This document shows positions 1-50,466 of a stretch of 50,466 nt of DNA, piece by piece. The notes beneath the pieces are model-generated. The model did not search any database. It was not told the DNA's origin and was given only the letters and a program-made list of their open reading frames with translations. The translations under genes and the position numbers were made by a program. The stretch lies in assembly GCA_945873305.1 (NCBI GenBank), contig CAMCCX010000007.1, forward strand, positions 1-50,466, read 5' to 3'. Source of the DNA: Akkermansia muciniphila. GTDB lineage: Bacteria > Verrucomicrobiota > Verrucomicrobiia > Verrucomicrobiales > Akkermansiaceae. Numbering within the stretch: the first letter of the stretch is position 1; each line of letters opens with the position of its first letter.

Positions 1-62
1 GTGAGATCGGATTCTCCTATCGAATGTCCATCAGCCAGCCTGCTGAGATTTTAACAATTTAA
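1..62 (+). CDS. C-terminal end of an unidentified protein (candidate transposase)
   Basis: An open frame enters from outside the window and ends at TAA 60-62; its last residues are SISQPAEILTI. The same frame is present, 11 residues longer, on the minus strand at 50371-50466. The stop lies 18 bases before the point where the two copies diverge, as is usual for a transposase gene near the terminal repeat of an insertion sequence. Too little sequence remains to name the family, and it may not be a transposase. Confidence 0.4.
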   Translation, partial: EIGFSYRMSISQPAEILTI

Positions 63-80
63 CGGAAAGAAAAATTTCCC
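1..80 (+). repeat. 80-bp inverted repeat, left copy
   Basis: Bases 1-80 are the exact reverse complement of 50353-50432. Identity stops at base 81, where the left copy continues into a PEP-CTERM gene and the right copy into a pseudopilin gene. The unit holds the last codons of a reading frame (stop at 60-62), then 18 bases ending in AAATTTCCC. An identical block joined to two different interrupted genes is what the end of an insertion sequence looks like. No transposase domain is visible in the part present, so the mobile-element reading is inference. Confidence 0.85.
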
Positions 81-378
81 ATCGGATCAGGACGCCGCCG
101 CGGTGCAATGGGCGATCTGGGAAGTGACCACGGAGTCGCTTCTGAGTCAGTCACTTTTTGATGGAAGCATCCGAATCATCGGGCCTGCCGGTGAAAGCAC
201 CGCCTTGTTGGCCAACCAATATCTGGCGAACGTCAAGAATTACACCCCGGTGACCCTGACCTATCTGAGAAATGAAAGCCGCCAGGACGTCGTGAGTTGG
301 AATGTGGTTCCGGAGCCGGCTTCCGCCGTGTTGGCCGGCCTTTCCGGTTTGGTGCTGCTGAGGCGTCGCCGGGCTTGA
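81..378 (+). CDS. PEP-CTERM sorting-domain protein, 5'-truncated
   Basis: The open frame runs from the repeat junction (first full codon at 82) to TGA 376-378. It encodes about 98 residues beginning SDQDAAAVQWAIWEV, a segment recurring in PEP-CTERM surface proteins. The C-terminus carries the whole sorting signal: VPEP, a hydrophobic stretch and the basic tail RRRRA. Such proteins are exported and processed by exosortase in exopolysaccharide-producing bacteria. There is no start codon or signal peptide: coding sequence begins directly at base 81 next to the repeat, so the gene is probably broken by an insertion. An internal GTG at 103 is in frame but lies inside the conserved segment and is unlikely to be the native start. 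Confidence 0.75.
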
Positions 379-380
379 TA

Positions 381-399
381 CCCGACTGAGACAGTCGGG
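381..399. terminator. Hairpin terminator between convergent genes
   Basis: A perfect 8-bp stem (CCCGACTG / CAGTCGGG) with an AGA loop lies two bases after the PEP-CTERM stop and 11 bases before the uppS stop. There is no strong T-run, but the placement suits a bidirectional terminator. The core is nearly identical to the hairpin at 11333-11353, with a compensated base-pair change. Confidence 0.6.
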
Positions 400-410
400 A
401 CACTTTCTCT

Positions 411-1121
411 CTACAACGCGCCGAAGCGGCGGTGGCGGCGCTGGTATTCATGGACGGCCTCGCCCAAGTCGCGCTGGCGAAAGTCCGGCCAGAATTTTTT
501 AACGATGACGATTTCGGCGTAGCTGATTTGCCAGAGGAGGAAATTCGAAACGCGCATCTCACCGGAGGTGCGGACGAGCAGGTCGGGATCGGGGATGCCG
601 GCGGTTTGCAGGCGGGAGGCGAAGAGTTCGGCGTCGATCTCGGCGGGCGAGATTTTCCCGGCGGCGGCGTCGGTCGCGAGCGAACGGGCGGCGGCGACGA
701 TTTCCTCGCGGCCGCCGTAAGACAGCGCGAGGACGAGCGTCATCTTCGTGTTCTCGGCGGTGCGGGCTTGGATGCGCTCGATGAGCGCGCGGGTCTTGGC
801 GGGCAGGCGGTCGAGCTGGCCGATGGCGAGCAAGCGGACGTTCTGGCGGTCGAGATCCTTGGCTTTCTCGTCGAGAAAACGGTCGAGCAAGGTCATCAGC
901 GCGCTGACTTCGGTGGCCGGGCGACTCCAGTTTTCGGAGGAAAACGCGTAGAGCGTCAGGTATTCCACGCCGAGCTCGATGCAGGCTTCCATCACCTCAC
1001 GCACGGACTCCGCGCCCGCGCGGTGGCCTTCCAGGCGGGGAAGTCCGCGCTCCTTGGCCCAGCGGCCGTTGCCATCCATGATGATGGCGATGTGGCGGGG
1101 GATTTCCGGGTGCGAAGGCAT
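411..1121 (-). CDS. uppS: Isoprenyl transferase (undecaprenyl diphosphate synthase)
   Basis: This cis-prenyltransferase condenses isopentenyl diphosphate onto farnesyl diphosphate to make the undecaprenyl carrier for peptidoglycan and surface polysaccharides. The 236-residue protein has the family hallmarks: MDGNGRWAK near residue 15, the GHRAG segment, SSENWSRP, and RTSGEMRVSNFLLWQ near the C-terminus (RTGGEQRISNFLLWQ in most homologues). The start at 1121 was chosen because the conserved region begins about 10 residues later; the frame is open to 1283, but that extension overlaps purA and has no family similarity. It lies 32 bases downstream of purA and is probably co-transcribed. Confidence 0.95.
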   Translation of the reverse strand: MPSHPEIPRHIAIIMDGNGRWAKERGLPRLEGHRAGAESVREVMEACIELGVEYLTLYAFSSENWSRPATEVSALMTLLDRFLDEKAKDLDRQNVRLLAIGQLDRLPAKTRALIERIQARTAENTKMTLVLALSYGGREEIVAAARSLATDAAAGKISPAEIDAELFASRLQTAGIPDPDLLVRTSGEMRVSNFLLWQISYAEIVIVKKFWPDFRQRDLGEAVHEYQRRHRRFGAL

Positions 1122-1153
1122 GGAAGAAATGGGTCCTATAAGTCTTATACGAC

Positions 1154-2425
1154 CTATTGCACAACCAAAGTCTGCACGCGGTCCGGACCGACTCCAACAA
1201 AAGCGATCGGCGCCCCGCAAAGCTCGGCGAGGCGGGCCAGATAGGCTTTCGCTTGGGCTGGGAGCTGCTCGAATTCCGTGCACGCGGTGGTGTCGGATTT
1301 CCAGCCGGGAAGCGTTTCATACACCGGCACCGCCTTGTCCCACGCCTTGCGGTCGGCGGGTGGGAGTTTATGGATGACGCCGTCGATTTCGTAGCCGGTG
1401 CAAATTTGCAGGGTCTCGTATTCGTCGAGTCCATCGACGTTAGTGACAGCGAGACCGGTGACGCCATTCACCATGCAGGCGAAGCGGAGCAGCACGGTGT
1501 CCAGCCAGCCGCAGCCGCGCGGGCGGCCGGAGACGACTCCGAACTCGCGGCCGAGGCCGTGGAGGTATTCGGATAGGCCTTCATCGACGGTGGGGAACGG
1601 ACCGGAGCCGACGCGGGTGGTGTAGGCCTTGCAAACGCCGATGACACGACCGATGGCGTTCGGTGGCAAACCGGAGCCGGTGCAGGAGCCGCCGGAAGTC
1701 GTGTTCGACGAAGTGACAAACGGATAGGTGCCGTAGTCGATGTCGAGCAAGGTTCCCTGGGCGCCCTCAAACAGGATGGATTTCCCCGACTTCCAAGCGG
1801 CGTGGAGGACCGGAATCGTGTTGGTGACGTGCGGCCGGAGGCGGGCGAAGGCGGTGTAGATTTCCTGGAGCACTGCGTCGGCGGTGAACTGCGGGAGGTC
1901 GTATTTCGCGAGAATTTCGTTCACTTCGACGAGACGCCGGGTGACTTGCTCGCGGGTGAACTCCTCGTCCAACAGATCGGCGATGCGGATGCCGCAGCGG
2001 TTCACCTTGTCCGAGTAAGTCGGGCCGATGCCGCGCTTGGTGGTGCCGATTTTCTGGTCACCGAGGGCGATTTCGCGGGCGGCGTCGAGTTCCTTGTGGA
2101 AGGGGAAAACGACGTGGGCGCGGTCCGAGATCAGGAGTTTGTCGGGAGTGACGGAAACGCCGAGCGCTTCGTTGCGTTCGATTTCCGCGACGAGGCCGGA
2201 GGGATCGACGACAACACCGTTGCCGATGATGTTGATTTTTCCGTCCCAGATGATGCCGGATGGAAGCAGGTTTAAAATATAACGGACGCCCTTGGCGATG
2301 ACCGTGTGGCCCGCGTTGTTGCCGCCTTGGCCGCGCACGACGATGTCCGCGTCTTCCGTGAGGTAATCGACGATCTTGCCTTTGCCTTCATCGCCCCATT
2401 GGAGGCCAACAATAATGGTATTCAT
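1154..2425 (-). CDS. purA: Adenylosuccinate synthetase
   Basis: PurA uses GTP to join IMP and aspartate into adenylosuccinate, the first committed step from IMP to AMP. The 423-residue protein has the normal family length. It starts with the GTP-binding loop GLQWGDEGKGK and has NNAGHTV (catalytic His), the KRGIGPTYSDK segment, ARGL-region equivalents, and a C-terminal VGVGPDR guanine-binding stretch. The ATG at 2425 puts the P-loop at residue 8, as in the family. Downstream is uppS; upstream, after 68 bases, come two AT-rich genes that separate purA from carA. Confidence 0.97.
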   Translation of the reverse strand: MNTIIVGLQWGDEGKGKIVDYLTEDADIVVRGQGGNNAGHTVIAKGVRYILNLLPSGIIWDGKINIIGNGVVVDPSGLVAEIERNEALGVSVTPDKLLISDRAHVVFPFHKELDAAREIALGDQKIGTTKRGIGPTYSDKVNRCGIRIADLLDEEFTREQVTRRLVEVNEILAKYDLPQFTADAVLQEIYTAFARLRPHVTNTIPVLHAAWKSGKSILFEGAQGTLLDIDYGTYPFVTSSNTTSGGSCTGSGLPPNAIGRVIGVCKAYTTRVGSGPFPTVDEGLSEYLHGLGREFGVVSGRPRGCGWLDTVLLRFACMVNGVTGLAVTNVDGLDEYETLQICTGYEIDGVIHKLPPADRKAWDKAVPVYETLPGWKSDTTACTEFEQLPAQAKAYLARLAELCGAPIAFVGVGPDRVQTLVVQ

Positions 2426-2493
2426 GAAATAGAGATTAATAAAAAATGGGAATTGAAGCAGGTGCTCATCAGGATCTATTTAAAACTCATCAC

Positions 2494-2841
2494 TTAACTC
2501 TTGAAATCACGAAGTTTGTTCAAAAGGTTTTCGAGTGTTTCATCAGTACGGAGGGTCTGTTTCTGAATTATTTGCCAAATGTAATTTGGTATGGATGATT
2601 TGAAAAACTCTGTGCCCGATGACGCCGGAATATTTGTATTGGATACTCGTGCGACCATTTTGCCATCAATGTTCATGATATTAAGCACTATTCCAACATT
2701 GGGGTGATTTCTCAGAATAATCTTCGATTCACCAAAACTTAATTCATATCCATTCTTGATATCCCCCACCCATAGAATCTTTTTTTCTTCGGTGAGAGAC
2801 GCTAGGTTTTTTAGTAATTCTGAAAATTGTTGCTCTGTCAT
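2494..2841 (-). CDS. Hypothetical protein, AT-rich orphan (115 aa)
   Basis: The 115-residue protein is soluble, has no signal peptide and matches no family I recognise. The N-terminal third is helical (LLKNLASLTEEKKIL) and the middle looks like beta strands. Its start overlaps the stop of the upstream membrane protein by four bases (ATGA, 2838-2841), so the two are almost certainly translationally coupled. GC is near 40 percent against more than 60 percent in purA and carA on either side, pointing to recent acquisition. A partner role with the membrane protein, for example in a defence or toxin-antitoxin pair, is only a guess. Confidence 0.75.
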   Translation of the reverse strand: MTEQQFSELLKNLASLTEEKKILWVGDIKNGYELSFGESKIILRNHPNVGIVLNIMNIDGKMVARVSNTNIPASSGTEFFKSSIPNYIWQIIQKQTLRTDETLENLLNKLRDFKS

Positions 2842-3383
2842 GACAGTTCTGATTGAAGTTTAGTGTTAAGTTCAATTAGCAGGGGTTCTAATGCATCTGC
2901 CGTGGACGTAAGATTTTTCAATATATCTAGAGTGCTGATCTGCCCATTCTCCGTAAGATTAAATAATTCGACTTCGCCTTGGAGTGCGCGAAGAGCTTGG
3001 ATCGAATCTTGTACAGTCACTGAGCTTACCGCGGTGTTTTCTTCTGCTGACTTAACTCGAAGTAAGGAGCTTACTATTCGGTCGATTTTGTCGGGTATAG
3101 GTGAAAAAGTTGAATTTCTGGCTAATGTTCGTATCTCAGAGAGACTCGAAAGAGCATCTTTAAATTCTACAACACGTGAAAAGGTACCAAGTTTATTGAG
3201 GACTGAGTGGCTTGTGATTTTTGCGTCTTTCGACTGTTTTGCTGACTCTTTTGCTTCCTTATACGCCAGCCAGGAAATCCAAAGTGAAGCCAAGCCCAAG
3301 ACTATGCCCGCCAGACTGGCCCACGAACCAGCATCACTCAAGAAAGTAGATGCGGGAAAGGTATTGGGATCTGGTTGAGTCAT
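2838..3383 (-). CDS. Hypothetical membrane-anchored helical protein, AT-rich (181 aa)
   Basis: The 181-residue protein has a short polar N-terminus, one membrane helix at about residues 22-42 (GIVLGLASLWISWLAYKEA), then a mostly helical, probably coiled-coil domain to the end. The layout of a short outside segment, one helix and a coiled cytoplasmic region resembles small scaffold or signalling membrane proteins, but no family is recognised. GGAG lies about 10 bases before the ATG at 3383, one of the clearer ribosome-binding sites in the window. Base composition is far more AT-rich than the flanking carA. It overlaps the next gene by four bases and forms a two-gene unit with it. Confidence 0.75.
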   Translation of the reverse strand: MTQPDPNTFPASTFLSDAGSWASLAGIVLGLASLWISWLAYKEAKESAKQSKDAKITSHSVLNKLGTFSRVVEFKDALSSLSEIRTLARNSTFSPIPDKIDRIVSSLLRVKSAEENTAVSSVTVQDSIQALRALQGEVELFNLTENGQISTLDILKNLTSTADALEPLLIELNTKLQSELS

Positions 3384-3400
3384 TTTTCGACCACTCCGAG

Positions 3401-4552
3401 TTAAATTGTTTTGGTCTTGTCGATCAGATCCGCGAACTCCGCGAAGAAGTAGGCGGCGTCGTTCGGGCCGGGGGCGGCTTCCGGGTGGTATTGCACGCTG
3501 AAAACGGGATGCTCGCGGTGGCGCATGCCTTCGACGGTTTTGTCGTTCAGGTTGATGTGAGTGACTTCGATTTCCGGCGGCAATGAATCCGGATCGACCG
3601 CGAAACCGTGGTTCTGCGAGGTGATCGAGATTTTCCCGGTGCGCAGGTCCTTGACCGGCTGGTTGCCGCCGCGGTGGCCGAACTTCAGTTTGAAGGTCTT
3701 GCCGCCGTAGGCGTGGGCGAGGATCTGGTTGCCGAGGCAGATGCCGAAGATCGGTAGTTTGCCGATGAGCGTGCGGATTTCCTCGTGGATGTAGCCGAGC
3801 GCGGCCGGATCCCCGGGGCCGTTGGAGAGGAAGAGTCCGTCGGGATTTTTCGCCAGCACTTCGGCGGCGGTGGTGCGGGAATTGACGACTTCGACCTCGA
3901 AGCCCGCTTGGCGGAGGCGGCGGAGAATGTTGTATTTCAGCCCGAAATCGTAGGCCACGATGCGGTGGCGGACGGGCGGGAGTTCGATGTGATAGCCTTC
4001 CTTTTTCGCCAGCACGTTCGGCAGCGTCCATTCGCGGGATTCCTCGGTCCAGAGGTAAGAGGCGGGGGTGGAAACTTCCTTCACGTAGTCCATGCCTTCC
4101 ATCGAGGGCGAGGCTTTGGCCGCGGCGACGGCAGCTTCCGCGTCGAGTTCGGTGGTGACGCAGGCGCGCATGGCGCCGAGCGAGCGGAGGTGCTTGGTGA
4201 GGGCGCGGGTATCGATGCCTTCGATGCCGAGAATCTTGTTTTCCGCCAGATACTCGGAAAGCGGCTGCGTGGAGCGCCAGTTCGACGGCACCTCGCAAAG
4301 CTCGCCGATGACGAAGGCGCGGATGTGGGGCGCGGCGGACTCGGAATCTTCCAGGTTGACCCCGTAATTCCCGATCTGCGGGTAGGTCATCGCGACGATT
4401 TGACCACGGTAGGAGGGATCAGTGATCACCTCCTGGTAGCCTGTCATCGAGGTGTTGAAACAAATTTCTCCGGTGGTGGTTCCGGTGGCTCCGAAGGCAG
4501 TTCCTTCGAAACAGCGTCCATCTTCAAGGGCTAGAATGGCAGTAATCGGCAC
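3401..4552 (-). CDS. carA: Carbamoyl-phosphate synthase small (glutaminase) subunit
   Basis: CarA hydrolyses glutamine and channels ammonia to CarB for carbamoyl phosphate, feeding pyrimidine and arginine synthesis. The 383-residue protein shows the small-subunit N-terminal domain (ALEDGRCFEGTAFG, FNTSMTGYQEVITDPSY) followed by a class I glutamine amidotransferase domain. The nucleophile Cys sits in GICLGNQ, and the His/Glu pair in QYHPEAAPGP. No carB gene is in the window. Upstream, 52 bases away, is dtd; downstream, 17 bases away, the AT-rich two-gene unit begins. Confidence 0.96.
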   Translation of the reverse strand: MPITAILALEDGRCFEGTAFGATGTTTGEICFNTSMTGYQEVITDPSYRGQIVAMTYPQIGNYGVNLEDSESAAPHIRAFVIGELCEVPSNWRSTQPLSEYLAENKILGIEGIDTRALTKHLRSLGAMRACVTTELDAEAAVAAAKASPSMEGMDYVKEVSTPASYLWTEESREWTLPNVLAKKEGYHIELPPVRHRIVAYDFGLKYNILRRLRQAGFEVEVVNSRTTAAEVLAKNPDGLFLSNGPGDPAALGYIHEEIRTLIGKLPIFGICLGNQILAHAYGGKTFKLKFGHRGGNQPVKDLRTGKISITSQNHGFAVDPDSLPPEIEVTHINLNDKTVEGMRHREHPVFSVQYHPEAAPGPNDAAYFFAEFADLIDKTKTI

Positions 4553-4604
4553 GGCGGGCGCAAGCTAGGCAGCCGATCCGGGCGATGCAAGCGAATGCTT
4601 ATTC

Positions 4605-5051
4605 TCATGCGCGGCTATCGATGAGAATCGTGACCGGGCCGTCGTTGACGAGCGCGACTTTCATGTCCGCGCCGAAGATTCCGCGGCCGACGGGCTTGGC
4701 GGTTTCGCGCTTCAGGGCGGCGCAGAATTGCTCGTAAAGCGGTTCGGAAATCGCGGGGACGGCGGATTTTAAGAACGACGGGCGGTTGCCCTTTTTGGTC
4801 GAGGCGTGGAGCGTGAACTGGCTGACGACGATGATTTCCCCGCCCGCCTCGGTCACGGATTGGTTCATTTTGCCCTCCGGGTCGGAGAAAATCCGCATTT
4901 TTGCGACCTTGCCGCTGAGCCAGGCGACGTCGTCCGGCGTGTCGCCGTCCTCCACGCCGAGGAGGACGAGAAGGCCGGTGCCGATTCGGGAAACGGTCCG
5001 GCCTTCGATTTCCACCGAGGCCTCAAGCACCCGCTGGATCACCGCCCGCAT
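4605..5051 (-). CDS. dtd: D-aminoacyl-tRNA deacylase
   Basis: Dtd removes D-amino acids, and glycine mischarged on tRNA-Ala, from tRNAs as a proofreading step. The 148-residue product begins MRAVIQRV as usual and carries both signatures: SQFTL with the catalytic Thr, and the C-terminal GPVT motif in [10 protein letters not shown]. An in-frame extension to 5240 exists but adds unconserved sequence covering the divergent promoter region, so the start at 5051 is preferred. It is followed by carA on the same strand and is divergent from the alpha-2-macroglobulin gene. Confidence 0.95.
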
Positions 5052-5133
5052 GGCGGTTGTTTGAGGGGATTTGCCGTTTTCACGAGGTCGCGCTTCATGC
5101 GAGAGAGATATCAGGGCGGGCGGGGGCGTAAAT

Positions 5134-5149
5134 ATTTCTTCTGAGAAAT
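5134..5149. promoter_or_regulatory. Palindrome upstream of the alpha-2-macroglobulin gene
   Basis: ATTTCT-TCTG-AGAAAT is a perfect 6-bp inverted repeat with a 4-base spacer, in the 126-base divergent region between dtd and the gene starting at 5178. It could be an operator, or a short hairpin in the leader of the + strand transcript. No regulator is assigned. Confidence 0.35.
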
Positions 5150-5177
5150 CCGGGTTTGGCGTGTCATAGTCGCTGTT

Positions 5178-8100
5178 ATGAAAAGTTTGGCATGGATCTG
5201 TCTCGTTGCATTTTTCACCCCCCTCCAGCTGATGGCTCAAGACCCGGATGCCCTCCGCAAGGAGCGCGACAAGCTCACGGAGCGCGGGATGTGGCGCGAG
5301 GCTTTGGATCTATACGGGGAAAAGCTGATGCCGATCTCGGACGAGAAATCCGATCTGGACTTGAGAATGGCCGTCGAGGTGATCCGTGGACAAAACGTGT
5401 GGGGCGAGTTTGATGAACTCGTCGAGCGCGCGATTTCCACTCACCCGGACAACGCGATGCTGCTGGTGCAGGCGGCGGCGTCCTATCAGTCCGCACCCCA
5501 TTCCGGCCGGCTGGTCGCCGGGGAGTTCGAACGCGGCGGCGGGCCGCGATACGGGGGGCGTTCGATGGGACCGGATGAGGTTCCTGAAGCCACAGCCGGT
5601 TCATGGGTGAATACGTTTTATCGCGATCAGGTTCGCTCGTTTCAGCTTTTCCGCGAGGCCGTCGGCAAATCCAAAAACGACGCCGAGCGCTACCGGGGGT
5701 GGGAGCTGTTCTCGGGGATTCGACGCGAGGAGGCACGCGGAGAGGCTTGGAAACTTCAGACTCTCACGCCCCTCGAAAATCTACCCGAATGGGGCGAACC
5801 GGGACCGCAAGGCGGCACCGAAGGCGCGCCTTGGGCGAAGGACGGACCGGTGCTTTACGAAGTCCCCGCATCCTGGGAGGCCGCGAAAAACGACGGCGAA
5901 CGCTGGCGTTTCGCCCTCGCGGAACGGGTCCGGCTCAAGCCTGAAACGGCGGCGAGCGTCACACTCGATCTCGCGGATTTCTCAAATTCCCAGTTCGGCA
6001 CGGAAACCCTCTCGTCATACGGATGGTGGCGTCAGCAGGATCCGGACAGCGCCAAGGGGATTCTCGAAATGGACACGCTCGCCGAGGACGAGTGTCTCGC
6101 GAAAACCTCGGATGGTGTCCGCCGTTTCAAGCTGCCTGCCAGCCATCATTTCATCGCGCTCTATCGGTCGATCATGAACGAAAACGAGCATGCCGGAGAC
6201 AATCTCGTTCAAGTGTTCCTCAATCGCCGCCAATACGACAAGGCCCGCGAAGTGTTGGCGCAAACCATCGCCAAGCACGGCCCCGGCACTAACGACCATC
6301 GCACCAAGCTCCTCAAACAAATCACCGGCAACTGGGGGCGCTTCGAGCCCGCCGAAACCGTGCCCGCCGGAGTGAAACCCAAGCTGCCGCTGGTGTTCCG
6401 CAATGCCGCCGCCATCAAACTCACCGCCGCACCCGTGGACATGGAGGCGGTTCTCAAGGACACGCTCGACTACCTGAAAAGCAACCCGCGCGAGCTCGAC
6501 TGGCAGCGCCTCAATCCCTCGCAGATCGCCAGCCGTCTTATCCAGGAAAGCCCCTCCAAGTTTATCGGCAAAACCGCCGCCAACTGGGAGACGAAACTCA
6601 GTCCGCGCGACAAGCACCGCGACACCCGCGTCGATCTGGAGATGCCGCTCGACAAGGCCGGTGCCTGGTGGATCAGCGGAAAAATGGACGGCGGTAATGA
6701 GTTCCACACCCTCGTCTGGATCGTGGATTCCGTGCTGGTGCAGAACGACGTGGGCGGCAAGAAGCAGTGGTGGCTCGCCGATGCCGCGGGCGGTGCGCCG
6801 GTGGCAGGAGCGGACATCGAATTTTTCGGCTACCGGACCATCCATCTCGAACGGAAGAACCCTCTGGAACGGCGGATGGAAGTCCGCACCAAGGAATTCA
6901 ACCGCACCACCGATGACGACGGCAAGACGCTGCTCAAGCCGGGTGATTATGAAAGTGAGCTCCAGTGGCTGGCAATCGCCAGCAAGCCGGATCGCTCGCC
7001 CGCGTTTTTCGGATTCCGCCCCTATCACATCCAGGTTCCCCAGCTTGAAAACGGCAACCGCGACATCACCTACGGCATCTCGGACCGGCCGCTCTACAAA
7101 CCCGGCGACACCGCGCACTTGAAATTCTATCTGCGCAATGTCGGCTATTTCGAGCCGAACGAAGAGGCCTACGCGAACCAATCCGGTACGCTCATCCTCT
7201 CCAATGGCCGCGGCGAGGAGGTGCTGAAAATCCAAAATCTCAAGACCGACGCGCTCGGTGCGGTGGAGAGCGAAGTCATCATCCCCAAGGACGCCGTGCT
7301 CGGGAACTGGAGCGCGGTTTTCCGGATTGGCGAGCGGATTTCCTCTTTCGTTAGCCTGCGCGTGGAGGAATACCGCAAGCCGGAATACGAAGTGAAAGTC
7401 GAGGCTCCGGACGAGCCGGTGAAGCTCGGTGATAAATTCACGGCGACGGTGAAGGCGACTTATTTCCACGGCTCGCCGGTGCGGAATGCCAACGTCGAGA
7501 TCATCGTGAAACGCGGCTCCATCGGCGAGCGCTGGTTCCCGGTCTGGCGCTGGGATTGGCTCTATGGCCCGGGTGCCTGGTGGAACGGCAGCGAGGCGTC
7601 GTGGCACCCGACATGGAAAAGCTGGGGCTGCACTCCGCCGCATCCGCCGTGGTGGCAGGAGAACCGCTGGACGCCGGATGAGTTAGTGATCAAGCGCAAT
7701 GTCGCGATCGGTCCCGACGGCACGGCGAAGATCGAAATCGACACCGCGCCCGCCAAGGAAATCCATGGCGACATGGATGCGAAATACACCATCGAGGCCC
7801 GCGTGGTGGACGCGTCCCGGCGCGAGGAGCGCGGCACCGGCGCGGTCATCGCCGCGCGCAAGCCGTTCGAGGTCGCGGTGTGGACGGACCGCGGCCACAC
7901 CCGCGCCGGGGAACAGGTGGAGGCGACGATTTCCGCCGCGAGTCTGTCGGGAAGACCGGTCGTTGGAGCGACGGGCAAGCTCGTGATTTTCAGGCTAACG
8001 ACTGGCGATGGCGGCCGGATCGAGGAGAAGGAAATCCAGGCGTTTCCGGTGGAGACCGACGCGCAGGGTGAAGTGAAGCAGCGCTTCGCCGCGCCCGCCA

Positions 8101-11100
8101 CTGGCCAGTATCGCCTCGCGGCCAGCCTCTCTATCAAGGACGGCGATCCGGTGGAAGGCGCGACGATTCTCAACATCCACGGTCCCGGCCGCGCCGATCC
8201 TGATGCGTGGCATTTCGGGCCGTTGGAAATCATCGCCGACAAGGCGTCCCACGCGCCCGGCGAGACGGTGAAACTCCGCGTCAACAGCGACAAGGAAAAC
8301 GCCAATGTATGGCTCTTCCTCCACATCGCAGGCTCCGCCGGACGCGAGGCCCGCCGCATCCAGCTCGATGGCAAGAGCCTGGAAGTCGATGTCCCCCTCG
8401 ATCTGCGAGACATGCCGAACATGTTCATCGAGGGCGTCAGCGTCCACGGCGCGAAGGTTCACACCGCGGTCCGGCAGATTTTGCTGCCGCCGGTTAGCAA
8501 GGTGGTCGAGGTCACGCTCGAGCCCGCCAAGAGCCGGGTGAAACCGCGCGAAACCTCCGCCCTGCGCGTCACCTTGCGCGATGCCGAGGGCAAGCCGGTC
8601 ACCGGTACCGCCGTGCTGACGGTGTATGACAAATCGCTCGAAGCGATCACTGGCGGCTCTAACGTCGGGAAGATCCACGAGAATTTCTGGACGTGGAAGA
8701 ACAGCTATTACCCGGGAGTTGGTGGCGATTCGATCCCGGACTCGCCGGGGAATCTGCTCCGTCCGAAAGTCGTCGGGATGCAGTCGCTCGGGCGTTTTGG
8801 CGACGAGGGACGCTATGCGGCCAAGGGCATGGGAGGCGGTGGTTTCGGCGCGAGGTCCAGGATGATGGAGAGTGATCCATTTAGCGATTCTTCTGGTGGT
8901 GCTCCGATGATGGCGATGGCCGCGTCCGCAGCTCCGGAACAAAAAATGGATCGAGAAGGTGATCCCTTTGCAGGCACCGCCGCACCCGCCGCGAATCCGA
9001 TCCTCGTCCGCAAGGATTTCGCCGACCTCTTGAAATGGTCCGGCGCGATCCAGACGGATGCCGATGGTCGCGCCGAAATCCCGCTGGAATTTCCGGACAA
9101 CCTCACCACGTGGAAAGCCCGCGTCTGGGTAATTGGCAAGGGCTCGCAGGTCGGCGAGGGCAGCGCGGAAATCATCACTTCCAAGGAACTGCTGGTCCGC
9201 CTGCAAGCGCCGCGGTTTCTGGTGGAGCGCGACGAATCGGTCTTCAGCGCGGTCGTTCAGAACGATCACGACGCACCGAAGACGGTGAAGGTTTCCCTCG
9301 AACTGGAAGGCTCTAACTTGGAAGCGATCGATGGCGCGCCGCAGACCGTGGAAATCGCCGCGAAGTCGGAAGCCCGCGTTGATTGGCGGGTCAAGGCACT
9401 GCGCGAAGGCGAGGCGACGTTCCGGATGCGCGCGGATTCCGGCGACGATGGCGACGCCGTCGAGCGCAAGCTGCCGGTGCTCGTCCACGGCATGGCGCGC
9501 CAGGACGCGTGGAGCCGCGCGGTCGAACCGGGTGCGGATTCCGCGAAAATCCAAATCGAAGTGCCGGAGCAACGGCGGCCGGACCAATCGAAGCTAACCG
9601 TCCGCTTCTCACCCACCATCGCCGGCGCGGTGGTGGATGCGATTCCCTATCTGGCGAGCTATCCGCACGGCTGCACCGAGCAGACGCTGAACCGCTTCGT
9701 GCCGGCCGTGATCGCCCAACAGATGCTGCGCGATCTCAAGATCAACCTCGCCGAAGTGAAGGCGAAGCGCACCAACCTCAACCCGCAGGAACTCGGCAAT
9801 GCCGCCGACCGCGCGGCGCAGTGGAAGCAATGGCAGACGAACCCGGTCTTCGACGAGGTGGAGATGGAGAGGATGGTCGCGAAGGGGATCGAGAAACTCA
9901 TGTCGATGCAGAACGCCGACGGCGGTTGGGGCTGGTTTTCCGGCTACGGCGAGACCTCCTATCCGCACACCACGGCGGTCGTGACGCATGGCTTGATAGT
10001 CGCGAAGCAGAACGGCGCGAAAATTCCCGATGCCATGCTCAACTCCGGCATCGCCTGGCTGATGGCCTACGAGCGCAAGCAAACCGCCGCGCTCCAACTC
10101 CACGTCGAGCGCGAGGCCTTGCGCAAGGAAGGCAAAAAGATCAAGGACTCGAACAAGTATGAGAAGTCCACTTGCGACGCGATGGATGCGTTTGTCCGAC
10201 TCGTCCTCGGCAAGGCCGCGCGCGACTCGGAGCCGATGCTGGCCTTCCTCTATCGGGACCGCGTCAGTTTGCCGGTTTACGCCAAGTGCCTGCTAGGGCT
10301 CGAACATCATCGCAAGGGCGACGAGGCGCGGCGCGATGAAGTGATGAAAATCATTTCCCAATACCTCAAGCGCGACGCGGAAAACCAGACGGCTTACCTC
10401 GACCTCCAGAACACGAATTTCTGGTGGAACTGGTATGGCAGCGAGGTCGAGGCGCACGCGTGGTATCTCAAACTGCTCGCCGCCGTGAAGCCGCAGGACG
10501 CGGACACGCGCGGCCTGGTGAAGTATCTGGTGAACAACCGCAAACACGCGAGTTACTGGGAATCCACCCGCGACACCGCGTTCGCGGTCGAGGCGATCGC
10601 CAGCTATTTCAAGGCCAGCGGCGAGGACGTGCCGGAGATGGAAGTGGATGTCCTGCTCGACGGGAAATCGCTGCGCAAGGTCTCCATCAACCGGGAAAAC
10701 CTCTTCACCTTCGACGGCACGGTCGCCCTAACGGGCGATGCCGTGACCACGGGGAAACACGAGGTTGAACTGAGAAAGTCCGGCAAAGGCACGCTTTATG
10801 CCAACGCCTATCTGGAAGTCTTCACCCTTGAGGACAAACTTCGCGCCGCCGGGCTGGAGGTGAAGGTCCAGCGCCGCATTTCCAAACTCATCGCCTTGGA
10901 AAAGGAAACCGAGGTGCCTGATTCCAGCGGATTGATCGCAAAACAACAGGTCGAGCGGTTCCGCCGGGAAGCGCTGGCGGACGGTGCGAAACTCGCTTCC
11001 GGCGACCGCGTGGAGGTGGAACTGATCCTCGAAAGCAAGAACGACTACGAGTATCTGATTTTCTCCGATGCCAAGGCCGCCGGATTCGAGGCGCTCGACG

Positions 11101-11333
11101 CGCTGAGCGGTTACGTCGGCGGCGGTGACGGATTCAGCGCCTACATGGAGCCGCGCGACCGGACGGTGGACTTTTTCATCCGCGCGCTGCCACGCGGGAC
11201 CCACACGCTGCGCTATCAGCTCCGCGCCGAGGCGCCGGGGATTTACAAGGCGCTGCCCGCGACCGCGGAGGCGATGTACGCGCCCGAGCTGAGAGGGAAC
11301 TCGGAGGATCTGAAACTGGAGGTTTTGAAATAA
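5178..11333 (+). CDS. Alpha-2-macroglobulin family protein with thioester domain
   Basis: Bacterial alpha-2-macroglobulins are envelope proteins thought to trap proteases by covalent thioester chemistry. This 2051-residue copy has a signal peptide (cleavage likely after LMA at about residue 20; no lipobox), a TPR-like helical N-terminus, and macroglobulin beta-domains including an MG2-type DRPLYKPGD segment near residue 635. The A2M domain is near residues 1280-1365, and the thioester domain holds GCTEQ with Cys at residue 1499 and Gln at 1502. Residues about 1210-1275, just before the A2M domain, are rich in Gly, Met and Ala and resemble an exposed bait region. It is monocistronic, without the pbpC partner common in Proteobacteria. 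The periplasmic or surface location is inferred. Confidence 0.93.
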
Positions 11334-11353
11334 TCCGGCTGAGACAGCCGGAT
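11333..11353. terminator. Bidirectional hairpin terminator
   Basis: A perfect 9-bp stem (ATCCGGCTG / CAGCCGGAT) with loop AGA sits exactly between two convergent genes. Its first base is the last base of the + strand stop, and its last base belongs to the minus-strand stop. It shares the CTGAGACAG core with the hairpin at 381-399, and the stem pair that differs (A-T there, G-C here) is compensated. Confidence 0.65.
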
Positions 11354-14052
11354 CACATTCCTTCGCTGGCGGGCGCGGCGAAATTCAGCGAGTGGGTGAG
11401 TTTCTCGCGGCGCTCGCGGACGAGGCGGACGACGAGCGCGGTCCAGCCGGTCTGGTGCGACGCGCCGAGTCCTTCGCCGGTTTCGGCGTGGAAATACTCG
11501 TGGAATAACAGCAGGTCCTGCCAGTGACTGACGTCGCTGTAGCGCCCGGCCTCGCCGAAGCAGGGGCGGTAGCCTTCCTTGTCTGGCAGGAACAGCGAGA
11601 TCAGGCGGTCGCACAGGTCGATGGCGACCTGGCGGAGTGTCATGAGATTTCCCGAGCCGGTGGGATACTCGATCTTGAAGGTGTCGCCGTAGAAATAATC
11701 GTAGCGTTCGAGCGCCTCGATGATGAGGAAATTGATAGGAAACCAGATCGGCCCGCGCCAGTTCGAGTTGCCGCCGAACATGTCGGTGGTGGCCTCGCCC
11801 GGCGTGTAGGGGACCTCGTGGCGCTGGCCGTGGTGCTCGAAGACGAACGGCTTTTCCTCGTGGGCCTTACTGAGCGAGCGGATGCCGAAATTGGATAGAA
11901 ACTCCTTGGGGTCGAGCATGTAGGCGAGGCTCTTGCGGAGCCGCGCCTCGGAGGGAATGGCGAGCAGGCAGCGTCCAGGGTTCTTGTTTCCATGGACGCG
12001 GCGGACGGTGATGTATTTCAACAAGTCCGGGCGGTTGACGAGAAACCAGTCCATCCGCTTGCGGAAACTCGGCAGCGCGTCGATGGTTTTCTGTTTGATG
12101 ACGGTCACCGCGCACATCGGCAGCAGGCCGACGAGCGAGCGGATGCGCAGCGGGATGGGCTCGCGGTGGTTGATGATGAGCTGGTCGTAATAGAATCCGT
12201 CGTCGTCGTCCCAGAGACCGGTGCCGCCGAGCGAGTTGATGGCGTCGCAGATGTTGACGAAGTGTTCGAAAAATTTCGACGCGATGTCCTCGTAGGCGGG
12301 TTTTTCCAGCGCGAGTTCGAGCGACATCGAGAGCATCGTCAGGCAAAACGAAGCCATCCACGCGGTGCCATCCGCCTGGTTGAGCCGCCCGCCGCCGGGA
12401 AGCGAGTGGGAGCGGTCGAAGACCCCGATGTTGTCGAGGCCGAGGAAGCCTCCGCCGAAGACGTGGCGGCCTTCGACGTCCTTGCGGTTGACCCACCAGG
12501 TGAAGTTGAGCAGCAGTTTCTGGAAGGCGCGCTCCAGGAATAACAGGTCGCGGTTGCCCTTTTCATCCGCGATTTTATAGACCCGCCAGACGGCCCATGC
12601 GTGGACCGGCGGATTGACGTCGGAGAAGTTCCACTCGTAGGCGGGGAGCTGGCCGTTAGGGTGCATGTACCACTCGCGGAGCAGTAGCAGGAGCTGGTCT
12701 TTGGAGAAATCCGGGTCCACCGCGGAGAAGGGGATCATGTGGAAGGCGGTGTCCCACGCGGCGAACCACGGGTATTCCCATTTGTCCGGCATCGAGAGGA
12801 TGTCGCGGGCGTGGAAGTTCCGCCAGTCCGCGTTGCGGCCCTTGAGCCGGGCTTCGGATGGCGGCTCGCCGTTTTCGCCCTTCAGCCAGTCCTCGATGAC
12901 GTAGTGGAAGAACTGCTTGGTCCATAACAGGCCGGCGTAGCCCTGGCGGCAGATCAGTCGCTCGTCGCGGGAGATGCCCTTGGGGATGACCTCGTCGTAG
13001 AACTCATCGCTCTCGGCGATCCGCTGGCGGAAGACCTCGTCGAATTCCTGGAACCCGTCAAATCCATTAGACTCCTTGAGCGAGTGCAGCCGGCAGCGCA
13101 CGGTGATGGATCTTCCGGCGGGGATCATGAACTTCAAATGCGCGGCGGCCTTGGTGCCGGAGCGGGTGGGGGAGACCGCGCCTTTTTCGCCGTGGATGAG
13201 GTAGCGGTGGAAGGCGTCCTTGACGTAGGGCGTGGGATTGGGCGTGCCGAAGACGCTCTCGCAGTTCGTTTCGTTCTCGGTGAAGAGCCACGGCACGCCG
13301 GCGGGGAAATCCGGCGAATCGACGAGCAGCCGGAAATCGCCTAACGATTCGTGGCGGGCGGTGACCGCCGCGCCGTCCGCGGTGATGCCGGGCTTGTTCA
13401 CGGGCATTTCCCGGTTGTTCTCCCAGCTCCAGACATTGCGGAACCAGAGCGTGGGCAGGACGTGGATGGGCGCGGATCTCTTGCCGTGGTTGGTCACGGT
13501 GATGCGCCACAGGATGTCGTTAGGGCTGCGCTTGGCGACTTCCTGGACGACGTCGAAATATTTTCCGTCGTCGAAAAGGCCCATGTCGGCGATCTCGAGC
13601 TCGGGGCCGTTGCGGCCGAGGGCCTGGTTTCCCTCGCGGATCGCGGTGTAGGGAAAGGTGGCCTGCGGGTATTTATAGAGCGCCTTGGTGTAGGAGTGGG
13701 TGGGCGTGGAATCGAGGTAGTAGTAGCACTCCTTGACGTCTTCACCGTGATTCCCCTCGTTGCCACCGAGTCCGAAGAGGCGCTCCTTGAGGATGGTGTC
13801 GTTGCCGTTCCACAGCGCCGGGGCGAAGCAGATCCGGCATTGGCGGTCGGTCCAGCCCTGCAATCCGTCCTCGCCCCAGCGGTAGGCGCGGCGGCGGGAA
13901 TGGTCGTGCGGAAAACTCGCCCAGCTGTTGCCGTGGTCCGAATAATCCTCCCGCACAGTCCCCCATTGGCGTTCGCTGAGGAAGGGTCCCCAACGCCGCC
14001 ATTTCTTCTCACCCGCTTTATCTTCAGCGAGTCGCAGTTTTTCCCGATGCAT
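11353..14052 (-). CDS. Glucosidase, GH63 / MGH1-like family
   Basis: The 899-residue protein resembles bacterial MGH1-type (GH63-related) glycoside hydrolases, (alpha/alpha)6-barrel enzymes acting on alpha-glucosides or glucosylglycerate-type substrates. Recognisable parts are the N-terminal segment ERQWGTVREDYS, the beta-sandwich WENN region, and barrel motifs PWFAAWDTAFH (candidate catalytic Asp) and QLPAYEWNFSDVNPP. A late segment reads GGNSNWRGPIWFPINFL. No signal peptide is seen, so it is probably cytoplasmic. The ATG at 14052 (MHREKL) precedes the first conserved residues; the frame is open further upstream, but that sequence overlaps the divergent promoter region and is not conserved-looking. 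The exact substrate cannot be assigned. Confidence 0.87.
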   Translation of the reverse strand: MHREKLRLAEDKAGEKKWRRWGPFLSERQWGTVREDYSDHGNSWASFPHDHSRRRAYRWGEDGLQGWTDRQCRICFAPALWNGNDTILKERLFGLGGNEGNHGEDVKECYYYLDSTPTHSYTKALYKYPQATFPYTAIREGNQALGRNGPELEIADMGLFDDGKYFDVVQEVAKRSPNDILWRITVTNHGKRSAPIHVLPTLWFRNVWSWENNREMPVNKPGITADGAAVTARHESLGDFRLLVDSPDFPAGVPWLFTENETNCESVFGTPNPTPYVKDAFHRYLIHGEKGAVSPTRSGTKAAAHLKFMIPAGRSITVRCRLHSLKESNGFDGFQEFDEVFRQRIAESDEFYDEVIPKGISRDERLICRQGYAGLLWTKQFFHYVIEDWLKGENGEPPSEARLKGRNADWRNFHARDILSMPDKWEYPWFAAWDTAFHMIPFSAVDPDFSKDQLLLLLREWYMHPNGQLPAYEWNFSDVNPPVHAWAVWRVYKIADEKGNRDLLFLERAFQKLLLNFTWWVNRKDVEGRHVFGGGFLGLDNIGVFDRSHSLPGGGRLNQADGTAWMASFCLTMLSMSLELALEKPAYEDIASKFFEHFVNICDAINSLGGTGLWDDDDGFYYDQLIINHREPIPLRIRSLVGLLPMCAVTVIKQKTIDALPSFRKRMDWFLVNRPDLLKYITVRRVHGNKNPGRCLLAIPSEARLRKSLAYMLDPKEFLSNFGIRSLSKAHEEKPFVFEHHGQRHEVPYTPGEATTDMFGGNSNWRGPIWFPINFLIIEALERYDYFYGDTFKIEYPTGSGNLMTLRQVAIDLCDRLISLFLPDKEGYRPCFGEAGRYSDVSHWQDLLLFHEYFHAETGEGLGASHQTGWTALVVRLVRERREKLTHSLNFAAPASEGM

Positions 14053-14156
14053 TCGGCAGGAATGAAGCACGAACCGTGCACACCCGCCAGCGAACATGAC
14101 GGATCGTTGAAATTCGCGGAAATTGGTAACCGCGTTTTTCCGTGACAATCCCAATG

Positions 14157-14185
14157 TGCGATATTTACCAGTGGTGGACTTCGCA
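14157..14185 (+). promoter_or_regulatory. Candidate AraC-type operator upstream of the ThuA operon
   Basis: Bases 14157-14185 match 19162-19190, upstream of the AraC gene at 18095-19120, at 22 of 29 positions, including the 12-base core ATTTACCAGTGG. The site ends about 36 bases before the ATG at 14222. Shared sites in front of a regulator and a nearby metabolic operon suggest this is the regulator's binding site. This is inference from sequence match and placement. Confidence 0.5.
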
Positions 14186-14221
14186 AGCATCCGCTTGTTT
14201 CGCGACGTAGGATTCCAAGTC

Positions 14222-15877
14222 ATGAACCTACTGCGCATCTGCCTCGCGTTTGCCGTGTTGTCCTGTTTTGGCACCGCTGCCGACGTTAAACCGCGCGTCC
14301 TCATCCTGAGCGGGGCGAACAACCACGATTGGAAAACCACCACACCCGCGATCCGCGCCGCACTGGAGGAAAGCGGGCGGTTTAGCGTGGATGTTGAGGA
14401 AAACGTCTTCGCCATGACGACTGGATCTTTTGCGCCCTATGCGGTGGTTTTGAGCAATTTCAACACCTTCGGCAAGGACGCGCCCAAGGGTGAGTGGAGT
14501 GCGGAGACGAAGAAGGCGTTCCTCGATCACATGGCCAAGGGGAGGGGACTGGTGATCGTGCATGCGGGCAGCTCGGGGTTTTACGATTGGGCGGAGTTTC
14601 AAAATCTCGCCTGCGGCACGTGGAGAGACGGCACCAGTCACGGTGCGATCCATGTGAACCGCTTGTCCTTTTCCGGCGAGGAGTCACCGATCACCCAAGG
14701 CCTCGCGCCGTTTTGGATTCGCGATGAGTTCTGGCAGAAAATCGCCGTCGCGCGGGGAGCAAAGGCGCTCGCCTCGGTGACGCCGGACCCCGCGTTCAAG
14801 GGCAGCGGAAAACCCGAAAACATCATGTTCACCACGGAATCCGGCGGCGGGCGCGGCTTCGCGATTTTTCTAGGCCACGATGCCGAGGCGATGGGCAATC
14901 CCGCTTGGAGAACCCTGCTCCAGCGCGGCACCGAGTGGGCCGCCACCGGCAAGGTGACCATTCCGCCCGCCAAGAACTGGCCCGCGACGAAGGAGGATGC
15001 GTCGCGCCCCGGCTATTCATGGCTGCGGACCGACACCAGTCTGGCATTGTCTAACGGCGGCAAGACGATCTGGTGCCTGGTCTTCGATCCGGCCCGGCCC
15101 AAGTCCTATTTCCATCCGCTCTCGACGGTGGACGGCAAGGCTCTAACCAGCTTCGAGCCTCCCGATCATCCCTGGCATCGCGGCCTTTGGTGGTCGTGGA
15201 AATGGATCAACGGCCTGAATTATTGGGAAGAGGATCGGGAAACCCACACCAGCGAGGGCGTCACGGAACTAACCGGTGCCACCGTCGACCCGCGGGGCGA
15301 TTTCGGAGCGAGCGCAGAGTTGCGCTTCAGCTACCACCCGCCCGGCCAGGCCGCGGTCATGACGGAACTGCGCAAGCTCTCCATCACCCAACCGGATGCC
15401 GAAGGCCGGTATCGGATCGACTGGACCAGCGAGTTCACCGCGGGAAACGCCCCCGTCACCTTGGGGCGCACTCCTCTGCCGAATGAGGAGAACGGCAAGC
15501 CCTATGGCGGCTATGCGGGCTTGTCGCTGAGGCTTCCTGTCGATTCTAATGGATGGTCGATCCTAACGAGCGAAGGGAAAACCGGTGCGGCCGGCAGCCA
15601 CGGGCAAGGCGCGAGCTGGGTTGATTTTTCCAGTCCCGGCGGGGGAATCGCCATTTGCGATCATCCCGACAACCTGCGCCACCCGTCGCCATGGTATGTG
15701 CATGACAGCCCGCCGATGAGTTTCTTCAGTCCGGCCGTTTTGTTCAATGAGCCACTGGACCTCGCCGCCGGGCAATCGTTGAAACTCAGCTACCGCGTCC
15801 TGATCCACTCCAAACCGATGTCCATCAAGGAAATCGAAACGGTCTGCCACACCTTCGCCGCACCTGCGAAACCATGA
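14222..15877 (+). CDS. ThuA-domain / DUF6807 (PmoA-like) fusion protein
   Basis: The 551-residue protein has a signal peptide (MNLLRICLAFAVLSCFGTAA). Next comes a ThuA domain at about residues 22-245 (VLILSGANNHDW, GLVIVHAGSSGFYDW), a glutamine-amidotransferase-like fold linked to sugar utilisation. The C-terminal half, about residues 270-545, resembles DUF6807/PmoA-like beta-sandwich domains (DHPWHRGLWWSWKWINGLNYWEE). In PVC-group and Bacteroidota genomes these domains sit beside sugar isomerases and oxidoreductases, as here. AGGA lies 9 bases before the ATG at 14222; the longer frame from 14123 would hide the signal peptide. It is first gene of a three-gene operon, and its chemistry is unknown. 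Confidence 0.85.
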   Translation: MNLLRICLAFAVLSCFGTAADVKPRVLILSGANNHDWKTTTPAIRAALEESGRFSVDVEENVFAMTTGSFAPYAVVLSNFNTFGKDAPKGEWSAETKKAFLDHMAKGRGLVIVHAGSSGFYDWAEFQNLACGTWRDGTSHGAIHVNRLSFSGEESPITQGLAPFWIRDEFWQKIAVARGAKALASVTPDPAFKGSGKPENIMFTTESGGGRGFAIFLGHDAEAMGNPAWRTLLQRGTEWAATGKVTIPPAKNWPATKEDASRPGYSWLRTDTSLALSNGGKTIWCLVFDPARPKSYFHPLSTVDGKALTSFEPPDHPWHRGLWWSWKWINGLNYWEEDRETHTSEGVTELTGATVDPRGDFGASAELRFSYHPPGQAAVMTELRKLSITQPDAEGRYRIDWTSEFTAGNAPVTLGRTPLPNEENGKPYGGYAGLSLRLPVDSNGWSILTSEGKTGAAGSHGQGASWVDFSSPGGGIAICDHPDNLRHPSPWYVHDSPPMSFFSPAVLFNEPLDLAAGQSLKLSYRVLIHSKPMSIKEIETVCHTFAAPAKP

Positions 15878-15902
15878 ACCATTTGAACCAACCCCACAAA
15901 CC

Positions 15903-16748
15903 ATGAAAATCGGCTGCTTCGCCCTCATCCAACCGTTCTCGCCCATGCGGCGGCAATTCGAACTCATCCGCCAACTCGGCTTCGACTACGCGGACCTAAC
16001 GGACAATCACGACGGCGCCACGCTCGGCACCGAATACGGATTTTCCGCCTCGTTCAGCCTGGACTCCCATCCGGCGACCATCCTCGACATGGTCAACGAG
16101 TTCAATCTCACGCTCACCAGTGTTTGTGCTCACGCGAACTTGCTCGATCCCACCTCGCCGGACCGCTACGCCACGGCGGAAATCATCAAGGCGATCAAGC
16201 TCGCCCATTTTCTCGGCGTCAAACAGGTCATCACCACCGAGGGCGATCCGAAGACGGACTTCGGCCACCACCTCACCGACGACCAGCGCCTCTTCAGCAT
16301 CCGCGAGAAACTCCACGAGCCGATCCGCTGGGCGAAGACGTTCGGTATCGATCTCCTGCTAGAACCGCACGGCATCCTCACCGACACCGTGGACGGCATG
16401 TCCCGCATCCTCGACGCGCTCGGCAACGAGGAAACCGTTGGCATCAACCTGGACACCGGCAACTCCTGGCTCGGCGGCGGCGATCCACTCCAGTTCGTGA
16501 AAACCTTCGGCTCGCGCATCAAACACGTGCATTGGAAAGACATGCCGGAAGAATGGTTGCCCAAACGCGGCACCCAGTTCGGCTGCGGCATGGGGCTCAT
16601 TCCGCTCGGCGACGGCGTCGTAGGCATCGAGGCCATCGTGAAGGAACTTCTCTCACACGGATTCGACGGTCCCACCACTCTGGAAATCGCTGGCGAAGAA
16701 GCCGTCAAGGTTTCCGCAGAACGCCTGCGCAAATGGTCCGCTTCCTAA
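15903..16748 (+). CDS. Sugar phosphate isomerase/epimerase-like TIM-barrel protein
   Basis: The 281-residue protein belongs to the xylose isomerase-like TIM-barrel group (AP endonuclease 2 superfamily), which includes sugar isomerases and 3-keto-sugar epimerases. Visible features are an N-terminal beta strand MKIGCFAL, LLLEPHG with a metal-ligand Glu, NLDTGNSWLGGGDP, HVHWKDM with a metal-ligand His and Asp, and a C-terminal TTLEIAGEE strand. It is cytoplasmic, with no signal peptide. The gene lies 25 bases after the ThuA fusion and 17 bases before the Gfo/Idh/MocA gene, so all three are probably one transcript. A role in a keto-sugar pathway with the oxidoreductase is a reasonable inference. 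Confidence 0.88.
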   Translation: MKIGCFALIQPFSPMRRQFELIRQLGFDYADLTDNHDGATLGTEYGFSASFSLDSHPATILDMVNEFNLTLTSVCAHANLLDPTSPDRYATAEIIKAIKLAHFLGVKQVITTEGDPKTDFGHHLTDDQRLFSIREKLHEPIRWAKTFGIDLLLEPHGILTDTVDGMSRILDALGNEETVGINLDTGNSWLGGGDPLQFVKTFGSRIKHVHWKDMPEEWLPKRGTQFGCGMGLIPLGDGVVGIEAIVKELLSHGFDGPTTLEIAGEEAVKVSAERLRKWSAS

Positions 16749-16765
16749 ACTTAACGACTCATCCC

Positions 16766-18079
16766 ATGAACACCACCACACGACGTCGATTCCTCGCCAC
16801 ATCCACCGCCGCATTCGCAGCGCCATTCATCCTGACCTCCCGCCGCGCCTCCGCGGCGGACGCTCCAAGCCGCACCATCCGCCTCGGCCACATCGGCGTG
16901 GGCGGCCAGGGTTCCGGCTTGCTCCAGAATTTCCTCGGGGTGAAGGGCGCAACGAGCGTCGCCATCGCCGATCCCTTCCGCCAGCGTCGCGAGGCCGCCG
17001 CCGGACAGGTGAAGGCCTCCCAAGGCCACGAGCCGAAACTCTACAATGATTTCCGCGAGCTGCTCGCTGACAAGTCCATCGACGCGGTGATCATCGCCAC
17101 CGCCGACCATTGGCATGTGCCGATCGGACTGGAAGCTGTAAGGGCGGGCAAGGATGTCTATATTGAAAAACCGTTAGGATACACGCTCAATCAGAACCGC
17201 GCGATGTTGGAGGCCTGTCAGAAGGAGAAGCGCATCTTTCCATACGGCACCCAGCAGCGCAGTCAGGAAATTCTCAAGCGTGGCGTTGAGCTGGTCCTCA
17301 ACGGCTACATCGGCGATCTTCAACGCATCGAGGTCTGGGCACCCTCTGGCACAGGCGGCGGGTCACTCGATGAAATCCCGGTGCCGGACGGCCTCGACTA
17401 CGATCTATACATCGGCCCCGCGCCGATGAAACCCTGCAGCAAGGACCGGATCACCAGCCCGGCTTCGTGGTATTGTTCCGATTACTCGATTGGCTTCATC
17501 GCCGGTTGGGGAGCGCATCCGTTGGACATCGCGATCTGGGGCCAGAACTACGACCAGCAAGGTCCGGTTAGTTTCCGCGGCACGGGGGATTTCCCAACGC
17601 CCAATGGGTTGTTCAACAACTGCGCCACCTGGGATGTGGAAATCAAGTTCGCCGGCGGCATGCCGATGCATTTCATGAGCACCAATCACGCGCAACCCAT
17701 CGTGAGCAAATACCGGAAAAGCGTTCCGGGTGATGGCACCACTTTCTTCGGTTCCAAGGGCTGGGTAAGCCTGAACCGCGGAGGAGCGGAGGCCAGCAAT
17801 CCGGAGTGGCTCAAATTGAAGGAATGTGAAGGCGACAAGCGCGTGCTCCATCGGAACAACTACTACGCATCCTTCGTGGAGTCCGTCCGTGATCGCACTC
17901 CGTCCATCGCGCCGATCGAAGATGCCGTGCGTTCCGATGCTTTTAGTCACCTCTCATTGATGGCGATCAAGTCCGGGCAAGAAGTCGTATGGGATCCCAA
18001 AGCCTACCGCATCGTATCGCCGGAGCCGCTCAATGAGCAAATGAGCCACCCGGTCCGCGGGGACTGGAAACAGAGCTGA
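16766..18079 (+). CDS. Gfo/Idh/MocA family oxidoreductase, Tat-exported
   Basis: The 437-residue protein starts with a twin-arginine signal (TRRRFLATS, then a hydrophobic stretch ending near ASAAD), so it is exported folded with its NAD(P) cofactor. The Rossmann motif GHIGVGGQGSG follows, then the EKPLGYTLNQ catalytic Lys segment and GWGAHPLDIAIWG with the conserved His and Asp. Exported members act on surface or periplasmic sugars, including in the retaining NAD-dependent hydrolase mechanism. As the last gene of the operon it would pair with the isomerase-like protein; the substrate is unknown. The start at 16766 puts the Tat motif at the right place. Confidence 0.92.
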   Translation: MNTTTRRRFLATSTAAFAAPFILTSRRASAADAPSRTIRLGHIGVGGQGSGLLQNFLGVKGATSVAIADPFRQRREAAAGQVKASQGHEPKLYNDFRELLADKSIDAVIIATADHWHVPIGLEAVRAGKDVYIEKPLGYTLNQNRAMLEACQKEKRIFPYGTQQRSQEILKRGVELVLNGYIGDLQRIEVWAPSGTGGGSLDEIPVPDGLDYDLYIGPAPMKPCSKDRITSPASWYCSDYSIGFIAGWGAHPLDIAIWGQNYDQQGPVSFRGTGDFPTPNGLFNNCATWDVEIKFAGGMPMHFMSTNHAQPIVSKYRKSVPGDGTTFFGSKGWVSLNRGGAEASNPEWLKLKECEGDKRVLHRNNYYASFVESVRDRTPSIAPIEDAVRSDAFSHLSLMAIKSGQEVVWDPKAYRIVSPEPLNEQMSHPVRGDWKQS

Positions 18080-18096
18080 ACCGTAACAGGCGGTTC
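18078..18096. terminator. Short hairpin between convergent genes
   Basis: A 6-bp stem (GAACCG / CGGTTC) with a 7-base loop spans the gap between the oxidoreductase stop at 18079 and the AraC stop at 18095. There is no T-run; a terminator role rests on position only. Confidence 0.35.
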
Positions 18097-19120
18097 ATCT
18101 GCGAACTGAATTCGTCGCCCCGCCGCCGTGCTGGCGGTATTCGCTTGGGGGGAGGCCGTATCGGTCGCGGAAGGCTTTGGCGAAGTATTGGCTGGACTGG
18201 AAACCGCAGCGGAAGGCGATTTCCGTGATGCTCGATGGCAAATCCGCTGTGAGCAATGCGGCCGCTTTTCCCACCCGGAGTTGGCCGAGATAGGAGCTTG
18301 GAGTTAGATTGGTGGTCTTCCTGCAGAGCGTGGAGAACTGCGAGCGACCCAGTCCGCAGGCCTCCGCCATGGATTCCAAGGTCCACGGCTCGTCCAGCCG
18401 GTGGGTGAGGCTTTCCAAAAACAGGCGCACGGTCCGATCGCTGCCGGACAGCGACGCGTCGAGCTGGGGATTGTTGAATTCCAGCAACTCGGCCAGCAGG
18501 ACCACCAACTCATTGATGATGATCTTTAGCCGCGCCAGATTCATCTCGCCCACCCCGCGTGCGACGATCTCGTCGAGCCGCGAAAAACAATCGCCGATCC
18601 GGCGGTCGCCGTGCCAGACCGGATCTTCGTTCTGCCGGAGCGTTTCGGTGAGCCGTTCGAGTCCGGATTTCGGGAGAAGCAACCACTTCGGCCATTGCCA
18701 CGGCTGGTTGGGACGGCGCACGCCCACATCGAGGATGATCCAGGAATAATGACAGGCCGGCACGTTCGGATCGCCCACCCGGTGTCGCTGCCACGGCCGG
18801 GTGATGGTCAGCTCGCCCGGCCCCACCGTCAGGGACTTTTGGTTGATTCCAAAGGGCAGCTGTCCGGCGGACACATAGCCGATTTCGATGCCCTCGTTGC
18901 AGTGCCAGCCGAGTCCCCAATCCTGTTTTCCCGGTGCGTTCCAATAGCCCGCCATGCAGAGCCCCTTCAACTCATTTCCCGGCAGGTGGGTGCCCGGGTA
19001 TGCGCCCCGGCTGATCGCTTCAAGGCGCAAGACGTCAAGAGCTGCGGCCCGCTTGAGCGGCTCACAGGTGTCGGCGTGAAACAATTCCCGCTCGGTGCGG
19101 AAGGTGCGGCGTTTTTCCAT
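18095..19120 (-). CDS. AraC family transcriptional regulator (cupin sensor)
   Basis: The 341-residue protein has an N-terminal cupin-like ligand domain (WHCNEGIEIGYVSAGQLPF, followed by a LTVGPGELTITRP strand pair) and a C-terminal double helix-turn-helix AraC domain. In the latter, helix 1 is near SMAEACGLGRSQFS, the second recognition segment is SSITEIAFRCGFQSSQYFA, and the closing motif is YGLPPSEYR. It is convergent with the sugar operon and probably controls it: a 29-bp near-repeat lies upstream of its own start and upstream of the operon. Such regulators usually activate on binding a sugar or its derivative; the ligand is unknown. Confidence 0.93.
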   Translation of the reverse strand: MEKRRTFRTERELFHADTCEPLKRAAALDVLRLEAISRGAYPGTHLPGNELKGLCMAGYWNAPGKQDWGLGWHCNEGIEIGYVSAGQLPFGINQKSLTVGPGELTITRPWQRHRVGDPNVPACHYSWIILDVGVRRPNQPWQWPKWLLLPKSGLERLTETLRQNEDPVWHGDRRIGDCFSRLDEIVARGVGEMNLARLKIIINELVVLLAELLEFNNPQLDASLSGSDRTVRLFLESLTHRLDEPWTLESMAEACGLGRSQFSTLCRKTTNLTPSSYLGQLRVGKAAALLTADLPSSITEIAFRCGFQSSQYFAKAFRDRYGLPPSEYRQHGGGATNSVRR

Positions 19121-19161
19121 AGGTTATGGTGGTACTTACCGATTCCAGGAAAGTTTTGAAT

Positions 19162-19190
19162 TGCAAAATTTACCAGTGGAAAACTTTACA
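19162..19190 (+). promoter_or_regulatory. Candidate AraC-type operator upstream of its own gene
   Basis: This matches 14157-14185 at 22 of 29 positions, with the identical core ATTTACCAGTGG at 19168-19179. The core starts 48 bases upstream of the AraC start at 19120, but in the opposite orientation relative to the gene. That placement would suit autoregulation. Confidence 0.5.
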
Positions 19191-19373
19191 GCATTCAACC
19201 GTGGCAATTGCCTGCTGTCATTATCCCTGGAGTAGCCAGGGAGAAGCGGTGGGCGGTGGGGCGAAGGGAAATGGAAGGAAGGCGCGAGAGGGCTTGATAC
19301 GGGCGTGTGCTTGCGATCAAGGCGTGGGATTCCATGCTGGGAAGTGGCATCGGCTTTTTGAGGTAGCGAACTT

Positions 19374-19401
19374 TTGACACCCGGCTTCAGCCCGCTATGG
19401 T
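19374..19401 (+). promoter_or_regulatory. Sigma-70-type promoter for htpG
   Basis: A perfect TTGACA (19374-19379) is followed after 16 bases by TATGGT (19396-19401), 36 bases before the htpG ATG. This is the clearest housekeeping promoter in the window. Expression need not be purely heat-shock dependent. Confidence 0.6.
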
Positions 19402-19436
19402 CCCGCCTTTCCAGCGAACCTCCATCCCATTTTACC

Positions 19437-21281
19437 ATGAGCGAAACAACCGTCGAAAAACACACGTTCCAAGCCGAGATCCAGCAATTGCTCGATCTGG
19501 TGGTCCACTCCCTCTACACCGACAAGGAGATTTTCCTCCGCGAGCTGATTTCCAACGCTTCGGATTCGATGGAAAAACTCCGCCACATCGAGGCGACCGA
19601 GAAGGACGTGCACGAGCCGACCTTACCGTTGGAAATCCACATCACCACCGATGCCGAGGCGAAAACGCTGACGATTTCCGACGCCGGCATCGGCATGAAC
19701 CGCGAGGAACTGGTGAAAAACCTGGGCACCATCGCCCACTCGGGGACCAAGGCGTTTCTCAAATCCGTGAAGGACAGCGGCAGCACGCCGGGCAACATGA
19801 TCGGCCAGTTCGGCGTCGGGTTTTACTCGGCGTTCATGGTGGCGGACGAAGTGAAAGTCCACACCCGCAGCTGGCGCGCGGAGGGCGAGGAGCTCGTCTG
19901 GATCAGCGACGGCAAGACCGGTTATGAAATCGAGGATTCCTCCGGCCAATCGCGCGGCGTGAAAATCGTGATGCACCTGAAGGAGGAGCTCGCCGAGTAT
20001 GCCGAGGAGACCCGCATCAAGCACCTCATCGAGCGTTACAGCAATTTCGTCGGCTTCGCGATTTTCCTTAACGGCAAGCGCATCAACGAGGTCGAAGCGT
20101 TGTGGCTGAAGAACAAGTCCGAGATTTCCGAAGACGAATACAAGGCGTTCTATCAATTCGCGTGCAAGGCCTTCGACGAGCCGGCCTATCGCCTGCATTT
20201 CAGCGCCGATGCGCCGATCGCGATCAACGCGCTGGTCTTCGCGCCGAGCGAGAATCCCGAGCGCATGGGCTTCGGCAAGGTCGAGGGCGGCGTCTCGCTT
20301 TACTCGAAGAAAGTGCTCATCGACGCCGAGCCGAAGGGCCTGCTGCCCGACTGGATGCGCTTCATGAAGGGCGTCGTCGACAGCGCGGACCTGCCGCTCA
20401 ACATCTCGCGGGAATCGATGCAGGACAGCGCGCTGATCCGCAAGCTCGGCGCGGTCATCAGCAAGCGGGTGATCAAGATGTTTGAAAAGGAAGCCGAGGC
20501 CGATCCTGAAAAATACCGCGGCTTCTACAAGAAGTTCGACCGCTTCTTCAAGGAGGGCATCGCCACCGACTATCCGAACCGCGACGCGCTGGCCAAGCTG
20601 CTGCGCTTCGAGTCGTCTCTGACAGAATCCGGCGCGGTCTGCGGCTTCTCCGACTATATATCGCGGGCGAAGGACGGGCAGGAATCGATTTACTATCTGG
20701 TCGGCGGCAGCCGCGAGCAGGTGGAGAGCAGCCCATACGTCGAGGCGTTCAAGGCGCGCGGATTGGAAGTGATCTATTTCACCGACGCGGTGGACGAATA
20801 CGTCGTCGAGTCGCTCGGCGCGTTCGAGGGCAAGAAGCTCGTTTCCATCCGCCACGGCGGGGTGGAGTTGGAAGAGCACGCGCCGGAAGGCGACGCTCTA
20901 TCCGACGAGCAGACGGCCGCGCTGTGCGAGTTCCTCAAGGCGGAGCTCGGCGACCGCGTGACTGCCGTCGCAAGCGGCAAGCGGCTGGTGGACAGCCCGG
21001 TGATCGCGCTGGTCCCGACGGACGGCATGAGCCCGCAGATGCGCCAGATGATGAAGGCGATGGACGAGAATTTCAAAGACGAGATCAAGGTGGAGCTGGA
21101 AATCAACCCGCGCCATCCGCTCGTCAAGAAGCTCGCCGAGGCCAAGGATTCCAATCCCGAGCTGGCGAAGCTGGTAGCGCTGCAACTGCTCGACAACTCG
21201 CTGATCGCCGCCGGTCTGTTGGAGGACGCCCGCGACACGGTTTCCCGGATGAACAAGCTGATGGAGAAAGCGATGGGCTGA
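19437..21281 (+). CDS. htpG: Molecular chaperone HtpG (Hsp90)
   Basis: This ATP-dependent cytosolic chaperone assists folding of client proteins. The 614-residue product shows the GHKL ATPase domain with ELISNASDSMEKLR (Mg-binding Asn), DAGIGMN, GTIAHSGTKAF and GQFGVGFYSAFMVAD. The middle domain has LPLNISRESMQ with the conserved Arg, and the C-terminal dimer domain ends in a helical stretch. Length is typical of bacterial Hsp90. The ATG at 19437 gives the usual short N-terminus (SETTVEKHTFQAEIQQLL). The stop overlaps the start of the exonuclease gene by one base. Confidence 0.97.
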   Translation: MSETTVEKHTFQAEIQQLLDLVVHSLYTDKEIFLRELISNASDSMEKLRHIEATEKDVHEPTLPLEIHITTDAEAKTLTISDAGIGMNREELVKNLGTIAHSGTKAFLKSVKDSGSTPGNMIGQFGVGFYSAFMVADEVKVHTRSWRAEGEELVWISDGKTGYEIEDSSGQSRGVKIVMHLKEELAEYAEETRIKHLIERYSNFVGFAIFLNGKRINEVEALWLKNKSEISEDEYKAFYQFACKAFDEPAYRLHFSADAPIAINALVFAPSENPERMGFGKVEGGVSLYSKKVLIDAEPKGLLPDWMRFMKGVVDSADLPLNISRESMQDSALIRKLGAVISKRVIKMFEKEAEADPEKYRGFYKKFDRFFKEGIATDYPNRDALAKLLRFESSLTESGAVCGFSDYISRAKDGQESIYYLVGGSREQVESSPYVEAFKARGLEVIYFTDAVDEYVVESLGAFEGKKLVSIRHGGVELEEHAPEGDALSDEQTAALCEFLKAELGDRVTAVASGKRLVDSPVIALVPTDGMSPQMRQMMKAMDENFKDEIKVELEINPRHPLVKKLAEAKDSNPELAKLVALQLLDNSLIAAGLLEDARDTVSRMNKLMEKAMG

Positions 21282-21988
21282 TGAAAGCCTTCTGCCCAGA
21301 GTGCAAAAACAGCCTGACCGGACCCAAGTCCGCGATGGGAACGCGCGTGGACTGCCCCGAGTGCCGGCATTCGTTCTACTGGACGGACCGTCAGCACGCC
21401 GGTGAAACCTTCGTGGTCTATGACTTGGAAACGACCGGGCTGGACCCGGAGCACGACGAGTTCATCCAGATCGCGGCGATGCGTTTTACGGCTGGCTGGT
21501 TGTGCCCGGAGGAAACCTTTGCCCGTTTCGCGAAACCGCGGCGGCCGATCTCCTCGTTCATCGAGAGTTACACCGGCGTGGGAAACCGCCACGTGGCTAA
21601 CGCTAACCGACCGGAGGAAGTGCTCTGCGAGTTCGCCGCTTGGTCGGGGGATTCCACGCTCATCGCGCACAACGGCCTGCGGTTTGACAGCAAGTTCCTG
21701 GCAGCTACCTGCCGCCGCCACGGCCTGCCCATGCGGGAGGTCCACAGCATCGACTCCATCCACATGTCGAAGATGCTGTTCGGCAAAACCCGCGGCACCG
21801 GCCACTCTCTGGACCACCTCATTTCACGCCTGCGCATCGACCAGCAGGGCATCCGCCGCCACGACGCGCGCGGCGACGTGGAAATTCTCGGCCGTGCGGT
21901 GGCCGGGATGTGGCAGCGCCTCGGGCTGGACCTGGCGTTCAACGGCGTGCCGCGGCATGGAGCGTTTTTGCCGCTCGGCCTTCCTTGA
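21281..21988 (+). CDS. Zinc-ribbon DEDDh 3'-5' exonuclease
   Basis: The 235-residue protein joins an N-terminal zinc ribbon (CPEC at residues 5-8, CPEC at about 25-28) to a DnaQ-like exonuclease domain. Exo I is VVYDLETTGLD (catalytic Asp and Glu), Exo II is IAHNGLRFD, and Exo III is HDARGDVEIL with His and Asp five residues apart, so it is of the DEDDh type. The closest roles are proofreading, RNase T-like trimming or a stand-alone DNA exonuclease; the substrate cannot be told. Its ATG overlaps the htpG stop by one base (TGATG), implying translational coupling with the chaperone. Confidence 0.88.
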   Translation: MKAFCPECKNSLTGPKSAMGTRVDCPECRHSFYWTDRQHAGETFVVYDLETTGLDPEHDEFIQIAAMRFTAGWLCPEETFARFAKPRRPISSFIESYTGVGNRHVANANRPEEVLCEFAAWSGDSTLIAHNGLRFDSKFLAATCRRHGLPMREVHSIDSIHMSKMLFGKTRGTGHSLDHLISRLRIDQQGIRRHDARGDVEILGRAVAGMWQRLGLDLAFNGVPRHGAFLPLGLP

Positions 21989-22005
21989 GTTCCGCGGCAA
22001 GGAGT

Positions 22006-22083
22006 GTCGATATCCTATCGACTGTGTCAGGCCGACATTGTGTCGGGCGGTTTCACCGTGGAATGCTGGACAGAATGTCCAGC
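22006..22083. repeat. Three tandem short hairpins after the exonuclease gene
   Basis: Three perfect stem-loops with 3-base loops lie in a row: GTCGATA-TCC-TATCGAC (22006-22022), CCGACA-TTG-TGTCGG (22032-22046) and GCTGGACA-GAA-TGTCCAGC (22065-22083). They begin 17 bases after the exonuclease stop and may form a transcription stop or RNA-stabilising array. None is followed by a T-run. The rest of the 293-base gap (21989-22281) holds no supported gene. Confidence 0.5.
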
Positions 22084-22241
22084 CCACCTAGCGTTCAAAA
22101 TGAACGCGCTCCTGATTCCGCCCCCGCCACCTCCTCAGGCTTATGTGAGCGTCGGGGTGGAGGAGTTGGAGTTGGGTAAACTGGCACCTGTCAGCGGAAC
22201 GACCCTCAATGCATCCTCCCGGAAAAACCCCGAGAATTCCG

Positions 22242-22271
22242 TTGACGCAACGAAAACAGGTTTGTTAGTCT
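22242..22271 (+). promoter_or_regulatory. Weak promoter candidate for the four-gene coiled-coil cassette
   Basis: TTGACG (22242-22247) is followed after 18 bases by TAGTCT (22266-22271), about 10 bases before the first possible start codon and 28 before the second. The -35 element is good and the -10 is poor. The close spacing to 22282 mildly favours the ATG at 22300. Confidence 0.25.
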
Positions 22272-22281
22272 GTTCGGGTCG

Positions 22282-23253
22282 ATGATTTCAACCTCGGTCA
22301 TGAAGTTCTTTCTTTGTGCGGCTGTTGCCGCGGCGGCAGCGTTGTCGGTGAGTTGTGAGAGGGGTGGCCGGCAAGCGGAGTGGTGGGAGGGCGAGCGGGA
22401 GAGAATCGAGTTCAGCCAACAACTGGAACTGAAGAAATACCGCCTCGAACAGGTTTACACGGAGGACTTCGAGGAGCTCGAAGGGCTGCGGTTGAAGATG
22501 GATGCCGCGACTTCATCGCTGCGCGTGTTGCGCCAGCAACAACTGGCTTTGAGCAATGAGGTGGCCTCGCTGGAGGGAGGGCAGGCCGAATTCCGGGCCT
22601 CGACGATCCGTGACCAGCGTCATCGCGCGATGGGAGCTTCTTTCGAAACGCTCCGACTGGTGTCCGGTCGGACCTTCGAGAAGGTGAAGGTTTCGGCCAT
22701 TGATGACGCCGGGGTGACCATCCGGCATGCGGACGGATCCGCGAGGTTGCGGTTCGCGGATTTGACCCCCGAGCAGCAGGTGATTTTCGGCTTGGAAGCG
22801 GATTTGGCGCTCGCGGCGACAGGGAAGGAGGCCGGGGAGGCGGCCTTGTACGAGCGCTGGGTGGATGACCGGATGGCAATCGTCCACGAGCAGCAAAAAG
22901 CCGACAAGGCAACCGCCAGACGCGAAGACCAAGCCGCGCGGGAAAGGCGGTCACAACTCGCGTCCCAACAGGCGATGGCGTCATCAACCCGGGCGCTTGC
23001 CCAACCGGCGACCATCAGCGGCAACAGATCTTGGGGATACTCTAGGTATTACTCGGGTTACCGGACCTATCAGCCGACTTATCGGAACGTTTATGTCAGC
23101 ACCCCGAGCTACCGGAATGACTTTCGGAGTGCGGTTTCCGTCCGAGCTCCTTTTCCTCAGTTCACCCGCTCGACCGGGACCGGCTGCGCGTCGCCTGTCA
23201 TGATACCGAGATGCCGATCTTTCGCCGATACAGCCCTTTCCCCGACTCCATGA
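22282..23253 (+). CDS. Coiled-coil lipoprotein with 'IRHxDG' domain
   Basis: No named family is recognised. The 323-residue product starts with a lipoprotein-like signal peptide (ALSVSC, Cys at residue 25; an ATG at 22300 would give a neater signal), followed by a Glu/Leu-rich coiled coil to about residue 125. At 129-169 is a compact motif reading GRTFEKVKVSAIDDAGVT, then IRHADGSARLRFADL. A charged helix follows, then a Tyr-rich segment (about 251-278). The 129-169 motif recurs in the genes at 23596 and 24524. The stop overlaps the next start by four bases. It is probably anchored in the envelope as part of an operon-encoded complex; function unknown. Confidence 0.75.
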   Translation: MISTSVMKFFLCAAVAAAAALSVSCERGGRQAEWWEGERERIEFSQQLELKKYRLEQVYTEDFEELEGLRLKMDAATSSLRVLRQQQLALSNEVASLEGGQAEFRASTIRDQRHRAMGASFETLRLVSGRTFEKVKVSAIDDAGVTIRHADGSARLRFADLTPEQQVIFGLEADLALAATGKEAGEAALYERWVDDRMAIVHEQQKADKATARREDQAARERRSQLASQQAMASSTRALAQPATISGNRSWGYSRYYSGYRTYQPTYRNVYVSTPSYRNDFRSAVSVRAPFPQFTRSTGTGCASPVMIPRCRSFADTALSPTP

Positions 23254-23576
23254 TGTCCAGCCGCCGCTCATTTTCTATTCTCATCCTCGTCGCCCTCGCC
23301 TGTGCTTCATGCAGCGATGATCTGAAGCTGGTGGAAAAACGGGAGCAGCAGAAAGCCGAAATCGCCCGCTTGAAAGGGGAACTCGCCTTGATTGATGAGA
23401 AATTGAAAAATCTTCCTCCCGACGTTTCGGCTGATTTGGCGGTGGCTAAGCAGCTTGCCGAGAAGCAGGCCGCTGAAGTCGCCGGCCTTGAAAATGAAGT
23501 GGCCGATCTGGAGGCTCGAAAGCGCGCTCTACAAAGCGAGTTTGACGCATACCGGGCAAAGTATCAGATCAAATAA
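23250..23576 (+). CDS. Small coiled-coil lipoprotein (108 aa)
   Basis: After a lipoprotein signal (ILILVALACASC, Cys near residue 22), the rest of the 108-residue protein is an almost continuous charged coiled coil rich in Glu, Lys, Leu and Ala. It lacks the IRHxDG motif of its three neighbours. The ATG at 23250 forms an ATGA overlap with the upstream stop (23253), which fixes the start and implies coupled translation. It could be a spacer or partner for the coiled coils of the neighbouring proteins; its small size and form recall Lpp-like envelope lipoproteins, without clear homology. Confidence 0.7.
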   Translation: MMSSRRSFSILILVALACASCSDDLKLVEKREQQKAEIARLKGELALIDEKLKNLPPDVSADLAVAKQLAEKQAAEVAGLENEVADLEARKRALQSEFDAYRAKYQIK

Positions 23577-23595
23577 ACCCTCGAAACAGAAAAGC

Positions 23596-24513
23596 ATGTC
23601 TTTCAGTGATCTGATGTCGAGTGGCCGTGGGCCGGGAGTGATAGGCATGGTGATGGCATTGATCGTGTTACTTGGATTCGGGCTGTTGTTCATGGTGGCC
23701 ACTGATGAGGGCTTTCAGGGTGGTGATCAATCGATTGAGTCTCTAATTGCTCATCAAGCGAAGGACATCGAATTTTCCAAAGGAGCCCTCGAACGAGGAG
23801 TGAAATCGCTCGGCGACGCTCCTGAGCGCATTAAATGGACCAAAGAATTGAATAGTCTGCAGCGGGGCACCCCGGTTTTCAAAGAGCGTATTGTTGCCCT
23901 TGGAGGAAACATTCAATCCAGGAAGGCTGAGGCCGTTCGCGGCGAGAGGGCATTCGAGGACTATAAGAACCAATACCGCGCCCACGTCAGGAGCAAAGCC
24001 AAGGGGGAATCAATGGATACTCTCCAAACTCAAGGTGGAGTCGTTTACAAGAACGTGAATATTCGGGGGGTGACTGCGGTGGGTATCCAGATTCGTCATG
24101 ACGATGGCCATAAGCGGATCCCTTTTGAAGATCTGCCAGCGGCGATGCAGGATTATTACCAGTTCGATCCGAAGCAAAAAGCCGAGGCTGTTACTCAAGA
24201 ACAAGTGGCATGGAATGAGCATGAAGCCGCGGTGTCGGTTGCGAATCTGGCTTCTGATCGCCAGGTTGCGGAACAAGCAGCAAAGGATGCTGAGGCCATA
24301 AGGGAGAAGACACTCCGCTCGATTGCGCTCAAAGAATCACGGACCGAGTCACTGAGTAACGAGATAGAGAGTCTTGAAGCGGCAATTACCAAAGAGATTG
24401 AGAAGAGCATCAGCAACGCACCCCAGATGAGGGCGCAGCTTGCCAATAAGCAGAGCGCTCTAGCGGCACTTTTGGCGGATATAGCTCGCATGAGGGCCGA
24501 TCTATCCAAGTAG
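23596..24513 (+). CDS. Membrane-anchored coiled-coil protein with 'IRHxDG' domain
   Basis: The 305-residue protein has a cytoplasmic tail of about 12 residues, one membrane helix (about residues 13-35, MVMALIVLLGFGLLFMV), a coiled region, and the shared motif at about 147-190 (GGVVYKNVNIRGVTAVGIQ, then IRHDDGHKRIPFEDL). A long C-terminal coiled coil runs from about 195 to the end. The motif's strand-like pattern, GIQIRHDDG hinge and closing DL resemble its two sister proteins. Base composition is somewhat more AT-rich than the surrounding genes. It starts 19 bases after the small lipoprotein gene. No enzymatic residues are apparent; a structural envelope role is inferred. Confidence 0.75.
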   Translation: MSFSDLMSSGRGPGVIGMVMALIVLLGFGLLFMVATDEGFQGGDQSIESLIAHQAKDIEFSKGALERGVKSLGDAPERIKWTKELNSLQRGTPVFKERIVALGGNIQSRKAEAVRGERAFEDYKNQYRAHVRSKAKGESMDTLQTQGGVVYKNVNIRGVTAVGIQIRHDDGHKRIPFEDLPAAMQDYYQFDPKQKAEAVTQEQVAWNEHEAAVSVANLASDRQVAEQAAKDAEAIREKTLRSIALKESRTESLSNEIESLEAAITKEIEKSISNAPQMRAQLANKQSALAALLADIARMRADLSK

Positions 24514-24523
24514 CTGGTTCGCG

Positions 24524-25174
24524 ATGTTATCTGCAGAAGAACATCGCGGAGTTTTCACCTTTTTGGTGGGCATCATTGTGCTGGTCATGACGGGAGTTGG
24601 TCTCTCGCTGTTGGTTGATCGCCGGTTGAAATTTTCTTCGGGGGTTGTTAAAATCCAAAGGGAAATCAGGCAGGATGCCATGGAGCTGGAGCATTTGACT
24701 GCTTTGCATGACGAGCGGTCCCGCATTTTGAAGAAATCAGGATCTAAACCACAACCAGGGGCTGGGGGAGGACGGCTGCTTGCCGAGGAATTGAAAGCCA
24801 TGGATCGGCGGCAAGTTGCTCTCATGGAAATGCGGGGCCAACTTCGCAAGGCGCTTGCATCGCAGGACGGGGGTTTTTCATTTTACCGCGCGGATTACCG
24901 CCGCAAGACATGGTTGGCGGCAGTTGGTGAAAACCTTGGTAATCTCAAAGTGCGCAATGGACGTGAATACTTGCAGGCGACGATCACGCGGGTGACCGAT
25001 GTCGGGTTGGAAATCCGGCATGAGGATGGTATCGCACGAATCCAAGCCCCTGACCTGGATTCGAGGTTGCAGGATCGTTTCCAATGGAAGGATGAAGAGC
25101 GCCGAAAGGTTTTGGAGAAGGAGCGAGATCACCTGGAAGGTAAGCCCGGTAAACCCGGCGTGAGCGATTCCTGA
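24524..25174 (+). CDS. Membrane-anchored protein with 'IRHxDG' domain (216 aa)
   Basis: This is the third member of the local family. A single membrane helix (about residues 10-32, VFTFLVGIIVLVMTGVGLSLL) is followed by a helical region to about 115 and the shared motif at about 146-188 (GREYLQATITRVTDVGLE, then IRHEDGIARIQAPDL). It ends in a charged Lys/Glu-rich tail. Unlike its sister at 23596 it lacks the long C-terminal coiled coil. It begins 10 bases after that gene, so all four genes from 22282 form one operon. Function unknown. Confidence 0.75.
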   Translation: MLSAEEHRGVFTFLVGIIVLVMTGVGLSLLVDRRLKFSSGVVKIQREIRQDAMELEHLTALHDERSRILKKSGSKPQPGAGGGRLLAEELKAMDRRQVALMEMRGQLRKALASQDGGFSFYRADYRRKTWLAAVGENLGNLKVRNGREYLQATITRVTDVGLEIRHEDGIARIQAPDLDSRLQDRFQWKDEERRKVLEKERDHLEGKPGKPGVSDS

Positions 25175-25206
25175 CGCGGTCGCGGTCAAATGGAACGGGG
25201 CAGGAA

Positions 25207-25249
25207 CCCCGGAGCGGAACCCCAAATCAGAGGGTGGCTTTTTCCGGGG
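25207..25249 (+). other. Possible leader stem upstream of queF
   Basis: CCCCGGA (25207-25213) pairs with TCCGGGG (25243-25249) across a 29-base loop that holds a small inner ACCC/GGGT pairing; the structure lies 44 bases before the queF start. PreQ1 riboswitches often precede queuosine genes, but the hallmark preQ1-I sequences are not seen, so this is only a structured-leader candidate. Confidence 0.2.
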
Positions 25250-25292
25250 AAAAAGGATTCGACCTTTGGGCGGGGAGTCTCAGAATCCGGCC

Positions 25293-25715
25293 ATGCCCGG
25301 TCGCGAAGATCTCAAGAACCTGTCCCTGCTCGGAAAATCCGAGAACCGTCTGCCTGCCAGTCCCGACGAGGCGGAACTCGATGTTTTCCCGAATCTGCGG
25401 CCCGGCCGACGCTATTGGATCACCCTGAATTGTCCCGAATTTTCCTCGCTGTGCCCGGTCACCGGCCAGCCGGACAGCGCGAAAATCGTCATCCGCTACG
25501 TCCCCGGCGACGTCTGCGTGGAAACGAAGAGTTTGAAATTCTACCTCGCCTCGTTCCGGAACCAGCCGTCTTTCAATGAGGAAATCGTCAACCGGATCCT
25601 CGACGATCTGGTGGCCGCGATGAAGCCGCAGGAAATCGTCGTCCGCGGCGAGTTCGCCCCGCGCGGCGGCATCCAGCTGACGACGGAAGCGACCTACCCG
25701 GACACGCCGAGATGA
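25293..25715 (+). CDS. queF: NADPH-dependent 7-cyano-7-deazaguanine reductase
   Basis: QueF reduces the nitrile of preQ0 to the amine preQ1, the last step before insertion into tRNA. The 140-residue protein is of the short unimodular type. The catalytic Cys lies in FSSLCPVTGQPD, followed by the family signature VETKSLKFYL and the substrate-binding Glu in FNEEIVNRI. The start at 25293 (MPGREDL) gives the normal N-terminus LSLLGKSEN. Its stop overlaps the queC start by four bases (ATGA at 25712-25715), so it heads a queF-queC-queD-folE2 operon. Confidence 0.95.
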   Translation: MPGREDLKNLSLLGKSENRLPASPDEAELDVFPNLRPGRRYWITLNCPEFSSLCPVTGQPDSAKIVIRYVPGDVCVETKSLKFYLASFRNQPSFNEEIVNRILDDLVAAMKPQEIVVRGEFAPRGGIQLTTEATYPDTPR

Positions 25716-26401
25716 AAGTCTGCGTGTTGCTGAGCGGCGGGATGGACTCGGTCGCCGCGTTTTACGAGGTGATCGCCACGCACGAGGTGGTGGCGTGTTT
25801 GTCCTTCGACTACGGTGCCAAACATAACGCCCGCGAGATTCCGTTCGCGAAACTGCATGCGGAGAGAAACGGCGTTCTCCATCAGGTCATCCCGCTGGAT
25901 TTCATCAACCAGCTGTTCAAATCCGACCTGCTCCAGTCCGGCGGCGCGATCCCGGACGGCCATTACGCCGAGGAGTCGATGAAGCAAACCGTGGTCCCGT
26001 TCCGCAACGGCATCATGCTCGCCATCGCCACCGGCTACGCGGAAAGCGTGGACGCGGAAGGCCTGGTGATCGCCGCGCACTCCGGCGACCACGCGATCTA
26101 TCCGGACTGCCGCGAACCGTTCATGCAGGCGATGGCCACCGCGATGAGCGAGGGGACTTACGCGAAAATCCAGCTGCTGCGCCCGTTCATCGCCATGGAC
26201 AAGACGGCGATCGCCCGCCGCGGCGTGGAGCTCGGCATCGATTTTTCCGAAACCTGGTCCTGCTACAAAGGCGGCGCGATCCACTGCGGCACCTGCGGAA
26301 CTTGCGTCGAACGGCGCGAGGCGTTTATTCTCGCCGGCCTGCCGGATCCCACGCGCTACGAGCAAACGCCGGCACTTCCGACGCTTCCGACGCTCGACTG
26401 A
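25712..26401 (+). CDS. queC: 7-cyano-7-deazaguanine synthase
   Basis: QueC uses ATP and ammonia to turn 7-carboxy-7-deazaguanine into preQ0. The 229-residue protein has the N-type ATP pyrophosphatase loop LLSGGMDS near residue 8, the FDYGAKHNARE segment, VPFRNGIM, and a C-terminal zinc site (CYKGGAIHCGTCGTC). It is co-translated with queF upstream and followed 10 bases later by queD. Confidence 0.95.
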   Translation: MKVCVLLSGGMDSVAAFYEVIATHEVVACLSFDYGAKHNAREIPFAKLHAERNGVLHQVIPLDFINQLFKSDLLQSGGAIPDGHYAEESMKQTVVPFRNGIMLAIATGYAESVDAEGLVIAAHSGDHAIYPDCREPFMQAMATAMSEGTYAKIQLLRPFIAMDKTAIARRGVELGIDFSETWSCYKGGAIHCGTCGTCVERREAFILAGLPDPTRYEQTPALPTLPTLD

Positions 26402-26411
26402 ATTTTTCCCC

Positions 26412-26873
26412 ATGCCTTATCGAATCTGCAAATCCCTCGAAGTGGAAAACGGCCACATGCTCACCAAGCACCCTGACAAGTGCCGGTTCCCGCATGGCCA
26501 CACCCGCAAGGTTGAGTTCGTCATCGAGGCGGACGAGCTGGATGGCAATGAGATGGTCTGTGATTTCAAAATCATCAAGGACGCCGTCGGCGAGTGGCTC
26601 GACAGCTTCGACCACGCCATGTGCATGAACACCGCGGACCCGGCTTACGCGGATTTCAAAGCCCGCTACGGCGACCGCGTGATCGGTTTCGAAAACCAGG
26701 ACCCGACCACCGAGCTGATGGCGCGCACGATTTTCGACCACACGGAAAATGCCCTTGCCGCGTATGCCGCGCGCACCGATACCCGCTACCCACTCCAGCC
26801 CGGCGTCCGGCTCGTCCGCGTGCGCGTCTGGGAAACGTCCTCCTCGTGGGCGGAATACGAAAAATCTCTCTGA
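26412..26873 (+). CDS. queD: 6-carboxy-5,6,7,8-tetrahydropterin synthase
   Basis: QueD converts dihydroneopterin triphosphate to 6-carboxytetrahydropterin, the second step of the deazaguanine pathway. The 153-residue protein carries the zinc-binding His residues and catalytic Cys in GHMLTKHPDKCRFPHGHT, the conserved VCDFKIIKDAV stretch, the FDHAMCMN segment, NQDPTTELMA and a C-terminal VRVWET with the active-site Glu. It lies between queC and folE2, three bases before the latter, consistent with receiving its substrate from FolE2. Confidence 0.93.
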   Translation: MPYRICKSLEVENGHMLTKHPDKCRFPHGHTRKVEFVIEADELDGNEMVCDFKIIKDAVGEWLDSFDHAMCMNTADPAYADFKARYGDRVIGFENQDPTTELMARTIFDHTENALAAYAARTDTRYPLQPGVRLVRVRVWETSSSWAEYEKSL

Positions 26874-26876
26874 ATC

Positions 26877-27689
26877 ATGTCCCAGAAATCCGCATTGCCC
26901 GACATCCAGGCGACCCCCGACACCCGCGGCATCGCCATCGACCAAGTCGGCGTTTCCGATCTCCGCTATCCGATCCAGGTGCTCGACCAGGACGGGAAAG
27001 CGTTTCCCACCGTCGCGAAAATCTCGATGTCGGTGCATCTGCCACACCATTTCAAGGGCACGCACATGAGCCGCTTCCTCGAAGTGCTGAGCAAGCACGA
27101 GGGCGAGGTGACCATGCGCACGCTGCCGGATATCCTCCACGATTTAAAAAAACGCCTCGACGCCGAGGAAGCGCACATCGAGGTGGCGTTCACCTATTTT
27201 GTCACGAAAAAGGCCCCCGTCTCCGGCTCGCCCGCCAAGGTCGGCTGCGATTGTGTTTTCAAAGGAACCTCCAACGGCACCGTCGATGACTTCGTGCTCT
27301 GCGTCACTGTCCCCGTCACCACGCTGTGCCCGTGCAGCAAGGAAATCAGCGAATACGGCGCGCACAACCAGCGCGGCTACGTCACCCTGGAAGTCCGCCC
27401 GAAGGCGAAGGACGGCGGCTGGGAACTGATCCTGATCGAGGACTTGATCGAAGTCGCCGAGAAATCCGGCTCCGCTCCCGTTTACGCGCTGCTCAAGCGC
27501 ACCGACGAGCGCTTCGTCACGATGCAGGCCTACGACAATCCGGTCTTCGTCGAGGACGTCGTTAGGAATGCCGCCGCCCTGTTGCGCGCCGACAAGCGCG
27601 TTTCCTCCTTCACCGTCAAGACGGTGAACCATGAGAGCATCCACGACCACAACGCCTTCGCGACGATCATCGGCCACGCCGCCGACTAG
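26877..27689 (+). CDS. folE2: GTP cyclohydrolase FolE2 (type IB)
   Basis: FolE2 converts GTP to dihydroneopterin triphosphate, the entry point to both folate and queuosine; it tolerates metals other than zinc, unlike FolE. The 270-residue protein shows VSMSVHLP-like strands, the active-site Cys segment TTLCPCSKEISEYGAHNQRG and a C-terminal HESIHDHNAFA. Its place directly after queD, three bases away, suggests dedication to queuosine supply. Whether another folE exists in the genome cannot be seen. Confidence 0.94.
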   Translation: MSQKSALPDIQATPDTRGIAIDQVGVSDLRYPIQVLDQDGKAFPTVAKISMSVHLPHHFKGTHMSRFLEVLSKHEGEVTMRTLPDILHDLKKRLDAEEAHIEVAFTYFVTKKAPVSGSPAKVGCDCVFKGTSNGTVDDFVLCVTVPVTTLCPCSKEISEYGAHNQRGYVTLEVRPKAKDGGWELILIEDLIEVAEKSGSAPVYALLKRTDERFVTMQAYDNPVFVEDVVRNAAALLRADKRVSSFTVKTVNHESIHDHNAFATIIGHAAD

Positions 27690-27704
27690 CCAAACTCACT
27701 TCGC

Positions 27705-28265
27705 ATGTCGAAGATCATCCCGCCGGAAATCCTGTTGGAAGCCTACGCGCAAGGGGTGTTCCCGATGGCGGAGGACGGCGAGGTCCTGTGGTTTTCCCCC
27801 GAACGCCGCGGCTTGATCCCGCTGGACGATCGATTTCACATCCCGCACGGGCTGGCCAAAAGTTTGAAACGCCAGCCCTTCGAGGTCCGCTGGAACACCG
27901 CCTTCCGCGAGGTCATGCTCGGCTGCGCGTCGCGCGAGGAGACATGGATCGACGAGGTGATTCTTGATAGTTACTGCGCGCTCCACGCCGCCGGCCACGC
28001 CCACTCGGTCGAGTGCTGGGATGCGGAAGGCCTGCAAGGCGGACTCTACGGCGTCGCCCTGCCCGGCGTGTTTTTCGGCGAAAGCATGTTTTCCCGGAAA
28101 ACGGACGCGTCGAAAATCGCGCTCGTCGCCCTGGTCGGACGTTTGCGGGAAACGGGCTTCAGCCTGTTGGACACGCAGTGGATGACGGAGCACCTCAAAC
28201 AATTCGGCGGCTACGAACTCCCGCGGAAAGCCTACCTCGCAGCGCTTCAAAAGGCCCTCAGTTGA
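27705..28265 (+). CDS. aat: Leucyl/phenylalanyl-tRNA-protein transferase
   Basis: Aat attaches Leu or Phe from charged tRNA to N-terminal Arg or Lys of proteins, marking them for ClpAP through the N-end rule. The 186-residue protein is on the short side but holds the family motifs AYAQGVFPMA, LWFSPERRGLIPL, FGESMFSRKTDASKIAL and LDTQWMTEHLKQFGG. It starts 15 bases after folE2 and may be transcribed with the que genes. No clpA or clpS lies nearby. Confidence 0.95.
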   Translation: MSKIIPPEILLEAYAQGVFPMAEDGEVLWFSPERRGLIPLDDRFHIPHGLAKSLKRQPFEVRWNTAFREVMLGCASREETWIDEVILDSYCALHAAGHAHSVECWDAEGLQGGLYGVALPGVFFGESMFSRKTDASKIALVALVGRLRETGFSLLDTQWMTEHLKQFGGYELPRKAYLAALQKALS

Positions 28266-28324
28266 CGGATTCATCTCTGGTCTTGCATCTTGCCCGCTGA
28301 ATCCTGAAGCTCCCTGCCTCAACC

Positions 28325-29278
28325 ATGCAGCTCCTCGAATTCGAAAAACCCGCCGCCGAACTCGAACGCGAACTCGAAAAACTTCGCACCAAGTCCGCAT
28401 CCCAAAACATCGACCTATCGGACGAGATCTCCATCATGGAGACCAAACTTGCGGAAACCCGGGCCGGGATTTATAAAAACCTAACCCCGTGGCAGCGCGT
28501 TCAGATCGCCCGTCACACGAACCGTCCGTTCATGCTCGACTACGTCTCCCTGGCTTTCACGGATTTCTGCGAACTCCACGGAGATCGCCACATCGGTGAC
28601 GACGCGTCGATGCCCGGCGGTTTTGCCCGCATCGGCGGGCGGCGGGTGGTGATCATCGGCCATCAGAAAGGCCGCGACACCAAGGAAAACCTCAAGCGCA
28701 ATTTCGGCAGCGCCCATCCCGAAGGCTACCGCAAAGCCATGCGTCTGATGAAAATCGCCGAGAAATTCGGCCTGCCGGTCATCACCATGATCGACACTCC
28801 AGGCGCGTTTCCCGGAATCGGTGCGGAGGAGCGGAACATCGCCGAAGCCATCGCCTTCAATCTCCGTGAAATGATGCTGCTCAAGGTGCCGGTCATCGCC
28901 ATCGTCCTCGGCGAGGGCGGATCGGGCGGTGCGCTCGGCATCGGCGTCGCCGACCGCGTCATCATGATGGAAAACGCCTACTATTCCGTCATCAGTCCGG
29001 AAGGTTGCGCCGCGATTCTTTGGAAGCACCGCAAGCACGCTCCCGAGGCCGCGGAAGCCATGAAACTCGTCGCCCCGGATCTCATGAAACTCGGCCTCAT
29101 CGACGACGTGATCGCCGAGCCCACCGGCGGCGCCCACCACGACCACCAGGCCTCTGCTAACGCTTTCCGCGACAAGGTGATTTCCCACATCGAGCAGTTA
29201 TCAGCTCTATCCACCGAGCAGCTCCTCAACGAGCGCTACGCGAAATTCCGCAATTTCGGCGAGTGGCAGGGGAAATAA
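28325..29278 (+). CDS. accA: Acetyl-CoA carboxylase carboxyltransferase subunit alpha
   Basis: AccA with AccD transfers the carboxyl group from biotin to acetyl-CoA, giving malonyl-CoA for fatty acid synthesis. The 317-residue length is typical. Visible segments are the N-terminal coiled LEFEKPAAELERELEKL, the ELHGDRHIGDD stretch, GHQKGRDTKENLKRNFG, DTPGAFPGIGAEERN, and the GEGGSGGALGIG oxyanion loop. The partner accD is not in the window. It stands 59 bases after aat and could have its own promoter. Confidence 0.96.
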   Translation: MQLLEFEKPAAELERELEKLRTKSASQNIDLSDEISIMETKLAETRAGIYKNLTPWQRVQIARHTNRPFMLDYVSLAFTDFCELHGDRHIGDDASMPGGFARIGGRRVVIIGHQKGRDTKENLKRNFGSAHPEGYRKAMRLMKIAEKFGLPVITMIDTPGAFPGIGAEERNIAEAIAFNLREMMLLKVPVIAIVLGEGGSGGALGIGVADRVIMMENAYYSVISPEGCAAILWKHRKHAPEAAEAMKLVAPDLMKLGLIDDVIAEPTGGAHHDHQASANAFRDKVISHIEQLSALSTEQLLNERYAKFRNFGEWQGK

Positions 29279-29325
29279 GCATTTTTTAAAATCCAAAACA
29301 CACCACCAAAACAACCAAATACATC

Positions 29326-30516
29326 ATGTCCAACAAACCGCTCAATATCGGCCTGGTCGGAGGAGGCAAGGGTGCCTTCATCGTGAATCCGCATCAGAAG
29401 GCCATCCACATGGACGGCACTCGCCGGATCGTCGCAGGAGCGCTTTTCCCTGATCCCGCGATCGCGCTCGAGGAAGCCGCTAACTGGGCCTATCCGATCA
29501 AGGGTTATGCGTCCTATGACGAGATGATCGCCGCCAACGCGACCCTGCCGGACGACGAGAAGCTCGACTACATCCTCATCGTCACGCCCAACTTCGTTCA
29601 CTTCGATCCTGCGATGAAGGCGATGAAGGCCGGCATCGCGGTGTTCTGTGAGAAGCCCCTTTGCCTCAATCTCACCGAGGCGGACGAATTGGTGAAGACC
29701 TCCCGCGAACTCGGCGTGCCCTTCGCGGTCGCCCACACCTACCTCGGCCACTGGACCACCCGCTTCAGTCGCTACATTGTCGAGAGCGGCTTGTTGGGAG
29801 ACGTCCGCTGGGTGGATAGTTACTACATTCAGGGCTGGCTCGCCTCCAAGGTGGAAGCCACCGGCCAACAGCAGGCCAGCTGGCGCGTCGATCCCAAGCG
29901 TGCGGGCGGCTCCGGCTGCGGCGGCGACATCGGCACCCACGCCCTCATGCAGTTGCGCTACGTCACCGGCCTCGAAATCACCGAAGTTTCCGCACAAATG
30001 GAAACCTTCGTCGAAGGGCGCATGCTCGACGACCACTTCACCATCTACTGCAAGCTCAGCAATGGCGGCAAGGCATTGGTCCGCGCCTCGCAGATTTGCA
30101 TCGGCCACAAGAACGATCTCGGCATCGACGTTTCCGGCACCAAAGGCACCTTGCGTTGGCGCCAGGAGGATCCCGAGCGCCTGACCATCCATCTGCCCAA
30201 CCAACCGGACCGGGTCTATTGGCGCGGTGCGGTCACTGCGGGCGACGGCTTCCTGCCGGACGACGTCCCTGCCGATCTGATGGCGGAACCGACGATTCCC
30301 GCCGGCCATCCGGAGGCGTTTCACGACGCCTTCGCCCGTCTCCACCGCTGCTTCGAAGCGGACGTCAGGAAATGGAAAGCCGGTGAGAAATTCGCCACCG
30401 ACGGAAGCAAGTACGCCACCGTTGACGACGGTTGGATGGGCCTCGCCTTCATCGAGACATGCATCAAGAGCAATGAGAATGATGGCGCCTGGGTCGCCAT
30501 GCCGAAGAGCGTCTGA
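29326..30516 (+). CDS. Gfo/Idh/MocA family oxidoreductase, cytoplasmic
   Basis: The 396-residue protein has no signal peptide, unlike its relative at 16766. It shows the Rossmann motif GLVGGGKGAF, the catalytic Lys in CEKPLCLNLTEADEL, and GGDIGTHALMQL with the conserved His and Asp. Substrates of this family are sugars, polyols or their acids; this one cannot be assigned. The 47-base upstream spacer is A-rich. It is convergent with a zinc-binding protein gene, with a terminator hairpin between them. Confidence 0.92.
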   Translation: MSNKPLNIGLVGGGKGAFIVNPHQKAIHMDGTRRIVAGALFPDPAIALEEAANWAYPIKGYASYDEMIAANATLPDDEKLDYILIVTPNFVHFDPAMKAMKAGIAVFCEKPLCLNLTEADELVKTSRELGVPFAVAHTYLGHWTTRFSRYIVESGLLGDVRWVDSYYIQGWLASKVEATGQQQASWRVDPKRAGGSGCGGDIGTHALMQLRYVTGLEITEVSAQMETFVEGRMLDDHFTIYCKLSNGGKALVRASQICIGHKNDLGIDVSGTKGTLRWRQEDPERLTIHLPNQPDRVYWRGAVTAGDGFLPDDVPADLMAEPTIPAGHPEAFHDAFARLHRCFEADVRKWKAGEKFATDGSKYATVDDGWMGLAFIETCIKSNENDGAWVAMPKSV

Positions 30517-30532
30517 TTTCGATCACCGGTGA

Positions 30533-30562
30533 ATCCAGCGGCGCTGCTTGGCGGCGCTGGAT
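30533..30562. terminator. Hairpin between convergent genes
   Basis: An 8-bp stem (ATCCAGCG / CGCTGGAT) with a 14-base GC-rich loop lies between the oxidoreductase stop (30516) and the metal-binding protein stop (30574). No T-run follows on either strand; it probably acts as a bidirectional terminator. Confidence 0.5.
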
Positions 30563-30573
30563 CTCAGAGGGCC

Positions 30574-31452
30574 TCAGTCGTTGAGCCCCTTGACGATGGC
30601 CTCCACATTGTGGCGGACCATCGCCACGTAACCCAGGCCACCCGTCCCGTCGGCGATCAAGGGGTCGCCGAGACGGATGCCGGTGTCATGAGTCAGGGTT
30701 TTCAGGATCTTCGGATTCGACTCTTTCTCCGGGAAAATCGCGACGACTTGGTTCTCCTTCAAATCCGCCACCAGCGCCGCCAACTCCTTCGGATCCGGCA
30801 TTTGCTCGCGGTTGATTCCCTGCACCGGATGCGCCGTGAAGCCGAACTCCTTGCAGAAATAATTGAACGCCGCGTGGGCCGTCGCGAGATGGCGCTTGTC
30901 CCGGGGGATTTTTGAAATCTCGCGTTTTGCCCAACGCTCGAGTTCGTCGAGCTGGCTTCGATAGATTTCCGCGTTTTTGTGAAACACGGCTGCATTTTCC
31001 GGAGTCGCGGCGGCGAAGGCTTCGGCGACAATGCCGGTGGCCCGGCGGAAATGATCGATCGAGTGCCACCAATGCGGATCGATTTCATGTTCGTGGGCGT
31101 GGTCATGGCCCTCGTGATCACAGCCTCCTTCAAGCGCCGGCAAAGTCGCCCCGACTTCGACCAGAGTCGCCTTGTTGGCGATGATCGCCTTCAACTTCGG
31201 CAGGTAACTTTCCAGCCCCATTCCGGCGACCAGATAGATCGTCGCGCCATCGGCCCTTTTGAGATCCTCGGGCTTGGGTTCGAAATGATGCGGGTCGCCA
31301 TTCGGGCCGATCAAATCGACGACTTCCACCTGCCCGCCGCCGAGTTGCCGGGCAAGATCCCCGAGAAGCGGGTGGAGCACCGCGATTTTCAACCCGGCCG
31401 CGCCGAGTGGAGCAAATCCCAGGAGGAGAGTGGTGAGCAAGACGCGAAACAT
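30574..31452 (-). CDS. Metal (zinc-type) ABC transporter substrate-binding protein
   Basis: This periplasmic cluster A-I (ZnuA/TroA) binding protein captures zinc or manganese for an ABC importer. From the ATG at 31452 it has 292 residues with a signal peptide (FRVLLTTLLLGFAPLGAAG). It also has the ligand His in GDPHHFEP and a His/Asp/Glu-rich loop (CDHEGHDHAHEHEIDPHWWH) typical of zinc binders. The later His (TAHAAFNYF) and Asp (LIADGTGG) ligand regions are present. An in-frame GTG at 31482 exists but would spoil the signal peptide. No permease or ATPase gene is adjacent and no Zur box was recognised, so partner genes must lie elsewhere. Confidence 0.9.
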   Translation of the reverse strand: MFRVLLTTLLLGFAPLGAAGLKIAVLHPLLGDLARQLGGGQVEVVDLIGPNGDPHHFEPKPEDLKRADGATIYLVAGMGLESYLPKLKAIIANKATLVEVGATLPALEGGCDHEGHDHAHEHEIDPHWWHSIDHFRRATGIVAEAFAAATPENAAVFHKNAEIYRSQLDELERWAKREISKIPRDKRHLATAHAAFNYFCKEFGFTAHPVQGINREQMPDPKELAALVADLKENQVVAIFPEKESNPKILKTLTHDTGIRLGDPLIADGTGGLGYVAMVRHNVEAIVKGLND

Positions 31453-31502
31453 GGCGTCAACTTGCCCGGATTTGTTGCTCACGCAAGTATTTTGCGTTTA
31501 AA

Positions 31503-32264
31503 TCAAGGCGACAGATCGGCGATTTGTTGCCGCCTTTCCAGCCGGTACTGGCTCGCCGTCTGCCCCATCTGGCGGCGGAACTGGCGGGCGAAATCGCTGT
31601 GATCGTAGAATCCGGCATCCAGCGCCACGGTGGTCACCGGCAAGTTGGTGCGGAATAGCAGATCGCAGGCCTCGATGATCCGCATCCGGATCATGTAGTC
31701 TTGCGGCGTCATTTGGAACGTGGCGCGGAATTTGCGCTCGAACTGGCGCACCGACATGCCGGCGATCTTCGCCAGCGAGGGCAGATCGAGTTTCTCGCGA
31801 AAATGAAGCTTCAAGTGGTCCGCCACGGCCGCGAGTTCGAGATACGGCTGCATCGCCGCGCGTTGGGCCTCGTAGCTGCGGACCGTCCCGCAGAGTCCGC
31901 AGATTTTTCCCGAGGTGTCGTGCAGCGGCAGCTTGTCGGTGACGAACCATTCCGGCGTCCCGCCCCGGTTGGGAAACAGCTCGATGATGCCCAGCAAGGG
32001 CTTGCCGGTGCTGATGACCCGCTCGTCGTCCTTGCGGTATTTCTGCGCCAGACGGGGAGAAAAAATCGAGCTGTCCGTGAGCCCGATGATTTCACTTTCG
32101 GTTTGAAAACCGCAGCGTTTCACGAATGCCGGATTTCCCGCCATCAAGCGTCCATCGCAATCCTTGGCGAAAAAGAGCGTCCCCGGGAGATGGTCAAACA
32201 GATGCCGGAACTGCCCGGGTGGAAGGCTTTTCGTCCAAATTCGGCACCGGTCATCAGGAGTCAT
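31503..32264 (-). CDS. PAS-domain AraC family transcriptional regulator
   Basis: The 253-residue protein has an N-terminal PAS sensor (FDHLPGTLFFAKDCDGRLM, then a WFVTDKLPLHD strand pair) and a C-terminal AraC DNA-binding domain (SLAKIAGMSVRQFERKFR, VTTVALDAGFYDHSDFARQF). The start at 32264 was chosen because upstream codons overlap the control region. It is divergent from the 1180-residue ThuA/dehydrogenase/cytochrome protein with 91 bases between, so it probably controls that gene; a direct-repeat operator candidate lies in the gap. PAS-AraC fusions are common in the PVC group next to carbohydrate genes. The signal is unknown. Confidence 0.9.
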   Translation of the reverse strand: MTPDDRCRIWTKSLPPGQFRHLFDHLPGTLFFAKDCDGRLMAGNPAFVKRCGFQTESEIIGLTDSSIFSPRLAQKYRKDDERVISTGKPLLGIIELFPNRGGTPEWFVTDKLPLHDTSGKICGLCGTVRSYEAQRAAMQPYLELAAVADHLKLHFREKLDLPSLAKIAGMSVRQFERKFRATFQMTPQDYMIRMRIIEACDLLFRTNLPVTTVALDAGFYDHSDFARQFRRQMGQTASQYRLERRQQIADLSP

Positions 32265-32271
32265 CTGGCGG

Positions 32272-32301
32272 GATCTTACACAAGAATTCCGCGATCTTAC
32301 A
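32272..32301. promoter_or_regulatory. Direct-repeat operator candidate for the PAS-AraC regulator
   Basis: GATCTTACA occurs twice in the same orientation, at 32272-32280 and 32293-32301, with a 21-bp period (two DNA turns). AraC-type proteins often bind two direct half-sites about two turns apart. The pair lies just upstream of the regulator start and 54 bases before the divergent gene's start. Confidence 0.5.
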
Positions 32302-32355
32302 AGCAGTCCTTCGCTGAAATAGACGAGCATCAAAACGCGTTTGCATTCGCAGCAT

Positions 32356-35300
32356 ATGAAAAAACCTCTCCTTGTCACGCTCGGGATTCTCCTCGCCGCA
32401 CTCGGCTATTCCCAGACCTTGAAACCATCGGCCGATGCACCGCGCCATGTGGAAATCCTGTTCCTCGGCGCGCCCACCGCGAACCATCCCGGCCATGATC
32501 CGGTCGAGCGTTACCGGGTTCTGAAGAAAGCCCTCGGCGTGGACGGCATCAATCTAACCTACACCGAGGATCTCAATGACATCCGCCGCGATGTCCTCGA
32601 CCGCTACGATGGGGTGATGCTCTACGGCAATTGGCAGCAGAACGAAGCGATGGATCCGGCCCGCGAAAGCGCCTTGCTCGGCTACGTCAATGACGGCGGC
32701 GCGTTTCTGCCGATCCATTGCGCCTCCGCCTGTTTCGGCGGCTCCGACGCCTTTGTGAAACTCGTCGGCGGTCGGTTCAAATCGCACGACGCCGGGGTTT
32801 TCACCACGACCTGCGTCGCCCCGGATCATCCGGTGATGCGCGGCTATGCGGGCTTTGAAACCTGGGATGAAACCTACGTCCACGACCGCCTCACCGATGA
32901 TCGGACCGTCCTTCAACTCCGCGACAAGGAGCCGTGGACTTGGGTCCGCGCTCAAGGCAAGGGCAAGGTTTTCTACACCGCTTACGGCCACGACATGCGC
33001 TGCTGGGGCCAGCCCGCGTTCCATGAACTCCTGCGCCGCGCCATCCTCTGGAGCGTCGGCGAGAAAGTCCGGGCCAAGCTCGCGGCGATGGATCTCCCCA
33101 AACTGGAGAGCGAGGAAATGATCCTTCCCGGCTATCGCGACCGCAAGACCATTACCAGCGGCCAGAAACCGCTTTCCCCCGCCGATTCTATCAAGCTCGC
33201 GCAAGTGCCTAACGGCTTCGAGCTCTCCCTCTTCGCGAGCGAGCCGGACGTCGTCAACCCCATCCACATCACCTGGGACCACCGCGGCCGTGCCTACGTC
33301 ATCGAGACCGTGGACTATCCGAACAATCTCCAGGCGGGAAATCTCGGACACGACCGCATCCACATTTGCGACGACACCAATGGCGACGGCAAGGCCGACA
33401 AGTTCACGCTCTTCGCCGACAAGCTTTCCATTCCCACCTCCGCCGTCTTCGTCCACGGCGGGCTCGTCTCCACCAACGGTTCGGACATGATATTCCTCAA
33501 GGACACCGACGGAGACGACAAGGCCGACGTGAGGCAGGTTCTTTTCACCGGATTCAAGACCAACGACACCCACGCCGGGGTTTCCAACCTCCGCTATGGT
33601 TTCGACAACTGGATTTACGCCACCGTGGGCTACGCCGGTTTCGAAGGCAGCGTCGGCGGCCAGCAACACAAATTCTCCACCGGTTTGTTCCGTTTCAAGC
33701 CGGACGGCAGCCGACTCGAATTCCTCCAGAATACGACTAACAACACCTGGGGCCTCGGCTTCACCCCCGACTTCGACATCCTCGGCTCGACCGCCAACGG
33801 CAACCCGTCGTGGTATTTCACCTTCGCCAAAGAGCTCTACGAAAAATCCGGCGTCGCCCAGCCGCGCACTCCCGCCGGCGATAAAAACCCGTTGTTTTTC
33901 CCCGCCTCGCTGGACATCCGGCAGGTGGACCAGCTCGACCGCTACACCTCCGCTGCCGGTCACGCATTCTACACCTCGGGCCGTTTTCCGGAGAGCTTCG
34001 GCAAAAACATCGCCTTTGTCTGCGAGCCCACCGGCAAACTCGTCGGCCAGTTCGAAGTCACGCCAAAAGGCGCGGGCTTCGTATCCCGCCAGCTGCCTAA
34101 CAACCTCTATTCCAGCGCCGACGGCTGGTCCGGCCCGGTCTTTGCGGAAACCGGCCCCGACGGCGCGGTCTGGATCGCTGACTGGTATAATCTCATCATC
34201 CAACACAACCCGACTCCCAACGTGAAATCGGCCGGCTACGACGCCAAGAACGGCCGCGGAAACGCTTACGAGACGCCTCTCCGCGACACCTCGCGCGGCC
34301 GCGTCTTCCGCGTCTATCCGAAAGGCAGCAAGGACGATGCCAATCCAAAGCTCGTCGCCACCGACCTCGATTCGCTCATCAAAGGCCTCGGTCATTCCAA
34401 CCTTTTCTGGAGACTCCAAGCCCAGCGCCTGATCGTCGAATCCGGCTCATCCAGCGCTGCCGAAAAACTCAGGGTGATCGTCAAATCCAAGGCCATTCCC
34501 GCCGCCGTCCATGCCTTTTACTCCCTCCACGGCCTCGGCGCACTCGATGCCGCCACGGTCCAATCCGCGCTCGCGTCCGAAGATCGCGGCCTCCGCCGCG
34601 CCGCGATTTCCAGCGCCCCCGCCGATGAAAATCTAGCCGATTCATTCATCAAGGACGGCGTGTTCACCGCGGCGAGTCCGCGTGAGCTTGCCGGGATCTT
34701 CGCCGCGCTCGTCCGTATCACGCCATCCGAGCGCATCGGCAAAGCCCTCCACGCCACGCTGGCCGCCAGCAAGGACAGCATCCTCAACGACGCCGTCCTC
34801 AACGACTCATGGCAGATCGCCGCACGGCAGCACGCACCGGGCGTGATTCTAACCACCGCCGGCTCGACATCCGCTGCGGCCACCGTCCCCGTCAACCTCA
34901 TCCCGAACCCCGACTTCTCCGGCAGTGATCTGGGCCTTTGGAAACTCCATTCTTATAAAGTCGAGCGCCCGGACAGCGTCGAGCTTTCGATCTCCCCCGA
35001 CGGGAGAAACGGCGGCACCGCTCTCAAGATTGTTTCCGCGTCAGTCGCGGATGCAGGAGCCGGAGCCACTTTAACCGTCAAGCCTAACACCCGCTACCGC
35101 CTCGGCGGTTGGATCCGCACTGAAAAACTCAAAAACCACGACGGAAAAGGCGCCATGTTCAATGTTCACGGCCTCAACTCCAGTGAGGGCGTCAGCGGTA
35201 CAACCGACTGGAAGGAAATCGGCATGGAGTTTGACAGCGGCGACAGAACCGAAGTGCTCGTCCATTGCCTCTTCGGTGGCTACGGCGGGGGAGTCGGCAC

Positions 35301-35898
35301 CGCGTGGTATGACGATGTTTATCTTCATGAAATCGGCAGCGGAGACATCGGTGCCAGCATTGCCGCGGTGGCCGGTCATTTCAGTGCCAGCGCGGATCCC
35401 GCAGCCCGCAAGGCACTCGCCGCGGCGCTTGCCTCGCGCACTGACGAGTTCTCCAAGAACCTGGTCACCGCCCTCGCTGCTCCGCGGATGGAAGCCAAGG
35501 CCCTCGTCCGCAAGCACGCCCCCGACCCGGCCGTCCATGAACGCGGCCTCGCCGTTTACAACCGAACCTGCATCGCCTGCCACGGCCCCGAAGGCAAAGG
35601 CGTCCCTGGCGCGTTCCCACCGCTCGATGGCTCTAGCTGGGTCACCGGAGATCCCACCGTTCCGGCGCGCATTGTCCTGCTAGGTCTTCAGGGGCCCATC
35701 GAAGTTTCCGGCCAGAAATTCGCCAACATCATGCCGCCGCACACCGATCTCAAGGACGCGGAAATCGCCGATGTCATCACTTACGTCCGCCAATCTTGGA
35801 GTAACGACGCTTCACCCGTTAGTAAGGAGGCCGTCACGCAAACCCGCACGGCCTCGGCAGCGCGCGGCAAGCCTTGGACCGCTGACGAACTCAAGTGA
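32356..35898 (+). CDS. Exported ThuA / PVC-type dehydrogenase / CBM-like / cytochrome c protein
   Basis: This 1180-residue protein has a signal peptide (KKPLLVTLGILLAALGYSQ). The domains in order are a ThuA domain (about 31-245), a PVC-type 'membrane-bound dehydrogenase' beta-propeller (about 280-620; GFELSLFASEPDVVNPIHI, then DTNGDGKADKFTLF), HEAT-like helices (about 655-820), a carbohydrate-binding-like beta-sandwich (from about 843) and a C-terminal cytochrome c domain. The last carries CIACH at 1072-1076 and a Met-ligand region NIMPPH. This points to periplasmic oxidation of a sugar or alcohol with electrons leaving through haem. Substrate and cofactor are not known. The ATG at 32356 is preferred over TTG 32341. 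Expression is probably set by the adjacent PAS-AraC protein. Confidence 0.9.
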   Translation: MKKPLLVTLGILLAALGYSQTLKPSADAPRHVEILFLGAPTANHPGHDPVERYRVLKKALGVDGINLTYTEDLNDIRRDVLDRYDGVMLYGNWQQNEAMDPARESALLGYVNDGGAFLPIHCASACFGGSDAFVKLVGGRFKSHDAGVFTTTCVAPDHPVMRGYAGFETWDETYVHDRLTDDRTVLQLRDKEPWTWVRAQGKGKVFYTAYGHDMRCWGQPAFHELLRRAILWSVGEKVRAKLAAMDLPKLESEEMILPGYRDRKTITSGQKPLSPADSIKLAQVPNGFELSLFASEPDVVNPIHITWDHRGRAYVIETVDYPNNLQAGNLGHDRIHICDDTNGDGKADKFTLFADKLSIPTSAVFVHGGLVSTNGSDMIFLKDTDGDDKADVRQVLFTGFKTNDTHAGVSNLRYGFDNWIYATVGYAGFEGSVGGQQHKFSTGLFRFKPDGSRLEFLQNTTNNTWGLGFTPDFDILGSTANGNPSWYFTFAKELYEKSGVAQPRTPAGDKNPLFFPASLDIRQVDQLDRYTSAAGHAFYTSGRFPESFGKNIAFVCEPTGKLVGQFEVTPKGAGFVSRQLPNNLYSSADGWSGPVFAETGPDGAVWIADWYNLIIQHNPTPNVKSAGYDAKNGRGNAYETPLRDTSRGRVFRVYPKGSKDDANPKLVATDLDSLIKGLGHSNLFWRLQAQRLIVESGSSSAAEKLRVIVKSKAIPAAVHAFYSLHGLGALDAATVQSALASEDRGLRRAAISSAPADENLADSFIKDGVFTAASPRELAGIFAALVRITPSERIGKALHATLAASKDSILNDAVLNDSWQIAARQHAPGVILTTAGSTSAAATVPVNLIPNPDFSGSDLGLWKLHSYKVERPDSVELSISPDGRNGGTALKIVSASVADAGAGATLTVKPNTRYRLGGWIRTEKLKNHDGKGAMFNVHGLNSSEGVSGTTDWKEIGMEFDSGDRTEVLVHCLFGGYGGGVGTAWYDDVYLHEIGSGDIGASIAAVAGHFSASADPAARKALAAALASRTDEFSKNLVTALAAPRMEAKALVRKHAPDPAVHERGLAVYNRTCIACHGPEGKGVPGAFPPLDGSSWVTGDPTVPARIVLLGLQGPIEVSGQKFANIMPPHTDLKDAEIADVITYVRQSWSNDASPVSKEAVTQTRTASAARGKPWTADELK

Positions 35899-35942
35899 CC
35901 GGGTGAAATCGGCCTCGACCTCCCAGCGGGGCGTGCTATCGA

Positions 35943-36572
35943 ATGCACACAAGCATGGAACCCGAACCCGAGATCACCGCCGCGCTGAAGCCAGAGTCGG
36001 AAATCAAACCGGTGGTGATTCCACCACCCGATTTGCCGCGACCATCAGCTCAACCGCCGTTATTACCTCCTGCTTCACCGCAGGGCGCCGAGGACACCGT
36101 GAAGGTGAAAATCCGCAACCCGCAGGAGGCCGGTGACGAGGGCTCTCTGGTCGCAGGTCAGGCGTCCTTCAACTCCCGCGTCACGGCCGCGGTGATAGAC
36201 ATGGTCGTCGCGTCGGGCATCGCTATCGGGCTCGCCTTTATCTTGCCCGGATTCGCCGACCGCCTCGCCTGGCTGGCGGCGATTGCCTACCTGGTGACCC
36301 GCGACTCGCTGCCGTTTCTCGGCGGCCAGAGTGTTGGGAAAAAGGCGATGAAGCTCAGGGCGGTGACGGTTGACGGACAGTCGCTGGTCGGGAACTGGGA
36401 AGCCGCGCTCATCCGCAACGGCGTGCTGGCGATTCCGTTATTTGCGTTCGTCGAGTTGTTCATCCTGCTCACTCGCGAGGATAAACCCGAGCGCGGTCTC
36501 CGGCTCGGCGACGAGTGGGCGAAGACGAAGGTGATCATCGAGGAGACCCGCCCAAGTGTCGATAGTCCGTGA
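35943..36572 (+). CDS. RDD family membrane protein
   Basis: The 209-residue protein begins with about 70 residues of Pro- and Glu-rich, probably disordered sequence. An RDD domain follows: FNSRVTAAVIDMVVASGIAIGLAFI (first helix, with the conserved Arg and Asp), a second helix near DRLAWLAAIAYLV, the loop GGQSVGKKAMKLRAVTVDG, and a third helix after LIRNG. RDD proteins are small inner-membrane proteins, some linked to ion exchange; the role here is unknown. A start at 35955 (MEPEPE) is equally possible. Confidence 0.8.
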   Translation: MHTSMEPEPEITAALKPESEIKPVVIPPPDLPRPSAQPPLLPPASPQGAEDTVKVKIRNPQEAGDEGSLVAGQASFNSRVTAAVIDMVVASGIAIGLAFILPGFADRLAWLAAIAYLVTRDSLPFLGGQSVGKKAMKLRAVTVDGQSLVGNWEAALIRNGVLAIPLFAFVELFILLTREDKPERGLRLGDEWAKTKVIIEETRPSVDSP

Positions 36573-36616
36573 TTTACGCGCTTTCCAATCGCCGGTGACC
36601 CAGTCAACTTTCCGCC

Positions 36617-37093
36617 ATGGAGAGTCATGAGGTCTTGAAGCGGGCGCTGCGGAAAACCACCCCGAAGGCGGTTGCCGCCGAGTTGGGAGTGTCGCTTTCC
36701 CTGGTTTACAAGTGGGCCGAGAAGCCCTCGGACTACGGTTCGGGCAGTCACAATCCGTTGGATCGCTTGCTTCAGATCATCGACCTGAGCGGCGACAACG
36801 GCATCGTCGAGTGGCTGTGCCACCGCCAGGGCGGGCATTTCGTGAAAGACCCGGACGTGAGCGGCCATCAGATCGACCATGTTCTGCCAGCCACCCAGGA
36901 GATCATCGGGCAGTTTTCAAATCTGCTCAACCAGATCTCCACGGCCGCCATCGATCACTCGGTGAGCAAGGACGAGGCTAGTGAAATCCGCCAGTGCTGG
37001 GACAAGCTGAAAAGCTACGCGGAAGGCTTTGTCCGATGCTGTGAAAACGGCGACTTCAAGACGATGTCGCGGGTCCCGCCGTCAGATCGTTAG
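36617..37093 (+). CDS. Helix-turn-helix protein, phage CII/CP76-like
   Basis: The 158-residue protein has an N-terminal helix-turn-helix (TPKAVAAELGVSLSLVYKWA) followed by DRLLQIIDLSGDNGIVEWLCHRQGGHFV and a helical C-terminal half. The layout resembles the phage regulatory CII/CP76 group, relatives of which occur as single genes in Verrucomicrobiota and Planctomycetota. No other phage genes are nearby, so it looks like a resident regulator rather than prophage. It is 44 bases after the RDD gene and convergent with the 188-residue membrane protein gene. Confidence 0.75.
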   Translation: MESHEVLKRALRKTTPKAVAAELGVSLSLVYKWAEKPSDYGSGSHNPLDRLLQIIDLSGDNGIVEWLCHRQGGHFVKDPDVSGHQIDHVLPATQEIIGQFSNLLNQISTAAIDHSVSKDEASEIRQCWDKLKSYAEGFVRCCENGDFKTMSRVPPSDR

Positions 37094-37180
37094 GTGCGAC
37101 GGGTTTCACTTTCACCAGTGATGGTCGTCGAGGTCCAAGTCGGCGCCAATCGCCCAGCGGCAAATCGTCTTCCAAGTTCG

Positions 37181-37747
37181 TTAGCGTTGGAGCAGGCCGA
37201 TGATCGGCGGCAGGGTTTCCTTCCAGGCGTGGGCGACGGCGCAGCGGATCACGGCGTCCTCGTCGTCGCGGCGGGGGAAGGTCTTTGCCTCGCGAAGTTT
37301 CTTGGCAGCCAGGGTGATGGCGTTGAGTTCGGAGCCGAGCGAAAGCAATCCAAGCGCGCAGGCCAGCGCGGTAGCCGCTAGCAGAACGGAGATGCCGCCC
37401 ATGATCGGGATTTTCGCGACCAACACCGCGAAGACCGCGATGATGCCGCTGAGCGGAGGCACGGCCATGCCGAAGCGGCGGGCGTTTTCGCGCGAGTTGG
37501 CGGATTTCGGATCTCGCTCGCGCCACTCGGCCAGCGCCTTGAGCCGGAGTTGGCGGCCGAACTCGGCGGCCGAATCCTCGGCGCGGTGGATCACGGCGGT
37601 GTCGTCCGGTGCGGGCATCCAGGCACCGAGGTCGCAGCGGCACGGACGTTTGCCCGTCTCCGCCAGCACCCGCAGCCCGAACATCCAGCGGGCGATGAGC
37701 GCGGCGGCGATGGGAAGAGCGGAGAATAAAAACAGGATGCGCCACAT
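37181..37747 (-). CDS. Hypothetical membrane protein (188 aa)
   Basis: No family is recognised. The protein opens with a membrane helix (about residues 4-24, ILFLFSALPIAAALIARW). A soluble stretch with CRC (about 36-38) and charged helices follows, then two hydrophobic segments (about 101-117 and 119-139) and a short basic tail. It starts 24 bases downstream of the hrpB stop and may be co-transcribed. The central ENARRFGMAVPPLSGI turn could mark re-entry into the membrane. Confidence 0.7.
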   Translation of the reverse strand: MWRILFLFSALPIAAALIARWMFGLRVLAETGKRPCRCDLGAWMPAPDDTAVIHRAEDSAAEFGRQLRLKALAEWRERDPKSANSRENARRFGMAVPPLSGIIAVFAVLVAKIPIMGGISVLLAATALACALGLLSLGSELNAITLAAKKLREAKTFPRRDDEDAVIRCAVAHAWKETLPPIIGLLQR

Positions 37748-37771
37748 GGAATTGAGGGAAACGGTTGGATG

Positions 37772-40360
37772 TTATTTTCTGGGAGAGCCCGCCGCGACCC
37801 ACGCCCGCGGATCGTCCGGCCATGGATGTCTGGGATAACGACCGGCGACTTCTTTTTTCATCTGCGCGTAGCCGGTCTGCCAGAAGCCTTTCAGGTCCTT
37901 GGTCATTTGCCAGGGTTTCTGTCCGGGCGTGAGGATGTGGACGAGCAGGGGGACGCGGCCGTTGGCGATCATCGGCGTCTCCCAGATTCCAAACAGGTGC
38001 GAGACCCGCACGGAAATGAACGGGTCCATGCCGAACGCGTAAGTGATCTTGGCGGATTGGCCGTTAGGCAGATTCACCCGCTCCGGGCAATACGAATCCA
38101 GCGCCGCGCGCTGGGCGGCGCTGAGCCACTCGCGCAGCACGCGCCAGACGTTCGCCTCCTTGATTTCCTTGTAGCTCACCGCGCCGTGGCAGATCTGCGC
38201 GATCGCGTCGGTGCGGTCCTCGTCGGACCAGCCGGGCATTTCCAACTCCGGCATCCACTTGCCAAGGGAGGCGAGCCGCGCGGTCCATTGCTCGACGGAA
38301 TGATCCCAGTTTTTCAAATCGAGCTCACCGGATAGCACCCGTGCCGCGAGGATTTCGGCCGCGGCGTCGAGGTTCACGCCGTGGTCGCTTTCCTTGGCTT
38401 CGAGCACCAGGTCGCGGAAGCGGGTTTCCTTTCTGGCAACCACCCGGCGGCGGGTTTCGTCCCAGGCCGCGCCATCGGTGACAGCCAGATCTTCGGGAAA
38501 AAGCTCGGCCAACCAAGCCGGATCGACCGCGGTGGCGCGGCGGAGGTGGACGATGATTTCCCGTGCCTCGACCTCGGTGATTTCGGCGGCGACGAAGGCC
38601 GGGGCGTTCCTCACGCAGGAATCCTCGTCGAGCTTGCCCTTGCGGTTTCCCACCAGCTTGCAAGCCAGCGTGCCCTGGCTGACGCGGATCGCTAACTGAT
38701 CGCTGAACGCCGCCAGCATCGCCTTGCCGACCGACTCGCGGCGGGCCTTGAAATCCACCGGCTGCCATTGCCAACCGAAGCGCTTCGCCAACGCACACAG
38801 CCGATCAAATCCCTGCGCCGTTTCCCGTGCTCCGCGCGCCATCACGCCGACCTGATCGCAACGGCGCGGATCGAAGCCCATCGCCTCGGCCGACTCGAAG
38901 GCGCGCCATTCGCCGGCGAAATCCGAATCGTCGTCCGGGAAAATGAAATCCTTGCGGCCCGGTCCGCCGCGTTTGTTGGTGAAGATTCCGTCGCCTTGCA
39001 CCGTTGCTGCAATGAACGCGGTTTCCGCCACGCAGCCGTGTTCGTAGCCGGCTAACATCAGCCTGGAGAACCGCGGCTCCAGCGGCAGGGACGCCATTTT
39101 CCGGCCTTCTTCGGTGAGTGTTCCCGAGCTGTCGAGCGCCCCCAGATCGTGCAGCAGGCGTTCGGCACGGGACAGCGATTCTTCCGTCGGCGCGTTGAAC
39201 CAGCGGAAATCGCGGACCTCGGATACGCCCGCCGCCTTGAGCAGAAGCGCGGCTTCCGCCAGATCCACGCGATGGACTTCCGGCGCTTCAAACTCGGCGC
39301 GCCGCGCGTGGTCCGCCTCGCTCCACAAGCGGAACGCGCGGCCCGGCGCCGTCCGACCGGCGCGACCCGTGCGTTGCTCGGCGGCGGCACGGGAGATTTT
39401 CTTGATGAGCAGCGTGTTGATCCCGCGGCGCGGCTCGAACGATGCGATGCGCGCCAAGCCGCTATCAATCACCGTCCGCACGCCGTCGATGGTCAGCGAG
39501 GTTTCCGCCACGTTGGTGGCGACGATGATTTTCGGGCGCGGGCCGGGGGAAATCGCTGCTTCCTGCGCGGCGGGCTGCAGTGCGGAATACAGCGGGAAAA
39601 CGTCCCAGCCCTTCGCGATCGTGTTTTCCAACAGCTCAATGGTCCGGCGGATCTCGTGGGTGCCGGGGAGGAACATCAGGATGTTTCCCGGTTCCGGCAT
39701 CGCCATCGCCTCGCGGCAGACACTAGCCATTCTCTCCCAGATCGGCGTCTCGCGTGGCGGTCCGCCGCGGCGATCATTCACCGACGGCCGGTCCGCTCGA
39801 TAGAGCACCTGCACCGGATGCGTCCGCCCGCCCGCTTCGAGCGAGACCGCAGGCGCGAGGTAGTCGGCCAGCCCCGCCGTTTCCAGCGTGGCGGACATCA
39901 CCACCACCCGCAGATCCGGCCGCGGGCCTTCCTGTAAATCGAGGCACCGCGCCAAGGCGATGTCCACTGCGAGACGCCGCTCGTGGAACTCGTCGAACAC
40001 CACCGCGCCCACGCCTTCCAGCGTCGGGTCGTCTTGAATCCAGCGCTGGAAAACCCCGTCGGTCAGATAGATGATCCGCGTGTCGGCGCGGTATTTGGTG
40101 TCGAAACGCACCGCGTAGCCGACCTCGTTGCCGAGCGTCGCCTTGCGTTGTTTGGCCACCCAGCCCGCCAGCAGGCGCGCCGCCATCCGCCGCGGTTCGA
40201 TGACGAGGATGCGCCCTGAAATCCCAGCATCCACCAGCATTCCCGGCACGGACGTGGATTTCCCCGAGCCGGTCGGGGCCTTGAGCAAAACGCGCGAGCG
40301 ATCCCCGGCAGCCACGGCGGCGCGGAGATCATCGGCGATTTCAAAGACAGGCAAGGTCAC
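37772..40360 (-). CDS. hrpB: ATP-dependent RNA helicase HrpB
   Basis: The 862-residue DExH-box helicase carries motif I APTGSGKST, motif II VVFDEFHERR, motif III VVMSATLE and motif VI QRTGRAGR. A helicase-associated domain and an HrpB-specific C-terminal domain (SYCPERVNLPNGQSAKITY, then a segment ending PGQKPWQMTKDLKGFW) follow. The start is GTG at 40360, eight residues before the conserved region, with no good alternative. HrpB's cellular role is poorly defined; RNA remodelling is assumed. It is preceded by a 99-residue unknown gene and followed by a membrane protein gene on the same strand. Confidence 0.95.
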   Translation of the reverse strand: MTLPVFEIADDLRAAVAAGDRSRVLLKAPTGSGKSTSVPGMLVDAGISGRILVIEPRRMAARLLAGWVAKQRKATLGNEVGYAVRFDTKYRADTRIIYLTDGVFQRWIQDDPTLEGVGAVVFDEFHERRLAVDIALARCLDLQEGPRPDLRVVVMSATLETAGLADYLAPAVSLEAGGRTHPVQVLYRADRPSVNDRRGGPPRETPIWERMASVCREAMAMPEPGNILMFLPGTHEIRRTIELLENTIAKGWDVFPLYSALQPAAQEAAISPGPRPKIIVATNVAETSLTIDGVRTVIDSGLARIASFEPRRGINTLLIKKISRAAAEQRTGRAGRTAPGRAFRLWSEADHARRAEFEAPEVHRVDLAEAALLLKAAGVSEVRDFRWFNAPTEESLSRAERLLHDLGALDSSGTLTEEGRKMASLPLEPRFSRLMLAGYEHGCVAETAFIAATVQGDGIFTNKRGGPGRKDFIFPDDDSDFAGEWRAFESAEAMGFDPRRCDQVGVMARGARETAQGFDRLCALAKRFGWQWQPVDFKARRESVGKAMLAAFSDQLAIRVSQGTLACKLVGNRKGKLDEDSCVRNAPAFVAAEITEVEAREIIVHLRRATAVDPAWLAELFPEDLAVTDGAAWDETRRRVVARKETRFRDLVLEAKESDHGVNLDAAAEILAARVLSGELDLKNWDHSVEQWTARLASLGKWMPELEMPGWSDEDRTDAIAQICHGAVSYKEIKEANVWRVLREWLSAAQRAALDSYCPERVNLPNGQSAKITYAFGMDPFISVRVSHLFGIWETPMIANGRVPLLVHILTPGQKPWQMTKDLKGFWQTGYAQMKKEVAGRYPRHPWPDDPRAWVAAGSPRK

Positions 40361-40391
40361 GCGGGAGGATTTGCCGGAAAACCCAACGAGT

Positions 40392-40464
40392 GGCGATCTC
40401 CGAATCGCCTCTTTTTCACGAGGACGTCTATTCCCCTTGGTTTTCGATTCAGTCGAAAATTTTT
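40392..40464 (+). terminator. Two consecutive terminator-like hairpins on the + strand
   Basis: GGCGAT-CTCCGA-ATCGCC (40392-40409) is followed by TCTTTTT, and TTTTCGA-TTCAG-TCGAAAA (40441-40459) by TTTTT. Both look like intrinsic terminators for + strand transcription, yet the only genes here are on the minus strand. The second overlaps the stop codon of the minus-strand gene ending at 40449. They may stop antisense transcripts, or act on the minus strand without a U-run. Confidence 0.45.
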
Positions 40465-40748
40465 CGCGCCTTCCAGTATATCTTCTCTCCTATTTCAGAA
40501 GGCGGCTCTGAAAACTTGCGAAGCGTGAATTCATGATATTCGTCACGCTTGTCCCCGTAGTCCCTTAAAAGACGAACCATGATCACCTTTGCCCGGGCAG
40601 GATCTTTCAGAGGGGGCGTGTTCCGGAGATCCCCATTGAAAGCGGTTTTGTAAGACGTGATGACACCGTCATGGTCAAAGGGAAAAGTAACCGAGTGAAT
40701 CGCCCCACGCTGATCCGTGACTCGAACCTTCACAGTTCCTCCATCCAT
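40449..40748 (-). CDS. Hypothetical protein (99 aa), AT-rich
   Basis: The 99-residue protein starts with a probable beta-rich part (MDGGTVKVRVTDQRGAIHSV) and ends in helices with a basic tail (GEKIYWKARKIFD). No signal peptide and no recognised family. It is visibly more AT-rich than hrpB and polX, which suggests a later arrival, though the coding pattern is ordinary. It lies between the 303-residue unknown gene and hrpB on the same strand. Confidence 0.65.
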   Translation of the reverse strand: MDGGTVKVRVTDQRGAIHSVTFPFDHDGVITSYKTAFNGDLRNTPPLKDPARAKVIMVRLLRDYGDKRDEYHEFTLRKFSEPPSEIGEKIYWKARKIFD

Positions 40749-40914
40749 GTATTAGCCGGCTTGCACCGACTTCGGCGGCAAGACTATCGACCTGAACGGC
40801 TCTTCATCCTTGGAAAGGTTAAGGGGCGCGGGTTTGCGCAAGAAGAGAGCGAGCGGGAAAACGACGAGGGTCGCCGATACTATCAGAAGAGAGGGTTTCC
40901 GGCGTTTCATCAAT

Positions 40915-41826
40915 TCAGCGGGGCGCCAGTTCCAGTGCCTGCTCGATTTGCACGGCCATGGCGGGCTCTAGCAAAAGCAGGATTTTGAGTTGCGCCGGGT
41001 GGAGGGTTTTGATCTGGGAGACGAGATCCGCGGCGGCATGGTCGGTGGCCAGCGGGTCGGCTGCCGGCTTGAATTGCTGGCCGACGAGGAAGGGAAGGAT
41101 GCTGTTGGCGGCGAGGAGTCTGGCTGGAGCGAGGTTCTGAAAGCCGTATCCGCCGGTGATCACGGGCCGGGGCAGCAGGAACGACGCCTCGTCCGCCTGG
41201 TTTCCATACCAGCGTTTCCAGGTGATCTTCTCCTGCCCGGGCGTCAGCTGGCAGAGGTCCCATGGCATCAATCCCGCCGCGGGATCCAGGATCCATAGTT
41301 TCGGTGAGATCAAGAGCTCGATGGGAGCCGTGCCGGTGACCACATACCACTTGCCCTGGTGCTCGAAGGAGCGGGGGGCGATGGTCAGGGCTTCGATGAA
41401 ATCCGCTTTCGCCAGATCGAACCGCTCGGCGAGCCTGGCGGTCGCTTGGGCGGATTGTTCCGGTGTTAGGCGGAGCCCGTCTGCCAGCGCGTCGCGATAC
41501 CAGCGGTGCTGCGTTCGCCGCTGCGCGAGATATTCCTCGCGGGGAGCGACGCGGATGCCCTGGTCCAGTCCGGCGATTTTGAAGTCCTCGATGATCCAGC
41601 CGATCTGCCGTTCGGTGAGTCCGGTTTCGCAGCGGGCGGCATAGTCGCCGGACCAAGGCACGGCGGGCGGGCGGACCGCATGACGGGTTTTCAGCGGAGG
41701 CGGTGGGGTTTGATGGCGGGCCTTGAGGTCATTGGCCACGCTGACCTGTGCCTGCCAGAATGCGGCGGCCGTCGCAAAGGTGGCAAACACGATCCACGCC
41801 AATGAATTTCTGAGAGGCTTCGACAT
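40915..41826 (-). CDS. Hypothetical exported or anchored protein (303 aa)
   Basis: From the ATG at 41826 the protein has a single hydrophobic N-terminal segment (about residues 7-27, SLAWIVFATFATAAAFWQA), so it is secreted or membrane-anchored. The rest is soluble, with a helical TERQIGWIIEDFKIAGL stretch, a middle region with WYRDALADGLRLTPEQSAQ, and a helical end. No family is recognised. A longer frame to 42084 overlaps polX and is not supported. It lies 65 bases downstream of polX on the same strand. Confidence 0.7.
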   Translation of the reverse strand: MSKPLRNSLAWIVFATFATAAAFWQAQVSVANDLKARHQTPPPPLKTRHAVRPPAVPWSGDYAARCETGLTERQIGWIIEDFKIAGLDQGIRVAPREEYLAQRRTQHRWYRDALADGLRLTPEQSAQATARLAERFDLAKADFIEALTIAPRSFEHQGKWYVVTGTAPIELLISPKLWILDPAAGLMPWDLCQLTPGQEKITWKRWYGNQADEASFLLPRPVITGGYGFQNLAPARLLAANSILPFLVGQQFKPAADPLATDHAAADLVSQIKTLHPAQLKILLLLEPAMAVQIEQALELAPR

Positions 41827-41891
41827 TTTCGGACAATCGTTCCGATCATAGTCGGCGGCATGGGAAAAAGCTATGGGAAAGGCGAAGGGAT

Positions 41892-43631
41892 TCAGCGCTT
41901 GGCCTTGGGCGTCTTGAAAAAGTTCTCCACCTCGGTCACCGGGCGGGTGTTGAAAACGTCCTGTCTGCGCAGCCAGCCCTTGCGGGCGAGGCGGACGCCG
42001 AGGCCGATGTGGTGGATGCCGGCGGTGGAGTGCGCGTCGGGATTGATCGAGCAGAGCACGCCCTTGTCGCGGGCGCGCTTCCACCAGCGCCAGTCCATGT
42101 CGAGGCGGCGCGGGTTGCAGTTGAGCTCAATGATGGTGCGGGTCTCGGCGGCGCAATCGATGACCATGGCGTGATTCACGGCATAGCCATCGCGCTTGAG
42201 CAGGAGCCGGCCGGTGAGGTGACCGAGCATGGTGACGTGCTCGTTTTCCATGGCGCGGCAAATCCGGCGGGTCATTTCCTCTTCGGAGAGCGTGAAGGAT
42301 GCGTGGACCGAGGCGACGCAGTAGTCGAGCCGGGCTAACAGCGAGTCGTCGAAATCGAGCGATCCGTCTTTGTGGATGTCCACCTCGGAGCCGGCGAAGA
42401 GCCGGAAATGTTCGTAACCGGCGTTGAGCTTGGCGATGGATTCGATTTGCTCTAGCAGGCGCTCCTCGTCGAGGCCGTTTGCTTGAAACGAGGCTTTCGA
42501 GTGATCGGCGATGCCAAGGTATTGGAGCCCGAGATCCATGGCTTCCTCGGCCATTTCCGAGAGGGTTGCGTGGCCGTCGGAAGCGGTGGTGTGATTGTGG
42601 AAGGTGCCGCGGAGCTGGCCGAGTTCGACGAGGCGCGGAAGCTTGTGATGGGCGGCGGCTTCGAGTTCGCCGGTATTTTCGCGGAGCTCGGGCGGGATGA
42701 AGTCGAGACCAAGCGCGCGGTAGATGTCGGCTTCCTCGTTGACTTCCGGAATCGGCGCCGGGTTCTCTTTGTGAGTCGGGGTGAAGCCGTATTCGTTGAG
42801 GGAAAGCCCTTGTTTCAGCGCGAGCGAACGAAGAGCGACGTTGTGCTCCTTGGAGCCGGTGAAGTAGAGCAGGGCGAACGGGTATTGCGCGTTAGAGACG
42901 GCGCGGAGGTCGCACTGGATTCCGGATTTGAGGCGGATGGAGGATTTGGTGTCGCCGCAGCCGATGATGGACTGGATCTGCGGGAGGGTGGTGAAATCCT
43001 CGCAGACGAGAGCGGGTTCCTTGGTGGCGACGAGGAAATCGAGATCGTGGATGGTTTCCTTCGCCCGGCGGAACGAACCCGCGACGGTGACCCGGGAAAC
43101 CTCGGGGTGGGTGCGGAGCAGGCCGGTGATTTCCTCCACCAGCGGGCTGACGGAGCCTAGCAGGAATGTGTCGGCGAAGGATTCGCGGTGGGCGATGGCT
43201 TCGAGGATCTTGGTCTGGGTCTTGGCACCGAAGCCGGGAAGGCCCGCGACTTTCCCTGCATTACAGGCGGCCTTGAGATCGGCGACGGAGGTGATGCCGA
43301 GAGTGTCGTGGAGGGCTTTCACCTTCTTCGGGCCGAGGCCTTGGACGTCGAAGAGCTCGAAAAGTCCGGCGGGAAATTCCGCGCGGAGGGTTTCATGGAA
43401 CTGCAGCTTGCCGGTGCTGGCGAGTTCGTGAAGTTTCTCGCGGAGCGCCTCGCCGATGCCCTCGATGCCGGTGAGTTCGTTGTCTCGCGCGAGCGCGACG
43501 ATGTCGCCATCGAAGTTCCTCACGGCTTGAGCGCCGTTGCGGTAGGCGCGGATCTTGAATGGATTCTCGCCCTTGAGCTCTAGCAACGAGGCGATTTCTT
43601 CAAGGACTTCGGCAAGGTCTTCACGGGTCAT
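41892..43631 (-). CDS. polX: DNA polymerase/3'-5' exonuclease PolX
   Basis: This family X repair polymerase fills small gaps in base-excision or end-joining repair. The 579-residue protein has an N-terminal 8-kDa-type helical domain with helix-hairpin-helix motifs ([36 protein letters not shown]). The nucleotidyltransferase core has [17 protein letters not shown] (metal Asp pair) and IQCDLRAV (third Asp). A C-terminal PHP exonuclease domain from about residue 340 contains [13 protein letters not shown] and NPDAHST. The length matches bacterial PolX. It is followed by an endonuclease/exonuclease/phosphatase gene upstream on the same strand. Confidence 0.96.
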
Positions 43632-43676
43632 GGAATTGAATTGTTACAGGCTGCGGGCTGGGGAAGCCACCATCTT

Positions 43677-44672
43677 CTATTTCATCAGGAAATCCGCGAC
43701 GACCATCCGGTGGTCGCTGTGGCGGGTGGTCACGGCGCGGCAGCGGACGGGCGTGAGGTGACGGGTGGCGTAGAGGTGATCGATGCGGAGAACTGGGAAA
43801 CGGCGCTGGAAGGTGTCGCCCCAGCCGGTGCCGGCGGTGGCGAAGGCGTCCACGAAATCGCGGGCGAGCTGGCGGTGGACGATGTCGGAAGCGGGCGAAT
43901 TGAAGTCGCCGCCGAAGAGGGTGGGGGTGTTGGGGAAGGCGGTGGTCTGTTCGAGGATCTGTTGGGTTAGAGAGAGTTCTTTCTGGCGGACGGCGCGGTT
44001 GCGCCGATGGTCACTCCAAGCGGATTTCCGCCACAAGCGGAGGTCGGTGGCGGCGGTGGCGAGGTGGACGTTGACGATCTCGATTTCCATGCCGCTGGGG
44101 ATCAGGACGGTGGCCTGTTGGTCGCGCTGTGCGGGATTGCGGACTTCCCTTTGGATTTTCCAACGGGTGACGACGCCGTTGGATTGGTGGACGCGGTAGT
44201 CGCCACGGCCGCCGTAGAGTGTGTCCGCGATCTGGCGCACTTGGTGGGGGAGGAGGTCCTGCAACAAGACGATGTCCGGGTGCCACGCGGCGAGATCCGC
44301 GGCCGGATTCCCGAAGGTGAAGAAGGCGCTGTTTAAGGTGATGGCGCGGAGGACGGGATTGCCGTCATGAGGTTCTGCCGGACCGGGGAGTGGCGGCGAT
44401 TTTCCGAAATTCGCCAGCACCCGCGCCTCGTCCGCGCCGACGAGCAGGGTGACGGCCCACACACCGGTGATGACTAACGAAAGCGATGCGCGGAGGAAAT
44501 AGAAGGCGGTGGTGGACAGCAGCAGCCCGAACCCGCCCCATAGCCAGATCGGCATAACGGTGAATGCCGCAAAGCGATCCGGCTGCCGCGAGAAACAATA
44601 AACGGTGAAGATGTGAAGCAGCAGGGAAACCCCCACCAATGTCCATCCGAGGCGACGGCTGAAAGAGGACAT
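43677..44672 (-). CDS. Membrane-anchored endonuclease/exonuclease/phosphatase family protein
   Basis: The 331-residue protein has three N-terminal membrane helices (about residues 8-28, 33-58 and 62-82) followed by an EEP fold. Landmarks are ITLNSAFF (N-terminal strand), IVLLQDLLPHQV, the metal and nucleophile-activating GGDFNSPASD, and the closing SDHRMVVADF. The first acidic ligand is Gln rather than the usual Glu in LQE, which may alter activity. Membrane-bound EEP proteins act on phosphoesters at the membrane surface; the substrate is not known. Confidence 0.87.
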   Translation of the reverse strand: MSSFSRRLGWTLVGVSLLLHIFTVYCFSRQPDRFAAFTVMPIWLWGGFGLLLSTTAFYFLRASLSLVITGVWAVTLLVGADEARVLANFGKSPPLPGPAEPHDGNPVLRAITLNSAFFTFGNPAADLAAWHPDIVLLQDLLPHQVRQIADTLYGGRGDYRVHQSNGVVTRWKIQREVRNPAQRDQQATVLIPSGMEIEIVNVHLATAATDLRLWRKSAWSDHRRNRAVRQKELSLTQQILEQTTAFPNTPTLFGGDFNSPASDIVHRQLARDFVDAFATAGTGWGDTFQRRFPVLRIDHLYATRHLTPVRCRAVTTRHSDHRMVVADFLMK

Positions 44673-44714
44673 TGGAGGGTAAATGCTGAGATTCTAAAAT
44701 CTGAAACGCTGAAA

Positions 44715-45020
44715 TTACATGCCCGGGATGCCTAGGCCGCCGGTGAGCTTCTTCATTTCCGCCGCGGACTTTTCCTTGCCCTTGGAAATGGCTTCCTGGA
44801 CGCCTTTGAGCACGAGGTCTTCGAGGAATTCCGCATCGCTCGGATCGATGACGGACGGGTCGATCTTGATCGAAAGCACGTCGCCGGCGCAGGTGGCGAT
44901 GACGTGGACCTTGCCGCCGCCGACCGAGGCCTCGACGGTCTGGATGGCGAGTTCTTCCTGTTTGGCGGCGAGCCCGGCTTGCATCTGCTGGGCTTGTTTC
45001 ATGAGTTTGGCGATGTTCAT
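44715..45020 (-). CDS. ybaB: YbaB/EbfC family nucleoid-associated protein
   Basis: The 101-residue protein matches the small DNA-binding YbaB/EbfC family, which shapes the nucleoid and often lies next to dnaX. It shows the Met/Gln-rich N-terminal helix (MNIAKLMKQAQQMQAGL), the central beta strands around VEASVGGGKVHV and DVLSIKIDPSVI, and the C-terminal AEMKKLTGGLGIPGM. It is 24 bases after dnaX; the usual third gene recR is absent. Confidence 0.94.
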   Translation of the reverse strand: MNIAKLMKQAQQMQAGLAAKQEELAIQTVEASVGGGKVHVIATCAGDVLSIKIDPSVIDPSDAEFLEDLVLKGVQEAISKGKEKSAAEMKKLTGGLGIPGM

Positions 45021-45044
45021 AAGTTGTTAGTTCGTGTGATGAAT

Positions 45045-46544
45045 TCAGCCCAACACCTTGCCTTCGAACCTGATGAGGGCGGCTTGGATGAGTGGGTCGT
45101 TGTGGAAGGTGTCTTCGATTGATGCGACGACGGGCACCGGTTCGGGCGCTTTGATTTCCGCAGCCGGCTTGTCGCTCTTCCACGGCGGTGGCTCGACCGG
45201 GGCTGGAAGTTCGCTGACTTCCGGTGCGTCCGCGATCATGGAATCGAAAGCGGAGAGTCCGCCGGCGGGGCGGGGCGGGGCGGCGACTGCGACGGGCTCC
45301 GAGGGCAATTCGGGGGCGGCGACAGGCTCCGGTTCCGGTTCAAGGATGGCTTCCGGAGCGGGTTCGACTGCGATCGGAACGGGAGCGCTGACCTGGCCGG
45401 ATGAGATGAAATCAGCGCCACGGGTGAGGACTTTGATGACGTCGGTGATGCGGACTTCGCCGAGTGACTGGATGGCCTTGATGACGCCGAGTTCGAAATG
45501 CAGGCGCTTGTTGGTGGCCCATTTCATGCGGCCTTCCGTCTCGGCGAAAACGTCGATGGCGGCTAGGATGCGGTCGGGCGCGTATTCATCGGCGGCTTGC
45601 AGCAGGGCGGTCCAGAGGTGGGTGGGGATGCCTTCGCCGTCGGCGGACGGGTCGAGTTTCGCGACGAGCAGGGCGCGCAGGCAGCCGATGAGCTCGCCAA
45701 GCAACTGGGAGAGTTCGCGGCCGCTTTCGGCTTCTTTCTGGATGAGGGAGAGCGCGGCGGGATTGTCGCGGCCGAGCAGGGTTTGCGTCAGCGCGGCGAC
45801 TTTTTCACGAGAGGTGAAACCGAAGACGTCGAGGACGTTGGCTTCGTTGATCGAGTCGCCGCAGAAGGAGACGAGCTGGTCGAGCATTGACTGGGCGTCG
45901 CGCATGCCTCCATCGGCGCCTTTTGCGATGGCCCAGGCGGCGGTTTCCTCGAGGGTGATCCCTTCCTCGCTGGCGATGTGGAGCAGGTGCTGGGCGATCG
46001 TTTCCGTGGGAATCGGCCGCAGGTCGAAGCGCTGGCAGCGGGAGAGAATGGTGGGCAAAATCTTGTTCGCCTCGGTGGTGGCGAAGATGAATTTCACGTG
46101 TGGCGGCGGTTCTTCGAGCGTCTTGAGCAGCGCGTTAAAGGCGGCGTTCGAGAGCATGTGGACCTCGTCGATGTAGAAAATCTTGAACTGCCCGCGGGCG
46201 GGGGCGAAGCGGACGGACTCGCGCAGGTCGCGGACTTGCTCGACGCCGTTGTTCGAGGCACCGTCGATTTCCAAAACGTCGAGCGAGCGGCCTTCGGCGA
46301 TCTCGATGCAGACGTCCTCATCGGGGTCGAAGTCGGCTTTTGGGCCGGCAGTGCAATTCAGCGCCTTGGCGAGAATCCGCGCGGTGGAAGTTTTTCCGGT
46401 GCCGCGCGGGCCGACGAAAAGATAGGCGTGGGCCAGGCGTTTTTGGGCGATGGCGTTGCGAAGGGTCCTCACGACGTGGTCCTGTCCGAGGACGTCGTCG
46501 AAGGTTTTGGGTCGGTATTTGCGGGCGAAGACCTGATAACTCAC
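45045..46544 (-). CDS. dnaX: DNA polymerase III subunit gamma/tau
   Basis: DnaX is the ATPase of the clamp loader that puts the sliding clamp on DNA. The 499-residue protein starts at GTG 46544 (SYQVFARKYRPKTFDDVLGQ), has Walker A FVGPRGTGKTS, the sensor/DEVH-like FYIDEVHML, SRCQRFDLRPI, and a Pro/Glu/Ala-rich C-terminal tail. The frame is open to 46694, but that extension is not conserved-looking. In the zinc module two of the four cysteines are replaced: C-x8-D-x2-E-x2-C instead of C-x8-C-x2-C-x2-C. Downstream is ybaB, the usual partner. Confidence 0.95.
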   Translation of the reverse strand: MSYQVFARKYRPKTFDDVLGQDHVVRTLRNAIAQKRLAHAYLFVGPRGTGKTSTARILAKALNCTAGPKADFDPDEDVCIEIAEGRSLDVLEIDGASNNGVEQVRDLRESVRFAPARGQFKIFYIDEVHMLSNAAFNALLKTLEEPPPHVKFIFATTEANKILPTILSRCQRFDLRPIPTETIAQHLLHIASEEGITLEETAAWAIAKGADGGMRDAQSMLDQLVSFCGDSINEANVLDVFGFTSREKVAALTQTLLGRDNPAALSLIQKEAESGRELSQLLGELIGCLRALLVAKLDPSADGEGIPTHLWTALLQAADEYAPDRILAAIDVFAETEGRMKWATNKRLHFELGVIKAIQSLGEVRITDVIKVLTRGADFISSGQVSAPVPIAVEPAPEAILEPEPEPVAAPELPSEPVAVAAPPRPAGGLSAFDSMIADAPEVSELPAPVEPPPWKSDKPAAEIKAPEPVPVVASIEDTFHNDPLIQAALIRFEGKVLG

Positions 46545-46681
46545 GGCGGTGAGTGTAGGGATGACGGCGGGTTTGTCATGGCCGAGTTTTGCGGAATCGG
46601 AAAAATGCTGGATTGGCGCGCCCGAAAAGTTTGTGGGACGGGGATTGATGGCCGCCGGGTTGCTGCTATGAGTCGGGGAGC

Positions 46682-48154
46682 ATGAATCCGCCAAGAGCTT
46701 CCAAATGCAGCAGATCCAAGGGATTTCCCCGGTTGGGCACGATCCTTCTGCTGCTCGTCGCCGCAGGGATCGGGCTGTGTTTCACGGGCTTCCCCGGAAA
46801 GGTGAAACGAGGGCTGCGGGAAATCTTCGCGCCCCGGCCGGCGGTGGTTTCTCCGGACAAAAAGGACATTTACCGCCAGGCGGAGGCGCAAATCCGGGCC
46901 GAGCTGGAGGAGAAATACGAACGCGATATCGCCGCGCTCAAGAAATCCCTGGAGGACTCCGAAAAACAAAACGCCGAAGAAGCCGCGCCCGCCGCGGAGC
47001 CTGATTTGGGAACGATCACCGACGTCCGGAAACTCCGCTCCGGCATTCCTTTCAAGACGGCGGTGAAAATCGAAAAGGGCGGCATCGCTTCCAAGGAGCG
47101 CGTGGACGAGGCGAGCTACACCGCCACTTACGAGCTTTCGCTGCGACTGCCGACGGCCGCCAAAACCATGGCCGAGCTGGAGACATCAAGCCCGGACCTT
47201 GGCAAAATGCTGCCCGGACTTTCACCGCTCGTCGAGAAAGCCGAGGTCTCCAGCTGGTTCGGCAAGCTCTACGAGAACAAGGCCGGCCGCGTCCGCCGCG
47301 ATGCCAATTCGCTCAACGAGCTGCTCACCAAGCACAACATTTACGACTGCGAGACCATCCTTCACCTCAAGTCCGCGAGCGGTCGCAAGGTGTTTTTCCT
47401 GCAGTCGGAAATGGACGTCGTCTCGGACGGCTCGGACGGCGACCGGCTGCCGGAAATGCCTTTGGAAATCGTTGATTCGCCGAATTACCAGCCTTTCACC
47501 AGCTACGGCTGGACCAAAAAAACGCCGGCTCCGAATCCGATGGTTGCCGGTTGGGAGCGCCGGATCGGCCTCGCTCAGAAGGAGCTCGCTGCCGCCGCGA
47601 CCACCGCCGCCCGCAAGACGTGGCTGCGCGAGCGCGTCAAGTTTCTCCAACGCGGCATCGACGACCTCAAAGCCCGCAGCTTCCTCATCGCCGACTACGA
47701 TCCATTCATCGTCATCCCCGTGGACATCCTAACATCCAATGACGCGTTCGCGCCAAACGTCGGCGATTACGCGGTGGTGATCCATGGCGGGAAGATCTAT
47801 CCGTCCATCGTCGGCGACGGTGGCCCGACGTTCAAAGTCGGCGAAGGCTCGCTGCGTTTTGCCCGCGAGCTGAACCCGAAAGCCTCGTCCTACAGCCGCC
47901 CGGTTAGCGACTTGAAAGTGAGCTACCTCGTCTTCCCCGGCAGCCGCGAGGCCGAGCGCGGCCCGCCGGATTTCGAGAAATGGCGCCAGCGCTGCCACGA
48001 GCTGCTGGGTGAAATCGGCGGGCTCGGCGAGGGTTACACGCTCCACCAATGGCAGGACACCTTGCCGAAACCTCCCGCTCCCGAAGCCGTGACGCCGGTC
48101 ACTCCTCCGCCTCCAACATCCGACGCAACCGCTCCCGCGACAGCGCCTGAATAA
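46682..48154 (+). CDS. GH75-like chitosanase, membrane-anchored
   Basis: The 490-residue protein has an uncleaved-looking N-terminal membrane helix (about residues 19-36), a coiled coil (about 62-98) and a C-terminal domain resembling glycoside hydrolase family 75 chitosanases. The latter shows [24 protein letters not shown], and [14 protein letters not shown] with the likely catalytic Asp and Glu, then SYLVFPGS. It ends in a Pro/Thr/Ala tail. The known role of GH75 is cleavage of chitosan; verrucomicrobial members may act on other amino-sugar polymers. It is divergent from dnaX; its last 56 bases overlap the convergent membrane protein gene. Confidence 0.8.
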
Positions 48155-48479
48155 CCTTCGCCAGAAGCAGCAGGCAGATCAGCGTGACTCCCGTTTCCAA
48201 CAGCGGAGCCGCACCGCGCGGGCGCTCGCCGGCCATGAATTTCGCCAGATCCGGCAAATTTCCCAAGCCCCGCGCCGCCCCTAGCAGAGCGAGCACGCCC
48301 GCGCCGATGATGCCGTGCCACTGCATTTTGATCGAAAAAATCCCGCAGATCACGATGCCGCCGCCCAGCGTGAGCGCGCCTTGGAGGAAGCCCGGCGCCT
48401 GCGATTGATCCAGCATTGAGAGCGCCGCCACGCCCATCCCCAGAATCGCCAGGCCGCAAACGAAAATGTAAAACCGCAT
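48099..48479 (-). CDS. Hypothetical small membrane protein (126 aa)
   Basis: From the ATG at 48479 the protein shows three to four hydrophobic helices: [20 protein letters not shown] at the start, then [33 protein letters not shown] and [17 protein letters not shown] near the end. The tail is basic and charged ([13 protein letters not shown]). No family is recognised. Its 3' end overlaps the GH75-like gene by 56 bases in convergent orientation. It is divergent from the aminotransferase gene by 81 bases. Confidence 0.7.
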
Positions 48480-48560
48480 GGCCGGACTTGAAGCGATCTT
48501 CCGGCCGCAAGCAAGCCTGCAGGGTTTACAAGCGCCGCGCCGCCGCCAGAATCCCCGCCG

Positions 48561-49382
48561 ATGTCCCAGCTCTGGTCCAATGGTGAATGGTTTGATTCCC
48601 AGGATTTCCCCGTGTCGCCGCTCGACCGCGGGGCCATCCTCGGGCTCGGCTTGTTCGAGACGCTGCTCGCGTTGGACGGCGCGCCCGTCTTCGCCAACCG
48701 CCATCTCGCGCGGCTGCTGACAGGTTGCGAGCGGCTCCGCTGGAGTGTCCCGCTGCCTGATTTCCACGAGACCGCGAAGGAATTGTTAGTCCGCAACAAT
48801 CTCACCTCGGGCCGCGCGCGCATCCGCCTCGCCGTCTCCGGTGGTAGCGGCGCCATCGATGACCTCACGCCCGGAACAGACCGCATGGTCACGATGATCG
48901 CGCTGCGCGTGGATGACGCTCCCGCCAGTCTGACGGTGAATTTTTGCCCGTGGCCGCGGAACGAAAAATCGCCGCTCGCCGGTTTGAAATGCGCCTCTTA
49001 TGCGGAAAACCTGGTCGCCCTCGATCACGCCCGGCGGCTGGGCTTCGACGAAACCATTTTCCTCAACACCGCCGGCCAGCTTTGTGAAGCGGCCACCGCG
49101 AATCTGTTTCTTGTGAAGGACTCCGTGCTCCTCACGCCGCCACTCGAATCCGGCTGCCTGCCCGGCATCACCCGCGGCGTCGTCATCGAGTTGGCGGCCC
49201 GCCACGGGATTTCCTGCGGGCAACGCGATCTAACTTCCGCCGACCTGCGCGCCGCCGACGAGGTGTTCGTCACCTCCTCGATCCGCGGCCTGACGGGCGT
49301 TTCCCGTTTTGAAACCAAAATGCTCCCGCCCGGCCCGATCACCCGGATATTGCGCGAGGCCTGGGACGCGGCCGTTCGATAG
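48561..49382 (+). CDS. Class IV aminotransferase (PabC/IlvE-like)
   Basis: The 273-residue PLP enzyme is of fold type IV: aminodeoxychorismate lyase, branched-chain aminotransferase or D-amino acid aminotransferase. It has WSNGEWFDSQDFPVSPLDRG, GLGLFETLLA, the PLP Lys in GLKCASYAENLVALDHAR, the Glu and Asn of LCEAATANLFLVKD, and GCLPGITRGVV. The short form and the GLFET motif favour an aminodeoxychorismate lyase (pabC) role in folate synthesis, but pabAB are not nearby and the choice stays open. The next gene starts 16 bases later. Confidence 0.88.
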   Translation: MSQLWSNGEWFDSQDFPVSPLDRGAILGLGLFETLLALDGAPVFANRHLARLLTGCERLRWSVPLPDFHETAKELLVRNNLTSGRARIRLAVSGGSGAIDDLTPGTDRMVTMIALRVDDAPASLTVNFCPWPRNEKSPLAGLKCASYAENLVALDHARRLGFDETIFLNTAGQLCEAATANLFLVKDSVLLTPPLESGCLPGITRGVVIELAARHGISCGQRDLTSADLRAADEVFVTSSIRGLTGVSRFETKMLPPGPITRILREAWDAAVR

Positions 49383-49398
49383 AAGCAGGAATCCCGCC

Positions 49399-49968
49399 AT
49401 GGTCATCGCGTTTCACAAGCCCTACGGAGTTCTCTGCCAGTTCACCCCGGATCTGCCGGGGCAGAGGACTTTGGCGGATTTTGGATTTCCCCCGGGCGTC
49501 TATCCGGTCGGGCGGCTGGACATGGATTCCGAGGGATTGCTGTTACTGAGCGACGAGCCGGGATTCAACAATCGTCTGCTGGATCCGAAGACGGCGCACC
49601 CGAGGACTTACCTCGCGCAGGTCGAGGGAACTCCCACGCCCGAGGCCGTGGCGATGCTTGAACGCGGCGGGATCCTGATCCAAGGTTACCGGACCCGTCC
49701 ATGCCGGGCGCGCTTGCTAGAGGCGGAACCGGTGGTCGCACCGCGTGATCCGCCGGTGCGGTTTCGCCAGGCGATTCCCACGGCGTGGTTGGAACTGCAG
49801 TTGATCGAAGGGAAGAACCGACAAGTCCGGCGGATGACGGCGGCGGTGGGATTCCCGACGCTGCGCTTGATCCGGGTGGCGATAGGCCAGCTCGGATCTA
49901 TTAGTCTAGTACAAGGCGGTTGGGCTGAGCTTGGTCCCGTCGAGATCCGGCGGATTTGGCAAAAGTAG
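49399..49968 (+). CDS. Pseudouridine synthase, RsuA/RluE type
   Basis: The 189-residue protein is an RsuA-family pseudouridine synthase without an S4 domain, as in RluE, which modifies 23S rRNA near the peptidyl-transferase centre. It shows FHKPYGVLCQF, GRLDMDSEGLLLLSDE with the catalytic Asp, RTYLAQVEG, and LIEGKNRQVRRMTAAVGFPTLRLIRV. The ATG at 49399 precedes the conserved KPYGV by five residues; the longer frame from 49309 overlaps the aminotransferase. The exact target base is assigned by family resemblance only. Confidence 0.93.
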   Translation: MVIAFHKPYGVLCQFTPDLPGQRTLADFGFPPGVYPVGRLDMDSEGLLLLSDEPGFNNRLLDPKTAHPRTYLAQVEGTPTPEAVAMLERGGILIQGYRTRPCRARLLEAEPVVAPRDPPVRFRQAIPTAWLELQLIEGKNRQVRRMTAAVGFPTLRLIRVAIGQLGSISLVQGGWAELGPVEIRRIWQK

Positions 49969-50146
49969 CCGCAAGGAGTTCCTCCAGACTGCCTCGATCA
50001 CCGGGGGGGCGACCGAGGCAGCGACACACATACTATGCTGGGGGGAGCCCGCGCTCCGAGTCTCAGAACAATGGAAGCGGGCTAAGAAAGTGATGAGCGA
50101 AGAAAAGCACTAAAACCGGCCGTTGGCAATCTACGCGATCGCGGAA
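49969..50146. other. Intergenic stretch with two larger stem-loops
   Basis: Between the synthase and the truncated pseudopilin there is no supported gene. Two hairpins are visible: CTGCCTCG / CGAGGCAG (49989-50021) and AGCCCGC / GCGGGCT (50046-50083, 24-base loop), followed by an A/G-rich stretch. The first is the best terminator candidate for the synthase; together they could be a structured RNA, which is not established. Confidence 0.4.
49989..50021 (+). terminator. Hairpin after the pseudouridine synthase gene
   Basis: An 8-bp stem (CTGCCTCG / CGAGGCAG) encloses a 17-base loop rich in G, 20 bases after the stop at 49968. There is no T-run, so termination is inferred from position. Confidence 0.4.
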
Positions 50147-50352
50147 TTACCAATCCCCGTGATTCGGAGGCTCATGCGCAGCGGTGGTGGCGAGCGTGCA
50201 TTGCAGGTAAAGCTCGCCAACCGGTGGAATGGTATCAACTCCGTAAGTGGTGCCGAAGCTGTAGGTTCCACTCGACGGACAAAGAGGCGTGCTCTCAACG
50301 AAACGCCCCATTCCGATGACTTTGGCCTTCAGGCCCGGCGCGTTGTCTCCGG
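50147..50352 (-). CDS. Type II secretion-type pseudopilin, 5'-truncated
   Basis: On the minus strand an open frame from the repeat junction (50352) to TAA 50147-50149 encodes about 68 residues. They include LCPSSGTYSFG, a second short strand pair with CT, and end HEPPNHGDW. Cys-containing 'CPxGGTY' tails of this form occur in verrucomicrobial prepilin-like proteins of the type II secretion/type IV pilus class. The N-terminal methylation motif is missing because the coding sequence is cut at the 80-bp repeat; the frame upstream meets a TGA inside the repeat. Probably a gene broken by insertion. Confidence 0.6.
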
Positions 50353-50432
50353 GGGAAATTTTTCTTTCCGTTAAATTGTTAAAATCTCAGCAGGCTGGCT
50401 GATGGACATTCGATAGGAGAATCCGATCTCAC
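50353..50432 (-). repeat. 80-bp inverted repeat, right copy
   Basis: This is the exact reverse complement of bases 1-80. Beyond it, 50433-50466 extends the outer sequence by 34 bases not present at the left edge. The junction at 50352/50353 interrupts the pseudopilin gene just as the left copy interrupts the PEP-CTERM gene. It is probably the same end of a second insertion-sequence copy in opposite orientation. Confidence 0.85.
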
Positions 50433-50466
50433 CTGCAAGCTCCGAATGCACTCCCGCGCTGGGAAG
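50371..50466 (-). CDS. C-terminal end of an unidentified protein (candidate transposase), second copy
   Basis: The reading frame enters from the right edge and stops at 50371-50373. It gives 31 residues beginning LPSAGVHSELAG and ending SISQPAEILTI. It is the same frame as at 1-62 with 11 more residues. No domain is recognisable. Its repeated presence next to interrupted genes suggests a transposase, which is inference. Confidence 0.4.
   Translation of the reverse strand, partial: LPSAGVHSELAGEIGFSYRMSISQPAEILTI

What the first reader, a model, noticed from the sequence alone, without database searches (positions are those of the whole stretch)
22282..25174. Four-gene envelope cassette built on a repeated, unnamed 'IRHxDG' domain
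Three proteins in one tight operon share a motif of about 42 residues: G-x-x-[FY]-x(3)-[IV] strands, then G-[VIL]-x-IRH-x-DG-x-x-R-[LI], then DL and Q a few residues on. The copies lie at residues 129-169 (gene at 22282), 147-190 (23596) and 146-188 (24524). The domain sits on different anchors: a lipoprotein signal in the first, a membrane helix in the other two. All have coiled coils, and a fourth small coiled-coil lipoprotein is coupled by an ATGA overlap. Mixed outer- and inner-membrane anchors with coiled coils would suit a complex spanning the periplasm. I cannot link the motif to a named domain.
Basis: partly seen in the sequence, partly recalled or inferred. Interest (0 to 1): 0.65.

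Follow-up and report, generated by a model that had tools for sequence, protein, structure and literature searches.

The report
Four-paralog envelope operon in Verrucomicrobiota
Four neighbouring genes that arose by ancient duplication encode two membrane-anchored proteins and two lipoproteins with long coiled coils, three of them carrying a small unnamed barrel domain; they probably form a scaffold in the envelope of these bacteria, but this has not been tested here.

Summary
Three proteins carry the same ~54-residue domain at the stated places, and a fourth small lipoprotein is ATGA-coupled. Two things change. (1) This is not one motif shuffled onto unrelated anchors: profile comparisons indicate that all four genes are paralogs sharing a coiled-coil module, and the fourth (P2) stops where the barrel would begin. 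(2) The domain is not confined to this operon: 96 of 240 sampled genomes of the phylum have it, mostly in exported proteins, some fused to papain-like peptidases. It matches no Pfam or NCBIfam model. AlphaFold gives a confident small SH3/Sm-like barrel (pLDDT 93), and a profile comparison suggests, without proving, distant kinship with SHD1 (PF03983). Of 58 P3-type ORFs examined, P2 lies directly upstream in 46, P4 directly downstream in 39 and P1 before P2 in 26. Anchors are split consistently: lipobox in P1 and P2, one membrane helix in P3 and P4. My best reading is a lineage-specific periplasmic scaffold or tether whose barrels bind an envelope peptide or partner. The function is inferred; patchy presence argues against an essential role. 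New variant of a known kind (secreted SH3-fold envelope proteins).

The parts
22282..23253 (+). P1: predicted lipoprotein (signal from ATG 22300, MKFF...LSVSC), coiled coil, SH3/Sm-like barrel, Tyr/Arg-rich C-terminal tail
   Evidence: ORF and translation; lipobox pattern in 12 of 14 P1 rows; orthologs
22630..22809 (+). barrel domain copy in P1 (IRHADG)
   Evidence: E 1.3e-22 with a profile trained on it
23250..23576 (+). P2: small predicted lipoprotein that is nearly all coiled coil; no barrel; ATGA overlap with P1; ends ...FDAYRAKYQIK
   Evidence: matches the pre-barrel coiled coils of P3, P4 and P1 (prob 96, 94, 87)
23596..24513 (+). P3: membrane helix 13-36, helices 47-73 and 75-134, barrel 139-176, helices 192-267 and 275-304
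   Evidence: mean pLDDT 89.6, pTM 0.50
24001..24180 (+). barrel domain copy in P3 (IRHDDG)
   Evidence: predicted fold (pLDDT 92.9)
24524..25174 (+). P4: membrane helix, coiled coil, barrel; lacks the C-terminal module (SVPGSLETW-type box) present in 11 of 14 aligned P4 rows
24923..25102 (+). barrel domain copy in P4 (IRHEDG)

Best explanation
The four genes are one operon of ancient tandem paralogs. P3 and P4 are held in the inner membrane by one N-terminal helix; P1 and P2 are lipoproteins, most likely of the outer membrane. All four share a homologous coiled-coil segment by which they would pair into one hetero-complex standing in the periplasm. P1, P3 and P4 each present a small SH3/Sm-like barrel just after that coiled coil, which most likely binds a peptide-like ligand: peptidoglycan stem peptide, a partner tail, or each other. 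P2 is the paralog reduced to the coiled coil. Net effect: a lineage-specific scaffold or tether linking inner membrane, cell wall and outer membrane. Shown here by computation: paralogy, operon conservation, anchor split, predicted barrel fold, purifying selection. Inferred: outer-membrane location, complex formation, ligand and tethering role.
For: Paralogy: P3 vs P4 align over 290 columns (E 1.2e-36) and P3 vs P1 over 175 (E 1.3e-19). The P2 coiled coil matches the pre-barrel coiled coils of P3, P4 and P1 (prob 96, 94, 87); P2 reversed against six segments reaches at most 8.3, and P2 against the P4 and P1 post-barrel segments 4.8 and 0.2. Old and kept apart: P1 and P4 each form one side of a branch on the tree, and 13 of 14 P3 rows group together (few columns). 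Co-inheritance: P2 directly upstream in 46, P4 directly downstream in 39 and P1 before P2 in 26 of 58 P3-type ORFs (recounted; loci chosen because they have P3). Anchors: lipobox in 12 of 14 P1 and 8 of 9 P2 rows; strong hydrophobic helix in 14 of 14 P3 and 14 of 14 P4 rows. Long helices and a central barrel in P3. Export: 31 of 33 domain ORFs of the phylum have a hydrophobic 12-mer somewhere before the domain, against 14 of 42 window ORFs in their first ~70 residues (not quite the same test). Fusion of the domain to papain-like peptidases (Pfam Peptidase_C1 in 3 of 16 scanned) parallels the secreted bacterial SH3-fold and chromo-like domains that PMC5906684 (abstract and passages seen) proposes bind cell-wall peptides.
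Against: No partner, ligand or location was tested. Presence is patchy: 16 of 37 genomes of the same genus (own included) have a P3 match at E <= 1e-20, and 116 of 195 family genomes at E <= 1e-10, so it is not an essential tether. Among four genomes of genus g149 looked at, two have a lone P3-like protein with a lipoprotein-like N-terminus (L147, L148) and two have P2-P3-P4 (L149, L150). L091, L107 and L160 have P3 without a P2 hit. P2 vs the P3 post-barrel coiled coil also scores prob 67.5, and other non-equivalent coiled-coil pairs reach 25, so part of the similarity may be generic coiled coil. On the tree one P3 row (L045) falls beside P4, and the membrane-anchored g18 proteins that I call P3-like fall beside P1 (support 97/78). 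Lipoprotein sorting rules in this phylum are not known to me, so outer-membrane placement of P1 and P2 is an assumption. The window's own P4 lacks the C-terminal module.
Confidence: 0.5

Rival explanations
1. The proteins are separate envelope adaptors, each binding peptidoglycan or an envelope protein through its barrel, without forming one spanning complex; the operon merely co-expresses duplicated adaptors.
For: The same domain occurs alone in many small exported proteins; P3-like genes occur without P2 or P4; P4 C-termini are missing in several genomes.
Against: Gene order and the P2-P3 pairing are kept in 46 of 58 cases, all four keep a homologous coiled coil and P2, which has no barrel at all, has the lowest dN/dS in the one pair compared.
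Confidence: 0.22
2. P2 acts like Braun lipoprotein (Lpp), fixed to peptidoglycan through a C-terminal lysine, and P1, P3 and P4 are accessory.
For: P2 is a short coiled-coil lipoprotein that ends in Lys in 5 of 9 aligned rows, the window's included.
Against: The last residue is Arg in 2 of 9 and Asn in 2 of 9, and Glu, Leu or Asp in some more distant copies; by the known Lpp reaction (recalled) these could not be joined through a terminal Lys.
Confidence: 0.08
3. The operon encodes the periplasmic and outer-membrane parts of a transport or secretion machine (lipid, protein or efflux) whose energised partner lies elsewhere in the genome.
For: Inner-membrane coiled-coil proteins with outer-membrane lipoproteins are usual in such machines (recalled; PMC10897342 on PqiABC and PMC8277102 seen only as search listing with abstract start).
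Against: No transporter gene was seen to travel with the operon: its flanks differ between the relatives mapped, and no MCE, membrane-fusion or efflux family matches any of the four above its cut-off.
Confidence: 0.12
4. The paralogs are a functionally trivial family expansion with no shared role.
For: Tandem expansions occur (six-gene arrays in L163 and L164; P2-P3-P2-P3 in L106) and presence is patchy.
Against: Purifying selection on all four in the pair compared; the paralog types keep largely separate clades and their order across genera.
Confidence: 0.08

Closest known systems
SHD1 (SLA1 homology domain 1, Pfam PF03983), an SH3-fold domain also present in this phylum (29 of 115 genomes)
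   Same: Collinear 54-column profile match (P 1.6e-4, prob 50.7 with the broad domain profile; P 3.9e-4, prob 35.7 with A7; 30 reversed or column-shuffled controls at most 0.64); the Sla1 SHD1 structure 2hbp is among the Foldseek matches (rank 27 for the domain, E 0.41, prob 0.66; rank 9 for full P3, E 0.47, prob 0.77)
   Different: No member scanned matches PF03983 even at E 1 and it is not among the families listed for the 16 diverse members (first 25 of 28 shown); profile-against-sequence searches are not significant in either direction (best E 0.22); the R-x-W-T start of the fetched SHD1 members is absent and the conserved His of the domain is not one of theirs
Sm/LSm/Hfq small barrels
   Same: Best structural matches: archaeal Hfq-like chains by Foldseek (prob up to 1.00, E 0.08 at best, TM by target about 0.7) and VIA-align (Z 6.8, rmsd 2.6, 58 aligned); a helix precedes the barrel in both
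   Different: Z below 8 may mean only a common arrangement; 12-14% identity; four strands of three or more residues here; exported and on coiled-coil stalks; no Sm or Hfq Pfam match listed
Secreted bacterial chromo-like and SH3 domains (PMC5906684; abstract and passages seen)
   Same: Exported SH3-fold domains, tandem copies, fused to peptidases
   Different: The chromo-like family there conserves aromatic-cage residues, which were not examined here; the word Verrucomicrobia does not occur in that paper's main text
YgdI/YgdR lipoproteins (E. coli; 2jn0)
   Same: A small exported barrel; Foldseek rank 35 (E 0.47, prob 0.63)
   Different: A single small domain, no coiled coil, no operon of paralogs (recalled)
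Phage lambda spanins Rz/Rz1 and Braun lipoprotein Lpp
   Same: Inner-membrane coiled-coil protein paired with a lipoprotein (spanin); coiled-coil lipoprotein (Lpp). Analogy only; PMC5295617 and PMC8824477 seen as search listing with abstract start
   Different: A chromosomal operon of four paralogs kept across genera; no PHROG match at E <= 0.01 except P2 to an unnamed family (E 0.0015)

Membership tests
SHD1 (PF03983) | Pfam gathering score 23.7 bits reached | tested here: not met
   No PF03983 match at E <= 1 for the 4 window proteins or the 39 domain rows; not among the 25 of 28 families shown for 16 diverse members
SHD1 (PF03983) | Profile-level homology along the whole domain | tested here: inconclusive
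   hhalign P 1.6e-4, prob 50.7 over 54 collinear columns, controls <= 0.64; profile vs sequence not significant, best E 0.22
SHD1 (PF03983) | SH3-like barrel fold | tested here: inconclusive
   Model pLDDT 92.9; 2hbp found with E 0.41, prob 0.66, rmsd 5.0; 2hbp not among the 50 VIA-align rows shown
SHD1 (PF03983) | Conserved Trp of the R-x-W-T start seen in the fetched SHD1 members | tested here: not met
   No Trp at that place in the 39 rows of A7; SHD1 members
Sm/LSm/Hfq | Sequence match to Sm/Hfq models | tested here: not met
   No such Pfam match at E <= 1
Sm/LSm/Hfq | Sm fold | tested here: inconclusive
   Best Z 6.8, Foldseek best E 0.08
Sm/LSm/Hfq | Ring oligomer | not testable with these tools
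   Only single chains can be predicted here
Lpp (Braun lipoprotein) | C-terminal lysine for peptidoglycan linkage | tested here: not met
   Lys in 5 of 9 P2 rows (the window's included), Arg in 2, Asn in 2: met in the window, not conserved
Spanins (Rz/Rz1) | Phage lysis context | tested here: not met
   queF-queC-queD-folE2 directly downstream; no named PHROG; no plasmid hit for P3 at E <= 0.001
MCE / membrane fusion / efflux adaptors | Match to their Pfam or NCBIfam models | tested here: not met
   nothing above cut-off; P2 matches a HlyD model weakly (E 0.059), as coiled coil

The most novel reading that the evidence does not exclude
P1, P3 and P4 assemble their Sm-like barrels into a periplasmic hetero-oligomeric ring, as LSm paralogs do in RNA biology, held between the two membranes on coiled-coil stalks, with P2 as a barrel-less zipper subunit: an envelope-spanning machine of its own kind in Verrucomicrobiota.
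Probability: 0.08. Interest if true: 0.8.

Novelty: new variant of a known kind. Interest (0 to 1): 0.45.

Why it matters
Verrucomicrobiota, probably including the gut genus Akkermansia, have an envelope whose tethering proteins are, to my knowledge, hardly described. A conserved cassette of four paralogs, half lipoproteins and half inner-membrane proteins, is a concrete candidate for such a scaffold and gives four genes to delete or tag. The unnamed barrel domain is widespread enough in the phylum (96 of 240 sampled genomes) to deserve a family model of its own, which would give a common label to many proteins that Pfam and NCBIfam do not label over that stretch.

Tried and rejected
Pfam, NCBIfam and PHROGs gave no family for the domain; the many weak hits of P2 and P3 look like coiled-coil noise. 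PDB by sequence: nothing better than E 0.25, a 16-residue match to trypsin inhibitors. Streptococcal histidine-triad (Zn-binding) domain: weak Pfam hits in 3 of 39 rows (best E 0.0051) and 6csl/2cs7 in the Foldseek lists; set aside because the domain has one conserved His, not a triad. S1 RNA-binding (E 0.043 for P4; one of 39 rows): below cut-off. LA_0442/LA_0875 N-terminal domain (Leptospira model): P1 at E 0.14, below cut-off, not followed. 2hbp (SHD1) is not among the 50 VIA-align rows shown. Mobile or phage origin: no plasmid hit for P3, no named phage family; phage records were not searched. A frameshift as the cause of the short P4: judged unlikely, since the queF gene begins 118 nt downstream (ATG 25293; 91 nt if TTG 25266), too little for the ~110 missing residues, and short P4s that end soon after the barrel recur in other genomes. 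RNA families in the window: none at gathering score. Promoter and terminator scans: at chance level. Literature: four searches meant to find a named or described form of this domain or operon showed none in their listings (10 or fewer rows each, the listed papers not opened except PMC5906684); the library lacks most subscription journals. Two searches on Akkermansia envelope proteins and one on YgdR/YgdI gave no lead that I followed. Distribution outside the phylum was not tested; the one attempt on viral contigs failed. I could not name genus g18; that it is Akkermansia is inferred from family, genome size and completeness.

Rows dropped: of 48 domain copies, 39 went into A7; the 9 left out are near-copies of L034 from L033 and L035 (5), L027:7492, L037:6807, L038 and L039. 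Of 80 extended copies (48, 32), 64 went into A9. The window's own copies are in all these sets.
Full report
OBSERVATION. A search with P3 alone finds P4 (E 4.7e-13) and P1 (E 1.5e-5) and nothing else at E <= 0.001 in the 3.06 Mb genome. The window is contig 7 of a draft genome. Genomes placed in its genus by the genome search have contigs of the same length as public records titled Akkermansiaceae, Verrucomicrobiaceae and, once, Akkermansia muciniphila; more distant hits are titled Luteolibacter, Haloferula and Roseibacillus. In one pairwise comparison with the nearest relative all four genes are under purifying selection, and P2, the gene without the motif, has the lowest dN/dS.

WHAT THE GENES ARE. 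Profile comparisons show more than a shared motif. P3 and P4 align over 290 columns, P3 and P1 over 175. The coiled coil before the barrel matches between P1, P3 and P4 (prob 91.5 to 97.6), and P2 matches it too (prob 96, 94 and 87 against P3, P4 and P1). Controls: P2 reversed against six segments stays at or below 8.3; P2 against the P4 and P1 post-barrel segments gives 4.8 and 0.2; other non-equivalent segment pairs reach at most 25; but P2 against the P3 post-barrel helix reaches 67.5. P2 ends in a Y-x-x-x-Y box (FDAYRAKYQIK) that corresponds to the box just before the barrel in P3 (FEDYKNQYR) and P4 (FSFYRADYR). So P2 is best read as the fourth paralog, cut off at the barrel. On a tree of 64 copies P1 and P4 each form one side of a branch and 13 of 14 P3 rows group together, the fourteenth (L045) falling beside P4; few columns are available.

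CONSERVATION. The order P1-P2-P3-P4 recurs in relatives with otherwise different flanks. Among 58 P3-type ORFs in 56 loci, P2 is directly upstream in 46, P4 directly downstream in 39 and P1 before P2 in 26; the loci were selected for having P3, and some are cut by contig ends, so these are co-inheritance rates, not prevalence. Prevalence: 116 of 195 genomes of the family have a P3-like protein at E <= 1e-10, and 16 of 37 of the same genus (own genome included) have a P3 match at E <= 1e-20. It is therefore accessory, not universal. In genus g18 (probably Akkermansia, by inference) a protein with membrane helix, coiled coil and barrel scores best against the P3 profile and is preceded by a small coiled-coil lipoprotein. 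Two cautions: on the tree these copies fall beside P1, not P3 (support 97/78), and the lipoprotein matches the P2 profile only moderately (prob 77) and was not found by the P2 HMM at E 1e-3.

ANCHORS. A lipobox pattern is present in 12 of 14 P1 and 8 of 9 P2 rows; P3 and P4 each have a strong membrane helix in 14 of 14 rows, with a lipobox-pattern match in 1 of 14 each. Two P3-like proteins of genus g149 begin like lipoproteins (L148 flagged by a simple lipobox pattern, L147 by eye), whereas two other genomes of that genus have P2-P3-P4, so anchors can change.

THE DOMAIN. AlphaFold on 64 sequences gives helix, four strands, two helices with pLDDT 92.9; full-length P3 has a membrane helix, long helices on both sides of the barrel and pTM 0.50, so the relative placement of parts is uncertain. 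No PDB match passes E 0.001. The best are Hfq/Sm-like barrels (E 0.08, prob 1.00; VIA-align Z 6.8), below the level that would show kinship. SHD1 (2hbp) is in the Foldseek list (E 0.41). A profile of 30 SHD1 stretches from the same phylum matches the domain profile collinearly (P 1.6e-4, prob 50.7; prob 35.7 with the narrower A7; at most 0.64 in 30 controls), while profile-against-sequence searches do not (best E 0.22). I therefore call it SHD1/Sm-like in fold and not a member of either family.

DISTRIBUTION. 96 of 240 genomes drawn from the phylum have the domain at E <= 0.001. In 31 of 33 ORFs examined a hydrophobic segment lies before it; the two exceptions are a truncated ORF and one cut at a locus edge. 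For comparison 14 of 42 called window ORFs have such a segment near the N-terminus. It occurs alone in small exported proteins, in tandem copies (L110, L111), before papain-like peptidases and with ankyrin repeats. PMC5906684 (abstract and passages seen) describes similar habits for other secreted bacterial SH3-fold domains and proposes binding of cell-wall or matrix peptides; that is the ground for my ligand guess.

MECHANISM. Two lipoproteins and two inner-membrane proteins with homologous coiled coils, co-inherited in fixed order, are best explained as one periplasmic hetero-complex with barrels as binding heads. Shown by computation: paralogy, order, anchor split, predicted fold, selection. 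Inferred: outer-membrane sorting, complex, ligand, tethering. I put 0.5 on this reading; separate adaptors (0.22) and a transport accessory (0.12) are the main alternatives.

WINDOW-SPECIFIC. P4 of this genome is 216 aa and lacks the C-terminal module with the SVPGSLETW-type box found in 11 of 14 aligned P4 rows. Short P4s that end soon after the barrel occur in several other genomes, so that module may be dispensable.

VERDICT. A real, conserved, lineage-specific operon of paralogs with an unnamed domain; more ordinary than a new machine built on an unknown motif, because the domain is common in the phylum and looks like one of the small SH3/Sm-like barrels, but of unknown function and testable.

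Noticed in passing
25293-27689 +: queF-queC-queD-folE2, a compact queuosine-precursor operon, directly downstream of the cassette (Pfam); the closest relative L023 has an unrelated ~430-aa gene there instead.
   Followed up: partly
5178-11333 +: 2051-aa bacterial alpha-2-macroglobulin (MG2, MG3, bait region, A2M, TED, bMG10).
   Followed up: no
14123-15877 +: Protein joining a ThuA domain to DUF6807.
   Followed up: no
24524-25174 +: P4 is about 100 residues shorter than most orthologs and lacks their conserved SVPGSLETW-type module.
   Followed up: yes
L050, L051, L059, L065, L066: The same domain at the N-terminus of papain-like cysteine peptidases elsewhere in the class (Pfam Peptidase_C1 matched 3 members, where L050, L051 and L065 were scanned; L059 and L066 judged by eye).
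   Followed up: partly
L110:4216-5208, L111:3500-5083: Exported proteins with three tandem copies of the domain.
   Followed up: no
L163:3495-7584, L164:887-5730: Six-gene arrays: an extra P2-like and short P4-like pair next to P1-P2-P3-P4.
   Followed up: no
L106:4396-6950: A P2-P3-P2-P3 arrangement in another genus of the family.
   Followed up: no
L028:2111-2842, L037:7754-9023: P3 appears broken in two genomes (an in-frame stop; two pieces), with P1, P2 and P4 present. Draft assembly error is possible.
   Followed up: no
L073: A record titled Akkermansia muciniphila (MAG) carries the closest relative found of this operon, with 61% P3 identity; the species label looks doubtful.
   Followed up: no
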